Shown here in pieces: positions 1-64,000 of a stretch of 64,000 nt of DNA. Under the pieces are notes generated by a model. The model made no database searches. It had not been told where the DNA came from and saw only the letters and a list, made by a program, of their open reading frames with translations. The number at the start of each line of letters is the position of its first letter. Within the stretch, counting starts at the first letter, position 1. This DNA is from Beijerinckiaceae bacterium (lineage in GTDB: Bacteria > Pseudomonadota > Alphaproteobacteria > Rhizobiales > Beijerinckiaceae), in contig CANGBX010000002.1 of the NCBI GenBank assembly GCA_947452455.1, forward strand, positions 434,001 through 498,000. Reading direction: 5' to 3'. The position numbers were made by a program, and so were the translations under genes.

Positions 1-1400
1 CCTTCCCGCACGCTCAGTGACACAAGCTTGCCCGGCGCACGCGCAAAGACGGGTGCATCGACACGGGCTGTGGCAACAGCTGGAACGATCAAAGATGTCG
101 GCAGCGGCACGATGAAAGCCAACAAGGCAAACCCGACCACAGAAAATGTCACCGTGGCGCGGCGTGAGCGCGCGACATAATCGCGCCCTTTCCACCACCG
201 CAAAAACTCTTGCGCGATGGGGAGAAAAACAAACCAGATGATTTCAATCAGAAATAAAATGATGCCCAGCGCTTTGAAGGCGAAATGATAAACAAGCACC
301 GCAATGCCAAGGAACAAGAAGAAACGATAGATCCAGATCGCATAGGCATAAAGCGCCATAGTGATAAACCGCTTCCGGCTCATCAGTTCTGGCATGGGCG
401 CGCCCAAGCCGAACAAAAATTCACGCAAAGCCCAACGGCCGATCACCATGGCGCGTGTCTGCAAATTGGGAATGCCTAAAAAATCCGCCAAAATATGATA
501 GCCGTCAAACCGCATGAACGGATTGAGATTGAGCATCAACCCGAGCAAAAGGCTCGTCGTCGCAAGAGCAAAGACGGCCGTGCGCAAAGCACCGGGCGGC
601 AGGAACACCCACAAGAAAAGCGCCGCAGCAGCGATCATCAATTCGACCAGCAATCCTGCACAATCAATCGCCAATCTTTGCCAGCGCGATGACAGGCGCC
701 AAGCATCCGTCACATCAGAATAAAGGAACGGAGCCAAGACCATGAAGGCAATCCCCATGGTCGGCACGCGTACATGATAGCGTGTGGCCATATAGGCATG
801 GCCCAATTCATGCGCCGTCTTCACAAAGGGCACGCAGGCGGCAAGAATAAAGGCCCCTTCCCAATCAAGCAGGCCTAACCCAGTTGCAACAAAAGAATCC
901 CATTGCCGCGCGGCAAGCAAAATTCCGACCAGTCCCAAGACGCAGAAAATGCCGAACGTGATGTTCGAAAATAAAATCTCGCCGACCACACGTGTGCGTT
1001 CCAAAAAAGCTTGCGGGCGCACCAAGGGGATACGAAAAAAGAGATAATTGTGAACGAGCTGATAGAGCCAGTGTTTCTTTCGTGCGTGCTGGCGGGCAAT
1101 CAAACCGGCCGTATCTTTTGATTCCAATAATTCATGCGCACCCAGAAAATTGCGCAAAGCCAATATCTCATCACGCGAAACCACGCGACCGAAGCGGCTG
1201 TGAATGCGCCCGATTAAACCATCCAACGAGCCCACAGACCAATCACCGAGCAGTTCAACCATGCCCTGCCCGATCTGAAAATAGCGATGCGAGACGGGAT
1301 CAAAAATCACCCAACCCGGCGCGCCGGAGGCTAGGCGTGCTGAAGGCAGGATGCGCAAATCCTGGCGCATGGCGGGCAAAAAATCATCAGCCCCAATCAC
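1..1400 (-). CDS. M50 (site-2-type) membrane metallopeptidase with adaptor-like tail, partial
   Basis: Zinc metallopeptidase of the M50 family, probably in the inner membrane. Reading the minus strand from GTG at 1400 gives about 466 residues, open at the window edge. The N-terminal ~90 residues look like a PqqD-like winged-helix domain (inference). A hydrophobic region follows; HELGH lies at residues 197-201, and the second M50 motif NPFMRFDGY at 293-301 supplies the third ligand (Asp299). More membrane segments follow, then the first strand of a biotinyl-lipoyl/HlyD-like domain (APGKLVSLSVREG) where the window stops. The start overlaps the preceding adaptor gene by four bases (GTGA), so translation is probably coupled. 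Domain order resembles 'putative peptide zinc metalloproteases'. Its substrate is unknown; the cassette suggests a role in export or maturation of the giant protein. Confidence 0.88.
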   Translation of the reverse strand, partial: MIGADDFLPAMRQDLRILPSARLASGAPGWVIFDPVSHRYFQIGQGMVELLGDWSVGSLDGLIGRIHSRFGRVVSRDEILALRNFLGAHELLESKDTAGLIARQHARKKHWLYQLVHNYLFFRIPLVRPQAFLERTRVVGEILFSNITFGIFCVLGLVGILLAARQWDSFVATGLGLLDWEGAFILAACVPFVKTAHELGHAYMATRYHVRVPTMGIAFMVLAPFLYSDVTDAWRLSSRWQRLAIDCAGLLVELMIAAAALFLWVFLPPGALRTAVFALATTSLLLGLMLNLNPFMRFDGYHILADFLGIPNLQTRAMVIGRWALREFLFGLGAPMPELMSRKRFITMALYAYAIWIYRFFLFLGIAVLVYHFAFKALGIILFLIEIIWFVFLPIAQEFLRWWKGRDYVARSRRATVTFSVVGFALLAFIVPLPTSLIVPAVATARVDAPVFARAPGKLVSLSVRE

Positions 1401-2743
1401 AGGCCCACCATCTGGCGCAGCGCCGTGAGCGGTCGGCGCATCAGATAATAAATGAGCGGCACATCATCACCGAAAACCTGAGCCGTCCCGCGATAGCCGA
1501 TGCGCGGCGGCACGCTCTCACCCAGATGCCCATAAAGTACGAAAGCCAGACCACCACCCGCGATCGGCGTGGCATGATAAGTCGCACGTTCCAAACGTGC
1601 ATCGAGCGGATTGAGCGGATCTGAATCAAGATAAACGCGCACACGTGCCTGATCTCGCACAACGGGGGCATCTTTCACCGGCATGTCGATGCGCACCTGC
1701 ACATGATCGGGCGAAGCTATCTGCATGACGCGTTCGCCCATCGATACAGGTCGCCCTTCCCAATCTTTACGGCTGGCAAAGACCGCCAAACCAGATCGCC
1801 CCGCCATCACGCGCGTGCGTGTCAATTGATCAACAGCTGCATCACGCTCGGCATTGGCCAAGCGCAATTCAGCCGCTGCAATCGACAAATCCCGCCGCGC
1901 ATTGCGATCATCAAATGCGGCCTGTTGCAGGCGACGCTCTTTGGCAGCCGCCACTTCAACAGCCCGCTCGGCAACCTCCAGCCGACCACGGATGGTCGTA
2001 TCGACAAAAGAGATTAGCCCCTGCCCCGCCTCGATCTTCTGGTTGGGTTCCACCTGAATGGTTTGGATGATGCCTTCAATCGGCGCCGTCACGGTTTCAG
2101 GATCAAGGGGAACAATTTCGCAAGGGGCCAGAGCGGTCAGCGGCACGGGCACGAATGACAGCAGAAACACTGCCGCCAAAATGCACGGCAGCAAAAACTT
2201 GCGTCGACGCAAACCAAATTTCATGCGTGGCGGGCGATCAAATGCAGCCCAAGCATGGGCATAGGCGCCCGATAGATGCTGAAGCAATTTCAGCTCACGC
2301 TCTGACCACACTTCATTACGACCAAGCAACATGGCGCCCAAAGGCCTGCCATCGCGCGCACGCAACGGACAGAGTGCAAAATGGCCATAGGCCAGATCAA
2401 CAAGTCGATTTGTGTCACCCCCGCGTAGGTCATCGATGGTCAGAAGCGAGGGTTGCTCGGCGCCGGGCCAAGCGCGATTGATGGCCGCTTCCAGATCCTG
2501 CACAAGCGGCGATGTGCGCTCCACCGATGACAGGCTCGATATGGCCAAGAGAACCGCTTTGTTCTCCGGCCAACGGAAAACCGCTGCTTGCCCACAACGG
2601 ACAAGCTTGCGCGTTTCATTGGCTATCACATGCGACAGTTCGACAAGATCTTTTGCCTCACGCGCGGCGGCTTCAATGGCCAGCAAAATCTCTGCCGCAC
2701 TGGGTGCGGCACGCTGCATCTGCATCTCTGCATTCATATTCAT
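1397..2743 (-). CDS. HlyD-family adaptor with N-terminal GAF-like domain
   Basis: Membrane fusion protein of 448 residues. Residues ~20-165 look like a GAF-type domain (many small and hydrophobic residues, ending LGAMLLGRNEVWSERE), an unusual head for an HlyD adaptor. A single membrane segment spans ~182-205, followed by a half biotinyl-lipoyl motif (TAPIEGIIQTIQVEPNQKI), an Ala/Arg/Glu-rich coiled coil (~255-310), the second lipoyl half and a beta-barrel to the end. The GAF-like part would therefore be cytoplasmic and the rest periplasmic. ATG at 2743 overlaps the stop of the upstream adaptor (ATGA), and its own stop overlaps the M50 gene, so the three are translationally coupled. It should bridge inner membrane and TolC; no ABC or RND pump is encoded beside it. 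GAF assignment is by appearance and less certain than HlyD. Confidence 0.85.
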   Translation of the reverse strand: MNMNAEMQMQRAAPSAAEILLAIEAAAREAKDLVELSHVIANETRKLVRCGQAAVFRWPENKAVLLAISSLSSVERTSPLVQDLEAAINRAWPGAEQPSLLTIDDLRGGDTNRLVDLAYGHFALCPLRARDGRPLGAMLLGRNEVWSERELKLLQHLSGAYAHAWAAFDRPPRMKFGLRRRKFLLPCILAAVFLLSFVPVPLTALAPCEIVPLDPETVTAPIEGIIQTIQVEPNQKIEAGQGLISFVDTTIRGRLEVAERAVEVAAAKERRLQQAAFDDRNARRDLSIAAAELRLANAERDAAVDQLTRTRVMAGRSGLAVFASRKDWEGRPVSMGERVMQIASPDHVQVRIDMPVKDAPVVRDQARVRVYLDSDPLNPLDARLERATYHATPIAGGGLAFVLYGHLGESVPPRIGYRGTAQVFGDDVPLIYYLMRRPLTALRQMVGL

Positions 2744-3504
2744 GGCCGCGCCTTGGGAACAGGCAAAATGGCCGTGCCACTCATGCCCTGCAAAACACCG
2801 GCGTAGAGACCATCAAAAGTCCCAAAAACCTTCACCGTCTGGCTTGCCGGTTCAACCGCAGAGCCCTGACGCACAATCCGCGCCGGATAAGTTTGGCCCG
2901 TCTCATCAACGCGAAAGAGAAATGTCGTGCCCGGTTGCAAAGTTAACAGCGCAGATGAGGAGACCAGCAATTCGATCTCCAACCGCTCGCGATCAACAAT
3001 ACGCAGCAAGGGCGTCGAAGGGGCAATCACCTCATGGGGGTTGGCATTGCGATCAACAACCGCGCCAGAAAAGGGTGCGCGTACGATGCAGCCTTTCACA
3101 CGCACGGCTGTGGCATCCATATCGGCTGCTGCCCTGTCACGACGCGCCTCCGCCGTCTCCACATCGCGCTGACCGGCCGCCTTCATGCGCGCCATTTCAC
3201 GCGCGGTTTCGAGCGCCACATCGGCAGCGCGCAATTCAGCCTTGGCGCCTGCGAGATTGGCGTTCATGGCCTCGCAATCAAAGGACACAAGCACGTCGCC
3301 CGATTTGAAAACCTCGCCCTCACGAAAGGGCATGGCCAAAATGCGGGCCGAGATTTCACTGGAGATCGTCGCTTCCCCTAATGAGCGCACGAGCCCGCGC
3401 GCCTCCTCCGCTGCCCTTGCGGGAACAAGAGGCCCGACCAATGTAGCCAAGCCGAAAAGCGTGCCGATGCCGACCAGTACACTGGCCGTGCGGCTGTCAC
3501 TCAT
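2740..3504 (-). CDS. short periplasmic adaptor (RND/HlyD type)
   Basis: Periplasmic adaptor of 254 residues. I use ATG at 3504, which overlaps the TolC stop in ATGAGTGA; the frame continues 12 codons further up without better support. An N-terminal hydrophobic stretch ending PARAAEE is a likely signal peptide. Then come lipoyl strand 1 (SLGEATISSEISARILAMPF), an alpha hairpin rich in Ala/Glu/Arg (~75-125), lipoyl strand 2 (VRAPFSGAVVDRNANPHEVI) and a barrel. It is shorter than typical AcrA/HlyD (350-480 residues), lacking much of the membrane-proximal domain. As the second adaptor in the cassette it probably pairs with the GAF-HlyD protein and with TolC. Confidence 0.87.
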   Translation of the reverse strand: MSDSRTASVLVGIGTLFGLATLVGPLVPARAAEEARGLVRSLGEATISSEISARILAMPFREGEVFKSGDVLVSFDCEAMNANLAGAKAELRAADVALETAREMARMKAAGQRDVETAEARRDRAAADMDATAVRVKGCIVRAPFSGAVVDRNANPHEVIAPSTPLLRIVDRERLEIELLVSSSALLTLQPGTTFLFRVDETGQTYPARIVRQGSAVEPASQTVKVFGTFDGLYAGVLQGMSGTAILPVPKARP

Positions 3505-5023
3505 TCGACACAACACGGGCCGGCACCGCGCGCCCCTCAAGCTTGGCGCGGAAAGCGGATTTCAATTCAGACAAATCACTTGAGATTTCTGGATAGGGAT
3601 CACGCCCCATGGACGTCTGAACGACTGCCCAAGCAGCATGCACTTCAGCAAGGGCCATGTCATAACGCGCATGAGCCAGCAAGGCGGACAATTCCTCGCG
3701 CACCAATTCCTGATCACCACTACGCGCAGCCGATGTAGAAGCCTGTAATTGTTCGAGCAATTCTCTTTGCACAGATTCAAAATCACGGGACGTTTGGAGA
3801 CGACGACGAGCCTGCGCATAACGATCACGGCTGATCACCACCTGAAGAGCAACAGAGGCCACAAGGGCCCGTGCACGTTCCCGAACAAGATTTTCTTTTG
3901 CCTCTACTTCAGACTGACGCAATGGCAGAGTGAAGACCTTCATCAAGTTCCAGCTCGCCTGCGCTCCATAGCCCAGCCATTCCTTATTCAGTGTATAGGA
4001 ATTGCTCGTGGTATTGGCATTCAAGAAAATATTGATGCTGGGCAAAGTCTCAAGCAGGGCAATCGCCTGCCCCTTGCTTTCGATGCGCTCCTGATACAGC
4101 GCTTCGCGCACATCGGGGCGAAACTCGAGTGCGCTTTCAAACATGCTCTTGGTGTCAGGCAAGCGTCCGCTGATTTCAGCTTTGGGGCGCACAAGCGAGA
4201 AATTTGTTCCAGGCGGCAAGTTCATGAGTGAGGCAAGCTGTGCCTTGGCAGTCACGACTTCCGTTTGCACGGATTGAACGCGGTCCTGAATTTCGTAGAT
4301 TTCTTTCTGATAGGCCAATGCGGTGAGCGGAGAAACATTGCCATCCTTGATCAGAACCCGCGACTGTTCCAAAGCGGCCTTGGCGCGGGCCTCCACTTTC
4401 GGCAATTCACGCGCCAAATATTCAGCTGCCAGAGCTCGCCAATAGACCGTACGCACATCTTCAATCAAATGCGCCAGAACGCGCCGACGGCGCTCTTGCG
4501 CCACAAGAACTTGATCGGCAGCCTGTTTGGCCCGCACATAAGAAAGGCCCAGATCAAGCACGTTCCAAGCGAGCGCCGTATTGGCCGTATTCAACCGTTC
4601 ATCTTGTGAGGTGGAGGCCGAAAAATTGTTGAGCTTCTGACCAATATTATAGCTCGAACTTGCGTCCACCTTATTGCGCAACGTCCGTCCTGCACCCGCC
4701 GTCAAACCTGGCAACATGGCCACATTGGCGCTTGCGAGTTCAGTGGAGCGCAACAGGTATTCTGCCTGCTGAACGCGGTCTTCCAGATTATAAAGCACGG
4801 CGCGTGCCATGGCCTCGCCTAGATCGATTGAGCCCTTAACGGGCTCTTGGCCTTCATAAATATCTGCCACCCGATCTTGAGCTGCTTGGGATAATTGCGC
4901 ATTTGTCATCGGCTCGGGTGCAACCATGCAGCCCGAAAGGACGAGCCCCGAAAGCAACACAACAGAAAACTGCCAAGTCTGGCTAGGGCGCGCAATTGGC
5001 CCAAGATCACGAATGAAAAACAT
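3497..5023 (-). CDS. TolC-family outer membrane factor, lipoprotein
   Basis: Outer membrane efflux/secretion channel of 508 residues. ATG at 5023 is chosen over an upstream TTG at 5095 because it leaves a normal lipoprotein signal peptide: hydrophobic VVLLSGLVLSGC with lipobox LSGC at residues 29-32. The rest has the usual two OEP repeats, long helices rich in Ala/Glu/Gln/Arg with typical phrases such as SPLTALAYQKEIYEI and RPDVREALYQERI. It lies just downstream of the giant gene and overlaps the adaptor gene by eight bases. It should form the outer-membrane exit duct of this cassette. Confidence 0.92.
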   Translation of the reverse strand: MFFIRDLGPIARPSQTWQFSVVLLSGLVLSGCMVAPEPMTNAQLSQAAQDRVADIYEGQEPVKGSIDLGEAMARAVLYNLEDRVQQAEYLLRSTELASANVAMLPGLTAGAGRTLRNKVDASSSYNIGQKLNNFSASTSQDERLNTANTALAWNVLDLGLSYVRAKQAADQVLVAQERRRRVLAHLIEDVRTVYWRALAAEYLARELPKVEARAKAALEQSRVLIKDGNVSPLTALAYQKEIYEIQDRVQSVQTEVVTAKAQLASLMNLPPGTNFSLVRPKAEISGRLPDTKSMFESALEFRPDVREALYQERIESKGQAIALLETLPSINIFLNANTTSNSYTLNKEWLGYGAQASWNLMKVFTLPLRQSEVEAKENLVRERARALVASVALQVVISRDRYAQARRRLQTSRDFESVQRELLEQLQASTSAARSGDQELVREELSALLAHARYDMALAEVHAAWAVVQTSMGRDPYPEISSDLSELKSAFRAKLEGRAVPARVVSNE

Positions 5024-5107
5024 CAAAAAACTCGCAATAAAAGAATGGTGTTCGTCTACAACAAATTCAACAAAATGAAAACCTGCGAAATCCAAATGCA
5101 GCGCAGC

Positions 5108-8100
5108 TTATCCAAGCTCTTCTGCCAAAAGGTCAGCAAGTTCTGTCACATCGCCCCAAAGAAGCCCTGCCAATTGCTGGTCCAGACTTTGCGGCATAAG
5201 CCATGCCCCATCGGGAGAATTGACCGTAAATTGCCCCGACTTGGTATCGACCCTGATCTGCTGACGGATCACGGTGCCATCCCGCATGGTAATTTCGATC
5301 TCCATGCGAACTTCGGACGGCCCGTCACGGCGCACCAGAATACGCCCTGTCTTTGTATCTTCAATATAGGGCGCAACTTCAGGACGCGATGTGATTTTAA
5401 CAACGTCTATCTGGGGTAAATCTTCACGGGCCTGAACAAAAGCCGCGCCCCGCTCGCGCACCAGAATGCCGACTTCAACAAAGGCCGGCCGCAGATAGCT
5501 CGCATATTCAACGGCCGGAATTTGCTGAATGGGTGACGCAGCGTCACCAACCGAGCCCGTCACGTCACGCCGGAAGGCCTTACCATCAGTGGTCACAACA
5601 ATGCTGTTGACAGTTTTGACATCAAAGACAGACCCCAGAGGAACCCCAAATGTCGAAGACACCTGATTATCAGCTTGTGCTTCAGGTTTTGGGAATACAG
5701 CAGGGACCACCGGCTTAGGGGTCTCAGTCACCACAACTGGCTCCGGTGAAGCCGATGGCGCTCGCGGCAGTGAAATCGTAAGTTTGGAATCTGCTGTGTC
5801 AACAGAATTTCCCGCCGCATCCGTGATGCGAACGAAAATCGTCGAGTCACCCTCGTCGAGGGAGACACTATTTCTGACCGAATATTTCCCCGTCTGCGGA
5901 TCAGACGTGCCGCTACCGATCAGGACGACCTTATTTCCATCCCTGCGATAGACATCGACACGGGCACCCTTTTCAGCCTGACCGACAAATTTCACATCTG
6001 TCGATTGAGCTGGGCCATCAAATGGCTTGGCGACATCAGGAGTGCCCGTGCCATCATCGAAACCATCGAGCTTTCCACTTGTGCCCTGATCGATGACAAG
6101 CGTCGAGTTGGCCGTATCGGCACTATTGCCAGCGCTATCCGTCACGCGTGCGAATATCTGATAGGTGCCTTCACCCAATGCTGATCCTGGTGTGATCGAC
6201 CACTTGCCATTCACAATGGTCGTGGTGCCAAGACTTACGAGATTGGCGCCATCCCGACGGAACATTTCAACTTTGGCCCCCGCCTCACCCGTGCCGTTGA
6301 AGGTCGGTGTGGTGTCATTGGTGGGCGTGCTAAGTGCAAAATTACCCGACTGCGGATCAACATTGTCATCATAGCTCGTCAAAGCCACCGCCGGCGCATT
6401 GGTATCAATAGCTATGCCCGCGAAGGAATTGAGCGAACCGGCATTGCCGGCTTTGTCAGTGAAAGATCCTTTCAGCGTGACACCAGCCTGGCCCTCAAAA
6501 CCCGCCTCCGGCGTAAAGGTCGCCGTGAAGATTTTTGGATTGGTAGAACTGCGAACAAAATTGCTCAACGTGCCATGTGTCACGTTGAAATCGTCGATTG
6601 TGAGATCAAGTACGTCCTCTGACGCTTCGAACGTCAAAATGGCTGTCTCGCCAATTTTGAGAGCTGTGGCAGACGACGTGACTGTGAGCTTTGGTGCCAC
6701 TGTGTCCAGTGTGAAGCTTGTTGTGCCCCCGTCCGAGTCATTGCCCGCAGCATCTTTGGCGATGGCAGAGACCGTAATCGGGCCATCTCCCAATGTGTTG
6801 ATGTCATCTTGAGTCAGGATGACAGGTACAGGGGTCGCGCCTCCACCCTTCACCGTCTTGTTCACCTTTTTCGTGCCATTGGTGAAAGTGACCGTCACGT
6901 CAGTGTCGGGATCCGCCGTCACCGTCACAACGCCCTTGTCCTGCTTGGCTTCTTCACCTGTGGCCCCGTCATCGACACCCGGTCCCGGGGTTACCACGGG
7001 CTTGGTGGGCTTCACAGTATCGAGCGTAAAGCTGGTGGATCCGGCATCTGACACATTGCCTGCCAGATCGGTTGCTTTTGCAGAAACCGAAATCGTCCCG
7101 TCACCCAAGCTCGCCAGATCAGCTGTTGTGAGAAGAGCAGCAACTGGCGTTGCACCATTGCCTGTCACATTTTTGGTGATCGTTTTCGTGCCATTGGTGA
7201 AAGTCACAACGACAGAGGAGCCCGATTCAGCCGTCAATGTCACGACCCCGCCAGTCGCTGTCGCCTCGGCACTTGTCGCACCATCAGCAACACCTGTCCC
7301 TAGCGCAAGAACAGGAGCGTCCGGCTTGGTCGTATCAACCCTGTAAGTGGCATTATCTGCAACCGGAGCGTGACCCAGAACAACAGAATTGCCAGAAGAT
7401 TTGGTCGTAATGGCAGCCCCGTTCAAAGTGAGCACACTGGCATCTAGGCTGATACCATTTGTATCCGTCTCACCTGCTCCAATTGAGTAGGTGAATGTGA
7501 GACTCGACGTGCCAGAACCGCCTTTAAAGATCGCATATTTCGTATCATTGCCGATCTTGAAGGCGAGCTGTGGTGTACCGCTCGTCACATTGACTGCTTC
7601 GGTAAAGGTCACGGTCGCCGTGACTGTGTCACCTTCATTGAGATAATTATTTTGCGCACCTGTCTGGGATGTCAGAGCCACGCTGCTGATCGATGCAGCC
7701 GTTGTATCGAGAGCAAAACTCAAAGGCCCCGATGTGACGCTCTGCGCATTGCCAGCATTGCCCGCAATATCAGCAAAAGAGCCAGTTGTTTTGAATTCAA
7801 TTTTCCCGGTGCCATTGAAACTGGTCTTTGGGGTAAATGTGGCTGTGTAAACCTTCGGATCAGTGGTGCTTTGCACTAAGTTGCTCAATGACCCGTTGGT
7901 GACATCAAAATCACTCACATCAAGACCCGTCACAGCCTCTGACAGAGTGAAGGTGATCGTTGCAAATTCACCCGCTTTCAAAGATGTGGCGGACGTTGAC
8001 AGTGCGAGCGTGGGGGCTGTCCTGTCGAGAGTGAAATTTGAGGTTGCAGCATCAGATGCATTACCAGCAGCATCCGTAGCCACAGCCGTCACGGTCAAAG

Positions 8101-11100
8101 GTCCATCACCCAAATCCGCAAGGTCTTGAGGTGTTAAGCTAATGAGGAGGGGTGTCGCACCCCCGCCTGTATAGGTGGGCTTGGTGACTGTCTTGGTGCC
8201 ATTCTTGAAAGTCACGACAACAGACGTACCTGCCTCGGCTGTCAGCGTCATGGTCGCATCATTGGTCAGGCGATCGCTACCGTTCGATCCGCTATCCGTC
8301 GACAAAGTCAAAACCGGTGCTGGAGGTTTTGTCGTATCGATTGTGATTGTAAAGGAAGACGAAGCGACACTCTCATTGCCCGCAGCATCGGTTGCTTTCA
8401 CTGTAAACGCATGAACATCCGCTGTCAGATTGGCTGTAGTGAATGTATATGTGCCAAGCGTAGATGTCTCGGTCGCAGTGCCAAGCAATGTCGAGCCGTC
8501 ATAGACCCTCACGACCGATCCCGACTCCGCAGTGATTGTCAAAGTCGGCGTTGTGTCATTGGTGTAACCATTATTGGAGACAGTGCCAGTGACAGGCGAT
8601 GCATCGTCATTCAAATTCGAAATAACTGGTTTTGCCGGGGCACTCGCATCAATCGTCACAGTATACGAGTTCGAGACCCCGCTTTCATTGCCAGCACTAT
8701 CTGAGGATTTAACGGTAAAGCTGTGACCACCATTGGACAGGGCTGCTGTCGTAAATGTGAATATGCCTGAAGTCGAAGTTTCCGTGGCTGTCCCGAGCAA
8801 AGTCGAACCGTCATAGACCTTCACAACAGACCCTGTTTCCGCTGTGATCGTCAATGTCGGTGTCGTATCATTGGTTGCACTACTATTCGCAACAATGCCT
8901 TGCACTGGATCCACATTATCCGTCACGGAAGTGATCGTCGGCGTAGCAGGAGTCGTTGTATCAATGGACACAGCATAGGCTGAGGATTGTGAGCTTTCAT
9001 TGCCCGCAGCATCCGTAGCTTTGACAGTAAAGCTGTGGTTGCCGCTATTCAGGGCCGAAGTTGTGTATGTAAATGTGCCGGCAGTCGAGGTCTCCGTGGC
9101 CGTGCCGAGCAAAGTGGTTCCGTCATAGACCTTCACCACAGACCCTGTTTCCGCTGTGATCGTCAATGTCGGTGTCGTGTCATTGGTTGCCCCACTATTG
9201 ACAACAACGCCTTGCACTGGATCGACATTATCCGTCACCGAAGTGATCGTGGGCGTAGATGGAGCGCTCGCATCAATGGTCACCGCATAGGTGGCTGAGG
9301 CCGCACTTTCGTTGCCCGCAACATCTGTCGCCTTCACTGTGAAGGTATGACTACCGCTACTCAGGGCAGATGTTGTAAAATTATAGGTGCCAGCGGTTGA
9401 TGTTTCGGTGGCAGTACCGAGCAAAGTCGAACCGTCATAGACCTTCACTACCGATCCTGCTTCCGCAGTGATCGTTAGCGTCGGCGTTGTATCATTGGTG
9501 AAACCATTATTAGCAACAGTTCCCTGAACAGGATCGACATTATCATTCACAGAATGAATCGCGGGCGTAGTTGGTGCCTTTGTGTCCACGGCCAGCGAGA
9601 GGGATGAAGGCGGCGCTAATCCTTCATTGCCGGCGAGATCCGTGTAAGACCCGCCGAATGAGAGATTTGCGGAACCCTCAAATGAAGAGGATGGCGTAAA
9701 AGTCGCTGTATAGACATTGCTCGTGCCAACCCGCGCAAAATTGCTCAAGGCACCATTGCTCACCGTAAAATCAGAGGCATCAAGACCCAAGACAGATTCC
9801 GATACCGTAAAGGTAATAGTCGCCGTCTCCCCGATTTTCAGGGCTGGTTGCGAAGATGAAATAGTAATCGTCGGAGCCGCCGTATCAACCATAAGGGTCG
9901 CATTATCGCTGACCGCAGCATGGTCGAGCACGACATTATTGCCTGATGAACCAATGAGTGTCGCGCCATTCAGCTCCAGCTTGTTGGCATCAATGCTGAT
10001 GCCGTTTGAATCTGTGTCACCAGACGCGATTGTATAGGTGAAGGTCAGGCCTGTGGTGCCATCCCCACTCTTGTAAGTCGCGTAACGTGTCACGCCACCA
10101 ATGTTGAGCGCGACCCGCGGCGTCCCGGTGACCGTGACTGATTGCGTGAAAGTGGCTGTGACGGTGACGACATCACCCGCATTGAGATAATTGTTTTGCC
10201 CGCCCGTGGCTGTGATGGCGAGACTGGAAAGCGATGGCGCCGTCGTATCGACGCTTAAACTGACTGGCGTTTTTAAAGTGCCAGCATTACCCGCAATGTC
10301 TGTATAGGCGCCGGTCAAAGTGACAGTCGCAGTACCGTTGAAATTGGTCGCTGGTGAAAAGGTCGCTGTGTAAACCTTGGCATTTGTCGAGCTCTGGGTG
10401 AACGCACTCAATGTGCCACCCGAAACTGTGAAGTCAGTGGCCGTGAGGCCGTCAATCGATTCTGATGCTGTAAAAGTAATGGTTGTCGTCTCACCAGCTT
10501 TGAGACTTGTCTTATCAGCAACCCAGGTCACTTCAGGTGCTGACGTATCAATGGTGAGAGCAGCAGAGTTTGACGAGATTGCCGAGACAAGACCGAAATA
10601 GGTCTGTCTGACTTGAATCTGCCCAGACGCGTAGGTGCCATCACCTAGATCGAAACTCGTGCCGGATCCTTGTGTGAAATTAACACCACCATCAATCGAA
10701 TATTCCCAATCCGCTCTTATCGAAACCAAACTACTCACAGTGACGGTTTTATTTTTCATAACACCATCGATCAGCGATACACCTGTCTCAGCGGGAAGTG
10801 TCAAAACAAGAGCATCGGGTGGTGTATTTATAACGGTTAAGTCTGTAGTAATGCCCCCGATTGAACTTGCATTGCCGGCAAGGTCAATAAGCTGCGTTTT
10901 AATTGTATTTTTTGGATAAAATCCATCTTGCAAATAAACAAATCCATCCGTTGAGAGCTGCCATGTTGTGCCGCTATCAAGAGAATAACGCAGATACCCG
11001 CCAGACGTCTGGGCATCAAAATCAGAAGCATAAAAGAAATTGGCACCTACAATCTTGTTGCTGTTGGGAATGCTATTATCTACATTAGAATCAGGAAATT

Positions 11101-14100
11101 TTATTGACCCGGAAGAGCTTGGCGGTGTCATATCAATCCAAATAACTTGGCTGTTCGATGTCACAGCCGAAACATTTCCGGATGCACTTGTCTGGCGCAC
11201 TTGAATGTCGCCAATCTGGTATTTGTTGCCTCCGGTCAATTGCGGAAGCGTGAAACTGGTTCCGCTTCCTGTGAACCAAGTCACGCCTTTATTGAGTGAA
11301 TATTGCCAGGTTGCGCCACTCACTAGGCCACTGACATTGACTATGCCGTCATTGGTGACAAAATCATTGCCAAATTTGCCAGTGTCATTGGGCAAAGCGA
11401 TTGTCGGCGCCGTGACAACCGTCGTATCAACCTTGATCGTGAACGCACTCGTTGCTGCAGATTCAGAGCCAGCAGCGTTCACATATTTCGCCGTATAATT
11501 GTGGGTACCCGCAGTGACTCCTGTGAGTTGATAGGACCAAGTCTTCGTTGTGCCTGATGTATCAACAATGGCAGACCCGACCTTTGTCGTGCCTTCATAA
11601 ATATCAATCTTGCCAGCACCACCAGCAGTGCCAACAAGCAAGGGCGATGTATCATCGGTCGTAACGCCTGATACCGAGGGCGATGCCGAAGTTGACGTGA
11701 CATTGCCGATATCATCAACAAAACCGCTGATCACAGGAACGGCGGGTGTAGATGTGTCGACTGATAGAAGGAAGCTTGTACTCGTAAGCCCTGAATTCCC
11801 TGCAATATCGACTGCGTAGGCAACTACCGAATATGAACCAGATGCCATATTAGCCGCCGGCGTATAACTCCAGTTCGTTTGTGTCGCACCAAGAGTGACG
11901 CTTCCGGTGACCCCCGGACCAAAAGAGCCATCAGCTTTGATCAAATTATATCTGACATAAACTGTAGAACCGGCCTCTGATGTCCCATAGAAAGTAGGCG
12001 TTGGGTCATCGGTCGTCACATTGGCCGTCGTGAAATTATCTTTCAAATTTCCGACGTTATCCGTGAAACCTGTGATCACAGGAACAGATGGTGGAGTGAT
12101 ATCGACAACATATTTTGTCGGCAAAGCTGAGCCGGATTTGATGTTACCCGCAGCGTCGACAACCTGAAGCACCACCTTGTTAGCTGCAAAGACATCGCCA
12201 TCATTGAAATCCCAGAAATAATAATAGACCCCATTGTTCTGTCGTACCGGTCTTAAATCAGCGAAGGTCAAACCACCATCAATGCTAATCTGGGGCTTTT
12301 CATCAGCTGCATAACCGTAAACAGGATCAAGCGTGTCAATACGCCAAGAGGTTTGTCGAATATAAGTGAGCGTGGAATTACCCGACGTCAGTGTTCCCGA
12401 AGTAAAGGAAAGCTGTGCACCATAGGTTGGCGCCACGCGATCCAGTTTAATCGCAGCTGCATTGCTTCCCGCATCTGACAGATTTCCCGCCTTGTCGGTC
12501 TGGCGCACCTGCAGATCGCCAATGGCATAAGTGCCATCCGTGCTCAGCGTGAAAGTCGCCCCGCTCCCCGCCGTCCAGGCGCCTGTGCCAATTTTATATT
12601 CCCAGGACGCGCCGTCCTCCAGACCTGTCACCTTGATGATATTGTCCTTGGTGATCAGGTCACTGCTGCTTGAACCCGTATCGCTGTTGAGCGACAGGCT
12701 GGGTGCGCTTGGTTTGGTGACATCAATATGTGTTTCAGGCAGCATTGTGCTTTGCGAGACATTGCCCGCCGCATCGATCTGGCGCACTGCAACAGCCGTC
12801 GAGCCCAGATAATCGCCCGGTGCTAATGTGAAAAACCCGAGACTGGATGCCTGGGCTTCGCTCCATGTCGTGCCGCCATCTGTCGAATATTGCCACGAGC
12901 CCGTGCTCTCAATATTCGTTACATTGATCCTGCCATTGGTACTATAATTATCGCTCGCACTCGTACCGGTATCGCTAGCCAGAGCAAGCGTGGGTTTTGC
13001 AGGCGCCGTCACATCGACATTAATGGTGAAATCAGAAGTAGAACTCGACAGATTGCCCAGACTATCCTGCGTTTTTGCTGAAAATTTACGGGCGCCCTCC
13101 GCCAGCGCGCTTGCAACCTGATAAGACCAGAGCCCATTACTGTCAGAATTAACACTAGCCAGAATGGTTGTGCTGCCATCTAGATAAATATTGACCTGCG
13201 TATTGGCAGCCGCAGTGCCCTTCAAGAGCGGCAAAGTGTCATCGGTAAAGGTGCCGGAAGCGGCGGTGTTGGGAACAACGGTCCCAACATCATCCTTGAA
13301 ACTATCAATGGTTGGGGCTGTCAGATTATAATTAAAAGCAACAGGTGAAGTCGTATAGGCTGTCTTCACCATCGGGTTGCCGGAATTCTGTGCGCCTTCA
13401 TCAACACCGGTCTTGTTGGTGGCCGCATCGAAACCCGCAAAATTATAATCGAGGGTCAGATCGCCAGAACCCGAACCCACACTCACGGTCACATCGACGT
13501 AATATTTACCAGAAACAGAATCATAATTGGATTTGATAGATTCCGTTCCGGTCGTTTGGCCCGCTATCGACAAGACACGTGGCGAATTTTTGGTGTCTGT
13601 CGATGTGGTGCTTAGTGTAAAATTCGTTGTTTTCAAATTAACGACAGATTCTGAAAATTCAACACGAAAGGTTGTTGTCGGCGCAGTGACAGTACCGCTA
13701 GCCGAGTTTGTGATGCCCTTCACAATGGGGCCATCCATCAGCGTGACAAAGCCATCACGCAATCCTGCTGCCCCGACATCCACACCCGCGAAAGAGATTT
13801 TGCCGCCCGTGGCAAGCACATCAGAACTCGATGTTGCAATCACTTGCCATGCATCACTTTCCGTTGCACGCCACGCAAGGCTCATGCCCGAGCGGCCGGA
13901 ATATGTATCTGAGACTTGTTGGACTGTCTGTCCGGACTGCGCGGCTAGAGAGGCAACGTCAAAGGAGACATCGACCTTGCCACCACTGCCTCCCGACACA
14001 TCAACAGCCCAAGAGCGTGTAAAACGTGTCACGCCAGGGTTACCTGGATTTACCGTCGCATCCACGGCTTTAAATTGGGGATCGGCCCCATCATTGCCAA

Positions 14101-17100
14101 ACATAATGCTGGCGGTCGCAGAACCGGCAGCTGCAAAGAATCCTGCATCACTAATGATCAAGCCGCCATTGGCCGAGGATGTTTTGGCGGTGCTCGCGCT
14201 CGCGCCATCTTTCAGAATACCGTCGATATCAGATGCATATGCAAGCTGAAGTGCTGCTTTTGCAGTCGCGCTCGCACTCGCGACTGCATTCACCACATAG
14301 AGATCTGACACGCCAGAAGCTAGAGACAAGATATAGGCTTGCGATTCAGCATTGGCCAAAATGGTCGTCTCTGCCGAAGTCAGGGTACGATTATAGGCGA
14401 TCACCGCACCCATTTGCCCTGTAAATCGCGCTCCAATCGAACCAATGGTGGCAATGTTCGTCGAGCTAATGGAACTGCCCGCATAAGTAACACCATTGAC
14501 CATGATCGAAGTTGTAACGCCATCACCACTTATATAAGGACTTGAGGCTGATCCTATGACCCAAGATTGGCCAGAAGCAGAAACCAATTTTCCTGTTGTT
14601 CCCGATTGACCAACAAAGCCGATGCCATCAGCTGCATCGTTTGTTGTAAAAAAGCCGTAGGAATTAGGACCAGTCCCTGATGAGAAAGAATTGAATGGGC
14701 CGTTTTTGTCGGCAACCTGAGGCTGTTGACTTAACGGATCGACATATTGAGCTGATGACTGACCGACGTAAAAAAGTGTTCTCGGAGTCAAAATGCTTGA
14801 GAGGGAGAGATAATCCGAGCTGGCCGTATTAATCGAATAAGTTGTAGTCGATCCACTGACTGTGAACGTGGGGACCCCCACGAATGAGAGATATTTGCGT
14901 CCAGTTGCCGGATCTGTTGCATAAACTGGCTGATTGCCGGTTGTGTTTTGCTTGGCATTATTTCCGTTGCCACTCAAATCATTTAATTGATTTACAGCGT
15001 TGCCTGTCGTTTTGACAGAAGACGTAATGCTCGGGTCTAACCACAATAAAAGGCTGTCTTGACCAAGCCCACCCGGCGACCAGGCACCCGTAAAATAAAC
15101 AGTCGTTTCTGCAGATGAAGATGTTTTATTCTGTGCATCAGTCACGATGAAAGAAATGGCTATGAACCCATTGCCGAAGTCGGAACTGGGTACACCATAA
15201 CTCCAACTTCCATCTGCATTGACTGTTGTGATATAAGGCGTGGATTTCTTGACTAAGGGCCCATAGGAATAAACAAGCTGTTTGCTTGTAGCATCCGTCT
15301 TAACCGTCACTTCTCTTGTATAAACATCAATGGTGAGAGTCGAACCTGGCTGTTTGGTCGTCGTGGTCGTAATACCATTAGAGGTCGTTGCAAAGCCCGT
15401 AAGCGTCAGGCCATCAACAAGAGAACCTGTCGTTACAGTGTCAGATTGGGTTGTTCCAAACCTGTCCGATATTGTAAAAGTCGGATCAGCTGTATCCTTG
15501 TAAAAGCTCATAACGAAAGTGCCGGACTGTACGGATTGTCCGGCTACAGTCGCATTTGCTGTAAATGTAACGGTATATTTTCCATCAATATTATTAGCCA
15601 AACTTGGCAACTCATAAGTCCACTTATTATTCACAATGTCATTACTTGTCGGCGCCACATTCGTAAGGGTGTAATTTACGCCTGATCCAGTAGGACCGGC
15701 GACTTTGACTGTTAATGTGGATCCGGATGGTAAATCGGTTCCATAAAATGTCGGCGTTGCATCGTCCGTTGCCGGTGTTGCTTGTGTCGATGTGAAAGCA
15801 ACGTCAGTGACTGTACCGGAATTATCCGTAAAACCACCAAGAGACGGCGTGCTCATTTGCAGAATTTTTATATTAACTGCCATCCCTGATTTTGATGTGG
15901 GCACACCGGTCGAGCTCGCCGCCGTTCCATCAATAAAATTGCCAGCACTATCGACAAGATAAAGATAGTAAGTGTCATTGGATTGTAAAATCCCCGAGGT
16001 CGTACTGATATTTTTATAATTACTATTTGCTAAAAGATTCAAATTAATCAAATTTCCGCTAGACCATACATCGTTGCGCGAACTTAAAACACTCCCGTCG
16101 GCATTAAAACGAATAGTGCGTATTGCACCGCCGATATTTGTCAATTTTGATACTTGATCCGCTGTCAGATTAATTCTGAAAAGAGTATTTGTTGTCACAC
16201 TCACTGAAGAATCGAATGAAGTATAAGGAGTTGACGCATTCCCTGAAAGAATGGTGTTGTTTGTTGTATCCAGAACGGTCGGAGCTGTGGTGCGAATATG
16301 AATATAAAACGAAGCATCACTTGTGATAGCTGATTCAGTGAAGCCAGAATATTCTTGGGTTATAGCCAGACGGACAGTACCCTCACTCAGGGCATTGTTA
16401 ATATCGGGCGAGATCTTGTATTTGCTCGAAGCATCTGCCGTTGCCGTTCCCAGTAATTTAATTTTATTAAGCGAAGAATCAATCGCATAAAGTCGAACGG
16501 TTGCTCCGACTGCACTGGCTGAACCAGAAAATGTTGGTGTCGTATCATTGGTCCAACTTGCAGTCGGAACATCTGCTCCAGCCTTGAATCCAACGGAAAC
16601 AGTTAAGCTGGAAGGAGTGAAATTTGGAGTTTTATCGTCAAGAAAATTTGCATCCACAGTTGGTGCGGCGGCCGGCGCCAGCTCATGCACATAATTTTCC
16701 GGCGCAAGAACCTTGGCTTCAATCACACCTGTCGTCTTTTCCAGCGTCCAGTCAGCGCCATGATTGGTGAACCCCACCGCATCAGCCGAGGCCGCGACAT
16801 CGCGCCCTGTTTCCTGCGACAATGTCTTGATCAGGGTCTCGCCATCCGTGCCTTTGGCCACATCGCAGCCATAGAGAAGAATATCGGCACCGACCGCGAG
16901 AGATTGCGTCCAACTATTCATATCGGCTTCATGCGCCTTGATCGCATCAACGCCGATCCAGTTTTTTCCGAGCTCGAATGAGCCTTCCACACCATGGCCA
17001 ACAATATGCACGGCCGAAATATCATGCAGGCCCTTCAGCGTGTCGGTGATTTTGGTGATGCCGTCGTCTTGCGCATCCACAACCACGATGAGGCGATTGT

Positions 17101-17434
17101 CGCCTGCCGTCTTTTTGAACGCGTCAATGTCGGACACGCGACTGTCGATAAACACCACTTCAACGGGAGCAGGCGCAGCGGGTGTGGGCGGCACGGAGGC
17201 CGCTGCCATCATCTTTGTCAGGTCTGCAGCAGATTTGGCCGTTGAATCCGTCTGGCCCGTATCTACCGAATCGGAAGCTTGTTTGGCGGCATCGGCTACA
17301 ATGGCCACACCCGCGCCGTCAAAGACCATGCGCGGCTCCAGCGCGATCAATTCGCCTGCCAGCGGATCACGCCGCAAACCCAGAGCACGAATAGCAATTT
17401 CTTCACGAGACAATGGCGCAAATGGCTTGTTCAT
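5108..17434 (-). CDS. giant exported repeat protein: LEPR motif, DUF4347, ~28 Ig-like modules
   Basis: A 4,108-residue protein from ATG at 17434 (the frame extends to a TTG at 17491 with no ribosome site). Near the N terminus LEPRMVFDGA (residues 32-41) is the LEPR-XLL-type motif seen in giant exported proteins. Residues ~90-251 match DUF4347: VHIVGHG (His147) and ILLYGCDVA (Cys190) have the spacing and hydrophobic setting of a caspase-like His/Cys pair (inference). About 28 Ig-like or cadherin-like modules of 85-110 residues follow, each with D.AGN and TNDTTPT phrases. They are interrupted at ~800-1030 by a concanavalin/LamG-like domain (LLLWLDPS, LNDLSGNGNNA) and a following beta domain. 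A Pro-rich linker (near 5,700) precedes a ~200-residue C-terminal domain ending LLAEELG. I see no GGxGxD RTX repeats. It heads the export operon, so it is the likely cargo: an adhesin or biofilm/surface protein. Confidence 0.9.
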   Translation of the reverse strand: MNKPFAPLSREEIAIRALGLRRDPLAGELIALEPRMVFDGAGVAIVADAAKQASDSVDTGQTDSTAKSAADLTKMMAAASVPPTPAAPAPVEVVFIDSRVSDIDAFKKTAGDNRLIVVVDAQDDGITKITDTLKGLHDISAVHIVGHGVEGSFELGKNWIGVDAIKAHEADMNSWTQSLAVGADILLYGCDVAKGTDGETLIKTLSQETGRDVAASADAVGFTNHGADWTLEKTTGVIEAKVLAPENYVHELAPAAAPTVDANFLDDKTPNFTPSSLTVSVGFKAGADVPTASWTNDTTPTFSGSASAVGATVRLYAIDSSLNKIKLLGTATADASSKYKISPDINNALSEGTVRLAITQEYSGFTESAITSDASFYIHIRTTAPTVLDTTNNTILSGNASTPYTSFDSSVSVTTNTLFRINLTADQVSKLTNIGGAIRTIRFNADGSVLSSRNDVWSSGNLINLNLLANSNYKNISTTSGILQSNDTYYLYLVDSAGNFIDGTAASSTGVPTSKSGMAVNIKILQMSTPSLGGFTDNSGTVTDVAFTSTQATPATDDATPTFYGTDLPSGSTLTVKVAGPTGSGVNYTLTNVAPTSNDIVNNKWTYELPSLANNIDGKYTVTFTANATVAGQSVQSGTFVMSFYKDTADPTFTISDRFGTTQSDTVTTGSLVDGLTLTGFATTSNGITTTTTKQPGSTLTIDVYTREVTVKTDATSKQLVYSYGPLVKKSTPYITTVNADGSWSYGVPSSDFGNGFIAISFIVTDAQNKTSSSAETTVYFTGAWSPGGLGQDSLLLWLDPSITSSVKTTGNAVNQLNDLSGNGNNAKQNTTGNQPVYATDPATGRKYLSFVGVPTFTVSGSTTTYSINTASSDYLSLSSILTPRTLFYVGQSSAQYVDPLSQQPQVADKNGPFNSFSSGTGPNSYGFFTTNDAADGIGFVGQSGTTGKLVSASGQSWVIGSASSPYISGDGVTTSIMVNGVTYAGSSISSTNIATIGSIGARFTGQMGAVIAYNRTLTSAETTILANAESQAYILSLASGVSDLYVVNAVASASATAKAALQLAYASDIDGILKDGASASTAKTSSANGGLIISDAGFFAAAGSATASIMFGNDGADPQFKAVDATVNPGNPGVTRFTRSWAVDVSGGSGGKVDVSFDVASLAAQSGQTVQQVSDTYSGRSGMSLAWRATESDAWQVIATSSSDVLATGGKISFAGVDVGAAGLRDGFVTLMDGPIVKGITNSASGTVTAPTTTFRVEFSESVVNLKTTNFTLSTTSTDTKNSPRVLSIAGQTTGTESIKSNYDSVSGKYYVDVTVSVGSGSGDLTLDYNFAGFDAATNKTGVDEGAQNSGNPMVKTAYTTSPVAFNYNLTAPTIDSFKDDVGTVVPNTAASGTFTDDTLPLLKGTAAANTQVNIYLDGSTTILASVNSDSNGLWSYQVASALAEGARKFSAKTQDSLGNLSSSTSDFTINVDVTAPAKPTLALASDTGTSASDNYSTNGRINVTNIESTGSWQYSTDGGTTWSEAQASSLGFFTLAPGDYLGSTAVAVRQIDAAGNVSQSTMLPETHIDVTKPSAPSLSLNSDTGSSSSDLITKDNIIKVTGLEDGASWEYKIGTGAWTAGSGATFTLSTDGTYAIGDLQVRQTDKAGNLSDAGSNAAAIKLDRVAPTYGAQLSFTSGTLTSGNSTLTYIRQTSWRIDTLDPVYGYAADEKPQISIDGGLTFADLRPVRQNNGVYYYFWDFNDGDVFAANKVVLQVVDAAGNIKSGSALPTKYVVDITPPSVPVITGFTDNVGNLKDNFTTANVTTDDPTPTFYGTSEAGSTVYVRYNLIKADGSFGPGVTGSVTLGATQTNWSYTPAANMASGSYSVVAYAVDIAGNSGLTSTSFLLSVDTSTPAVPVISGFVDDIGNVTSTSASPSVSGVTTDDTSPLLVGTAGGAGKIDIYEGTTKVGSAIVDTSGTTKTWSYQLTGVTAGTHNYTAKYVNAAGSESAATSAFTIKVDTTVVTAPTIALPNDTGKFGNDFVTNDGIVNVSGLVSGATWQYSLNKGVTWFTGSGTSFTLPQLTGGNKYQIGDIQVRQTSASGNVSAVTSNSQVIWIDMTPPSSSGSIKFPDSNVDNSIPNSNKIVGANFFYASDFDAQTSGGYLRYSLDSGTTWQLSTDGFVYLQDGFYPKNTIKTQLIDLAGNASSIGGITTDLTVINTPPDALVLTLPAETGVSLIDGVMKNKTVTVSSLVSIRADWEYSIDGGVNFTQGSGTSFDLGDGTYASGQIQVRQTYFGLVSAISSNSAALTIDTSAPEVTWVADKTSLKAGETTTITFTASESIDGLTATDFTVSGGTLSAFTQSSTNAKVYTATFSPATNFNGTATVTLTGAYTDIAGNAGTLKTPVSLSVDTTAPSLSSLAITATGGQNNYLNAGDVVTVTATFTQSVTVTGTPRVALNIGGVTRYATYKSGDGTTGLTFTYTIASGDTDSNGISIDANKLELNGATLIGSSGNNVVLDHAAVSDNATLMVDTAAPTITISSSQPALKIGETATITFTVSESVLGLDASDFTVSNGALSNFARVGTSNVYTATFTPSSSFEGSANLSFGGSYTDLAGNEGLAPPSSLSLAVDTKAPTTPAIHSVNDNVDPVQGTVANNGFTNDTTPTLTITAEAGSVVKVYDGSTLLGTATETSTAGTYNFTTSALSSGSHTFTVKATDVAGNESAASATYAVTIDASAPSTPTITSVTDNVDPVQGVVVNSGATNDTTPTLTITAETGSVVKVYDGTTLLGTATETSTAGTFTYTTSALNSGNHSFTVKATDAAGNESSQSSAYAVSIDTTTPATPTITSVTDNVDPVQGIVANSSATNDTTPTLTITAETGSVVKVYDGSTLLGTATETSTSGIFTFTTAALSNGGHSFTVKSSDSAGNESGVSNSYTVTIDASAPAKPVISNLNDDASPVTGTVSNNGYTNDTTPTLTITAESGSVVRVYDGSTLLGTATETSTLGTYTFTTANLTADVHAFTVKATDAAGNESVASSSFTITIDTTKPPAPVLTLSTDSGSNGSDRLTNDATMTLTAEAGTSVVVTFKNGTKTVTKPTYTGGGATPLLISLTPQDLADLGDGPLTVTAVATDAAGNASDAATSNFTLDRTAPTLALSTSATSLKAGEFATITFTLSEAVTGLDVSDFDVTNGSLSNLVQSTTDPKVYTATFTPKTSFNGTGKIEFKTTGSFADIAGNAGNAQSVTSGPLSFALDTTAASISSVALTSQTGAQNNYLNEGDTVTATVTFTEAVNVTSGTPQLAFKIGNDTKYAIFKGGSGTSSLTFTYSIGAGETDTNGISLDASVLTLNGAAITTKSSGNSVVLGHAPVADNATYRVDTTKPDAPVLALGTGVADGATSAEATATGGVVTLTAESGSSVVVTFTNGTKTITKNVTGNGATPVAALLTTADLASLGDGTISVSAKATDLAGNVSDAGSTSFTLDTVKPTKPVVTPGPGVDDGATGEEAKQDKGVVTVTADPDTDVTVTFTNGTKKVNKTVKGGGATPVPVILTQDDINTLGDGPITVSAIAKDAAGNDSDGGTTSFTLDTVAPKLTVTSSATALKIGETAILTFEASEDVLDLTIDDFNVTHGTLSNFVRSSTNPKIFTATFTPEAGFEGQAGVTLKGSFTDKAGNAGSLNSFAGIAIDTNAPAVALTSYDDNVDPQSGNFALSTPTNDTTPTFNGTGEAGAKVEMFRRDGANLVSLGTTTIVNGKWSITPGSALGEGTYQIFARVTDSAGNSADTANSTLVIDQGTSGKLDGFDDGTGTPDVAKPFDGPAQSTDVKFVGQAEKGARVDVYRRDGNKVVLIGSGTSDPQTGKYSVRNSVSLDEGDSTIFVRITDAAGNSVDTADSKLTISLPRAPSASPEPVVVTETPKPVVPAVFPKPEAQADNQVSSTFGVPLGSVFDVKTVNSIVVTTDGKAFRRDVTGSVGDAASPIQQIPAVEYASYLRPAFVEVGILVRERGAAFVQAREDLPQIDVVKITSRPEVAPYIEDTKTGRILVRRDGPSEVRMEIEITMRDGTVIRQQIRVDTKSGQFTVNSPDGAWLMPQSLDQQLAGLLWGDVTELADLLAEELG
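8330..9590 (-). repeat. four tandem ~312-bp coding repeats in the giant gene
   Basis: Within the giant gene four consecutive Big_6-like modules of 103-104 residues are nearly alike. Each carries TNDTTPTLTITAE, SVVKVYDGSTLLGTATETS (or a one-residue variant) and F/YTVKATDxAGNES. The DNA encoding YDGSTL recurs at about 8495, 8806, 9117 and 9430. This is the least diverged part of the protein, which points to recent duplication or ongoing homogenisation. Repeat number is likely to vary between strains. Confidence 0.9.
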
Positions 17435-17611
17435 GGGCAAAGACCGGATTTTGAAAAATGAATTTTGACAAACAACGAGGCGCTGACGCAACGTCGTTTG
17501 TTAATAATGAGATAACAATAACACGGCGCAGCCCGAGGTCTACCCATTCAGGGTGTCCTCTTGGTGACAGTGTGAAAATTAATGGTGAAGCTCTACTGCA
17601 GGTTGAAAAGG
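17435..17611 (-). promoter_or_regulatory. upstream region of the giant-protein operon
   Basis: The 177 bases between dnaE and the giant gene hold the only room for the operon promoter. An inverted repeat TTGTTA-N9-TAACAA lies at 17498-17518, and the surrounding AT-rich stretch stands out. I cannot assign a -35/-10 pair with confidence, nor a regulator. Confidence 0.35.
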
Positions 17612-20600
17612 CTAAACGTGTTCAACCGATACGACGCCAGGGATCGCTTTAATGGCACCTGCCATTTGCGATGAGACCTGATAGCGGCCGGGCAATTTCA
17701 CCTCGACCTCGCCGCGCTCTTTGTCGAGCATCAGCACGAAGGAGATTTCACCCTCGCCGCGTTGGCCTAAGCGCGCCGTGAGCGAGGAGAGTGGGCTCTC
17801 ATCACGCAAGAAAATGCGCAGGCCCTTTTGGACACGCTGCGCGGCAACATCCAATGGCTCGACAGAGACAATGCGCGCACGCACATCCTCACCCTCGACA
17901 TTGGCTTGCAGCCCCACCAGCACAACCGCGCCTTTTTCAAGCTGGTCGCGATATTGGTTGAGGCCTTCCTGAAACATAATGGCCTCATATTGCCCGCTCT
18001 GATCCGACAGAGTGACAATGCCCATTTTATTGCCAGATTTTGTGCGCCGCTCTGTGCGGTCCAATACGGTTGCCGCCAGCCTTGCAGCTGAGGCACCTTT
18101 TTTCACGGCGCGTGAAAATTCGGCCCAACGCTCGACACGCAATTTCTGCATCACATTCTGATAATCATCGAGCGGATGGCCCGAGAGAAAGAAGCCCACC
18201 GCATCAAATTCGCGACGCAAACGCTCGGCTGCAGGCCAGGCAGGCACTTTCGGAATGGTGATTTTTTCGGGCTCCGACAGGGCGCCGCCAAAGAGTGAAT
18301 TCTGCCCCCCTGCCCGCTCGGCTTGCGTGCGATTGGCGATTGCCAAGACCGTTTCAAGGGCTGCAAAAGCGCGCGCGCGCTCGGGCTCCAATTCATCAAA
18401 GGCGCCGGCTGCGCAAAGCGATTCCAAGACGCGCTTATTGACATCGCGCGGGTTGATGCGCGCGGCAAAATCGGCCAGATCACGGAAAGGCTTGTCACCA
18501 CGCGCGTCCACAATCGCTGCCGCCTGTCCTTCGCCCACGCCCTTCACGGCCGACAAAGCATAGCGGATGATGAGCGTGCCATCTTCGGTTTCATGCACAT
18601 CAAAGTCGACGCCCGAAGAGCGCAATGACGGCGGCTCGACACGAATACCCAGACGGCGTGCCTCATTGCGGAATTCCGACAATTTGTCGGTGTTGCCCTT
18701 ATCCAGCGTCATGGAGGCTGCCAGAAACTCCACGGGATAATTGGCCTTGAACCAACCTGTTTGATAGGCAATCAGCGCATAGGCAGCGGCATGTGATTTG
18801 TTGAAACCGTAATCGGCAAATTTCGCCAGCAGATCGAAAATTTCATCGGCTTTTTGCTGGGTGATTTTCTTTTCCAGCGAGCCCTTCACGAAGCGCTCGC
18901 GCTGCGCGTCCATCTCCGCCTTGATCTTTTTACCCATGGCGCGGCGCAGAAGATCGGCTTCGCCCAGCGAATAGCCCGACAAGATCTGCGCGATCTGCAT
19001 CACCTGTTCTTGGTAGATGATAACGCCGCAGGTTTCTTTGAGCACAGGCTCGATGAGCGGGTGAATGTAATCGGCTTCAATCTCGCCGTGTTTCACCGCG
19101 CAATAGGTCGGAATATTGGCCATGGGGCCGGGTCGATAAAGCGCCACCAGCGCGATAATATCTTCCAACCGGTCGGCACGCATTTCGGCGAGCGCTTTGC
19201 GCATGCCAGCCGATTCCACCTGGAACACGCCGATGGTTTCACCGCGTCCCAGCATTTCATAGGTTTTCTTGTCGTCCAACGGAATGGCGCTGATATCGAC
19301 TACAATGCCGCGCTTCTTCAAGAGCTCGACTGTGGTCGACAAAGTGGTCAGCGTCTTCAATCCGAGAAAGTCGAATTTGACGAGCCCTGCTGGCTCCACC
19401 CATTTCATATTGAACTGGGTGGCGGGCATATCGGATTTGGGATCACGATAAAGCGGCACCAATTCATCTAGCGGGCGGTCACCAATTACAATGCCCGCGG
19501 CATGGGTCGAGGCATTGGAATAAAGCCCTTCCAATGTTTCGGCGATCTTCAGCATTTTGCCGACATTGGGATCAGCTTCCGCCGCCTCGCGCAGGCGCGG
19601 CTCGGATTCAATCGCCTGTTTCAGCGAGACGGGGGCCGCCGGATTTTGCGGCACGAGTTTGGCGAGCTTGTCGACTTGGCCAAGCGGCATTTCGAGCACG
19701 CGCCCGACATTGCGCATCACGCCGCGCGCCAAAAACGATCCGAAGGTGATGATCTGCGCGACCCGATCAGAACCATAGCGATCCCGCACATAGCGGATGA
19801 CCTCTTCACGCCGTGTCTGGCAAAAGTCGATATCAAAGTCGGGCATGGATACGCGTTCGGGATTCAAGAAACGTTCGAACAGCAAACCAAAGCGCAGCGG
19901 ATCAAGATCGGTAATGGTCAAAGCATAAGCGACCAGCGAACCCGCACCCGAACCACGGCCGGGCCCCACCGGAATGCCTTGCAACTTGGCCCATTTGATA
20001 AAATCGGCCACGATCAGGAAGTAGCCGGGGAATTTCATGCGCGTGATAATCGAGAGCTCGAATTCAAGACGCTCTTCATAATCACTGGTGGCAAGGCCGG
20101 GCGCCGGCCCGTATTTGTCGAGACGGGCCCGCAAGCCTTCACGCGCTTGGCGCGCGAGTTCCTGCGTTTCAGCTTCTTCGGAGGCTTGCGCATCTGAGGC
20201 AACACCGCCCGTCGTGAAGCGCGGCAGTATGGGATTGCGGGTCAGCGGACGATAGGAACAGCGCAGTGCAATTTCGACACTATTGTTCGTCGCCTCGGGC
20301 AGATCGGCAAAGAGCTCCAGCATTTCGGAGCGCGTCTTGAACCGATGTTCGCGCGTCAGGCGGCGGCGATCCCCCGCCGAGACCAAAGTGCCATCCGAAA
20401 TACAGAGCAGCGCATCATGGGCTTCATAATCGGAGCGGGCCGGGAAATAGGCCTCATTGGTCGCAACGAGCGGCAGGCCGAGTTCATAGGCCATGTCGAT
20501 AAGCACCGGCTCATGGGCCCTCTGTTCGGGCGTGTCATGGCGCTGCAATTCAATGTAGAGGCGCTTGTCGAAAAAGGGGCGCAGGGCATCGAGCCTGGAG

Positions 20601-21109
20601 CGGGCAATGTCTGCACGCCCCAACCGCAGCGCCTGATCCAGCGGACCTGTCGGCCCACCCGTCAGTGCAATAATCCCGGCGCAATGCTTTTGGACCAGCG
20701 CCAAAGGCACATGCGGATTTTCGCCGGGTTCGGGATCAAGCCAGGCCTTGGAGCCGAGCTTCATGAGGTTCTCATAGCCCGCTTCGCTCTGCGCCAAGAG
20801 GACAAGGGCGCCGCGGCCGAGACAGTGAATGTCAGCGCCACGAACGCCAAGGGCGGCAGCATCGGCAAAGTCGACCATCAGGTGAATGCCGATGATCGGC
20901 TGGATGCCATCCTTGGACAGCTTTTCGGAAAATTCGAGCGCGCCGAACAGATTGTTCGTGTCGGTGATGGCGAGCGCTGGCTGGTTATCGGCGGCGGCCA
21001 GTTTGCCAAGCTTGGCAATGGTCAGCGCGCCCTCGCGCAGCGAAAAGGACGTGTGGACGTGCAGATGAACAAAACCGACGTCTTTGATCACACGGTTCAA
21101 GGGTGTCAC
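17612..21109 (-). CDS. dnaE: DNA polymerase III subunit alpha
   Basis: Replicative DNA polymerase catalytic subunit, ~1,165 residues. The N-terminal PHP domain is plain (FVHLHVHTSFSLREGA); the polymerase core holds GPGRGSGAGSLVAYAL and the catalytic aspartates in PDFDIDFCQ; an HhH region (KSHAAAYALIAYQTGWFK) and C-terminal OB fold follow. The frame is open to a GTG at 21169, but homologues begin only a few residues before FVHLHVH, so I use GTG at 21109 (VTPLNRVIKD); a GGGTAGG lies 13 bases before it. This is the replicative DnaE, not the mutagenic DnaE2, judged by its PHP domain and context. The SOS-controlled peptide gene lies 77 bases upstream on the same strand, so some dnaE transcription could start at that promoter. 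Confidence 0.96.
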   Translation of the reverse strand: MTPLNRVIKDVGFVHLHVHTSFSLREGALTIAKLGKLAAADNQPALAITDTNNLFGALEFSEKLSKDGIQPIIGIHLMVDFADAAALGVRGADIHCLGRGALVLLAQSEAGYENLMKLGSKAWLDPEPGENPHVPLALVQKHCAGIIALTGGPTGPLDQALRLGRADIARSRLDALRPFFDKRLYIELQRHDTPEQRAHEPVLIDMAYELGLPLVATNEAYFPARSDYEAHDALLCISDGTLVSAGDRRRLTREHRFKTRSEMLELFADLPEATNNSVEIALRCSYRPLTRNPILPRFTTGGVASDAQASEEAETQELARQAREGLRARLDKYGPAPGLATSDYEERLEFELSIITRMKFPGYFLIVADFIKWAKLQGIPVGPGRGSGAGSLVAYALTITDLDPLRFGLLFERFLNPERVSMPDFDIDFCQTRREEVIRYVRDRYGSDRVAQIITFGSFLARGVMRNVGRVLEMPLGQVDKLAKLVPQNPAAPVSLKQAIESEPRLREAAEADPNVGKMLKIAETLEGLYSNASTHAAGIVIGDRPLDELVPLYRDPKSDMPATQFNMKWVEPAGLVKFDFLGLKTLTTLSTTVELLKKRGIVVDISAIPLDDKKTYEMLGRGETIGVFQVESAGMRKALAEMRADRLEDIIALVALYRPGPMANIPTYCAVKHGEIEADYIHPLIEPVLKETCGVIIYQEQVMQIAQILSGYSLGEADLLRRAMGKKIKAEMDAQRERFVKGSLEKKITQQKADEIFDLLAKFADYGFNKSHAAAYALIAYQTGWFKANYPVEFLAASMTLDKGNTDKLSEFRNEARRLGIRVEPPSLRSSGVDFDVHETEDGTLIIRYALSAVKGVGEGQAAAIVDARGDKPFRDLADFAARINPRDVNKRVLESLCAAGAFDELEPERARAFAALETVLAIANRTQAERAGGQNSLFGGALSEPEKITIPKVPAWPAAERLRREFDAVGFFLSGHPLDDYQNVMQKLRVERWAEFSRAVKKGASAARLAATVLDRTERRTKSGNKMGIVTLSDQSGQYEAIMFQEGLNQYRDQLEKGAVVLVGLQANVEGEDVRARIVSVEPLDVAAQRVQKGLRIFLRDESPLSSLTARLGQRGEGEISFVLMLDKERGEVEVKLPGRYQVSSQMAGAIKAIPGVVSVEHV

Positions 21110-21186
21110 TCCGTCTTGAGACCTACCCTTTATCGGGCAATCAGGCGGGTGTTGGAAGCCGTTGGCCACCCCCGCCCACAGAGTCC

Positions 21187-21306
21187 TTAGACGGGCATGC
21201 CACCCGTCATGGCATTGGCAAACATGATGATCGCGGCCAAAAAGGCGGCGGCCGCCAGTCCTTCGGCAATGTCTTCAGCAATGTTCTTCACGGCGACAGG
21301 AAACAT
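21187..21306 (-). CDS. 39-residue SOS-controlled membrane peptide
   Basis: A small gene of 39 codons. ATG at 21306 follows a strong ribosome site (GGAGG, five bases before the start), which rules out the longer frame to 21387. The product starts MFPVAVKNIAEDIAEG and has one hydrophobic helix (LAAAAFLAAIIMFANA), so it is a probable single-pass inner-membrane peptide. Its promoter has TTGACA and CATAGT separated by 17 bases, with a perfect LexA box in the spacer. By analogy with SidA of Caulobacter, a short SOS-induced inner-membrane division inhibitor, it may halt division after DNA damage; this is inference from regulation, size and topology, not from sequence similarity. The alternative is a small membrane peptide of other function. 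Confidence 0.8.
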   Translation of the reverse strand: MFPVAVKNIAEDIAEGLAAAAFLAAIIMFANAMTGGMPV

Positions 21307-21330
21307 AGGAACCTCCATCTGTGTGAAGAG

Positions 21331-21359
21331 ACTATGTTCTTGTTTTGTTCTTTTGTCAA
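21331..21359 (-). promoter_or_regulatory. LexA-controlled promoter of the 39-residue peptide gene
   Basis: On the minus strand: -35 TTGACA (21359-21354), a 17-base spacer, -10 CATAGT (21336-21331). The spacer contains the alphaproteobacterial SOS box GAAC-N7-GAAC (plus strand GTTC at 21336-21339 and 21347-21350). The uvrA/ssb box has nearly the same 15 bases. The predicted leader is only ~20 bases and carries the GGAGG ribosome site. Confidence 0.88.
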
Positions 21360-21393
21360 ACGCAACGGCAAATAAAGTTAATTGCACTGATTT

Positions 21394-22104
21394 CTAAAGA
21401 CCTTCTGCCACAAAGCGGCGCCAGCCGTCTGCCCGCAATTGGCAAGCGGGGCAGGCTCCGCACCCCCGGCCCCAATCAAATTGGCCTGTCCGATCACCCT
21501 TGTAGCAAGAGTGGGTTTCTTCGCGCACGAGTGTGAGAAAAGCCTCGCCGCCAAGTTCGCGCGCCATAGCAAAAGTCTGCGCCTTGTCGATCCACATGAG
21601 CGGTGTCTCCACCACAAAACGGCGTTCCAGACCGAGGTTGAGCGCCACCTGCATGGCCTTGATCGTGTCGTCACGGCAATCGGGATAGCCGGAATAATCC
21701 GTTTCGCAGACACCGGTGACAATATGCTTGAGCCCACGCCGATAAGCATATGCGGCTGCGAAAGAAAGAAAGATCAGATTGCGGCCGGGCACGAACGTAT
21801 TGGGCAGGCCATCTTCGCCCATTTTCATTTCGACTTCGCGGGTCAAAGCCGTGTTGGACAGAGTGCCAATCGCTTCAACCGGCACGACCACATCATCGCC
21901 CAGCCGCCCAGCCCATTGGGGAAAGCGCGCGCGGATCGAGGCCAGCACATCGAGGCGGCACTCCATTTCGATATGATGGCGCTGGCCGTAATCAAAGCCG
22001 ATCGTCTCGACGCGGTCATAGCGTTCAAGCGCCCAGCCCAAACAGGTGGTGGAATCCTGTCCGCCTGAAAAGAGAACGAGCGCCCCGCCCGGCATCTGCG
22101 CCAT
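21394..22104 (-). CDS. queC: 7-cyano-7-deazaguanine synthase QueC
   Basis: Converts 7-carboxy-7-deazaguanine, ammonia and ATP to preQ0 on the way to queuosine. 236 residues, normal for QueC. The ATP-pyrophosphatase loop SGGQDSTT lies at residues ~14-21, and the zinc cysteines are in HSCYKGD and GCGACPAC near the C terminus. ATG lies four bases after the lolD stop, so it is probably co-transcribed with lolCD. Queuosine genes queA and tgt lie 6 kb away in the same window. Confidence 0.95.
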
Positions 22105-22108
22105 AGCC

Positions 22109-22801
22109 CTACTCCAGCTCGACGATCTTGCCGTCGCGCAACGTCACGCGCCGATCCATGCGCCGCGCAAGCTCCAGATTATGGGTGGCGATCAAAGCAG
22201 CGAGGCCGGAGAAGCGGACAAGGTCGGTCAATGCGCCAAAGACATGATCAGCTGTGCGCGGGTCGAGATTGCCGGTCGGCTCATCGGCCAGAAGGATGCG
22301 GGGTCCATTGGCGACCGCTCGCGCAATGGCGACGCGCTGCTGCTCGCCGCCCGACAATTCACCCGGTCGATGCTTCTCGCGCTCGCCCAGACCCAGATAG
22401 GTCAGAAGCTCCAACGAGCGTTCGCGGGCAACTTTCTTGGTAAGCCCGCGGATCAACTGAGGCATCATGACATTTTCAGCTGCCGAGAATTCGGGCAGCA
22501 GATGATGGAATTGATAGACAAAGCCAAGTTCGAGACGGCGCAGAGACGTGCGCGCTTCATCATCCAAATGGCTGGTTCGTTCCTGCCCGATATAGACTTC
22601 GCCGCCATCCGGCTTTTCGAGAAGCCCCGCTATATGCAGAAGCGTCGACTTGCCTGCACCAGAGGGCGCGATCAATGCCACAGATTGACCGGGCCAAATG
22701 GCGAGCTCGGCACCCCGCAAAATGGCAAGCTCATTATCGCCCTGCTTGTAGCTGCGCTCGACCTGCTGAATGAAAAGGGCTGGCTGGCTCATCTCACTCA
22801 C
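22109..22801 (-). CDS. lolD: lipoprotein-releasing ABC transporter ATPase LolD
   Basis: ATPase that powers release of outer-membrane lipoproteins to the periplasmic carrier. 230 residues with Walker [10 protein letters not shown], signature LSGGEQQR and Walker [16 protein letters not shown] at 22801 overlaps the lolC stop by four bases (GTGA); an in-frame ATG three codons on is possible. With lolC it forms a coupled pair, the usual alphaproteobacterial arrangement. Confidence 0.94.
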
Positions 22802-24066
22802 TCGTAGCGCAGGGCTTCCACCGGATCGAGCTTGGCCGCCCGACGGGATGGAAAGATGGTGGCGAGCACCGACAAAGTGAGCGAGAGCAGGACCACACTC
22901 ACCACATCCGACATTTGCACGACAGAGGGCAAGCGGCTGAGCAGATAGAAGGTCGGATCGAAAATATTCATACCAAGCAGGCGATTGAGGAAGAGCCTGA
23001 TCGGTTCGAGATTATGCGCAACCAGAAGGCCAAGCAGAAATCCCGCAAAGGTTCCGGAAATTCCAATCGCAGCCCCCGTGATGAGAAACACACGCTGGAT
23101 AGCACCGCGTGTCGCCCCCATGGTGCGCAAAATGGCAATGTCACGGCTCTTGTCTTTCACCAACATGGTGAGGCCCGAGATGATATTCAGCGCAGCCACC
23201 AGCACGATCAGAGTGAGGATGAAAAACATCACCGTGCGCTCGATCTTCAGGGCATCGAAGAAGCTTTTATTGCGCTGGCGCCAATCCGTCATGATCATCG
23301 GGCGCTGGACGGCACGATCCAAAATCGTTCGCATTTCATCCATGCGCTCGGGTTGATCGACAAAGGCTTCAATCACCGAAGCCTCGCCCTCTTTGTTGAA
23401 AAATGCCTGCGCCTCATCAAATGGCATATAGACAAAGAGCCCATCGAATTCGGTAACGCCGATCTGGAAGATTGCCACAACAGGATAAGATTTCATCCGC
23501 GGCGCGACACCAAAAGGCGTTGCCGCCCCGCGCGCTGTGAGAATGGTCACATTGTCACCAATGCGAAGCGACAGGGTCTCCGCCATTTTTTGACCAATGG
23601 CGACGCCCCCGCCCGTGTCAAATGAATCGAGTGTGCCTAGACGCACATTGTTTGAAATACCCGGTAGCTTTTTAATATCGGCTTCGCGAATACCGCGCAC
23701 TAGCGCGCCCGTCTGCTGATAAAGTGACGAAACACCCGCCGCACTTTCAACCATGGGCAGAGCGAGCGTGACGCCCTTTACCTTGCGCAGACGATCCGTG
23801 ACTTCATCATAATCATCGAGCGGTCTCTCGACACCTTGCAGAAAAACATGGCCATTGATGCCGATGATCTTGTTCATCAGCTCGATATGAAAACCGTTCA
23901 TGACCGACATAACAACGATCAATGTCGCCACGCCCAGCATGATGCCGACGAAAGAAAAGCCCGCAATCACGGATACAAAACCCTGTGCGCGGCGAGCTCG
24001 CAGATAGCGAAGCGCAATCATCCATTCAAAGGGCGAAAAGGCTTTGGCGCCTGTGGGCTCGTTCAT
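22798..24066 (-). CDS. lolC: lipoprotein-releasing ABC transporter permease LolC/E
   Basis: Inner-membrane permease partner of LolD; 422 residues. Residues ~15-50 carry the family opening ([20 protein letters not shown]) and first membrane helix, then a large periplasmic MacB-like domain, then three helices and a C-terminal FtsX domain ([16 protein letters not shown]). ATG at 24066 is preferred to GTG at 24069 because AGGAG lies seven bases before it. Alphaproteobacteria generally have a single LolC/E-type permease, so this one should act as a homodimer (family knowledge). Confidence 0.93.
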
Positions 24067-24080
24067 CACGCTTCTCCTGC

Positions 24081-24160
24081 GTCATTGCGAGCCATAGGCG
24101 AAGGAAACCGGAGGCCATGCGTGAGGCCTCTGGTTTGCTTCGCTGCGCTCGCAATGACGG
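24081..24160. repeat. dispersed palindromic repeat, copy A
   Basis: Between lolC and proS. Starts GTCATTGCGAGC and ends GCTCGCAATGACGG, with internal arms near GGAAACC and GGTTTGC. The ends are inverted complements, so RNA from either strand folds into a long hairpin. Same family as copies B, C and D. Confidence 0.85.
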
Positions 24161-24181
24161 TTGAAATTCGTGACAAAAAAC

Positions 24182-25513
24182 TCAACCCTTCTTTGCTGCA
24201 AATTTGTTGACCACTTCTTCAAGTGACAACAATTCACGCTCGCCTGTGCGGCGATGCTTCACTTCGACCTTGCCGTCAGCAAGTGCCTTCGGGCCAACAA
24301 TGATCTGAACAGGAACACCAATCAGATCCATTGTCGCAAATTTTGCACCTGGACGATCATCACGATCATCATAGAGCACATCGAAGCCGGCCTTGGTAAA
24401 TTCACCGTAAAGCTTTTCGCAGGCCGCGTCCGTCGCCGCATCGCCAACCTTGAGGTTAGCAATGGCAAAGATGAAAGGCGCAACCGCATCCGGCCAAATG
24501 ATCCCGGCCTCGTCATGATTGGCTTCGATCAGTGCTGCCACCAGACGCGAAGGACCGATGCCGTAGGAGCCCATCTGCACCGTGACATCCTTACCATCGG
24601 GGCCATTGACGACCGCCTTCATGGGTTCGGAATATTTGGTGCCGAAATTGAAAATATGGCCAACTTCGATGCCACGCGCCGAAACGCGGTCAGACTCGGG
24701 CATGGCTTCATAGGCAGAAGCATCATGCATTTCTGATGTCGCAGCATATTTGGATGTCCAAGTGTCGAAGACGCCCTGCATAGCGGCGCGGCTTTCAAAG
24801 TCGATGTTTTCCGCCGGCGCATCGAGTGCGAGAAAATCCTTATGGCAGAAAACTTCGCTCTCGCCTGTTGAGGCGAGAATGATGAATTCATGAGACAGAT
24901 TGCCACCAATCGGGCCGGTGTCGGCGCGCATCGGAATGGCTTTCAAGCCCATGCGCGCAAAGGTGCGCAAATAGGCCGTGAACATTTTGTAATAGGAATG
25001 ACGCGCGCCTTCCGCATCCAGATCGAAGGAGTAAGCATCCTTCATCAAAAATTCGCGTGAGCGCATCACGCCGAAACGCGGGCGGACTTCATCGCGGAAT
25101 TTCCACTGGATGTGATAAAGATTGAGCGGCAAATCTTTGTAGGACCGCACATAGGCGCGGAAGATCTCCGTGATCATTTCTTCATTCGTCGGACCAAAGA
25201 GCATGTCACGCTCATGGCGATCCTTGATGCGCAGCATTTCCTTGCCGTAATCATCATAGCGGCCGGACTCGCGCCACAGATCTGCTGACTGGATAACCGG
25301 CATCAGCAATTCAATCGCGCCTGCGCGGTTCTGTTCTTCGCGGATGATGGCGTTGATCTTGTTGAGCACCTTCAGGCCCAGCGGAAGCCAGGCATAAATG
25401 CCAGCCGATTCCTGACGGATCATCCCCGCCCTCAGCATCAGACGATGCGAGACGATTTCCGCCTCTTTGGGCGTTTCGCGCAGAATGGGCAGGAAGAAAC
25501 GGGAAAGGCGCAT
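24182..25513 (-). CDS. proS: proline-tRNA ligase, short form
   Basis: Charges tRNA-Pro. About 443 residues from ATG at 25513 ([13 protein letters not shown]); an 18-codon upstream extension is possible but unlike the family. Class II motifs are visible: motif 2 [20 protein letters not shown] and motif 3 [14 protein letters not shown], with a C-terminal anticodon-binding domain. The length shows it lacks the ~180-residue editing insertion, as usual for alphaproteobacterial ProS. Confidence 0.96.
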
Positions 25514-25715
25514 TTTCGGGTCCGGTTTTGAGATGAAAGAATCAGAATAAGGCCACGTGATGACCAAGCTTAGAAGCTAACAATCGCAAACGCCCTCAAA
25601 AGACAAGCAAGCCCCATTTGAGGGATGACCGCCAAAGGGCTGTGCAACGGGTTTAGGTAAAAATAATCTATTTATATCAGTAACTTAAATAACATATGTC
25701 CAAGTGCTTTGCATC

Positions 25716-25744
25716 TTGAACCACCCCCTTCACAACCCCAGAAT
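25716..25744 (+). promoter_or_regulatory. predicted promoter of the structured RNA
   Basis: TTGAAC at 25716-25721, 17-base spacer, CAGAAT at 25739-25744 (four of six -10 positions match). It predicts a start near 25751, just before the first stem of the RNA. Confidence 0.5.
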
Positions 25745-25750
25745 CCTCGG

Positions 25751-25962
25751 ATACAGTCCTCCCGCTAATCCGAAAGGAGGCCACCTTCTGGCTAAGTCCA
25801 GAGAGTGTGCTGCAGTCCAAGTCGCGGGAGGAACCTTTTCCGGTGCGACCTACAGGGGGACTAGAGCCTCCGGGGTCATAAAAAGGCTGGAGAAGGGCGA
25901 GACAAGGAGTCTGAAAGCAAGGTATCGGCCTCGGAGGGGGCTGAGCCTTGCTTTTATTTTTT
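25751..25962 (+). ncRNA. candidate structured small RNA, family not recognised
   Basis: About 210 bases between proS and the DoxX gene, both on the other strand. A 9-bp perfect stem (TCCTCCCGC 25757-25765 with GCGGGAGGA 25824-25832) encloses a 10-bp hairpin with one mismatch (25782-25791 with 25798-25807). The 3' end is a terminator hairpin (AAGCAAGG 25915-25922 with CCTTGCTT 25946-25953) running into TTTTATTTTTT. A promoter-like pair lies upstream. The overlapping 86-codon frame shows no protein-like features. I checked it by eye against RNase P RNA, SRP RNA, tmRNA and 6S RNA and saw none of their signature sequences. It may be a housekeeping or trans-acting RNA of this lineage. Confidence 0.6.
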
Positions 25963-25965
25963 AAA

Positions 25966-25993
25966 GGCCAAGCTTGCGCTTGGCCCTATTTTT
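25966..25993. terminator. bidirectional terminator hairpin
   Basis: GGCCAAGC-TTGC-GCTTGGCC (perfect 8-bp stem, 25966-25985) followed by CTATTTTT on the plus strand; preceded by A-rich sequence, so it also serves the minus-strand DoxX gene that ends beside it. Confidence 0.8.
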
Positions 25994-26424
25994 CAAAGGG
26001 GCTTAAAGCCCAGGCGCTGAAGAACATTATTGGCAAGCGACAGCAGCGCATCTCGGCGCAAGAAAGCAACAATGCTTGCCACAATGAAGGTGAAGCAAGC
26101 TTCCTTGAACAATTGTCCGCCATCCCCATAAGGATCGACGCCAAGCGGCGTGAAAAGGTGAAAGACAATCGCGCCAGCCATAATGCCCATGGCGAACAAA
26201 GCGCCTAAACCCTGCGTCGCTGGAATCAAGACCAGAAGACCTGCAGCAATCTCCATGCTCGCAACGAAAAGACGGAATGGCTGCTCAGGAATACCCGACC
26301 AATCAGACAGACGCTCGAACACCAATGTCGGCCCAACCAGTTTGTACTGCTCATACCAAAAGAATTCGAACGCAATCCAGACTGCGCCAAGCCACGCCAG
26401 GGCATTTTTTAAAGTCAGCGACAT
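25993..26424 (-). CDS. DoxX-family membrane protein
   Basis: 143 residues, four predicted hydrophobic helices, with the DoxX-like phrase ASMEIAAGLLVLIPATQGLGAL and a second-half FTFIVASIVAFL. Ribosome site GGAG lies six bases before ATG at 26424. It lies 19 bases downstream of the OpgC-like gene and is probably co-transcribed with it. DoxX proteins are inner-membrane proteins of varied or unknown function, some tied to redox stress; no specific job can be read here. Confidence 0.8.
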   Translation of the reverse strand: MSLTLKNALAWLGAVWIAFEFFWYEQYKLVGPTLVFERLSDWSGIPEQPFRLFVASMEIAAGLLVLIPATQGLGALFAMGIMAGAIVFHLFTPLGVDPYGDGGQLFKEACFTFIVASIVAFLRRDALLSLANNVLQRLGFKPL

Positions 26425-26443
26425 TGTGTACTCCTTCAGTGTC

Positions 26444-27619
26444 TCAGTGTTTTACAGAGCGATCAGGAATTGCCATGTCACGTTTGGCATAGGATTTAGC
26501 CCACGGCTCGCGTTTGACAAAATTCATGAGCGCGGCCGTGCCGAGCAAAATAGAAAAACCAAAAAGATTGACGCCAATTGTGACAAAAACACCAGTCCCT
26601 GCATATTGCAAAATATAGCCGCCTAATTCTGCTGCCACAATGCTCATAACAAAAGTGGCCAGAGATTGCTGACCAATGAGGGCAATGGGAGCCCCCAGAC
26701 CTCGATTGAGACGGTCTGCAAAAGGAGCAACCCAACCTAAAACAAGATAGGCTAAACAGAGGAAATGCAGAAGCCGAACTGGCGAAAGATTGGTTTTTGC
26801 ATCTGCCGGAACGAGAATTGCCTGAATATGTCGAAGGGCAGGAATTGCATCGACCAAAAGTTGAAAAGAAAAAATAAAACCAACGAACAACACGATACCC
26901 GACACGCCAACAAGATGCTTCTGGTGCCAAACTGGGACAGACAATCGCTTTAGACCAAAACTATAGCCCAGCATGAAGCAGAATTGCCATGCGAACGGAT
27001 TGAGAAACCAGACATCGCCTGTCCATGGATTGCCTTTAAAATTTAAACCCAATAGTTGAGCACCTGCCCAGAGGCTGGCAGAAAACATCAATGGCAAATG
27101 ACGATGCACACGTCCAAAAATTTCCAACACTGGCAACAGCGCCAGAATAACAATATACATGGGTAGAATATCAAGAAATTCGGGCAACCAGGACAATTGA
27201 ACCAAAGCAACGAGCGCGACGGAGCTGTGATCAATCAGCGGGATGAACCGCTGAAAAGCCTCTGGCCAAACGAATGTTTGCGCATGATAGGCAAGTGTCA
27301 CAGAGGCCAAGATCAGGCACATTTGCACCCAATAAATCTGCCAGATGCGTCGAAAGACTTTTGCAGTCGCAAGCCACCAACCCTTATTCTGAAATACGCG
27401 CCCAAATGCGCCCGCACTCGCGCAACCTGAACAAAAGACAAACAATTCAGTGCCAGATGAAAATCCAAAACGCGCGGGAATCCAGTCATTCCAGCTATTA
27501 CCCGGCGTATGGGCGATGAAGATGATGAGCATCGTCACGCCTCGAAAAAAATCAAGACGCTGATCGCGAGGAGCGCGTGCAACAGTACCAGCGACCCCTA
27601 TGGGAGTGGCAATTAACAT
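26444..27619 (-). CDS. OpgC-like membrane acyltransferase
   Basis: 391 residues with about ten hydrophobic helices. The N terminus DQRLDFFRGVTMLIIFIAH is the OpgC/acyltransferase_3 opening (R-D-FRG), followed by GTELFVFCSGC. In family members OpgC adds succinyl groups to osmoregulated periplasmic glucans; here the substrate is inferred only. AGGA lies eight bases before ATG at 27619. The glucan synthesis genes are not in the window. Confidence 0.85.
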   Translation of the reverse strand: MLIATPIGVAGTVARAPRDQRLDFFRGVTMLIIFIAHTPGNSWNDWIPARFGFSSGTELFVFCSGCASAGAFGRVFQNKGWWLATAKVFRRIWQIYWVQMCLILASVTLAYHAQTFVWPEAFQRFIPLIDHSSVALVALVQLSWLPEFLDILPMYIVILALLPVLEIFGRVHRHLPLMFSASLWAGAQLLGLNFKGNPWTGDVWFLNPFAWQFCFMLGYSFGLKRLSVPVWHQKHLVGVSGIVLFVGFIFSFQLLVDAIPALRHIQAILVPADAKTNLSPVRLLHFLCLAYLVLGWVAPFADRLNRGLGAPIALIGQQSLATFVMSIVAAELGGYILQYAGTGVFVTIGVNLFGFSILLGTAALMNFVKREPWAKSYAKRDMAIPDRSVKH

Positions 27620-27646
27620 TGCGTAGATCCTAAAAAAATCGCGCGA

Positions 27647-28774
27647 TCAAATGTCACCTCGTTGCCAAGATTCCTTGATCGATAGTTTGAAATCCGAGAA
27701 ACGCCCTTCAGAAATCGCGGCCCGCATACCAGCCATCAGGTCCTGATAATAAGCAAGGTTGACCCAAGTGAGCAGCATCATCCCCAAGATCTCGTCAGAG
27801 CGGACAAGATGATGCAAATAGGCGCGCGAATAATCGCGGGCTGCAGGACAATTGCTTTCAGGATCGAGCGGGCGATGATCCGTGCCGTGTTTGGCATTGC
27901 GCAGATTGATTTTACCAAAGCGTGTGAAAGCCAACCCATGGCGACCTGCGCGCGTTGGCATGACGCAATCGAACATATCGACACCACGGGATACCGCCTC
28001 GATCAGATCATCAGGCGTTCCAACACCCATGAGATAACGCGGTTTGTTCTGCGGGAGACGGGGTTCCACCACATCAATCATGGCAAGCATGACATCCTGC
28101 GGCTCACCAACCGCAAGACCACCAATGGCAAGGCCACCGAAATCCATATCCGCAAGCGCCTTGGCGCTTTCGATCCGCAAGGCAGGCACGGCACCCCCTT
28201 GCACAATCCCGAAAGTCGTCTGACCGGCTTTTCCGGCAAAGGCTTTGCGTGAACGCTCAGCCCACCGCAGCGAAAGCCTCATGGCACGCTCGGCTTCTTG
28301 ATCCGAACAGGGAAGTTTGACGCATTCATCAAATTGCATCTGGATGTCGGAGCCAAGCAAAGCCTGAATTTCCATCGCCCGCTCAGGTGTCAGCACATGT
28401 TTGGCGCCATCAATATGCGATTGGAATGTGACACCATTCTCATCAAGCTTGCGCAGCTTAGACAGTGACATGACTTGAAAGCCGCCGCTATCTGTCAAAA
28501 TCGGGTGAGGCCAGTTCATAAATTTATGCAGGCCGCCCAATTCCGCAACGCGTTCAGCACCCGGGCGCAACATCAAATGATAAGTGTTGCCGAGCACAAC
28601 ATCGGCACCCAATTCGCGGACCTGATCAGCATACATGGCCTTCACGGTTGCAGCCGTACCAACGGGCATGAAGGCTGGCGTACGAATGTTACCGCGGGGC
28701 ATGGTGATCGCGCCGGTGCGCGCCACGCCATCACGGGCATTTACGGTGAAGGAAAACGTCTCGCTGGAGGTCAC
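27647..28774 (-). CDS. tgt: tRNA-guanine transglycosylase
   Basis: Exchanges G34 for preQ1 in tRNAs with GUN anticodons. 375 residues starting at GTG 28774. Catalytic aspartates are in [12 protein letters not shown] and [13 protein letters not shown]; the substrate loop [10 protein letters not shown] is intact. Odd point: the zinc-binding CxCxxC of the E. coli enzyme reads SNCPAA before [11 protein letters not shown], so only one of three cysteines remains. Same strand as queA with a small gene between. Confidence 0.95.
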
Positions 28775-28794
28775 AATCTACTCGTGTGTGAAAC

Positions 28795-28872
28795 CGTCAT
28801 AGCAAGCAAAGCGAAGCAATCCAGTGCCATAATGCGAAAGGCCGGATTGCTTCGCTTCGCTCGCAATGAAGG
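28795..28872. repeat. dispersed palindromic repeat, copy B
   Basis: Lies between the small gene and tgt. Left arm CGTCATAGCAAGCAAAGCGA then AGCAATCCAG; right arm CCGGATTGCTTCGCTTCGCT then CGCAATGAAGG. Long inverted repeat, same family as copies A, C and D, slightly decayed at both ends. Confidence 0.85.
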
Positions 28873-28929
28873 ATAAAATATAATTCCTGATCTGATTTAT
28901 AGTCGCAAAAATAAGTGCAGGCAATCTGC

Positions 28930-29244
28930 TCAGACCCTACTGCCGGGAATGGCGATTTTCACGATTCTATAAAGCCCCTCATCCCCCTCGCCGAAATCTA
29001 TCCGGAAAGTGGTGCCGACCCGCATTTCCGTTTCACGCAAGTCGCAGCGCCAAAATGAGCCGCCTTCGAAAACTATGCGACCTGTTTCATCCATCGTGAA
29101 CGGACGACGTGCCCCATCATAATCAATGCAGCCGAAAGCCAGACTGGGCCCAACCACACGAGCCTCTTCGATAACGAGATCAATGGCCAAAGGGCTTTCC
29201 AGACTGTCATCCACCCAGCGGGCGATCACACGCATCATACTCAT
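28930..29244 (-). CDS. small conserved-looking protein coupled to queA
   Basis: 104 residues from ATG at 29244, which overlaps the queA stop by four bases (ATGA). Composition is soluble, beta-rich and acidic, with phrases [19 protein letters not shown] and [14 protein letters not shown] do not recognise a family. Coupling to queA and position before tgt suggest a link to tRNA modification, or merely shared transcription. Alternative start GTG/ATG codons upstream lie inside queA. Confidence 0.7.
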
Positions 29245-30326
29245 GGGGTGACACGCTCCAAGAGGCATGCATCACCATAAGAATAAAAGCGGTAATTTTG
29301 CGCAATGGCATGCGCATAAGCAGAGCGCATACGTTCCAATCCAGAAAAAGCGGAGACAAGCATAAATAGTGTCGATCTTGGCAAATGGAAATTCGTCAGC
29401 AAAAGATCGACAGCTTTGAAACGATACCCGGGTGTTATGAAAATCGATGTATCGCCAGCAAAAGAATGCACAACACCCTGATCATCGGTGGCCGTTTCAA
29501 GAATACGAAGAGAGGTCGTGCCGGTCGCAATGATGCGACCACCCTTTGCCCGCGCCTCATTCAAAGCATGCGCGACATCAGGCGTGATGGTGCCGAATTC
29601 AGCATGCATTTTATGGTCAGCTGTATCATCTGCCTTCACAGGCAAAAAAGTGCCTGCACCGACATGCAAAGTGACGCGCACGATGCGAATGCCTTTTTCT
29701 TCAAGACGTGCCACAAGGTCAGACGTGTAATGCAGACCAGCTGTCGGGGCGGCCACAGCACCCGGCTCATTGGCAAAAAGTGTCTGGTAATCAGTGCTAT
29801 CTTTTGAATCTTCTGTGCGCTTGCCCGCAATATAGGGAGGCAAAGGCATGTGACCAAACTTGATTATTGCCTCGTCAAGTGCTGGTCCTGAGAGAGAAAA
29901 ATCGAGCAGGATTTCTCCCCCCTCACCTTTCTCAACCACCTCTGCGTGAAGCTGGTCGACCGAACCAGCCTCGCTTTGATCAGAACGAGCGAAAGAAATA
30001 CACTCGCCTACTTTTAGTTTCTTGGCTGGTCGCACAAAAGCGCGCCAACGGCTACGGCCTTCACGCTTGTGCAGCATCACTTCCATACGAGCGACGGCAT
30101 CACCACGACGGCGCGTGCCATCCAGTCGTGCCGGAATGACACGCGTGTCATTGACAACAATGATGTCGCCAGCACGCAGAAGATCAGGGAAATCTCGTAC
30201 GTGACGGTTTGCAAAATCAACTTCTTCTGCCGGCACGTGAAGCATACGCGCACTATCACGCGGCTCAGCGGGTCGCAACGCAATGCGTTCATCGGGAAGG
30301 TCGAAATCGAACAGATCGACTTTCAT
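29241..30326 (-). CDS. queA: S-adenosylmethionine:tRNA ribosyltransferase-isomerase QueA
   Basis: Transfers and isomerises the ribosyl part of SAM to preQ1-tRNA, giving epoxyqueuosine. 361 residues, family length. Recognisable blocks: opening [45 protein letters not shown] and [18 protein letters not shown]. It begins 12 bases after the Mur ligase stop and overlaps the next gene, so it sits inside a long minus-strand transcription unit from gyrA to tgt. Confidence 0.96.
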
Positions 30327-30338
30327 GACAGACGAGCG

Positions 30339-31751
30339 CTAGGCAAAGCGGCGCTCCATTTCGTCAACCAATTGACGGATCAAACCGCCAAGATCACCGG
30401 AGGTCAGAACAAGAACAACGTCACCAGCTTCAAGTGCATCCGTGATCACATCAATATTTTGAGCACTATCTTTGCTCAAACGCGTGACTTGACAACCTGT
30501 CGCGCCAACGCGCTGCGCAATCTCGTCATAACTCAATTGCTCATGCGAGGCTGCGCCATGATCAGGTGGAGCAGAGATGAATATCTGCGCTGCTCCTTGA
30601 AAGACATCATCATACCAATGAATGGTCGAACGATTGCGCCACGAAAAAGTATGTGGCTCAAAAACAATCTGCAAACGCCGATCCGGAAAGTGCAGTTGAA
30701 TGGCATCAATCGCCGCGCGTGCTTTCTCGCGCGAGGAACCGAAACCTTCATAGACGGGGATCATTGAATGAGACGAGAGCTTATCCATGCGGCGCACAAC
30801 GCCGAGGAAAGATGCAAAAGCTTTCTGCAGATCCGCCACGCCGACAAGCTTCATCTCGAGCAGCATGGCAGCAGCGCCTGCCATATTTTGCAAATTATGC
30901 GCGCCAAGCAGTGAAGTCTCGAAAACCCCAACCTTCTGCCCAAGCGCCACAAGCGTGAAACGGCTCACTTCACCATAGACAATATCGCACAAGTAATAGT
31001 CGGCACTCGGATCTTGCAGCGCGTAAGTCACGACCTTGCAATCAGCGTCATGTGCCACTTGCATGGCATGCGGTTCATCCTTGCAGACAACCAGCAAACC
31101 ATCTTTGGGCATGCGCGAGACGAGTTCACGAAACGGCTTTTCGTAATCCTCTTGTGTTGGAAAAATATTCACATGGTCATGGACCGCAGCCGTCATCAGC
31201 ACGAAGCGGGCGTCATAATGCAGAAACTTTGCGCGCGGGTCCGTATTGCTCGAGGGATATTCATCTCCCTCAATGACAAATTCAGGCGCGGAACCAAGCG
31301 TTGAATTACGCCCGAGATTTTTGGGCACAGCCCCGACGAAATAGCCGGGATCAAGCCCTGCCTCTGCAAGAGCCCAAGTCAACAAGCTGGCGCTGGTTGA
31401 TTTGCCATAAGAACCAACAACAACCAGCGAACGGCGCTCGCGCGCTATGCCGGCCAGAACATCGGGGTAAGATGTGATGGGCTTGCCACTCTGGTAAGCG
31501 GCTGCCACTTCTTCATTCTCCATCGTCAATTTGGCATGTTTGCCAATGACGATGAGATCGGCATTTGACGGAATATTTGCTGCCGCGTGCGGTGTCTGCA
31601 CTTTGATACCAAAGCGCGGCAGCAATTCACTTGCAGGCGGATAAAAGCCCTCATCCGATCCCGTCACTTCGCAACCCTGCTGGCGCATCAGCAGAGCTGT
31701 TGCGCTCATGCCAATGCCAGCAATGCCGATGAAATGAACGTGACGGGTCAT
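30339..31751 (-). CDS. Mur ligase of Mpl type
   Basis: 470 residues from ATG at 31751 (MTRHVHFIGIAGIGMSATAL), seven bases after the ppiB stop; 19 further upstream codons are in frame but overlap ppiB. It resembles Mpl, which recycles murein tripeptide by joining it to UDP-MurNAc: VTGSDEGFYPPASELL, VIEGDEYPSSNTDPRAKFLH and DHVNIFPTQEDYEKPF all fit. The ATP loop reads GSYGKSTSAS where MurC/Mpl usually have GTHGKTTT. Three Mur domains appear present (N-terminal dinucleotide fold, central ATPase, C-terminal ligase with FEPHTFSWRNR). MurC is the other possibility, but the Mpl-type central block favours recycling. Confidence 0.82.
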   Translation of the reverse strand: MTRHVHFIGIAGIGMSATALLMRQQGCEVTGSDEGFYPPASELLPRFGIKVQTPHAAANIPSNADLIVIGKHAKLTMENEEVAAAYQSGKPITSYPDVLAGIARERRSLVVVGSYGKSTSASLLTWALAEAGLDPGYFVGAVPKNLGRNSTLGSAPEFVIEGDEYPSSNTDPRAKFLHYDARFVLMTAAVHDHVNIFPTQEDYEKPFRELVSRMPKDGLLVVCKDEPHAMQVAHDADCKVVTYALQDPSADYYLCDIVYGEVSRFTLVALGQKVGVFETSLLGAHNLQNMAGAAAMLLEMKLVGVADLQKAFASFLGVVRRMDKLSSHSMIPVYEGFGSSREKARAAIDAIQLHFPDRRLQIVFEPHTFSWRNRSTIHWYDDVFQGAAQIFISAPPDHGAASHEQLSYDEIAQRVGATGCQVTRLSKDSAQNIDVITDALEAGDVVLVLTSGDLGGLIRQLVDEMERRFA

Positions 31752-31758
31752 GCCAAAA

Positions 31759-32214
31759 TCAAGCGACAGTCGCTTTGATGATCTTGTCAGGATTATCGAC
31801 AGGCTCACCGCGCTTCAGCTTGTCGACATTGTCCATGCCTTCAGTCACTTCACCCCAAACCGTATATTGGCGGTTGAGGAAGCCGACGTCGGTGAAGCAA
31901 ATGAAGAATTGCGAATTCGCGGAATCCGGGTTGGACGAACGTGCCATCGACACCGTACCACGACCGTGATGCGCGCTGTTGAATTCAGCCTTCAGGTTCG
32001 GATATTTCGAACCACCCGTACCAGTGCCTTTCGGGCAACCCGTCTGCGCCATGAAATCATCGATCACGCGATGAAAGACGATGCCATCATAAAAGCCTTC
32101 TTCGACAAGGCGCTTGATATGCTCGCAATGGTTCGGCGCGAGATCCGGGCGCATTTGAATTTTAACATTCCCCTGCGTGGTTTCGAGCGTGATGATATTG
32201 CCGGTCTCGGACAT
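31759..32214 (-). CDS. ppiB: cytoplasmic cyclophilin-type peptidyl-prolyl isomerase
   Basis: 151 residues without signal peptide. Active-site blocks are complete: YDGIVFHRVIDDFMAQTGCP (Arg and Phe of the catalytic site), SMARSSNPDSANSQFFICF and YTVWGEVTEGMDNVDKLKRG. It follows a paralogue with a signal peptide, 33 bases away. The pair next to coaD is common in Hyphomicrobiales. Confidence 0.95.
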   Translation of the reverse strand: MSETGNIITLETTQGNVKIQMRPDLAPNHCEHIKRLVEEGFYDGIVFHRVIDDFMAQTGCPKGTGTGGSKYPNLKAEFNSAHHGRGTVSMARSSNPDSANSQFFICFTDVGFLNRQYTVWGEVTEGMDNVDKLKRGEPVDNPDKIIKATVA

Positions 32215-32247
32215 GCTTTAAACTCCGTTGAAACAAACTGAACGTGA

Positions 32248-32787
32248 TTAGGTCGGATCAGCCAAGCTCATCTTGACGATCTTGTCGGGATTGCTCGGCG
32301 GTTCGCCGCGCTTGATCTTGTCGACCAATTCCATGCCGCCGATGACTTCACCCCAGACCGTATATTGGCCATTGAGGAAAGACGCCTCTTTAAAGCAGAT
32401 GAAAAATTGCGAGTTAGCGCTATTGGGCTGTTGCGAGCGCGCCATGCCGAGAGTGCCGCGCTTGAAGGGCGCGGATGTAAACTCTGCCGGAATGTTGGGG
32501 AGCTTGGAGCCGCCCATGCCCGTGCCCGTCGGATCACCCGTCTGCGCCATAAAGCCTTCGATCACGCGATGAAAGACGATGCCATCATAGAAACCCTGCT
32601 TCGTGAGCGCCTTGACTTGCTCAACATGTTTAGGCGCGAGATCGGGACGCAGCAGGATTGTCACGCGACCATCCTTGAGATCCAGATACAGAATATTCTT
32701 TTTGTCAGGCTGTGCTTGCGCAAGCGCCTCACCTGCCACAGCGGCAAGAGGCAGCCCGAGCACGAGCGAACGGCGATCGATCGTCAT
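32248..32787 (-). CDS. exported cyclophilin-type peptidyl-prolyl isomerase
   Basis: 179 residues from ATG at 32787 (GGAG nine bases upstream); the frame runs 50 codons further into coaD but that part is its shadow. Signal peptide RRSLVLGLPLAAVAGEALAQAQ directs it to the periplasm. The mature part is a cyclophilin with FYDGIVFHRVIEGFMAQTGD, NSANSQFFICF and YTVWGEVIGGMELVDKIKRG. Tandem with the cytoplasmic ppiB, clearly by duplication. Confidence 0.93.
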   Translation of the reverse strand: MTIDRRSLVLGLPLAAVAGEALAQAQPDKKNILYLDLKDGRVTILLRPDLAPKHVEQVKALTKQGFYDGIVFHRVIEGFMAQTGDPTGTGMGGSKLPNIPAEFTSAPFKRGTLGMARSQQPNSANSQFFICFKEASFLNGQYTVWGEVIGGMELVDKIKRGEPPSNPDKIVKMSLADPT

Positions 32788-32803
32788 GTCAAAACTCCAA
32801 AAA

Positions 32804-33292
32804 TCAGGATTTAAATTTTTCGCGCAAAGCCTGCGCCACTTCCATGGGCACAAAACCCGACACATCTCCACCCATGGCAGCAATCTGGCGCACCAGTGTT
32901 GCCGTGATATGACGCACATCCGGACTTGCCGGCACAAAGACCGTTTGAATGCGCGGCGCCATCGTTGCGTTCATACCGGACATTTGCATTTCATAATCAA
33001 AGTCAGTGCCATCCCGCAGGCCGCGAATGATGAGGCTCGCATTGACGCGCCGGGCTGCATCAATGGCAAGTCCATCGAAAGTCATCACTTCAACCGATGC
33101 CATGACACCTTTGGTCGTCGCAGCGCGCACCATGGCCACGCGCTCAATCGGCGAGAAAACCGGGGCTTTGCCAGGATGCGTGCCAATGCCAACGATGATG
33201 CGGTCGCAAAAAGCCGAGGCCGCATGGATGACATCCAGATGACCATTGGTCAGCGGATCAAAGGAGCCGGTGTACAGACCTATGCGCGCCAT
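32804..33292 (-). CDS. coaD: phosphopantetheine adenylyltransferase
   Basis: Penultimate step of coenzyme A synthesis. 162 residues; nucleotidyltransferase motif [14 protein letters not shown] at residues 9-22, [17 protein letters not shown], and the late [16 protein letters not shown] (the family's ISSTLVRE region). Sits 30 bases after gyrA. Confidence 0.96.
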
Positions 33293-33322
33293 ATGCCTAA
33301 CCCCTTCAGCCTCGTGATGGCT

Positions 33323-36058
33323 TTAGCCTTCAACCGCACCATCGGCTTCGTCGCCCTCATTCTCATCTTCGCCGATACGCTCGACCGAGACAACACGCTC
33401 GTCTGACGCCGTGCGGAACACGATCACGCCCTGCGTTGCGCGTCCTGCCGTGCGAATATCTTCGACCGGACAGCGGATCAACTGACCACCATCTGTGACC
33501 AGCATGATCTGATCGGAATGAGCAACCGGGAATGAAGCGACAAGATCGCCATTGCGGATATTCACAGCCATAGCCGTAATGCCCTTACCGCCACGTCCCG
33601 CCACACGATATTCGTAAGACGAGGTGCGCTTGCCATAACCGTTCGAGCTGATGGTGAGAATGGTCTCTTCATGCAGCGAGAGTTCGACATAGCGATCTTG
33701 CGACAGCGAGATCACATTTTCTGTCTCTTCCGTTTCAGCCGGCTCGACCGTTTCCTCAACACCCGTTTCGCCCTGCAAGGCACGACGCATTTTGAGATAG
33801 GCTGCGCGTTCATCCGGACCCGCATCGACATGGCGCAGGATGGCGAGCGAAATCACGCTGTCCCCATCAGCCAGATTGATGCCGCGCACACCCATCGAGT
33901 CACGACCCTTGAAGACGCGTACATCGCCAACCGCAAAGCGGATGCATTGTCCACGCGCTGTCGTCAGCAAGACGTCATTGGCTTCCGAGCAAATCTGCAC
34001 GTCGACAATGCCCTCGCCCTCATCGAGCTTCATGGCAATTTTGCCGGCGCGGTTCACCTGCGTGAAGTCTGACAGCTTGTTGCGGCGCACCGTGCCGCGC
34101 GTGGTGGCAAACATGACGTCCATGTTTTCCCAAGCGGCTTCATCTTCCGGCAACGGCATGATGGTGGTGATGCGCTCTCCTTGTTCCAGCGGCAACATGT
34201 TGACGAGTGCTTTGCCACGCGCTTGCGGCGCGGACAGTGGCAAGCGCCAGACCTTTTCTTTGTAGACCTGACCGCGCGACGAGAAGAACAGCAGCGGTTG
34301 ATGCGTGCTGGCAACAAACAAACGCGCAACGAAATCTTCGTCACGCGTCTGCATGCCGGCGCGGCCCTTGCCGCCACGGCGCTGCGCACGATAGGTCGAG
34401 AGCGGCACGCGCTTGATGTAACCCGCATGCGACACGGTCACGACCATGTCTTCACGCTGGATCAGATCTTCATCGTCAAAATCGGCATCGCTTTCGCCAA
34501 TTTCTGTGCGACGCGGCGTCGCAAAGGCATCGCGCACGGCCGTAAGCTCATCACGGATGATCGTGAAGACACGCGCACGCGAGCGCAGAATGTCGAGATA
34601 ATCGGCAATCTCGGCTGCCAAGCGGTTCAAGGCATCGGCAATTTCATCACGGCCCAGAGCCGTCAAGCGTTGCAGACGCAAATCAAGAATAGCACGCGCT
34701 TGTGCTTCCGAGAGACGGTATGTGCCATCATCATTCAGCTTGTGCTTGGGATCAGCAATCAGCGCGATGAGCGGCGCCATATCGCGCGCAGGCCAATCGC
34801 GACCCATTAAAGCTTCACGCGCGGCAGCAGCATCGGGTGATGTGCGGATCAGACGAATGACTTCGTCGATATTGGCCACAGCAATGGCCAGACCCACTTG
34901 CACATGCGCGCCATCACGCGCCTTGGTGAGCAAATATTTCGTGCGGCGTGTGACAACTTCTTCGCGGAAATCGATGAAAGCCGTCAGGAAGTCCCGCAGA
35001 TTGAGCATCTGCGGACGACCACCATTCAGTGCAATCATATTGCAGCCGAACGACGATTGCATGGCTGTGAAACGATAGAGCTGGTTGAGGACAACGTCTG
35101 CCACAGCATCGCGCTTCAATTCGATGACGATGCGCATACCGTCGCGATCTGACTCGTCGCGCAGGTCAGAAATACCTTCGACTTTCTTGTCGCGCACCAG
35201 TTCAGCCATACGCTCGATCAGCGTCGACTTGTTCACCTGATAAGGAATTTCCGTGACGATGATCGCTTCACGATCCTTGCGGATCTGTTCGACTTGCGCA
35301 CGCGCACGCGTGACCACCGAACCACGGCCCGTGAGATAGGCAGAGCGAATACCGCTGCGGCCAAGAATGATCCCGCCTGTCGGATAATCAGGGCCCGGAA
35401 TAATCGCCATCAAATCTTCGACGGAAATTTCGGGGCGCTCCATCATCGCGAGCACACCATCAATCACTTCGCCAAGATTATGCGGCGGAATATTGGTGGC
35501 CATGCCAACAGCAATACCACCCGCACCATTGACGAGCAGATTGGGATAGCGTGCGGGCAGAACGCTCGGCTCTTTTTCCTTGCCATCGTAATTGGGATGG
35601 AAATCAACCGTGTCTTCCTCGATATCTTCGAGCAAAGGCAAAGCTGCTTTGGTGAGGCGCGATTCCGTGTAACGCATCGCGGCTGCCGGATCGCCATCGA
35701 CGGAACCGAAATTGCCCTGACCATCGACCAGCGGAACGCGCAGCGAGAAGGGCTGCGCCATACGCACGAGCGAGTCATAAATCGCGCTATCGCCATGCGG
35801 ATGGTATCGACCCATCACATCGCCGACGATACGCGCAGATTTCACATAAGACTTGTCCGGCGTCTGGCCGTTTTCATACATCGAATAGAGAATACGGCGA
35901 TGAACGGGCTTCAAACCGTCGCGCACATCGGGCAATGCGCGGCTCACGATCACACTCATGGCGTAATCGAGATAAGAGCGCTTCATCTCATCGGTGATGG
36001 AAACAGGGCGGATATCGGAGCCCGATGCGCCTGCGGAATCGTCTTTATCGTCAGCCAA
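33323..36058 (-). CDS. gyrA: DNA gyrase subunit A
   Basis: Breaks and rejoins DNA in negative supercoiling. 911 residues starting at TTG 36058, with AGGGA ten bases upstream; no better start exists. Catalytic Tyr130 lies in AAAMRYTE. The quinolone region [10 protein letters not shown] keeps Ser91 and Asp95 (E. coli Ser83, Asp87), the drug-sensitive residues. GyrA box [10 protein letters not shown] and six C-terminal beta-pinwheel blades follow (for example [12 protein letters not shown]). A Glu-rich insert ([17 protein letters not shown]) breaks the pinwheel. The C terminus is acidic, as in many gyrases. Confidence 0.97.
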
Positions 36059-36286
36059 AAAACTGGTCCCTAATGGGTGAGAAAGAATCGTGACATTTTG
36101 TATCCGATTCCGTCTCCCGAAGCCAGTTTTGAGCGGCCCGACTTATCCTGCCAAAGCCATTTGGATTCAGAAGCTTATGAGGGTACTTTCCCCCCATAGA
36201 TTGGATCCCCGCAAATCCAACCAAATACAAGCTTGCCAAGCCAACGTTGGGCTCTAGCATAGCTCTCGTATTTGCTAGGAATATCG
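36059..36286. other. gyrA/hydrolase divergent intergenic region
   Basis: 228 bases between divergent genes. Holds the TTG start context of gyrA and an inverted repeat TTGGAT-N8-ATCCAA (36201-36220). No convincing promoter pair recognised. Confidence 0.4.
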
Positions 36287-37159
36287 ATGATGGGCCTTCA
36301 CTTATTCGTTCGTGCGGTTTCAGCCAGTGTCTTGATCTGTTGCGCGATGATCGACCCGGCTTTGTCCGAGATACGCGAAAACATCGTCAAAATTCCCGTT
36401 CGCGTAACCGGACCCGACGGTACTCCATATTCACAGGACATCACCCTGACTGTTGTTTATGACGACGCAAGAAAAAAGAGCCCATTCCTGATCCTCAATC
36501 ATGGGCGCGCCGGAACGGCTGAAGAAAGAAAAAATTATGGGCGTGCCCGCTTCACCGAGCAAAGTCGGTATTTTGTAGAGCTCGGTTTTGCAGTCTTCAT
36601 GCCGACCCGCATTGGCTATGGTGTCAGTGATGGGCCCGATCTCGAAACTTCCGGTCCCTGCAACAATAAAAATTATCCAAACAGTCTTGCCCCTGCGATC
36701 TCTCAGGTCACAACAGCTGTTAAATATGCCCGATCACAAAGCTTTATTGATCCTCAAAGGGGGATTGTGGTGGGTCAATCTGTCGGTGGTTTCACAACAA
36801 TAGGTGTAGCAGCGGAAAATCTTCCGGGCGTTCGTTTGGCAATCAATTTTGCAGGCGGGGCTGGTGGCGATCCGAAGGGCCGAACCGGGAATCCCTGCCA
36901 GTCTGAACGCATCGCCGCAACATATGGAGAGTTTGGCGCCAAAGCGAAAATACCAACGCTTTGGCTTTATTCCTCCAATGATGCTTATTGGGGTCCAGAT
37001 CTCCCAAAAAAATGGGCTACAAGCTTTGCATCGCGTGGCGGCCAAGCTCAATTTGTTGAGCTACCCCCCATTGGATCGGATGGGCACAGCTCATTCAACA
37101 GAAATCCGGACGCGTGGAAACCTAAGGTCGAGGCCTTCCTCACCAAACACAAATTTTGA
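36287..37159 (+). CDS. exported alpha/beta hydrolase (dienelactone-hydrolase-like)
   Basis: About 290 residues from ATG at 36287, preceded by AGGA at seven bases; an upstream TTG is less likely. A hydrophobic N terminus (FVRAVSASVLICCAM) is a probable signal peptide. The nucleophile elbow is VVGQSVGGF (GxSxG), the probable acid is in LYSSNDAYWGP and the His in GSDGHSSFN. Two cysteines (SGPCNNKNY, GNPCQSER) could form a disulfide. Substrate unknown; peptidase S9/DLH-like enzymes of this kind cleave esters or peptides. Not coupled to neighbours. Confidence 0.85.
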   Translation: MMGLHLFVRAVSASVLICCAMIDPALSEIRENIVKIPVRVTGPDGTPYSQDITLTVVYDDARKKSPFLILNHGRAGTAEERKNYGRARFTEQSRYFVELGFAVFMPTRIGYGVSDGPDLETSGPCNNKNYPNSLAPAISQVTTAVKYARSQSFIDPQRGIVVGQSVGGFTTIGVAAENLPGVRLAINFAGGAGGDPKGRTGNPCQSERIAATYGEFGAKAKIPTLWLYSSNDAYWGPDLPKKWATSFASRGGQAQFVELPPIGSDGHSSFNRNPDAWKPKVEAFLTKHKF

Positions 37160-37165
37160 AGAGCT

Positions 37166-37480
37166 TCAGCCTTTCAAGCTGCGCAGCAAACGGGTCAATA
37201 GCCCGACCATTTGTGTGGTTGATGCGGCTGTTTCGGCTGCCAAAGCAATCTCGGCCCGCGGGGCTACAACCCTACCCTCGCGCGCAGCACGCACGCTTGC
37301 CAGATCGACGATCTCGGCAGGCGGAAAGAGGAAGGCGTAATCGTCCAGAATGGACGGAAAGCCCGGGCGCAAATAGCCCACGCTTTGCGCGCGCACACGA
37401 CGCAATGCCGCATTCATGCGGCCACGCGCGTGGAACAAGGGCCGGAAATCAACCGGCTTCGGATCAGAACGGAATGTCAT
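37166..37480 (-). CDS. small hypothetical protein overlapping ssb
   Basis: 104 residues from ATG at 37480, which overlaps the last 17 bases of ssb. Contains VDFRPLFHARGRMNAALRRV, GFPSILDDYAFLFPPAEIVD and an Ala/Arg-rich tail. I recognise no family. It fills a space otherwise empty between two convergent genes, and the overlap fits an operon with ssb, but it could be spurious. Confidence 0.5.
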   Translation of the reverse strand: MTFRSDPKPVDFRPLFHARGRMNAALRRVRAQSVGYLRPGFPSILDDYAFLFPPAEIVDLASVRAAREGRVVAPRAEIALAAETAASTTQMVGLLTRLLRSLKG

Positions 37481-37958
37481 CGTCGATCGCTGCTGAGGTG
37501 CGCCCTGCGCCAGCGGGAGCCGGACGCGTATCACCACCGCTTGAGCGGCCCATGCTGGGGCGCTCCCCGCCACCGCCGAAGCTCTCGCCGCCTTCACGAC
37601 CGCCACCACGGCTATCGAGAAGCGTCAACTCGCCGCGATAGCGCTGCAGCACCACGTCGGTCGCCTTGCGCTGATTGCCGTCCTTATCCGTATATTCGCG
37701 GGTCTGGAGCGAGCCTTCGAGATAGACCTTCGTGCCCTTTTTCACATATTGCTCAGCCACTTTGCCGAGTTGATCGTTGAAAATGGTCACATTGTGCCAC
37801 TCGGTGCGGTCTTTGCGCTCACCGGTCGCCTTATCCCGCCAGGATTCAGTCGTCGCCACCGAGAAAGAAACAATGGCATCGCCATTGGCCGTGCGGCGCA
37901 CTTCCGGGTCGCGCCCGACATTGCCGATGAGAATGACCTTATTCACGCTGCCTGACAT
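37464..37958 (-). CDS. ssb: single-stranded DNA-binding protein
   Basis: 164 residues: OB fold (SVNKVILIGNVGRDPEVRRT, WHNVTIFNDQLGKVAEQYVKKG), a Gly/Arg-rich linker and the conserved acidic tail DDDIPF that recruits repair proteins. GGAGAG precedes ATG at 37958. Divergent from uvrA, sharing a LexA box, so likely SOS-responsive. Confidence 0.96.
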   Translation of the reverse strand: MSGSVNKVILIGNVGRDPEVRRTANGDAIVSFSVATTESWRDKATGERKDRTEWHNVTIFNDQLGKVAEQYVKKGTKVYLEGSLQTREYTDKDGNQRKATDVVLQRYRGELTLLDSRGGGREGGESFGGGGERPSMGRSSGGDTRPAPAGAGRTSAAIDDDIPF

Positions 37959-38335
37959 GAGGCTCTCCTAAAACGATTGCGGCGCCAGCCCCGACTCATG
38001 GGCCCGCCGATTGGTCTCGCGCACAGTAAACGCGTGAGCCCCCCAAAGCGCCCCGACTGAGGCAGGAAACGCCCTCTGTCCACAGCGCGCAGGATGGGGT
38101 GAACAACCCCATCGGCTTATGTTCATGTTTTGTTCTTAACATACTGATAGGGTTTCAGCAAGCAAAAAGGTGCTGCCCCCAAACCCGGCGTGACGATTTG
38201 CTCTGGGAAGAACCGACAGGTCCGGTCGCAATCTGGGGCACAAATGGCTATCTCAAGCCTGCCCGAATTGTGGAAACCGGCGCACCGCTGCTGCCGTAAA
38301 CCAATCGGATTGCGCGAACAGCGCTGCAAGAAAGA
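37959..38335. other. ssb-uvrA divergent control region
   Basis: 377 bases. Holds a hairpin GATGGGG-N7-CCCCATC (38093-38113), the LexA box (38121-38135) and about 200 bases of uvrA leader. Small frames inside show no coding character. Confidence 0.6.
38121..38135. promoter_or_regulatory. LexA (SOS) box between ssb and uvrA
   Basis: GTTC-N7-GTTC, the alphaproteobacterial LexA site, differing by one base from the box at 21336-21350. A possible uvrA -10 (CATACT, 38140-38145) follows at once, so LexA binding would block that promoter. Confidence 0.85.
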
Positions 38336-41296
38336 ATGAAGCAAATCATGGCCCGCAAGACGACAAAGACCGAGACCCTCCGCAGCGCCGACCATTTGTT
38401 CGATGACAAGGTCATTTCTGTGCGCGGCGCGCGTGAGCATAATCTCAAAAATGTCGATCTCACCATCCCGCGCGACAAGCTGGTCGTCTTCACGGGCCTG
38501 TCAGGGTCGGGCAAATCCTCGCTGGCTTTCGACACGATCTATGCCGAAGGCCAGAGACGCTATGTGGAATCACTTTCTGCCTACGCCCGCCAATTTCTGG
38601 AAATGATGCAGAAGCCCGATGTCGACCAGATCGATGGTCTGTCGCCCGCCATTTCCATTGAACAGAAAACGACGTCCAAAAACCCGCGCTCGACTGTGGG
38701 CACAGTGACGGAGATTCACGATTACATGCGCCTGCTCTGGGCGCGTGTCGGCATTCCTTATTCGCCAGCCACGGGCCTGCCGATTGAAAGCCAGACGGTG
38801 AGCCAGATGGTTGACCGCGTCATGGCGCTGCCCGAAAAAACACGTCTCTTTTTACTCGCGCCAGCCGTGCGTGGCCGCAAGGGCGAATATCGCAAAGAGA
38901 TCGCCGAATTCATGAAGCGCGGTTTTCAGCGCCTCAAGATTGATGGCACCTATTATGAAATTGGCGATGCGCCCGTGCTCGACAAGAAGTTGAAGCATGA
39001 CATTGATGTCGTCGTCGACCGCATCGTCGTGCGCGGTGATATGGCCACGCGTCTGGCGGAAAGTTTTGAAACGGCGCTCGAACTGGCTGATGGCATTGCC
39101 ATTGCCGAATATGCGGATGAGAAAGAAAAAGACGGCTCACCCAAGCGTATCGTCTTTTCATCGAAATTCGCTTGCCCTGTGTCGGGCTTTACCATTTCGG
39201 AAATCGAGCCGCGCCTTTTCTCTTTCAACAATCCATTCGGGGCCTGCCCCGTCTGCTCGGGTCTTGGCGCGGAACAGACGGTTGATCCCGAATTGATTGT
39301 GCCCAATGCCTCGCTGACTTTGCGCAAAGGCGCGATTGCGCCTTGGGCGAAATCCTCTTCGCCCTATTATGTGCAGACGCTGGAATCGCTCGGCAAACAT
39401 TTCAAGTTCCGCCTCGACACGCCGTTTGAAGATCTGCCGCAAAAGGCGCAAGACGCCATTCTCTACGGCACAGATGAAACCAAAGTGCGCTTCCATTATG
39501 ATGATGGGCTGCGCGCCTATGAAGTTTCGAAACCTTTTGAAGGCGTGATCAACAATCTTGAGCGTCGCTATCTCGAAACCGAGAGCGAATGGGCGCGCGA
39601 AGAAATCGGCCGCTTCATGTCCGATACGCCGTGCAAAGCCTGCAAAGGCTATCGCTTGAAGCCGGAAGCGCTGGCTGTGAAAATCGCCGACAAGCACATC
39701 GGCCATGCATCAGAAATGTCGGTGCGCGATGCAGCGCATTGGTTCGAGACATTGCCGAAGTCACTCGACAAGAAGCGCAATGAAATTGCCGGCCGCATTT
39801 TAAAAGAAATCCGCGATCGTCTGAATTTTCTTGTCGATGTCGGCCTTGATTATCTCACACTTGCGCGCGCCTCCGGCACTTTGTCGGGCGGTGAAAGCCA
39901 ACGTATTCGCCTCGCCTCACAGATTGGCTCTGGCCTCACAGGCGTTCTTTATGTGCTTGATGAGCCCTCCATCGGCCTGCACCAGCGAGACAATGCGCGT
40001 TTGCTTGAAACTTTGCGCCGCTTGCGCGATCTCGGCAATACGGTGATCGTGGTCGAACATGATGAAGATGCCATTCTCACCGCAGATTATGTGGTTGATG
40101 TGGGACCGGGCGCGGGTATTCATGGCGGCAAAATTGTATCCAAAGGCACGCCGAATGAAATCATGGCAGACACCAAATCGCTGACAGGCGATTATCTGAC
40201 GGGGCGTAAATCAGTCGCCGTGCCGCGTGCGCGTCGTAAAGCAACGCCAGGCCGCAAGCTGAAACTCACCGGCGCCAAAGGCAATAATCTCAAAAATGTC
40301 ACGGCGGAAATTCCGCTCGGACTATTCACCTGCATCACGGGCGTTTCGGGCGGCGGCAAGTCGACGCTTGTCATCGATACGCTCTACAAAGCTGTTGCGC
40401 GCAAGCTCAATGGTGCTCTGGAACACCCTGCCCCGCATGACAAGCTCTTGGGGCTCGAGCATCTCGACAAGGTGATTGATATTGACCAATCACCCATCGG
40501 CCGTACGCCGCGTTCCAACCCCGCGACTTACACCGGCGCATTCACGCCCATACGTGAATGGTTTGCCGGACTGCCGGAAGCCAAAGCGCGCGGCTATGCA
40601 CCGGGCCGCTTCTCCTTCAATGTGAAGGGTGGTCGCTGTGAAGCCTGTCAGGGCGACGGTGTCATCAAGATTGAGATGCACTTTCTTCCCGATGTTTATG
40701 TCACTTGCGATGTTTGCAAAGGCAAACGTTATGACCGCGAAACATTGGAAGTGAAATATCGCGACAAGTCGATTGCCGATGTGCTCGACATGACCGTGGA
40801 AGAAGCGCGCGATCTGTTCAAAGCAGTCCCGACCATTCGCGAGAAAATGGAAACACTCGCTCGTGTGGGGCTTGGCTATATCAAAGTCGGCCAGCAAGCG
40901 ACGACACTCTCGGGCGGCGAAGCGCAGCGCGTAAAATTGTCGAAAGAATTGTCACGCCGCTCAACAGGCCGCACGCTCTACATTCTGGACGAGCCGACCA
41001 CGGGCCTGCATTTCCACGATGTGAAAAAGCTACTGGAAGTGCTGCATGAGCTTGTTGATCAGGGCAACAGCGTTGTCGTCATCGAGCACAATCTGGAAGT
41101 CATCAAGACGGCCGATTGGATCATCGACATGGGGCCGGAAGGCGGCGATGGGGGCGGCGAAATTGTCGCGCAAGGAATGCCCGAAGACATTATCCACGAA
41201 AAGCGCTCGCATACGGGCCGCTTCCTAAAAGAAGTGCTCGCACGTCGTCCGATGGTGGAAGAAAAACCAAAGGGCAAAAAAGCTGCTGCCGAATAA
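38336..41296 (+). CDS. uvrA: excinuclease ABC subunit A
   Basis: Damage-recognition ATPase of nucleotide excision repair, 986 residues. Two ABC modules: Walker [10 protein letters not shown] (~residue 56) and [10 protein letters not shown] (~670), signatures [16 protein letters not shown] and [16 protein letters not shown]. Zinc cysteines in CPVC and in [19 protein letters not shown] at 38336 or four codons later (MARKTTKTE). The LexA box upstream fits its SOS role. Confidence 0.97.
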
Positions 41297-41303
41297 CGAC
41301 CAT

Positions 41304-41394
41304 CCGTCATTGCGAGCGTAGCGAAGCAAACCAGAAAGCCCCACGCGCGGCCCCTGGTTTGCCGCGTCGGCCTACGGCCTCCTCGCAATGACGG
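41304..41394. repeat. dispersed palindromic repeat, copy C
   Basis: Between the convergent uvrA and prfB. Left end CCGTCATTGCGAGCGTAGCG then AAGCAAACCAG; right end CTGGTTTGCCGCG ... CCTCGCAATGACGG, with an extra small palindrome GGCCTACGGCC inside. May also serve as the shared terminator of both genes. Confidence 0.88.
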
Positions 41395-41406
41395 CCTGTC
41401 ACGCCG

Positions 41407-42538
41407 TCAATCCACATCCTCGACATGCACAGGACCACCGCCATTGACGCGTTGCGCCAGTGCGGCTTCCATGAATTCGTCGAGATCACCATCGAGCACT
41501 TCATCCGGCGTGCCGGACACAACACCCGTGCGCAGATCTTTCACCATCTGATAGGGCTGCAAGACATATGAGCGGATCTGGTGACCCCAGCCGATCTCCG
41601 TCTTGGAGGCCGCTTGTGCATTGGCTTCCGCCTCGCGAATTTCCATCTCGCGCTCATACAGGCGTGCACGCAACATGTTCCACGCGGTTGCGCGGTTCTT
41701 GTGCTGCGAACGCTCGCCTTGGCAGGCCACCACAATGCCGGTCGGAATATGCGTGATGCGCACAGCCGAATCCGTTGTGTTGACGTGCTGACCACCCGCG
41801 CCCGATGAGCGATAGGTGTCGATGCGGCAATCGCTTTCATTGACGTCGATTTCGATCTTGTCGTCGATGACAGGATAGACCCAGACAGAGGCAAAGCTGG
41901 TGTGACGGCGCGCATTGGAGTCGAAAGGCGAAATACGCACCAGACGATGCACGCCGCTTTCCGTCTTCATCCAGCCATGCGCATTGTGACCTTTGATCAA
42001 AATGGTCGCCGATTTAATGCCTGCTTCTTCGCCAGACGTTTCTTCGATCACATCGACTTTGAATTTCTGCCGCTCAGCCCAGCGCACATACATGCGCAGC
42101 AACTTGCGGGCCCAGTCGCAGCTCTCAGTGCCGCCAGCGCCCGAATGAATTTCGACATAAGTGTCGTTGGGATCAACTTCACCGGATAACAGCGCTTCAA
42201 CGTGACGGCGCTCGGCATCGGTTTTCAACGCTTTCAGCGAAGCGATGCCTTCCTGTTCCGTGTCTTGATCATTTTCCATCTCGCCAAGCTCGACCAGCGT
42301 GATGGCGTCTTCCAGATCACGCTCGAAACGCGACAGAGAATTCAACCGCTCTTCAAGATCTGTGCGCTCACGCATGATTTTCTGCGCGGCATCGGCATCA
42401 TTCCAGAGATCGGGGTCTTCGACCTTCGCGTTCAGTTCCGCGAGGCGGCGTGTTGCGGCATCGACGTCAAAGATGCCTCCTCAGCAGTCCCACGGACTGC
42501 TTGATCTGTTCGACGAGCGCTTCGGCTTCGGCGCGCAT
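41407..42538 (-). CDS. prfB: peptide chain release factor 2, programmed +1 frameshift
   Basis: Reads stop codons UAA and UGA. The main frame runs from about 42468 to 41407; the N terminus is in another frame from ATG at 42538 for 23 codons (MRAEAEALVEQIKQSVG...) to an in-frame TGA. Before that TGA stands AGGAGG-CAT-CTT-TGA-C, the classical shift site: Shine-Dalgarno-like sequence three bases from CTT, then TGA. A +1 slip at CTT restores the frame (LDVDAATRRLAELNAKVEDP). The product is ~376 residues with the SPF recognition tripeptide (RISPFDSNARRHTSF) and catalytic GGQ (GAGGQHVNTTDS). RF2 thus limits its own synthesis. The RNA frames listed by a plain translation would wrongly start at an internal ATG. 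Confidence 0.95.
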
Positions 42539-42622
42539 GGTTTCGGTCTTTCATGAGATGCGGGCAGGCCCGCCGGATAGGTATTTTAGAATCTTGGCCG
42601 GAACCTAGAGTGCGCGAGACAA

Positions 42623-45013
42623 TCAGTAAAGACCGCCCGTCCCCGTGCCAATCGCCTGCTCACCCATCGGGCCACCATCGATAAGGGCAAAATTGTCAGG
42701 CGGTGCCGTGCCAGGCTTGAAAGCCTCGATAATCGTGCCGCCGCCGGATGAGCGCATGCCCGTCTTGGCATCAACACTGATAAGCTTGATGCCTGCCGGC
42801 ACACGGAAGGGCACGTCAGGCTTGTCTTTCAGCGCCGTCATCATGAAATCGCGAAAGATCGGGGCTGCATATTGTCCTGCCGTGGCAGACGAGCCAAGCG
42901 AACGCGGTCGGTCATAACCCATGTAAACGCCCACTGCGAGATTGGCCGAGAAGCCAACGAACCAAACGTCTTTGGCTTCATTGGTCGTGCCCGTCTTGCC
43001 GGCGAGATGTTTGCCGACCTGACGCACAACCTGCGCGGTACCACGCTGCACAACGCCTTCCATCATCGACGTGATCTGATAGGCGGTGAGCGGATCAATC
43101 ACCTGCTCGCGACTGTCCACGAGACGCGGTTCATTCTGATTGGTCCAGCGCTCAGCCTCGCAACCCTGACAGACACGCTCATCATGACGATAGATGGTCT
43201 TGCCGAAACGATCCTGAATGCGATCTACCAAAGTCGGGCGAATGCGTTTGCCGCCATTGGCGAGCATGGAATAAGCCCCCACCATGCGCAGCACAGTGGT
43301 TTCGCCCGCACCCAATGACATGGACGGAACAGGCAGCATATTGTCATAGACACCAAAGCGTTTGGCGTAATCAGCGACCAGCGGCAGGCCAACATCACGA
43401 CCCAAACGCACGGACATCAGATTTTTGGAATGCTCAATCCCATAGCGCAAAGTGCGCGGACCGCCCGATTTGCCGTCGTAATTTTCAGGACGCCAGATGC
43501 CAACACCGGGGCCAAGATCAATTTCAATCGGTGCATCCATCACAATGGAAGATGGCGTGTAGCCATTATCAAGCGCGGTCGCATAAACGATCGGCTTGAA
43601 AGAAGAACCGGGCTGGCGAAGAGCCTGCGTCGCGCGATTGAATTCTGATTGGTCAAACGAGAAGCCGCCGACCATCGCAAAGACACGACCCGTGTAGGGA
43701 TCCATCGCAACAATCGCACCGGAAATATCCGGAATTTGGCGCAGACGATATTGCCCCGGCTTGCCTTCGACCGGCTCGACATAAATCACATCGCCCGCTT
43801 GCAAAGCTTGGCGCATGGGCTTGCGCGTCCATTTCACACCATCAGCCGGCAGCGTGCCGATGATGCGCTCACGGTTGACTTCGCCCGAGCGTTCTTTGAC
43901 AGGCTGCAAACCAATGCGTGCAGCTTGATCATTCACGTCAATGACAACAGCCAGGCGCCAAGGCGACACGTCACCCAAGATCGGGATTTCTGCGAGTGCG
44001 GGGCCCCAATCGCCTGATACATCAAGCGCGCGCATGGCACCACGGAAACCGCGCGCTTCATCATAGCGCACAAGGCCATCAACCAGCGCCTTGCGCGCCC
44101 AGAGCTGCATTTTCGGGTCGAGCGTGGTGCGAACCGACAGACCGCCCTCATAGAGTTTCTTTTCGCCGTAACGGTCGAGCAATTCACGGCGCACTTCTTC
44201 CGCAAAATATCCGGCGGCATAAGAATTCGGCGACAGAACACGCGGGTTCACGCCAAGCGGCTCAAGCTTCGCCTTCTCGCTCACAGCTGAAGTAATCGCA
44301 CCATCGGCGACCATGCGGTCGAGCACATAATTACGACGAATGATGGCAGCATCGCGATAGCGGAAAGGATGGTAATTGTTCGGGCCCTTCGGCAGAGCGG
44401 CGAGATAGGCGGCTTCCGAGAGCGTCAATTCTTGCACGGCCTTGCCGTAATAATTGAGCGCGGCAGCGGCAATGCCGTAATTGCCCAAGCCAAGATAAAT
44501 TTCATTCAGATAAAGTTCGAGAATGCGCTCTTTGGAATAAGCCGCCTCGATGCGGAAGGAGAGCAGAGCTTCGCGGATTTTGCGCTCGAAGGAACGTTCA
44601 TTGCCAAGCAGGAAGTTTTTGGCCACCTGCTGGGTGATGGTGGAAGCACCCTGCACACGCTTCGAGCCTTGCACCATGATCACCACGGCGCGCGCAATGC
44701 CTTCGGGGTCAATGCCATTATGCGTGTAGAAATTTTTATCTTCCGCCGAGATGAAAGCCTGTTTCACCAGCGGTGGAATAGCGGTTGAAGGCAGATAGAG
44801 ACGGCGCTCGCGCGCATATTCTGCGATGAGCGATCCATCGCCCGCATGCACACGCGTCATCACAGGCGGTTCGTAATTCTGGAGCTGCGTGTAATCGGGT
44901 AGGTCCTGCTGATAATGCCAGACGAGTCCCGCGGCGACGCCCGCTCCCAGCACGAACAAAATCGTGCCGGTAGCAAAAGCGAAACCGAAGAAACGGGCGA
45001 TCAGCCTGAACAC
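42623..45013 (-). CDS. mrcA: penicillin-binding protein 1A
   Basis: Bifunctional peptidoglycan glycosyltransferase/transpeptidase, ~796 residues from GTG 45013 (GAGG seven bases upstream). Membrane anchor ~residues 8-35; glycosyltransferase with catalytic Glu in ISAEDKNFYTHNG and STITQQVAKNFLL; an OB-like insert; transpeptidase with SxxK in PGSSFKP, SKN and KTGTTNEAKD. The C-terminal tail is Gly/Thr-rich. Follows the amidase gene on the same strand by 123 bases, so the two cell-wall genes may be co-transcribed. Confidence 0.96.
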   Translation of the reverse strand: MFRLIARFFGFAFATGTILFVLGAGVAAGLVWHYQQDLPDYTQLQNYEPPVMTRVHAGDGSLIAEYARERRLYLPSTAIPPLVKQAFISAEDKNFYTHNGIDPEGIARAVVIMVQGSKRVQGASTITQQVAKNFLLGNERSFERKIREALLSFRIEAAYSKERILELYLNEIYLGLGNYGIAAAALNYYGKAVQELTLSEAAYLAALPKGPNNYHPFRYRDAAIIRRNYVLDRMVADGAITSAVSEKAKLEPLGVNPRVLSPNSYAAGYFAEEVRRELLDRYGEKKLYEGGLSVRTTLDPKMQLWARKALVDGLVRYDEARGFRGAMRALDVSGDWGPALAEIPILGDVSPWRLAVVIDVNDQAARIGLQPVKERSGEVNRERIIGTLPADGVKWTRKPMRQALQAGDVIYVEPVEGKPGQYRLRQIPDISGAIVAMDPYTGRVFAMVGGFSFDQSEFNRATQALRQPGSSFKPIVYATALDNGYTPSSIVMDAPIEIDLGPGVGIWRPENYDGKSGGPRTLRYGIEHSKNLMSVRLGRDVGLPLVADYAKRFGVYDNMLPVPSMSLGAGETTVLRMVGAYSMLANGGKRIRPTLVDRIQDRFGKTIYRHDERVCQGCEAERWTNQNEPRLVDSREQVIDPLTAYQITSMMEGVVQRGTAQVVRQVGKHLAGKTGTTNEAKDVWFVGFSANLAVGVYMGYDRPRSLGSSATAGQYAAPIFRDFMMTALKDKPDVPFRVPAGIKLISVDAKTGMRSSGGGTIIEAFKPGTAPPDNFALIDGGPMGEQAIGTGTGGLY

Positions 45014-45136
45014 TTGGAAAACCTCTATCCGCTGCGGGGGGCCTTGGCCCAAATCATCCCGTCAGCCATGCGCATGATTTGTGGTCTTAATGGGGCACAA
45101 GCCCCCCGGCAATGGCGGGCAGACGGCCCTTCACAT

Positions 45137-46423
45137 TCATCTTGTCGTGCCGCCCGGGGGCAATTTGCCCGTCGCCGCCGTCCCGGTGCGGTTGGCGAAA
45201 AAGACATCCACCGCCTTGACCGTGGCTTCCGCCGCCTTGCCCCGCCATTCGGGGCGGGTGAGGGCTGCCGTATCACGGGCATTGGAGAGGTAGCCGAGTT
45301 CCAAAAGGACCGAAGGCACGTCGGGGGCCTTCAGCACGCGAAAGCCGGCCGAGCGATGCGGGTTCTTGTTGAGTGGTCCCGCCTCGCCCCAATAATTGAC
45401 CAAGGTCCGGGCAAAGGCATGGGACCAGGTGCGGGTCTCGCGGCGGGTCAGATCAAAGAGAATGTCGGAGACATCCCCCGCATCCTCATTGCCTTCGAGA
45501 CCTGCCACGCTGTCGGCGAGGTTTTCCTTCTCCGCCAAACGCGCCGCCTCGCGGTCAGACGCTTTGTCCGACACTGTATAAATGGTGGCGCCCGAGACCC
45601 CCTGCGGGTCAGACAGAATATCCGCATGGATGGAGATAAAGAGATCAGCATTGGCATCGCGCGCGGTCTTCACGCGCTCGCCCAGCGGCACGAAGACATC
45701 AGCACCGCGTGTCATCACCACACGGTAGCGGCCTGTCTTTTCAAGCTGCATGCGCAGGGATTTGGCAAAGTCGAAGACAATGTCTTTCTCTTGAACATTG
45801 CCGGAGGCCTGCGCGCCGACATCAATCCCGCCATGGCCCGGATCAATCACAATGACAGGCAGTCCATTACCGACCAATCGCTCATTGCGCTTCGGGCCAT
45901 CTGATAAAATCTCTCTTGCAACAGCCTCTTGCGCGGCTCTTTTGACAGCCTGCGTGAAGCTTGCGGCATCCGCATCCTGCAATTCGATGATGAGATCAAA
46001 GCCGCCAAGGCGGGGCACAGCATGGGTTGCTTTGACAATCGCTGGGCGCCCCAGATCAATGACGATGCGCGCTTTTCCGGGCGCAAATTGTCCGAAGCGG
46101 AACGAGGTAATGGTCTTGGGCGCCGGCTTCTTGCCCCGCGGCACGGGCTCGGCCTGCCCGGCTTTGGGTGGCAATTGGAAGTTGACCTGAGGCAGATCGA
46201 CAATCACCCGGTCAGGGTTCGACATGACATAGGCCTCGGCCTCGACCCGAACAGACGTCTCGAAAATCAAGCGGCTGGTGGCCCCCTCTGTCTCGACCCG
46301 CACGCTATTTGCGACGGGCTGGGCTTGGGCCAGACCCGCACAAGCCCAGACGGCCAGCACGAAAAACAGGCCAAGCCATTGAAGGCGAAAGATTTTGGGG
46401 CGCAAGATCAAGCGAATACTCAC
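45137..46423 (-). CDS. N-acetylmuramoyl-L-alanine amidase (AMIN + Amidase_3)
   Basis: Cell-wall hydrolase of the AmiA/B/C type, 428 residues from GTG 46423. Signal peptide (LGLFFVLAVWACAGLAQAQ), AMIN domain ~40-150 (PDRVIVDLPQVNFQLP), then a zinc amidase with VIDPGHGGIDVGAQ, ISIHADIL and LLELGYLSNARD. Likely periplasmic, acting at septa by family knowledge. Lies upstream of mrcA and divergent from rne. Confidence 0.94.
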   Translation of the reverse strand: MSIRLILRPKIFRLQWLGLFFVLAVWACAGLAQAQPVANSVRVETEGATSRLIFETSVRVEAEAYVMSNPDRVIVDLPQVNFQLPPKAGQAEPVPRGKKPAPKTITSFRFGQFAPGKARIVIDLGRPAIVKATHAVPRLGGFDLIIELQDADAASFTQAVKRAAQEAVAREILSDGPKRNERLVGNGLPVIVIDPGHGGIDVGAQASGNVQEKDIVFDFAKSLRMQLEKTGRYRVVMTRGADVFVPLGERVKTARDANADLFISIHADILSDPQGVSGATIYTVSDKASDREAARLAEKENLADSVAGLEGNEDAGDVSDILFDLTRRETRTWSHAFARTLVNYWGEAGPLNKNPHRSAGFRVLKAPDVPSVLLELGYLSNARDTAALTRPEWRGKAAEATVKAVDVFFANRTGTAATGKLPPGGTTR

Positions 46424-47113
46424 AGCGGACAGTCGGCATCATGCCGCGAGCGTCTTCTATAATGGTAAACGGCCGACCTTTCAGTCCCTTGTGAGCAAAA
46501 ATAGCGACTATCGTCGTAACCTATCGGGGCACCCCTGCCCAAAGCGCTCCTTGCCAAACGGCCCGATGTGCCGCTATGAAGAATATGTCCTATTTCCGGG
46601 ACAGGTCAGCGCCCTTGCAAAGGAGCGCCCCCGCGACGGCCCATCGGCCACGCCGCCCCCGCCATCCCTCAAAAGGGTTTTTGCGTTGGGATCAGGCGAG
46701 CCCCAAGCCCGAACGAGACCCGGAACCGGGACGCCCGGCTGCCACAGCAGCCGCTCTTTTTAAGGTATTGAAGCAAATGGTCCGTCCCGCACGGGATCAT
46801 ATGACGGCCAAGGGTCGAGTTCTCGGTTCTGAGATTTTTCTCAGCGCTGCTCGCCGCGCCGCTTTCCCCCGTGTCAGGCCCATTTTGTCTTCCGTGAGTT
46901 CAACCCATCTGCGGGTCTTCCTCGGCCCGATTTCATCCCTTCACGGCGCTGCCCTCGCCCCGCTCTCTGGAGCTGGATCGACGGCGTCGGTTTCCTCATC
47001 CCAACAATATGTCGCGTCCCTGCCCTTGCCGGGATCGTCGTCCGTCTCCGCGCTCACGCGCGCTCGCACCCGACGTGTCCCTCTAGGGCCGGACGTGAGA
47101 ACAAGAGTCTCAC
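46424..47113 (+). promoter_or_regulatory. long rne leader / intergenic region
   Basis: 690 bases between amidase and rne. Contains a terminator-like hairpin GGCTG-CCACAG-CAGCC followed by GCTCTTTTT (46737-46761) and many GC-rich short inverted repeats. A 201-codon frame crosses into rne but shows no coding character. In E. coli the rne leader senses RNase E activity; a similar role here is inference only. Confidence 0.5.
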
Positions 47114-49813
47114 ATGGCCAACAAAATGCTGATCGATGCCAGCCACCCGGAAGAAACCCGGGTGGTGGTATTACGTGGTAATCGCGTCGAAGAATTCGAT
47201 TTCGAAGCCGCAAACAAGAAACCGCTCCGCGGAAATATCTATCTGGCGAAGGTGACGCGGGTTGAACCCTCGCTCCAAGCCGCTTTCGTGGAATATGGCG
47301 GCAACCGCCATGGCTTTCTCGCCTTCTCGGAAATCCACCCGGATTATTATCAGATCCCGGTCGCCGATCGTCTGGCCCTTCTCGAAGAAGAAGCCCGCCA
47401 GCATCGCGATGAAGATGATGATGACAATCGCCAGCGCCGCCAATCCCGCCGCCGTCGCCCTGACAAGCGCGCCCGCCCGGATGAGAGCATCAGCGAAGCC
47501 GCACCCGATGGCGACCATCATGATGGCCACGCCCATGATGGTGATGTGATCGAGGGTGAGATCGTTGCCCGCGATGACCATGATCATGCCCCGCATGCAG
47601 ACGCCCACGACGCCCCCGCTCAGTCCGATGAGCAGCCGCAAGAGATCCACCACCACGAAATGCTCGCGGTCGATCCCGATGTGACCGTTGAGGGGGATGA
47701 TGACCAGCCCCGCGCTGAAGGCGAAACACAGGCCCGCGAACAGTCCGACGAGGACGAAGACGAGCACGGCGAAGACGACGAAGAGCAGCATGTCGAGCAC
47801 ATTGGCGGCGACGCCATGGAAGAAGTGCCCAACCGCTACCAGCGCCTGCGCCGCCAGTACAAAATCCAGGAAGTCATCAAGCGCCGGCAGGTTCTGCTTG
47901 TGCAGGTTGTGAAGGAAGAGCGCGGCAATAAGGGCGCAGCGCTGACCACCTATCTATCTTTGGCTGGCCGCTATTCGGTGCTCATGCCCAATACCGCACG
48001 CGGTGGCGGCATTTCACGCAAGATCACGGATGCTGCAGACCGCAAGCGCCTCAAGGCCATTGCGGGCGAGCTCGAAGTGCCCGATGGCATGGGCGTCATC
48101 CTGCGCACAGCGGGTGCAGCCCGCACCAAACAGGAAGTGCGCCGCGACTTTGAATATCTGTTGCGCATGTGGGAAACCGTGCGCGAGCTGACGCTGAAAT
48201 CTTCGGCCCCCTGCCTCGTCTATGAGGAAGGTTCGCTGATCAAGCGCGCCATTCGCGATCTCTACAATAAAGACATCGACGATGTGATCGTCTCGGGCGA
48301 AGACGGCTTCCGCGAAGCCAAAGAATTCATGCGCCTGTTGATGCCGAGCCACGCCAAGAATGTGCAATTCTGGCGCGAGCCGCAGGCTCTCTTTGCCAAG
48401 GCCGGTGCGGAAGCACAGCTCGATGCCATGTTCTCCAATGCCGTCACGCTGAAGTCGGGTGGCTATATCGTCATCAACCAGACCGAAGCACTGGTCGCGA
48501 TTGACGTGAACTCAGGTCGCTCGACACGCGAACATAATATCGAAGACACGGCGCTGCGCACCAATCTGGAAGCCGCCGACGAAGTCGCGCGCCAATTGCG
48601 CCTGCGCGATTTGGCGGGCCTGATTGTTGTCGATTTCATCGACATGGAAGAAGGCCGCAACAATCGCGCCGTGGAGCGCCGCATCAAGGATGCGCTGAAG
48701 AACGATCGCGCCCGCATTCAGGTCGGCCGCATCTCGCATTTCGGCCTGCTCGAAATGTCGCGCCAGCGTATCCGCACGGGCGTGCTCGAAGGCTCGACGA
48801 TTGTCTGCCAGCATTGCGCGGGTTCGGGCTCGGTGCGTTCCATCGCCTCCATCGCGCTGCATGTCATGCGCGTGCTGGAAGATGCGCTCGTCAAGAACGC
48901 GATGCACAACATCACTGTGCGCACACGCACAGAAGTGGCTCTCTATATTCTCAACCAGAAGCGCGCCCATCTGCGCGCTTTGGAAGAACGCTTTGCAGTG
49001 CAGATCACGGTGGAAGCCGATGATACGCTGACCGGCACGGCCTATCACGCGATTGAGCGCGGCGAACTCGCCTCCCCGCCGATTTCCTATGAGAAGAAGG
49101 AACTCGTGCGCATCGACTCCATCCCGATGGAAGATGAAGAGATCGAAGACGAGATCGAGGACGAAGAAGACGAAAACGAAGACGGCGAAGAGCGCGCCGA
49201 GGGCGAAGCCCGTGGCGATAGCGAAGAAGGTGAAGGCCGTGGTCGTCGTCGCCGGCGTCGTCGTCGTCGTGGTCGCGGTGGTGATCGCGAACGCGGGATT
49301 TCCGATCCTGATGCGCCCCAGCCCTCCGATGACGGCTTGCATGTCGTAGCCGAAATCGGCGGCGATATTACGCGCCGCCCTGATGATGGCGATGGCGAAG
49401 TCGATACAGCTGAAGCCGAAAGCTTCGATGCTGACGGCAATCCGGTCGAAGGCGATCCGATGCGCCGTCGTCGTCGTTCACGCCGTGGTGGCCGCAACCG
49501 TCGTCGCGATGGTTTTGAACGCCGCGATCACGCCGAGAATGGCGATGCACCGCGTGCAGATATTGCTGCACAAGAGGCGCAAGCTTCCGCACCTGCAGCC
49601 GAAGCACCGGTCACACCCGCTTGGGACTGGGCACCGATTGCTGCCTCTGCCGAAGACAAGCCTGTCGAGACCAAAGCCTCTATGCCTGTCGAGACAGCGC
49701 CAGAGCCCAAGCGTGCTGAAGAGCCTGCACCAGAGCCTCTGCCGGAAGCCCCTGTCGGCCCGAAGCGCTCTGGCTGGTGGAGCCGCGCAAAGCAGAGCTT
49801 TGGTGGAAACTAA
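47114..49813 (+). CDS. rne: ribonuclease E
   Basis: Endonuclease that starts mRNA decay and processes rRNA and tRNA; 899 residues. The S1 domain (NIYLAKVTRVEPSLQAAFVE, GFLAFSEIHPDYYQ) is split by a ~140-residue acidic/His/Arg-rich insert (residues ~97-237), typical of alphaproteobacteria. Catalytic aspartates lie in ALVAIDVNSGR and VVDFIDMEEGRNN; the zinc link is CQHCAGSGSV. The C-terminal third is disordered, with Glu-rich and Arg-rich runs (near 49130-49290 and 49460-49510), the RNA-binding and degradosome scaffold. Confidence 0.96.
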   Translation: MANKMLIDASHPEETRVVVLRGNRVEEFDFEAANKKPLRGNIYLAKVTRVEPSLQAAFVEYGGNRHGFLAFSEIHPDYYQIPVADRLALLEEEARQHRDEDDDDNRQRRQSRRRRPDKRARPDESISEAAPDGDHHDGHAHDGDVIEGEIVARDDHDHAPHADAHDAPAQSDEQPQEIHHHEMLAVDPDVTVEGDDDQPRAEGETQAREQSDEDEDEHGEDDEEQHVEHIGGDAMEEVPNRYQRLRRQYKIQEVIKRRQVLLVQVVKEERGNKGAALTTYLSLAGRYSVLMPNTARGGGISRKITDAADRKRLKAIAGELEVPDGMGVILRTAGAARTKQEVRRDFEYLLRMWETVRELTLKSSAPCLVYEEGSLIKRAIRDLYNKDIDDVIVSGEDGFREAKEFMRLLMPSHAKNVQFWREPQALFAKAGAEAQLDAMFSNAVTLKSGGYIVINQTEALVAIDVNSGRSTREHNIEDTALRTNLEAADEVARQLRLRDLAGLIVVDFIDMEEGRNNRAVERRIKDALKNDRARIQVGRISHFGLLEMSRQRIRTGVLEGSTIVCQHCAGSGSVRSIASIALHVMRVLEDALVKNAMHNITVRTRTEVALYILNQKRAHLRALEERFAVQITVEADDTLTGTAYHAIERGELASPPISYEKKELVRIDSIPMEDEEIEDEIEDEEDENEDGEERAEGEARGDSEEGEGRGRRRRRRRRRGRGGDRERGISDPDAPQPSDDGLHVVAEIGGDITRRPDDGDGEVDTAEAESFDADGNPVEGDPMRRRRRSRRGGRNRRRDGFERRDHAENGDAPRADIAAQEAQASAPAAEAPVTPAWDWAPIAASAEDKPVETKASMPVETAPEPKRAEEPAPEPLPEAPVGPKRSGWWSRAKQSFGGN

Positions 49814-49816
49814 AAG

Positions 49817-49847
49817 AAAAGGCCCGCTTCATGCGGGCCTTTTTTAT
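49817..49847. terminator. rne / aminotransferase bidirectional terminator
   Basis: AAAAGGCCCGC-TTCAT-GCGGGCCTTTTTT just after the rne stop; the convergent aminotransferase gene ends inside it, so it can serve both strands. Confidence 0.92.
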
Positions 49848-51007
49848 TTCAGCCAAGCGGCCATGCGGCGCACGCCTTCGACAATATCGTCTTCGCGCCC
49901 TGCAAAAGAGATGCGCAGCGTTTGTGCACCACGCGCGCGGTCGAAGTCGAGGCCCGGCGTGAGCGCAACTCCCGCTTCATTCAGCAGCCGTTTGCAGAAG
50001 TCGCTTGAATCATTCGTCAGATGCGAAATGTCGCAATAGACATAAAAAGCCCCGTCAATGGGGTGGAAATTTCCAAGTCCGATCTTGGGCAAATGCTCCA
50101 TGAGATAAGCGCGATTGCGCGCATAGGATTGGCGCACCTCTTCCAATTCATCGCGCGCATCAAAGACAGATTGCGCGGCGACTTGGCTGAGATAGGGCAC
50201 CGAAATGGCTAGAGATTGCTGCAAGCGCTCGACGGAGCGCACGAGTTCATCGGGCACCACAAGCCAGCCGATGCGCCAACCTGTCATGCAAAAATATTTC
50301 GAGAAAGAATTGACGACAATCGCAGAAGACGAAAAAGCCAAAGCGGTTTGTGCCGAGGCTTCATAAGTCAGTCCGTGATAAATTTCATCCGAAATGAAAG
50401 ATATGGTGAGCCGGTCACAGGTCTCACACATCGCACGCAAATCTTCCGGCGACATCATTGTGCCTGTCGGATTGGCCGGACTCATCAGCAAGACACCTTG
50501 CAAAGGCGCACGCGCATGTTCGTCTTCAATCATGCTTGCCGTCACGACATGGCGTGTGGAGGCATCGGTTGCCAGCGGCACGCAGATCAGACCGAGAGCC
50601 TCCAATATATTGCGGTAAGCCGGATAGCCGGGCTCGGCGATGGCAACCCGTGCACCCGGATCAAACAGTGCGAGGAAAGACAAAAGAAAACCGGCTGAAG
50701 ACCCGGTCGTCACAACGATGCGAGAGGCAGGCACTTCCACTTTGTAAGTGTCGGCATAAAAGCGCGCGATGCGTTCACGCAAAGCAGGCAAGCCCAAAGC
50801 CTGCGTATAGCCGATACGCCCGCCGTCCAGCGCGGCTTTGGCGGCATCACGCGCGACTTGCGGGGTTGGTGCACCAGGCTCACCCACTTCCATATGGATC
50901 ACAGAGCCGCCGTTGCGCTCACGCTCGGCAGCTGCACTCATCACATCCATGGCAATGAAAGGGGCTATCCTGGAGCGCAGCGATGGGGACATCGGGTGAG
51001 AGGACAT
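49844..51007 (-). CDS. PLP-dependent class I/II aminotransferase
   Basis: About 387 residues from ATG at 51007 (MSSHPMSPSLRSRI); the frame continues 30 codons upstream without family likeness. Fold-type I motifs: TTGSSAGF, MSPANPTGTMM, SDEIYHGLTY and the PLP lysine in NSFSKYFCMTGWRIGW. C-terminal Arg in TLRISFAG binds the substrate carboxylate. Substrate cannot be read; relatives act on aspartate, alanine or aromatic amino acids. Divergent from the M48 gene by 113 bases. Confidence 0.93.
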   Translation of the reverse strand: MSSHPMSPSLRSRIAPFIAMDVMSAAAERERNGGSVIHMEVGEPGAPTPQVARDAAKAALDGGRIGYTQALGLPALRERIARFYADTYKVEVPASRIVVTTGSSAGFLLSFLALFDPGARVAIAEPGYPAYRNILEALGLICVPLATDASTRHVVTASMIEDEHARAPLQGVLLMSPANPTGTMMSPEDLRAMCETCDRLTISFISDEIYHGLTYEASAQTALAFSSSAIVVNSFSKYFCMTGWRIGWLVVPDELVRSVERLQQSLAISVPYLSQVAAQSVFDARDELEEVRQSYARNRAYLMEHLPKIGLGNFHPIDGAFYVYCDISHLTNDSSDFCKRLLNEAGVALTPGLDFDRARGAQTLRISFAGREDDIVEGVRRMAAWLK

Positions 51008-51120
51008 GTCGATTGCGACCAATAGAGGTTTCGCCTCTGCCCCGCTCGCGCCATAATAGACGGGTTGAAGAAGAGGGCTTGAGTTGATTCCGCCCAAGGA
51101 CAGGCAGGACCAGGGACGCC

Positions 51121-52563
51121 ATGCGCGATAGCCAGACCCGATCCGACCGATCAGACGGCAAGAGCCCTAGCAGGCCCACGCGGCTTGCGCCAGTGCGCCG
51201 CGGCTTGGCGATTTTGACGGCTCTGCTCACTGCCACTGCCAGCCTGCCCGCGCATGCGCAGCAAAAAGCCCCCAATATCATCCGCGATGCAGAGATCGAA
51301 CAATTGATGCGCGAATATACTGCGCCGATTTTTCGTGCTGCCAATATCAATGCAGGCGCGACACGCATCTTTCTGATCGGTGACCGCTCGTTCAACGCCT
51401 TTGTTGCCAACGGGCAAAAGATTTTCATCAATGTCGGCGCGTTGATGGAATCCAAGACGCCGAATGAAATCATCGGCGTGCTCGCGCATGAAAGCGGCCA
51501 TATTGCCGGGGGCCATCTCGCGCGCCAGCGACAGGAATTGGCCAAAGCGCAAATCCTGATGGTGGCTGGCATGTTGATGGGTGCTGGCGCGGTTGTCGCG
51601 ACAGCGCGCTCGGGCCCCTATGGCAAAGTCGGTTCTGATGGTGTTGGCACCATGGGGGCACTGCTTGGGCCTGCCGAAATGGTGCGCCGCTCGCTGCTCG
51701 CCTATCAGCGTGGCGAAGAGCAGGCGGCTGATCGGGCCGCTGTGAATTACCTCTCAGCCACAGGCCAATCCGGACAGGGCTTGCTGACGACGATGGAGCG
51801 CTTCCAGAATGATGCGCTGTTCAAAACCTCGCAGATCGATCCCTATACTTTGTCGCATCCACTGCCGAGCGACCGTATTTCGAGCCTGCAGGCGGCTGTC
51901 AAAGCCTCACCCAATTTCAACACGAAAGACCCGGCCGAACGCCAAGCGCGCCATGATTTGATGCGCGCCAAATTATTCGGCTTTGTCGCACCCGCCTCTG
52001 AAGTCGCGCGCCGCTTTGGTCCTGCTGACAATTCGCTGCCCGCCAAATATGCCCGCGCCATTTCGGCCTATCGGGCTGGCAAGCTCGATGTGGCGCTCGC
52101 GCAAACGGATGCGCTGATCGCCGCCCAGCCGGGCAATCCGTATTTTCAAGAGTTCAAAGGCCAAGCTTTGATGGAGAGCGGGCGAACTGCTCAAGCCCTG
52201 CCCTATCTGCGCCGTGCGGCTTCTCTTGCGCCCTCTGCCACGCCAATCAAAGTCCTGCTGGGCCATGCGCTCATCGGCACGGGCAACCCGAATGATGCGA
52301 AAGAGGCGACAAACCTTTTGGCGCAGGTCACCCAGCGCGAAGATGATTATGGCGAGGCTTGGCAATATCTGGCCATGGCCTATGAGCGGCGCGGCGATAC
52401 GCCCAATGCCCAGCTTGCCTCCGCCCAAGCCCTCTTCCTGCAAGGCAATATGATTGCCGCCCGCACCCAAGCCGACCGCGCCCAGAAACAATTTGCCAAG
52501 GGCTCGCCGGGCTGGCTTAAAGCCGACGATATTCTGAACTACCGTCCGCCCAAATTTGACTAG
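51121..52563 (+). CDS. M48 zinc metalloprotease with TPR domain (BepA-like)
   Basis: 480 residues, exported (hydrophobic segment ~28-47, AHAQQ cleavage site). Zinc motif HESGH at 123-127 in LAHESGHIAGGHLARQ; the third ligand Glu is in RGEEQAADRAA. The C-terminal half has TPR-like helices (YARAISAYRAGKLDVALAQ, ALPYLRRAASLAP). Resembles BepA/YfgC, which in E. coli helps outer-membrane protein assembly and degrades failed intermediates. AGGGA precedes ATG. Followed by the DsbA-like gene after 23 bases, so the two form an envelope-quality pair. Confidence 0.93.
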   Translation: MRDSQTRSDRSDGKSPSRPTRLAPVRRGLAILTALLTATASLPAHAQQKAPNIIRDAEIEQLMREYTAPIFRAANINAGATRIFLIGDRSFNAFVANGQKIFINVGALMESKTPNEIIGVLAHESGHIAGGHLARQRQELAKAQILMVAGMLMGAGAVVATARSGPYGKVGSDGVGTMGALLGPAEMVRRSLLAYQRGEEQAADRAAVNYLSATGQSGQGLLTTMERFQNDALFKTSQIDPYTLSHPLPSDRISSLQAAVKASPNFNTKDPAERQARHDLMRAKLFGFVAPASEVARRFGPADNSLPAKYARAISAYRAGKLDVALAQTDALIAAQPGNPYFQEFKGQALMESGRTAQALPYLRRAASLAPSATPIKVLLGHALIGTGNPNDAKEATNLLAQVTQREDDYGEAWQYLAMAYERRGDTPNAQLASAQALFLQGNMIAARTQADRAQKQFAKGSPGWLKADDILNYRPPKFD

Positions 52564-52586
52564 CCGTAACCGGCTCGGAGCAAAAC

Positions 52587-53351
52587 ATGTCTCGTCTCAC
52601 CCGCCTTGCCGCATCCCTCTTTGCGGGCGCACTCGTGCTGAGCCCGGCTTTGGCTCAGGATTTTTCTGGTGCCCAAAAGCAGCAGATCGAGACGATCATC
52701 CGCGACTATCTGCTCACCAATCCGGAAATCCTGCGTGACGCCTATGCGGCGCTGGAATCCAAACAGGCCCGCGCCGAGGCCGAGCAGCGCGCCGGTGCAC
52801 TCAAGACCTATGGCGAGATGCTGACCAACTCGCCCTATCAGGCGGTCGTCGGCAATCCGAAAGGCAAGGTCACGCTGGTCGAATTCTTCGATTACAATTG
52901 CGGCTATTGCAAACAGGCCCTGCCAGACCTCACACGCCTGATGAAAGAAGATGGCGATCTTCGTGTTGTGCTGAAGGATTTTCCTGTTCTGGGGCCGGGC
53001 TCGGTCGAGGCCGCGCAGGTTGCCATTGCTGTCAAAAAGCAGTTTCAGGGCGAGAAATTCTGGGGCTTCCATGTGAAGCTTTTGGGAACCCGCGGACAGG
53101 TAGGCAAGGCTCAGGCGCTAGCCGCCGCCCGCGACAGCGGCGCCGATATGGACCGCCTGACCAAGGATATGGAAGGACCCGAGGTCCAAGCGACCCTACA
53201 AGAAAGCGCCAAACTGGCCGATGCCCTCAACCTGACCGGAACGCCCACCTATGTGGTGGGCGATGAGGTGGTGGTGGGCGCCGTCGGCTATGGACAGATC
53301 AAGGGCCGCCTCGACAATATCCGCAAATGCGGCAAGGCGAGCTGCGGGTAA
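52587..53351 (+). CDS. periplasmic DsbA-family thiol oxidoreductase
   Basis: 254 residues. Signal peptide to ALAQ (residues ~1-24), a helical linker, then a thioredoxin fold with active site CGYC (Cys105, Cys108) in FFDYNCGYCKQALPD and cis-Pro loop TGTPTYVVGD. The pair Gly-Tyr and the N-terminal helices resemble the Com1/ScsC-like branch rather than classic DsbA. Two late cysteines (RKCGKASCG) could form a second disulfide. GGAG precedes ATG. Confidence 0.93.
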   Translation: MSRLTRLAASLFAGALVLSPALAQDFSGAQKQQIETIIRDYLLTNPEILRDAYAALESKQARAEAEQRAGALKTYGEMLTNSPYQAVVGNPKGKVTLVEFFDYNCGYCKQALPDLTRLMKEDGDLRVVLKDFPVLGPGSVEAAQVAIAVKKQFQGEKFWGFHVKLLGTRGQVGKAQALAAARDSGADMDRLTKDMEGPEVQATLQESAKLADALNLTGTPTYVVGDEVVVGAVGYGQIKGRLDNIRKCGKASCG

Positions 53352-53355
53352 AGGC

Positions 53356-53628
53356 TCACAAGTCGAAAAGGTCGGCGTGCGTGCCAGTCGCGGCCAGCTC
53401 TACACGATCACCCTCAATACGGTAGATGAGAAGCCAATCCGGTTCGATGTGAAGGTCACGCCAACCGTTCCAATCACCCCTGAGCGGATGATCGCGGTAC
53501 GAAAGCGGAATGGGCTTGCTGGCTAAGAGCACATCCAAAAGATGCGTCAGTTTGCCAATATCCTTTCCCCGCCGGACAGCGCGCTTCAAATCCTTTTTGA
53601 AACGGCCTGACGCGACGAGGATACGCAT
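53356..53628 (-). CDS. YafQ/RelE-type toxin
   Basis: 90-residue mRNA interferase-like toxin. ATG at 53628 shares one base with the antitoxin stop (TGATG). YafQ features: FKKDLKRAVRRGKDIGKL, HPLRGDWNGWRDLHIEPDW (substrate-binding His/Asp region), LIYR and a terminal TGTHADLF with the catalytic His. YafQ cuts ribosome-bound mRNA. Converges with the DsbA-like gene, five bases apart. Confidence 0.93.
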   Translation of the reverse strand: MRILVASGRFKKDLKRAVRRGKDIGKLTHLLDVLLASKPIPLSYRDHPLRGDWNGWRDLHIEPDWLLIYRIEGDRVELAATGTHADLFDL

Positions 53629-53885
53629 CACACACCAAAGTCTTTCAGCATATCTGCGCTGCTCTTGAACGGCTTACCCTTGCCAGCCTCAAGCTCTTCT
53701 ATAGCCTGACGTGTCTTGGCATTGGGTACTTTCACTTCGAACGGCAAGCGTTGCTCGTCGGCGATGCGCAGCATCAGAAGACGGATCGCGTCAGAAACCG
53801 ACAAGCCCATATCGGCCAAAGCGGCGCTGGCCCGCTCTTTTGTCTTCAGATCAATGCGGGCCCGCACGATTTCAGTTGCAGCCAT
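53628..53885 (-). CDS. DinJ/RelB-type antitoxin
   Basis: 85 residues from ATG at 53885 with GGAGG six bases upstream. N-terminal ribbon-helix-helix (MAATEIVRARIDLKTKERAS, GLSVSDAIRLLMLRIADE) for DNA binding, then a C-terminal toxin-neutralising tail. Cotranscribed with and overlapping the toxin; its promoter carries a palindromic operator for autorepression. Confidence 0.93.
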   Translation of the reverse strand: MAATEIVRARIDLKTKERASAALADMGLSVSDAIRLLMLRIADEQRLPFEVKVPNAKTRQAIEELEAGKGKPFKSSADMLKDFGV

Positions 53886-53907
53886 ATCATCCTCCATTTG
53901 TAGTTTC

Positions 53908-53936
53908 AATGTAGCTACATTCATAAGGTGGGTCAA
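53908..53936 (-). promoter_or_regulatory. toxin-antitoxin promoter with palindromic operator
   Basis: -35 TTGACC (53936-53931), 17-base spacer, -10 TACATT (53913-53908). A perfect 14-bp palindrome AATGTAGCTACATT (53908-53921) covers the -10, the expected site for the ribbon-helix-helix antitoxin. Confidence 0.8.
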
Positions 53937-54081
53937 GGTTTTTCGGCCCCTACGTCCCGAGGATGACCTGCCTAGCCGGCTTTACAACCAAGCCTCAGGC
54001 TTCCATCGGCCCGTTAACCGGTTTAAGAGACTCCCCCTCTAGAGAGGGCTTCAGTTTTTGAGTCCCACCCCGGTCCTCGGC

Positions 54082-54525
54082 ATGAAATCTGTCTATGTCC
54101 TCAACGGCCCGAACCTGAACCTGCTTGGTACGCGGGAGCCCGCGACCTATGGTACGGTGACGCTCGCCGATATCGAGGCGCGCCTCAAGGCGCGTTGCGC
54201 TACGGAAGGACTGACCCTCGACTTTCGTCAAACGAATGTTGAAGGTGAATTGGTCACTTGGCTGCAAGACGCCGGCAAGGCGGGTGCGCCTGTCATTCTG
54301 AATGCCGGCGCCTATACGCATACATCGATCGCTATACATGATGCGATCAGGGGAGCGGGTGTGAAGGTCATCGAAGTGCATCTGTCCAATGTCCATGAAC
54401 GCGAAGATTTTCGGCACCATTCCATGATTTCCGCCGTCGCGGCCGGGGTGATCCTCGGCTTCGGCGCACTTTCCTATGATCTTGCGCTTGATGCGCTGAT
54501 CGCCCAATCCAAAAACAAGAGCTGA
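54082..54525 (+). CDS. aroQ: type II 3-dehydroquinate dehydratase
   Basis: Third step of the shikimate pathway. 147 residues from ATG at 54082; an upstream TTG adds eight unlikely residues. Active site: NGPNLNLLGTREPATYG (Arg and catalytic Tyr), ILNAGAYTHTSIAIHDA, and EVHLSNVHEREDFRHHS. Lies seven bases before accB, the usual arrangement in alphaproteobacteria. Confidence 0.96.
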   Translation: MKSVYVLNGPNLNLLGTREPATYGTVTLADIEARLKARCATEGLTLDFRQTNVEGELVTWLQDAGKAGAPVILNAGAYTHTSIAIHDAIRGAGVKVIEVHLSNVHEREDFRHHSMISAVAAGVILGFGALSYDLALDALIAQSKNKS

Positions 54526-54531
54526 ATTCCC

Positions 54532-55134
54532 ATGAAGAAGCCCGTGAAGAAAACAAAGGCTGTTGCCGCACGCGCCCCCAAGGCGAAAGCGAAGAAGACG
54601 GTCGCAAAACCTGCTGCAAAGAAGACCGTGAAATCCGCCGCCAAGCCTGCTGCCAAGCGCGGTCCGATCTCGGGCGTTGATCCCGCGCTGATCGAAATGG
54701 TCGCTGAAATTGTGTCGCGTCTTGATCTGTCGGAAGTCGAAGTTGAGCGCGAAGGCCTGCGTGTGCGCGTGGCCCGCCAGCTTGGCAATACGCAGACATT
54801 CAGCGTTGCTGCTCCCGCGCATCAAGCGCCAGCCGCCGTTGTCGCGCCTCCACCAGCTGCCGTCGCGGCTGCGCCTGTTGCTGCCCCGGCAGCTGATCAT
54901 TCTGGCGCTGTAAAATCGCCAATGGTCGGCACGGCCTATTTCCGTCCGAGCCCCGATGCCAAGCCCTTCATTGAAGTCGGCTCGAAGGTGAAGGAAGGCC
55001 AGAAGCTTCTCCTCATCGAAGCGATGAAGACATTTAACGAAATCGTCGCGCCGCGTGGTGGCACTGTGACGGCCATTCTGGTTGAAGACGGCCAGCCCGT
55101 TGAATACGGCCAGTCCATGCTGGTTATCGAATAA
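54532..55134 (+). CDS. accB: acetyl-CoA carboxylase biotin carboxyl carrier protein, histone-like N-tail
   Basis: Carries the carboxyl group in fatty-acid synthesis. 200 residues; biotin lysine Lys166 in [11 protein letters not shown], with the BCCP thumb and a Pro/Ala hinge in the middle. Family members begin near [24 protein letters not shown]; here ~42 residues precede it, almost only Lys, Ala, Pro and Thr ([19 protein letters not shown]), like a histone H1 tail. No alternative ATG or GTG with a better site explains it away. Operon with accC. Confidence 0.94.
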
Positions 55135-55160
55135 GGGCAACGGTTTCAGAAAGAACAGAT

Positions 55161-56516
55161 ATGTTCGACAAGATCCTCATTGCCAATCGCGGCGAAATTG
55201 CTCTGCGCATTCTGCGTGCGGCAAAAGAGCTTGGCATCGCGACAGTTGCGGTTCACTCTACAGCTGATGCGGATGCTATGCATGTGAAACTCGCTGACGA
55301 GAGCGTGTGCATTGGCCCACCCGCCGCACGCGACAGCTATCTCAACATTCCAGCCCTGCTCTCGGCTTGCGAAATCACCGGCGCGGATGCCATCCATCCG
55401 GGCTATGGTTTTCTCTCCGAGAACGCGCGCTTTGCGGAAATTCTCGCAGAACACAATATCGGCTTCATCGGACCCAAGGCGGAACATATCCGCATTATGG
55501 GTGACAAGATCGAAGCCAAGCGGACCGCTCTCGCACTCGGCATTCCTTGTGTGCCGGGTTCTGAAGGCGGCATCGACAATGACGAGCAGGCGATACGTGT
55601 CGGCCGCGAAATCGGTTTTCCGGTTCTCGTGAAAGCAGCCGCCGGTGGTGGCGGTCGCGGCATGAAAGTCGCGCGCACAGAAGCTGATCTGCTCAACGCG
55701 CTGCATACAGCCAAGCAGGAAGCCAAAGCGGCTTTCGGGGATGATGCTGTCTATCTCGAAAAATATCTCGAAAAGCCGCGCCACATTGAAATCCAGATTT
55801 TGGGTGACGGCAAAGGCAATGCCATTCACTTGGGTGAACGCGATTGCTCTCTGCAACGCCGCCACCAAAAAGTACTGGAAGAAAGCCCCTCGCCTGCATT
55901 GAACGCTGAACAGCGCGCCGAGATCGGCGAAATCTGTGCGGCTGCCATGCGCAAGCTGCAATATTCGGGCGCCGGCACGATCGAGTTTCTCTATGAAGAC
56001 GGGCGTTTCTATTTCATCGAAATGAACACCCGTATTCAGGTCGAACATCCGGTCACGGAAATGATCACCGGCATCGATCTGGTCAATGAGCAAATCCGCA
56101 TTGCGGCAGGCTCGCCTTTGTCGATCGCCCAAGAAGATGTGCGCTTTGAAGGTGCGGCAATCGAATGCCGCGTCAATGCGGAACATCCAGCGACCTTCCG
56201 TCCCTCACCGGGCAAGATTGCCTATTACCATCCCCCTGGTGGTCTGGGCGTGCGCGTCGATTCTGCCGTTTATCAGGGCTATACGATCCCGCCCAATTAT
56301 GACTCTCTGGTCGGCAAGCTGATCGTACATGGCCGCAACCGCACGGAAGCCCTGATGCGTCTGCGCCGTGCACTCGATGAATTCATCGTCGATGGCATTG
56401 ATACAACGCTGCCACTGTTTCGCACTCTGGTGCGCAATAGCGATGTGCAGAATGGTGAATATGATATTCACTGGCTGGAGAAATTTCTGGCCACAGGCGG
56501 GATGGACGGCGAATAG
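55161..56516 (+). CDS. accC: acetyl-CoA carboxylase biotin carboxylase subunit
   Basis: ATP-dependent carboxylation of BCCP biotin. 451 residues: N-terminal [23 protein letters not shown]-grasp glycine loop [11 protein letters not shown], catalytic [20 protein letters not shown] and C-terminal [12 protein letters not shown]. Follows accB by 26 bases. Confidence 0.97.
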
Positions 56517-56530
56517 TCTGCCGCTCTCTT

Positions 56531-56616
56531 CCGTCATTGCGAGCAAAGCGAAGCAATCCAGAGGCCTCACGTGTGGCTCTGGATTGCTTTGGAACTAAAG
56601 CTCCGCGCAATGATGG
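56531..56616. repeat. dispersed palindromic repeat, copy D
   Basis: Between accC and aat. Left arm CCGTCATTGCGAGCAAAGCG then AAGCAATCCAGAG; right arm CTCTGGATTGCTTTGG ... GCGCAATGATGG. The right end is the most diverged of the four copies. Confidence 0.85.
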
Positions 56617-56661
56617 ACACGGGGCTTGACTGGATAAGCCCTTCCATCCCACTTTTCCCCC

Positions 56662-57342
56662 ATGACCACACAACTGCCCAATGACGAGCGCCCTGCGGAG
56701 ATTACGCCGCAAATCTTGTTGCGCGCCTATGCGGTCGGCATGTTTCCCATGTCGGAGGGCGCGGATGATCCGTCTATCTTCTGGGTGGATCCCGAAATGC
56801 GCGGGGTCTTTCCGCTCGACAAAATGATCATTTCAAAAAGCCTCGCCAAAGTGATCCGCGCGGATCGTTTTGAAGTGCGGGTGAATGATGACTTTGAAGC
56901 CGTGATTGATGCTTGTGCGGCGGCCGCTCCTGATCGGCACAATACATGGATCAACAGGCGTATCCGCAAACTCTATCGCGATCTCTATGATTTCGGCTTC
57001 GTCCATACGGTCGAAACATTTTTGGATGGTGAGCGTGTAGGCGGTCTTTATGGTGTGAAGATCGGCGCAGCTTTTTTCGGTGAGAGCATGTTCCACCGTG
57101 CCACAGATGCCTCAAAAGTGGCGCTGATGCATTTGGCGGCCCGTTTGCGCAGCGGCGGGTTCCGTCTTCTTGATACGCAATTCATCACGCCACATCTGGC
57201 AACATTGGGCGCGATTGAAATGCCGCGCGATGCCTATCATGTCATGCTTGATGATGCGATCGGACGCAGTGCGGATTTCTTTGTCTGGCCGAAAGGCATG
57301 CATGTGCCCGGCGCAAAAATTCTCGAGATTTTGAAAGATTAG
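56662..57342 (+). CDS. aat: leucyl/phenylalanyl-tRNA-protein transferase
   Basis: Adds Leu or Phe to N-terminal Arg/Lys proteins, marking them for ClpAP. 226 residues with family blocks [58 protein letters not shown] and [16 protein letters not shown]. Its stop overlaps the convergent DUF2155 gene stop by four bases (TTAG). Confidence 0.95.
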
Positions 57343-58076
57343 CGGCCGCTGGGAATATTGCCGGGCGGCAAAGCAATCGGGGCTTCACGTGCAGACGGCA
57401 AACGCTGCGGTGCCTGCTGCTGAGAAGGCGCAGGGCTGCGCGGCTGCGCAGCGCTTGGCGCTTCAATCACCGGCAAAGCAGGCAGATTGGATGTTGGCGG
57501 GGGAGCCGGAGTGCCGGTGCGTGATCCGGGTGCCGCGCCCACTTCAATCGCATTGCCGAGCGGTGGTGGAGGCACGGGGCCAGAAGGCGTGGCTTGGCGT
57601 GCAGGCTGTTGGCGTTGCGCAGGCGTGCGCTCGGCAGGCGGCGTTGCATCGCGCAGATCAGCCGTTTCTGGCGGCGTGACGATAATATCTTTGCCGCCGC
57701 GACAATCAGTGAGCCATGCATCATAGACCGGATGTTCAATCGCATGCAGGCCGGGGCTTGCTGCAAACATCCAGCCGGAGAAAATGCGCTTCATCTCGGA
57801 CTGCGCATTGACTTCATCGACTTCGACAAAGCTCGTCGTCTGCGGCGCTTCGGTCGGTGGGCGCGTGTAGCAAATGCGCGGTGTGATCTGGATCGTGCCG
57901 AACTGCACGGTCTCATCCATCGCAACATCGAATGTGATGATGCGACCGGTGATTTTATCGAGGCCGGCAAAAACAGCTGTCGGATGTTTGATCTTGTCAG
58001 CTTGCGCAACGCCCATCCCGCCCGCGAAAGCCGCAGCCGCGAGAAGAAGACGCAAGTTAGAAGAATCTCTGATCAT
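57339..58076 (-). CDS. DUF2155 exported protein with Pro-rich tail
   Basis: 245 residues from ATG at 58076; the long upstream frame covers the next gene and is a shadow. Signal peptide ([19 protein letters not shown]), then the DUF2155 core (~30-130) with [13 protein letters not shown] and [21 protein letters not shown] plus a cysteine pair (CYTR, TDCRGG). The last ~100 residues are Pro/Ala/Gln low complexity, probably wall- or membrane-proximal. Function unknown; the family lies beside NDUFA12 in many alphaproteobacteria. Confidence 0.9.
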
Positions 58077-58146
58077 ATTCCGATTGTCATGCAGGCCGGA
58101 TGAGGCGGAAACATGGCTTTCAAAGTGCGCCCGCAGACGGTGACTT

Positions 58147-58557
58147 TTACTGCCCGGGGGTCCAAGCCTGATAATCGCCCGTTGCCGCCGGACGCTGACC
58201 CGAGGCCAAGGTGGAGCCAGCTGGGCGGTAGGCATTGGCTGTGCCCGTCTGGTTGGCTTCAAACGGCATTTCCCACTCACGCGGCTTATAATTCTCAGCG
58301 GTCGGGGGTGTATCGACTGTGTAATGCAGCCAGCCATACCAGCCGGTTGGGACGCTCGAGGCTTCGCTCACACCATTGAAGATCACCCATCGGCGCACAT
58401 AGCCGAGTGCCGGATCCATCTTGCCGCCCTTGGTCTGGTAATAAAGGTTGCCGAATTCGTCTTTGCCGACGAGCTCGCCATTGCGCCAGGTGTGGAAACG
58501 CGTGTTGAGCGTCTGCCCGTTCCACCAGGTCAAAAGCTGTAGGAGCCAATTCGGCAT
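58147..58557 (-). CDS. NDUFA12-type complex I accessory protein
   Basis: 136 residues from ATG at 58557 with GGGGA before it; the frame to 58647 is an extension. Matches the NADH:ubiquinone oxidoreductase 17.2-kDa family: TWRNGELVGKDEFGNLYYQ, RRWVIFNG, VPTGWYGWLHYTVDTPPTE-like and KPREWEMPFEANQTGT. The protein stabilises complex I in alphaproteobacteria and mitochondria. 70 bases upstream of the DUF2155 gene. Confidence 0.93.
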   Translation of the reverse strand: MPNWLLQLLTWWNGQTLNTRFHTWRNGELVGKDEFGNLYYQTKGGKMDPALGYVRRWVIFNGVSEASSVPTGWYGWLHYTVDTPPTAENYKPREWEMPFEANQTGTANAYRPAGSTLASGQRPAATGDYQAWTPGQ

Positions 58558-59244
58558 GAGAATCCCCGTTGCGCGGCATAAGGTGCGGCGCGGAATATGC
58601 CCCCCGCTCCCCGCCCTGTCCAGCACACAAGCGCCAAATCTGCGCATCGATTCGTAGGGTGCTGCTAGTGACCGCCCAATTACCTGTATGGACTTCCGAT
58701 TCGAGCTTTACCTATGGGGATTCGAGTAAATTTACAGCGGCGCCTCAGCCAGTCACGGCTGCCCCAACACAAGACAAGACGCAACTAGCCACAAGTCTTT
58801 GGGACCCAATTGGTGGCTCGTGGCACTGAAAAATCACGCTAATCCCGACTTGTACAAGCCCCTAAAACCCCTGTTTGAGGTGGAAACACTATAGTTAACA
58901 GGCACTTGTATCGAGGCGGGCAAAGTCATCCCCAATCTTCACAGGAAGCACAACATCTAGTCCTGCGATCAAATTCAAACACAAGACCTTGACGAAACCT
59001 GCGCGCAGGTTCACCTTGTGCCCATCGTTGATTGCCACTTGCATCGCGCCGGAAACAGGCTGCGCCTTGAGAGGTCTTCAGCAAGGCAGAAGCGCCCCCA
59101 ACGAGGCGCACTGCCTTTGAGTGTTCCGGCCGCCTCACAAGGGTGACCGGCCAGTTTCGTCGAGAATTGTGTTTTGGAATCAGGGCTGTGGAAACGGCCC
59201 CGCGGGGACGGGTGTCTCTTGCGTGAATAACAGGGAAGACGTGA
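58558..59244 (+). promoter_or_regulatory. nrdJ upstream region with hairpin-rich leader
   Basis: 687 bases between NDUFA12 and nrdJ. Elements: CTTGTACAAG palindrome (58849-58858); ACACTATAG near 58886, like half an NrdR box; a perfect 16-bp palindrome AACCTGCGCGCAGGTT (58996-59011) framed by CACAAG and CTTGTG; a hairpin AAGGCAG-AA-GCGCC ... GGCGC-A-CTGCCTT (about 59082-59117); and GGCCG/CGGCC arms (about 59127-59151). I see no canonical B12 box. A structured leader is likely; its ligand or regulator is unknown. Confidence 0.5.
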
Positions 59245-62200
59245 ATGCGCATCGAGCGGCGGTATACGAAGGCAGGCCAGGGCCCCTACGCGGGCATTGA
59301 ATTCCGTAAAGGTAAAAGCGAAATCCGCAATCCGGATGGCTCGGTGGTCTTCTCGCAAGACAATATCGACGTGCCGGCGACCTGGAGCCAGGTGGCCACA
59401 GACGTCATCGCGCAAAAGTACTTCCGCAAGGCTGGCGTGCCAGCTCGTTTGAAGAAGGTTGAAGAGAACGACGTCCCCTCGTTCCTCTGGCGTTCTGTGG
59501 CCGATGAAGCGGCTCTGGAAAAATTGCCGAAGGAAGAGCGCTACGGCTCGGAAAAGACGGCCACAGACGTATTCCATCGTCTGGCAGGCGCTTGGACCTA
59601 TTGGGGCTGGAAGGGCAAGTATTTCAACTCGGAAGAAGATGCGCTCGCCTTCTACGAAGAACTCTGCTCGATGCTCGCGCGCCAGATTGCTGCGCCGAAC
59701 TCCCCGCAATGGTTCAACACGGGCCTGCATTGGGCCTATGGCATTGATGGTCCGGGCCAGGGCCATTTCTATGTCGACTACAAGACCGGCAAGCTGACCG
59801 CGTCGAAGTCGTCTTATGAGCATCCCCAGCCGCATGCCTGCTTCATCCAGTCGGTCGCTGACGATCTCGTCAACGAAGGCGGCATTATGGATCTGTGGGT
59901 GCGTGAAGCGCGCCTGTTCAAATATGGCTCGGGCACAGGTTCGAACTTCTCGAAACTGCGTGGCGAGAGTGAAAAGCTTTCGGGCGGCGGCAAGTCGTCG
60001 GGCCTGATGTCCTTCCTGAAGATCGGTGACCGCGCAGCCGGCGCCATCAAGTCGGGCGGCACGACACGTCGCGCAGCCAAAATGGTCGTCGTTGATGCCG
60101 ACCATCCGGATATTGAATCCTACATCGACTGGAAGGTGAAGGAAGAAGAGAAGGTCGCCTCGTTGGTGGCCGGTTCCAAAATCGTCAAGAAGCATATGAA
60201 GGCCATTTTGAAGGCCGCCGTGAATTGCGAAGGCGATGGCGATGATTGCTACAATCCGGAAAAGAATCCGGCGTTGAAGAAGGCGATCAAAATGGCTCGC
60301 CGTGACAGCGTGCCGGACAGTTACATCAAACGCGTCATTCAATTCGCCAAGCAAGGCTATACGGACATCCAGTTCGAAACTTATGACACCGACTGGGATT
60401 CAGAAGCCTATCTGACAGTCGCTGGTCAGAACTCGAACAATTCTGTGCGCGTCACGGATGACTTCCTGCGCGCGGTCGAAGCCGATGCGGATTGGAATCT
60501 CATCCGTCGCACCGATGGCAAATTGCACAAGACGCTCAAGGCCAAGGATCTTTGGGAAAAGATCGGCTATGCCGCTTGGGCATCAGCTGATCCCGGTCTG
60601 CAATATGACACGACGATCAATGATTGGCACACATGCCCGGCATCTGGCCGCATCAATGCGTCGAACCCGTGCTCGGAATATATGTTCCTTGACGATACGG
60701 CCTGCAATCTTGCTTCGCTGAACCTGCTCACGTTCCGTGATCCCAAGACCGGCGAATTCGACATTGTCTCTTACGAACATGCTGTTCGTTTGTGGACGGT
60801 CGTTCTCGAAATCTCGGTGCTGATGGCGCAGTTCCCGTCGAAGGAAATTGCACAACTGTCCTACGAATATCGCACGCTCGGCCTTGGCTATGCCAACGTC
60901 GGCGGTCTGCTGATGTCGTCGGGCTTCAGCTATGACTCGGATGAAGGTCGCGCAATCTGCGGCGCACTCTCCGCGATCATGACGGGCATTTGCTACGCAA
61001 CCTCCGCCGAAATGGCTAAGGAGCATGGTCCCTTCCCCGGCCACAAGCCGAACAAGGACAATATGCTGCGCGTCATTCGCAATCATCGCCGCGCCGCGCA
61101 CGGCAATGGCGATGGTTACGAGGCTCTCTCGATCACGCCAGTGCCGCTCGATCATGCCACGCTCAATGGCATGAAGCAGAATGGCAAGGTGTTCATCGAA
61201 CGCGCCAAGCATGCCTGGGATCAGGCTTTGGCACTGGGTGAAAAGCACGGCTACCGCAATGCGCAGACAACCGTTGTTGCCCCGACCGGCACGATCGGCC
61301 TCGTCATGGATTGCGACACGACCGGCATCGAGCCTGACTTCGCGCTGGTGAAGTTCAAGAAGCTCGCGGGCGGTGGTTACTTCAAGATCATCAACCGTGC
61401 AGTTCCCGAAGCTCTGCGTGCGCTTGGCTATAGCGAAGCACAGCTTGCCGAGATCGAAGCTTTCGCGGTGGGTCATGCCTCCATGCGCCAAGCGCCTGGC
61501 GTCAACCACGCAACGCTGCGTGCCAAGGGCTTTACGGAGCAAAAACTTGAAGAACTCGAAAAGACGCTCGCGGGCGCTTTCGACATCAAGTTCGTCTTCA
61601 ATAAGTGGTCGCTGGGTGCGGACTTCCTCACCGGCACTCTGAAAGTGCCGGCTGAAAAGCTCGATGATCCGACATTCGAACTCTTGCCCTTCCTCGGCTT
61701 CACCAAGTCCGAGATCGAAATGGCCAATACGCATGTTTGCGGCGCGATGACGCTGGAAGGCGCACCGCACCTCAAGCAAGAGCATTACAATGTGTTCGAT
61801 TGCGCCAACCCCTGCGGTCGCACGGGCAAGCGTTATCTATCGGTCGACAGCCACATTCGCATGATGGCGGCGGCACAGCCCTTCATCACGGGTGCGATCT
61901 CCAAGACGATCAACATGCCCAATGATGCGACGGTGGAAGATTGTAAGGAAGCTTACGTCCTCTCCTGGCGTCTAGCGCTCAAGGCCAATGCGCTTTATCG
62001 CGATGGCTCGAAGCTCTCGCAGCCGCTCAACTCGCAGCTCATCGCTGATGAGGATGAAGAGGAAGAAGATGGCATCGAGGCGATTGCCGCACTGCCCGCC
62101 TCCGCGCGCGCATCGGCTGTTGCCGAGAAGATTGTCGAGCGCATTGTGGAACGTGTGGAGCGCACGCGCGAGCGTGAGCGTCTGCCTGATCGCCGCAAGG

Positions 62201-62949
62201 GTTACACCCAGAAGGCGGTTGTGGGTGGCCACAAGGTCTATCTGCGCACCGGCGAATATCAGGATGGCCGCATCGGCGAAATCTTCATCGATATGCATAA
62301 GGAAGGCGCTGCCTTCCGCTCATTGATGAACAATTTCGCCATCGCCATCTCGGTCGGCCTGCAATATGGCGTACCGCTGGATGAATATGTCGATGCCTTC
62401 ACCTTCACCCGCTTCGAGCCAGCCGGCTTCGTGCAGGGCAATGACGCGATCAAGAACGCCACGTCGATCCTCGACTATGTGTTCCGTGAGCTCGCCATTT
62501 CCTACCTCGGCCGCAATGATCTCGCCCATGTCGACCCCTCCGACATTGGCGCGACAGCCATCGGCAAGGGCGAAGACCAGGGCCGCGCGCCTGCCACAGC
62601 CACACAGCAATATGTCTCGCGCGGTTTCGTCCGCTCGAAGACAGACAAGCTGATGGTCGTGCAAGGTGGTGCGGAAGCACTCGCCACCATGGGTGCGACG
62701 GCGTTGAAGAACGAAGTCATGTTCCGCGAGGAAGTGAGCACGATCACGACGGAACTCGACACGCTGGATTGGCAGGCTCCGGCCGCCAAATCATCGGCAT
62801 CGGGTCAGTCGATTGCCGACAAGCGCGCTGAAGCCCGCATGAAGGGCTATGTCGGCGAATCCTGCCCGGAATGCGCCAACTTCACACTGGTGCGTAACGG
62901 CACCTGCTTGAAGTGCGACACTTGCGGGTCGACGACAGGCTGCTCGTGA
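59245..62949 (+). CDS. nrdJ: adenosylcobalamin-dependent ribonucleotide reductase (class II)
   Basis: Makes deoxyribonucleotides without oxygen dependence. 1,234 residues. Catalytic barrel motifs: [18 protein letters not shown] with the active-site cysteine and Asn/Glu, and [20 protein letters not shown] Glu-rich linker and helical segment (~930-990) precede a C-terminal domain. The tail SCPECANF ... [13 protein letters not shown] holds paired cysteines, one pair acting as the thiol relay and others probably zinc-binding. AGGGA precedes ATG. No class I genes are near, so B12 supply would matter for growth. Confidence 0.97.
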
Positions 62950-62978
62950 TCGTCTGATCGCATTCTTCTGAACAACAG

Positions 62979-63007
62979 ACGGCGGGGCAAAACCCCGCCG
63001 TTTTTTT
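62979..63007 (+). terminator. nrdJ terminator
   Basis: ACGGCGGGG-CAAAA-CCCCGCCGT followed by TTTTTT, 30 bases after the nrdJ stop: a classic intrinsic terminator. Confidence 0.95.
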
Positions 63008-63278
63008 ATGCGCTTTTTTGCGTGGAAGGAGACTGAACATGTGCGTTTTTTTACGCCTCGCTCAAAGCGTGAAAAAAAAGCCTCCTTCTAGAGGTTTTCT
63101 AACCCTCGGAAAAAACAACAAAATTTTTTGTCGTTAATATCATTTTAAGTCTGACGTGGACTTTACGTCAGCTATCAAGCTTTCATTCATCTGCAAGCAC
63201 GAAAAAGGACATAGCTGTTTTCTGTTCGGGTTTGCGCAAAAAAGATTTCAGATGCGGATTTTCAAAAGGAATTTTCAG
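63008..63278 (+). promoter_or_regulatory. flp upstream region with inverted repeat
   Basis: AT-rich region before the first pilin gene. A perfect inverted repeat CTGACGT-N7-ACGTCAG lies at 63151-63171, 108 bases before the start, a likely operator for an unknown dimeric regulator. Upstream frame extension of the pilin (63156-63278) has no pilin likeness. Confidence 0.5.
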
Positions 63279-63497
63279 ATGCTCAAGATCAAATCATTAC
63301 TCGCCGACGAGTCCGGCGCCACCGCCGTTGAATACGGCCTCATCATTGCGCTGGTTGCCGCCATTTCGATGACAACCATCAAGACCCTTGGCCAGAACCT
63401 CGCCACGCATTGGCAGGCTGTTGAGAAAGTCATTCCGGCTGACGTTGGATCGATTACAGCGCCGACGGCGATTACCGTGACAACGGGGAACCCGTAA
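63279..63497 (+). CDS. Flp/Fap-type prepilin 1
   Basis: 72 residues from ATG at 63279 with AGGA eight bases upstream. Short leader MLKIKSLLADESG, prepilin cleavage before ATAVEYGL, then a hydrophobic helix IIALVAAISMTTI. Flp pilins are the subunits of tight-adherence pili. The tad machinery is not in the window. The C-terminal tail PADVGSITAPTAI is longer than usual for Flp. Confidence 0.92.
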   Translation: MLKIKSLLADESGATAVEYGLIIALVAAISMTTIKTLGQNLATHWQAVEKVIPADVGSITAPTAITVTTGNP

Positions 63498-63551
63498 ACA
63501 TTATTAGCGGGGTGTAACGTCTCGCTCTTCGCATCTGAAAGTTTCTCGCCA

Positions 63552-63587
63552 GAGATCGTCGTGAATCTGTGAGTTCACGACGATCTC
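63552..63587 (+). other. 14-bp perfect stem-loop between the two pilin genes
   Basis: GAGATCGTCGTGAA (63552-63565), 8-base loop, TTCACGACGATCTC (63574-63587), with further TTCTC/GAGAA pairing outside and no T-run. It would stabilise or attenuate the pilin mRNA. Confidence 0.75.
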
Positions 63588-63634
63588 GGAGAACCTCAAC
63601 AGAATGGAAGTCATTCAAGCCAGGACACTTTGCT

Positions 63635-63847
63635 ATGTTGAAATCATTTGCCACTGATGAGAACGGCGCCACTGCAGTCGAATATGGATTGATGATTGCA
63701 ATTGTCGCCGCCATTTCCATGACGACAGTCAAAATGCTGGGGCAAAATCTGGCCAGCCATTGGCAGGCTGTTGAGAAGGTCATTCCCGCGGATGTAGGCA
63801 GCATCGTCAACCCAACGGTGATTGACGCGACAACAGGAAACCCTTGA
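63635..63847 (+). CDS. Flp/Fap-type prepilin 2
   Basis: 70 residues from ATG at 63635. MLKSFATDENG leader, cleavage before ATAVEYGL, helix MIAIVAAISMTTV, and NLASHWQAVEKVIPADVGSI shared almost word for word with prepilin 1. Clear tandem duplicate. One may be the major subunit and the other minor, set by the stem-loop between them (inference). Confidence 0.92.
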   Translation: MLKSFATDENGATAVEYGLMIAIVAAISMTTVKMLGQNLASHWQAVEKVIPADVGSIVNPTVIDATTGNP

Positions 63848-63868
63848 ACCATAAGTCCGATGACGCAC

Positions 63869-64000
63869 TCAGTGCAGAATCTGGCTGAGGAAGAGTTTCG
63901 TCCGCTCATGCTGCGGGTTTGAGAAAAACGCGTCGGGCGCATTGGCTTCCACAATCTGCCCCTGATCCATAAAGATCACGCGGTCGGCGACTTGCCGTGC
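63869..64000 (-). CDS. amino-acid ABC transporter ATPase, C-terminal fragment
   Basis: 43 codons plus stop, open at the window edge. Reads ARQVADRVIFMDQGQIVEAN, then SNPQHERTKLFLSQILH, the characteristic end of GlnQ/AapP-type polar amino-acid importers. Converges with the second pilin gene. The rest lies beyond 64000. Confidence 0.88.
   Translation of the reverse strand, partial: ARQVADRVIFMDQGQIVEANAPDAFFSNPQHERTKLFLSQILH

Follow-up and report, generated by a model that had tools for sequence, protein, structure and literature searches.

Giant adhesins such as LapA, SiiE and the RTX adhesins are exported by type I systems, in which a TolC, an HlyD adaptor and a very long repeat cargo are encoded beside the exporter; type I secretion signals are C-terminal. 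A second group of described systems, comprising RiPP sets (daptide, NF041824; YydH/LiaK) and PCAT, is characterized by an M50 fold with its zinc motif, a PqqD-like domain and a short substrate leader. Elsewhere, domains of the PqqD/RRE fold (three strands, then three helices) bind leader peptides; M50 proteases frequently have a role in signalling, and the classical substrates of site-2 proteases are membrane-embedded. Other large proteins share a short N-terminal motif, LEPR-XLL (NF012209), for which no export partner was described in the portions of the open-access literature covered, and DUF4347 (PF14252) is a domain of the T6SS effector PA0256.

The window (the whole stretch of DNA analysed, 64,000 nucleotides from a Beijerinckiaceae bacterium) started with five genes on the minus strand (Table 1), packed as the original prediction had described them. 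The overlaps were read directly in the last four genes: ATGAGTGA between the TolC and short HlyD genes, ATGA between the short HlyD and GAF-HlyD genes, and GTGA between the GAF-HlyD and M50 genes. The giant and TolC genes did not overlap (gap of 84 bases with the preferred ATG; a TTG located 57 bases upstream of this ATG would give 4,127 aa). Pfam bore out the predicted composition: DUF4347 (156 bits) and Big_13, Big_12 and Big_6 repeats in a giant that had been estimated at about 4,100 residues, and OEP, HlyD, GAF and Peptidase_M50 in the TolC, the short adaptor, the GAF-HlyD adaptor and the M50 protein with an adaptor part of its own. The GAF match was close to the cut-off (22.9 vs. 22.4), and the TolC-type protein showed a lipobox-like LSGC close to its start (by eye). 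The M50-HlyD gene ran from 1400 to -708, past position 1, and encoded 702 aa. Two features were additions to the original prediction: the M50 protein has a PqqD-like N-terminus, and the giant carries a leader motif.

Table 1. Features of the five-gene locus (positions in the window).
Feature	Positions	Strand	Remarks
Giant Ig-repeat protein, presumed cargo	5108..17434	-	4,108 aa from ATG
Leader motif LEPRMVFDGA of giant	17312..17341	-	residues 32-41 from ATG
DUF4347 domain of giant	16703..17158	-	predicted caspase-like fold, His-Gly and Cys as expected
C-terminal tail SLDQQLAGLL...LADLLAEELG of giant	5111..5188	-	
TolC-type outer-membrane factor (OEP, Pfam)	3497..~5023	-	
Short HlyD/RND-type periplasmic adaptor	2740..3504	-	N-terminus signal-peptide-like
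GAF-HlyD adaptor	1397..2743	-	GAF, residues 32-162; HlyD, residues 217-388
M50-HlyD membrane protease, in-window part	1..1400	-	residues 1-466 of 702
PqqD/RRE-like N-terminal domain of M50 protein	1107..1385	-	structure model, profile comparison
HELGH zinc-site motif of M50 protein	798..812	-	residues 197-201

The set was located between dnaE and rpsB. Beyond position 1, the end of the M50 gene was followed by rpsB, tsf, pyrH, frr, uppS, cdsA, dxr, rseP and bamA (names from translations; rseP also backed by an M50 match), and no ABC or RND gene was found among the ORFs as far as bamA, which agrees with the predicted lack of an ABC gene in the set. On the other side, the end of dnaE was 177 bases from the ATG of the giant, followed by queC, lolD and lolC (names from translations); lolD, 4.7 kb away, is an ABC ATPase resembling the lipoprotein-release ATPase. 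In two genomes of the same family (G189, G467) dnaE and rpsB adjoined, with 346 bases between the aligned ends and without the five-gene block, indicating that the five genes came or went here as a block. In a third genome of the family (G364) dnaE and rpsB were separated by 1.9 kb, and in six other relatives dnaE was not seen in the stretch fetched. This block-wise presence, together with the recurrence described below, supports the earlier proposal that the genes form one unit.

The M50 protein matched at least 10 of 190 genomes of the class and at least 84 of 299 genomes of the phylum (lower bounds, the best few candidates being scored per genome); DUF4347 was present in 85 of the 299. Eleven of the 84 matching genomes were weak: ten paralogous, and G462, with an M50 protein similar to that of the window (type A) in pieces and no DUF4347. 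DUF4347 was present in 67 of the remaining 73 genomes (Fisher 1.9e-42, a value that ignores kinship; 67 of 74 if G462 is counted), and six genomes had this M50 type without DUF4347; in two with the M50 type and no DUF4347 (G238, G376), the N-terminus of the cargo was outside what was seen. Of the 122 M50 matches listed (E 8.5e-80 or better), at least 44, from at least 33 genomes, had a listed DUF4347 within 25 kb.

Two sets of neighbourhoods were fetched, with some organisms common to both: 60 picked for spread (55 of the 122 listed matches and 5 of the 10 class matches), and the best 80 of at least 576 relatives from named organisms. They included Rhizobiaceae, Methylobacterium, Azospirillum, Pseudomonas, Halomonas, Pectobacterium, Nitrosomonas, Pelagibacteraceae and Nitrospira. 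In Azospirillum brasilense Sp7, genes for an M50 relative, two adaptors, TolC and a DUF4347 giant followed one another in a single run. GAF-HlyD accompanied the M50 gene in 57/60 and 79/80 neighbourhoods (136/140) and was directly upstream of it in 53/60 and 72/80; short HlyD was present in 54/60 and 71/80, TolC within 10 kb in 39/60 and 61/80, and all three in 38/60 and 60/80. Within 10 kb, 21/60 and 19/80 loci showed no TolC, partly due to contig ends or to a TolC beyond the giant. Thus, the neighbourhood analysis suggested by the original prediction showed that M50-HlyD, GAF-HlyD, HlyD and TolC recur, often beside giants and without a linked ABC exporter. A widely common further gene family, a possible motor, was not found in the 140 neighbourhoods (ORFs of 110-999 aa, BLAST 1e-15); of the 14 other families listed, the largest were, with names given by eye, ABC proteins in 20 loci, SDR-like enzymes in 11 and kinase-like proteins in 9.

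Relatives of the M50 protein were also detected on 57 plasmid records, including 18 from Escherichia and 8 from Citrobacter. The Citrobacter freundii plasmid pCF_324-4 (CP078023; L181, 2-18073), an IncFIA/FIB plasmid, carried the four export genes close to IS26 and a resistance region with blaNDM-1, and a stop broke the large upstream frame. Some further genes recurred in smaller numbers of cassette loci: a family found in eight loci (L023:5463-6182, L025, L029, L061, L062, L142, L161, L175), whose only member scanned (L023) was a Phage Tail Collar protein, and a sulfotransferase-like family (L144 scanned) found in five, both of which possibly correspond to extra cargo or to modification; and a protein of about 380 aa (L104:8753-9889), encoded after the M50 gene in L104 and present in five more loci (L101, L102, L103, L120, L156), the L104 member giving no Pfam match at E 0.001 when scanned.

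The five residues of the metal site (H, E, H, N and D) were invariant in 40 type A M50 proteins and in 19 of a paralogous group (type B, described below). A structure model of residues 1-466 (pLDDT 86.2, 62 sequences) had the S2P fold, with HExxH and the distal N/D ligands in membrane helices, and its top Foldseek match was the M. jannaschii site-2 protease 3b4r (probability 1.00, E 3.9e-3); the Foldseek search of the whole model matched the protease only, without any match to the small N-terminal domain. In the model this domain, which preceded the first predicted membrane helix, spanned residues 16-88 and consisted of three strands followed by three helices, as in the PqqD/RRE class, to which it was assigned by this order and by a profile match to PqqD, direct Pfam matches being weak in type A. 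Sixty type A N-termini aligned with 24 PqqD domains at 95.4% (hhalign, E 1.7e-8, 63 columns of 67) vs. 58.7% for the full-length type A alignment, 0.1% for the GAF-HlyD control and 3.8% for the DUF4347 control. Pfam recognized PqqD in 8 of 60 type A relatives (all weak, best 0.0081) but not in the N-terminal domain of the window's own M50 protein, and no relatives of the domain were found in the PDB by profile search. Two of its residues were conserved in all 40 type A proteins compared (of 62): Arg12, also present in 15 of 19 type B proteins, and Asp34, present in 18 of 19 (Glu in the remaining one) vs. Ala at the aligned position of a representative PqqD. The best NCBIfam match of the M50 protein was the daptide HExxH protein NF041824, below the cut-off (151.6 vs. 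300).

The giants had in common an N-terminal leader with the consensus LExRxx(F/L)D(A/G)A, preceded by 3-132 residues, often basic, counted from the earliest possible start codon. Among non-core ORFs of 600 aa or more, 59 of 233 had the pattern. Of 4,331 ORFs of 100-599 aa, two had it; both were truncated by the end of the fetched stretch, and one contained DUF4347. One further instance came from the 169 large core-labelled ORFs, in an ORF that another scan had labelled DUF4347. A leader-bearing ORF was found in 61 of the 140 loci; in the other 79, where inspected, the start of the large ORF was mostly outside the fetched stretch. For cut-off giants, 20 stretches intended to cover the start were fetched, and the leader was seen in 18, including cargos without DUF4347. 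The strict leader was missing in twelve large repeat-like ORFs whose start was visible: two in L166, with the near form LEKRLMLDAS; five corresponding to other proteins (L028 plus strand, L034, L044, L066, L115); and five antisense-like by eye (L024, L028 minus strand, L032, two in L130). In L096 a second large ORF had no leader. The two ORFs of L166 (L166:252-6043, a Micavibrio cassette locus) were adjacent and encoded 967 and 964 aa, and one cassette may serve two cargos there.

DUF4347 itself was considered as the export signal and rejected: giants without a DUF4347 match in the genome were still leader-bearing (L031, L084, L085, L088), and none of the eight DUF4347 proteins inspected from cassette-free genomes had the leader (G231, G266, G291, G327, G336, G354; six of the 14 with neither M50 type). 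The leader was also missing in three DUF4347 proteins from genomes with the cassette (L186, L187, L201). The model of the domain (pLDDT 76.9 overall, above 90 across most of the domain) matched the T6SS protein Tce1 first in Foldseek, followed by legumain, the MARTX protease domain and caspases, intermixed with other alpha/beta folds, e.g. dehydrogenases. C190 (YGC) and G148 were invariant in the alignment and H147 was present in 30 of 33 sequences, corresponding, at the fold level, to the caspase-like fold and His-Gly and Cys dyad of clan CD. The domain behind the leader is probably cysteine-protease-like, judging from the model. In three leader-bearing giants of the Nitrospira type (L109, L118, L124) the presumed catalytic His was replaced by Glu, and their DUF4347 is possibly inactive.

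The type B M50 proteins were 25-32% identical to the type A query of the window. Their N-termini aligned at 95.3% with PqqD and at 97.3% with type A in profile comparisons; Pfam detected PqqD in 10 of 19 (best 1.1e-9) and not in the other nine, and of eight PqqD matches in frames of 718-768 aa, the five that were traced all fell in type B M50 ORFs. The type B cassette (L210, L214, L266, L267, L269, L271) comprised a PqqD-M50-HlyD protein of about 720 aa, an HlyD protein of about 620 aa and a short HlyD, and DUF4347 frames of 7,246 to 14,920 aa were present on the same contigs as a type B cassette (G245, G242, G200, G194). The associated leader was of the form LExRxLLS(A/G): LExRxx(L/F)S(A/G) was found in 10 of 13 giants from genomes with the type B M50 or from its contig (one with M for the first L), the other three varying (LLDG, LLNS, LFAA); several of these giants were on the same contig as the M50 gene and not adjacent to it, one (L198) had its M50 gene on another contig, and one (L196) was placed without M50 look-up. 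NCBIfam LEPR-XLL (NF012209) scored above its cut-off (17 bits) in four of seven leaders tested, three of three of type B and one of four of type A, and did not match the leader of the window; a motif of the LEPR-XLL type appears to be linked to two M50 cassettes. Two M50 types occurred with two leader types and the subtypes thus vary together, a co-variation that, at the sequence level, is what recognition of the leader by the protease would predict.

The reading favored in this work, with a probability of about 0.58, is that the RRE-M50-HlyD protein, the two other adaptors and TolC form one leader-directed export module for the giant, without a dedicated ABC ATPase. The five genes would encode one export module for one cargo, and the giant would be made with a basic, non-Sec N-terminal leader ending in LEPRxxFDGA. 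The N-terminal, presumably cytoplasmic, PqqD/RRE-like domain would bind this leader at the inner membrane, and the M50 site would clip the leader or gate its entry. The polypeptide would then enter a conduit composed of the HlyD part of the M50 protein, GAF-HlyD, short HlyD and TolC. There are six adaptor positions around a TolC trimer, and three adaptors could, speculatively, fill them. In a module with no ABC ATPase, energy might come from the folding of the Ig repeats outside, from the proton motive force or from some further partner. The putative caspase-like DUF4347, which directly follows the leader, may cleave the exported cargo. The gene set, its recurrence, the absence of a linked ABC exporter, the RRE-like domain and the leader motif with its two subtypes were computed; leader recognition, M50 cleavage, export of the giant, energy source and stoichiometry are proposed from the sequences.

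The best surviving of the other explanations, although unlikely, is a type I system with its ABC ATPase encoded elsewhere: adaptors and TolC would be dedicated to the giant, the motor would be common, and M50 would only process the leader. ABC exporters were examined in the cassette neighbourhoods and genome-wide. An ABC ATPase was present within 3 kb of the core genes in 4/60 and 4/80 loci (8/140). According to Pfam, three of these eight had an ABC_membrane match (L167, L069 and L051, the latter just under the cut-off), all in the opposite orientation to the M50 gene; two resembled peptide importers (L020, L119), one was ABC-F-like (L179) and two were ATPases without membrane match (L026, L170). 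In none of the 140 neighbourhoods was an ABC exporter membrane domain found within 3 kb on the strand of the M50 gene, which argues against a borrowed motor, as does the scarcity of RTX motifs: three or more were present in only 1 of 61 cargos, and the giant of the window has one.

The genome-wide scan of 30 cassette genomes covered the PrtD, LssB and HlyB families, which scored over curated cut-offs in 18, 15 and 6 genomes respectively (24 of 30 in total), so that borrowing of a motor is possible in those genomes. The genome of the window is one with a PrtD-type ABC (a single one, C5:259563); its five other ABC exporters were over the MsbA-related cut-off (one), over the glucan-exporter cut-off (one) or MsbA-like below cut-off (three), and it also encodes five full-length RND pumps. 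The explanation is weakened by the other six genomes (G028, G260, G207, G385, G468, G070), in which none of the three families was found over the curated cut-off. Two of them (G028, G260) had sub-threshold relatives of type I ABC proteins, and in the other four the best ABC proteins scored at the level of the MsbA-type flippases that the window's genome encodes; a leader-bearing giant was seen near the cassette in three of these four (G207, L026; G385, L095, by eye; G468, L031), and in G070 a contig end cut the M50 gene.

The C-termini of the cargos are a further point in favor of a type I motor, whose signals are at that end. A short common tail of the type [FLM]xxQ[LIM] was present in 33 of 65 presumed-cargo C-termini vs. 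4.0% in a control set of 2,035 other ORFs and 5.7% when tails were shuffled (the pattern was picked after inspection). Since the C-termini are so often conserved, the signal need not be the leader, and the tail might serve either as a second signal or in retention. Both alternatives of the original prediction, a distinct secretion route or an ATPase elsewhere driving export, are compatible with these results, the six genomes lacking a type I ABC over cut-off favoring the distinct route.

Somewhat less probable is a passage of the giant through the inner membrane by way of Sec (with an unusual signal), Tat or another translocase, the cassette working in the periplasm and outer membrane only and M50 cutting the membrane-held leader afterwards. 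Membrane-embedded substrates are those classically cut by site-2 proteases, and two leaderless DUF4347 proteins (L184, from a genome without cassette, and L187) have a Sec-like start by eye, so the domain can travel in this way. The leader, by its hydropathy, is non-Sec-like: the median was 1.30 for 62 leaders vs. 2.37 for 98 short-adaptor N-termini, and the top 12-residue hydropathy was higher than 2.0 in 1.6% of the former vs. 85% of the latter. The position of the leader-reading-type domain ahead of the first M50 helix also speaks against such a route, as the predicted topology would have it meet the leader in the cytoplasm. The last explanation, that M50 and the adaptors work in signalling or in the export of a small peptide or lipid and the giant is a mere genetic neighbour, would fit the signalling role of many M50 proteases, the daptide (RiPP) metalloprotease as best, sub-threshold NCBIfam match and the six genomes with the M50 type and no DUF4347, but is very improbable given that 61 of 140 neighbourhoods and 18 of the 20 stretches reaching the giant starts contain a leader-bearing large ORF, and that two M50 subtypes pair with two leader subtypes.

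The favored reading, an ABC-free module directed by the leader, can be formulated in a more complete and more tentative form, with chances somewhat short of even: an RRE-site-2-protease-adaptor fusion would replace the exporter and read the LExR motif, Arg12 and Asp34 pairing with its Glu and Arg, and cargos of fewer than 1,000 to more than 10,000 residues would be secreted via TolC, in at least two lineages (FD(A/G)A and LLS(A/G)) of Proteobacteria and Nitrospirota.

Compared with the described systems, the cassette is similar to type I systems in its HlyD-type adaptor and TolC, but by the features tested it is not one of them, since the locus has no ABC exporter alongside its adaptor and cargo genes. 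It has instead three adaptor-like proteins, including one with a fused protease, and its cargos have a common N-terminal leader and hardly any RTX repeats. The Pectobacterium multi-repeat adhesin MRP was considered as the same system and set aside, since in the portions of its reports covered (PMC6963963, PMC6584795) it is described as a T1SS with LapG; this was decided by description and not by locus comparison. Unlike RiPP sets and PCAT, the cassette has cargos of hundreds to thousands of residues, not peptides, and an M50 protein fused to HlyD, and no C39 peptidase or ABC domain was found in the five proteins. DUF4347 follows the leader in a giant repeat protein here, in contrast to its place in a T6SS effector; Tce1, the best fold match of its model, is not equated in this work with the PA0256 of PMC8262886. 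No prior description of such a cassette was found in the open-access literature (subscription journals being outside the scope), and in the first 300,000 characters of PMC8277102 the only "M50" string is the residue M507.

The cassette would be a variant of the tripartite conduit, apparently undescribed, and a new kind of secretion system if its independence from ABC is shown. If the reading is true, many giants labelled only DUF4347 or LEPR-XLL, from soil, marine and plant-associated bacteria and from some enterobacterial plasmids, would gain an export route and a recognisable signal, and the expulsion of proteins of thousands of residues without a dedicated ATPase becomes a testable question. 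Tripartite envelope conduits would then have, beyond ABC, RND and MFS, a further inner-membrane partner: a leader-reading membrane protease.
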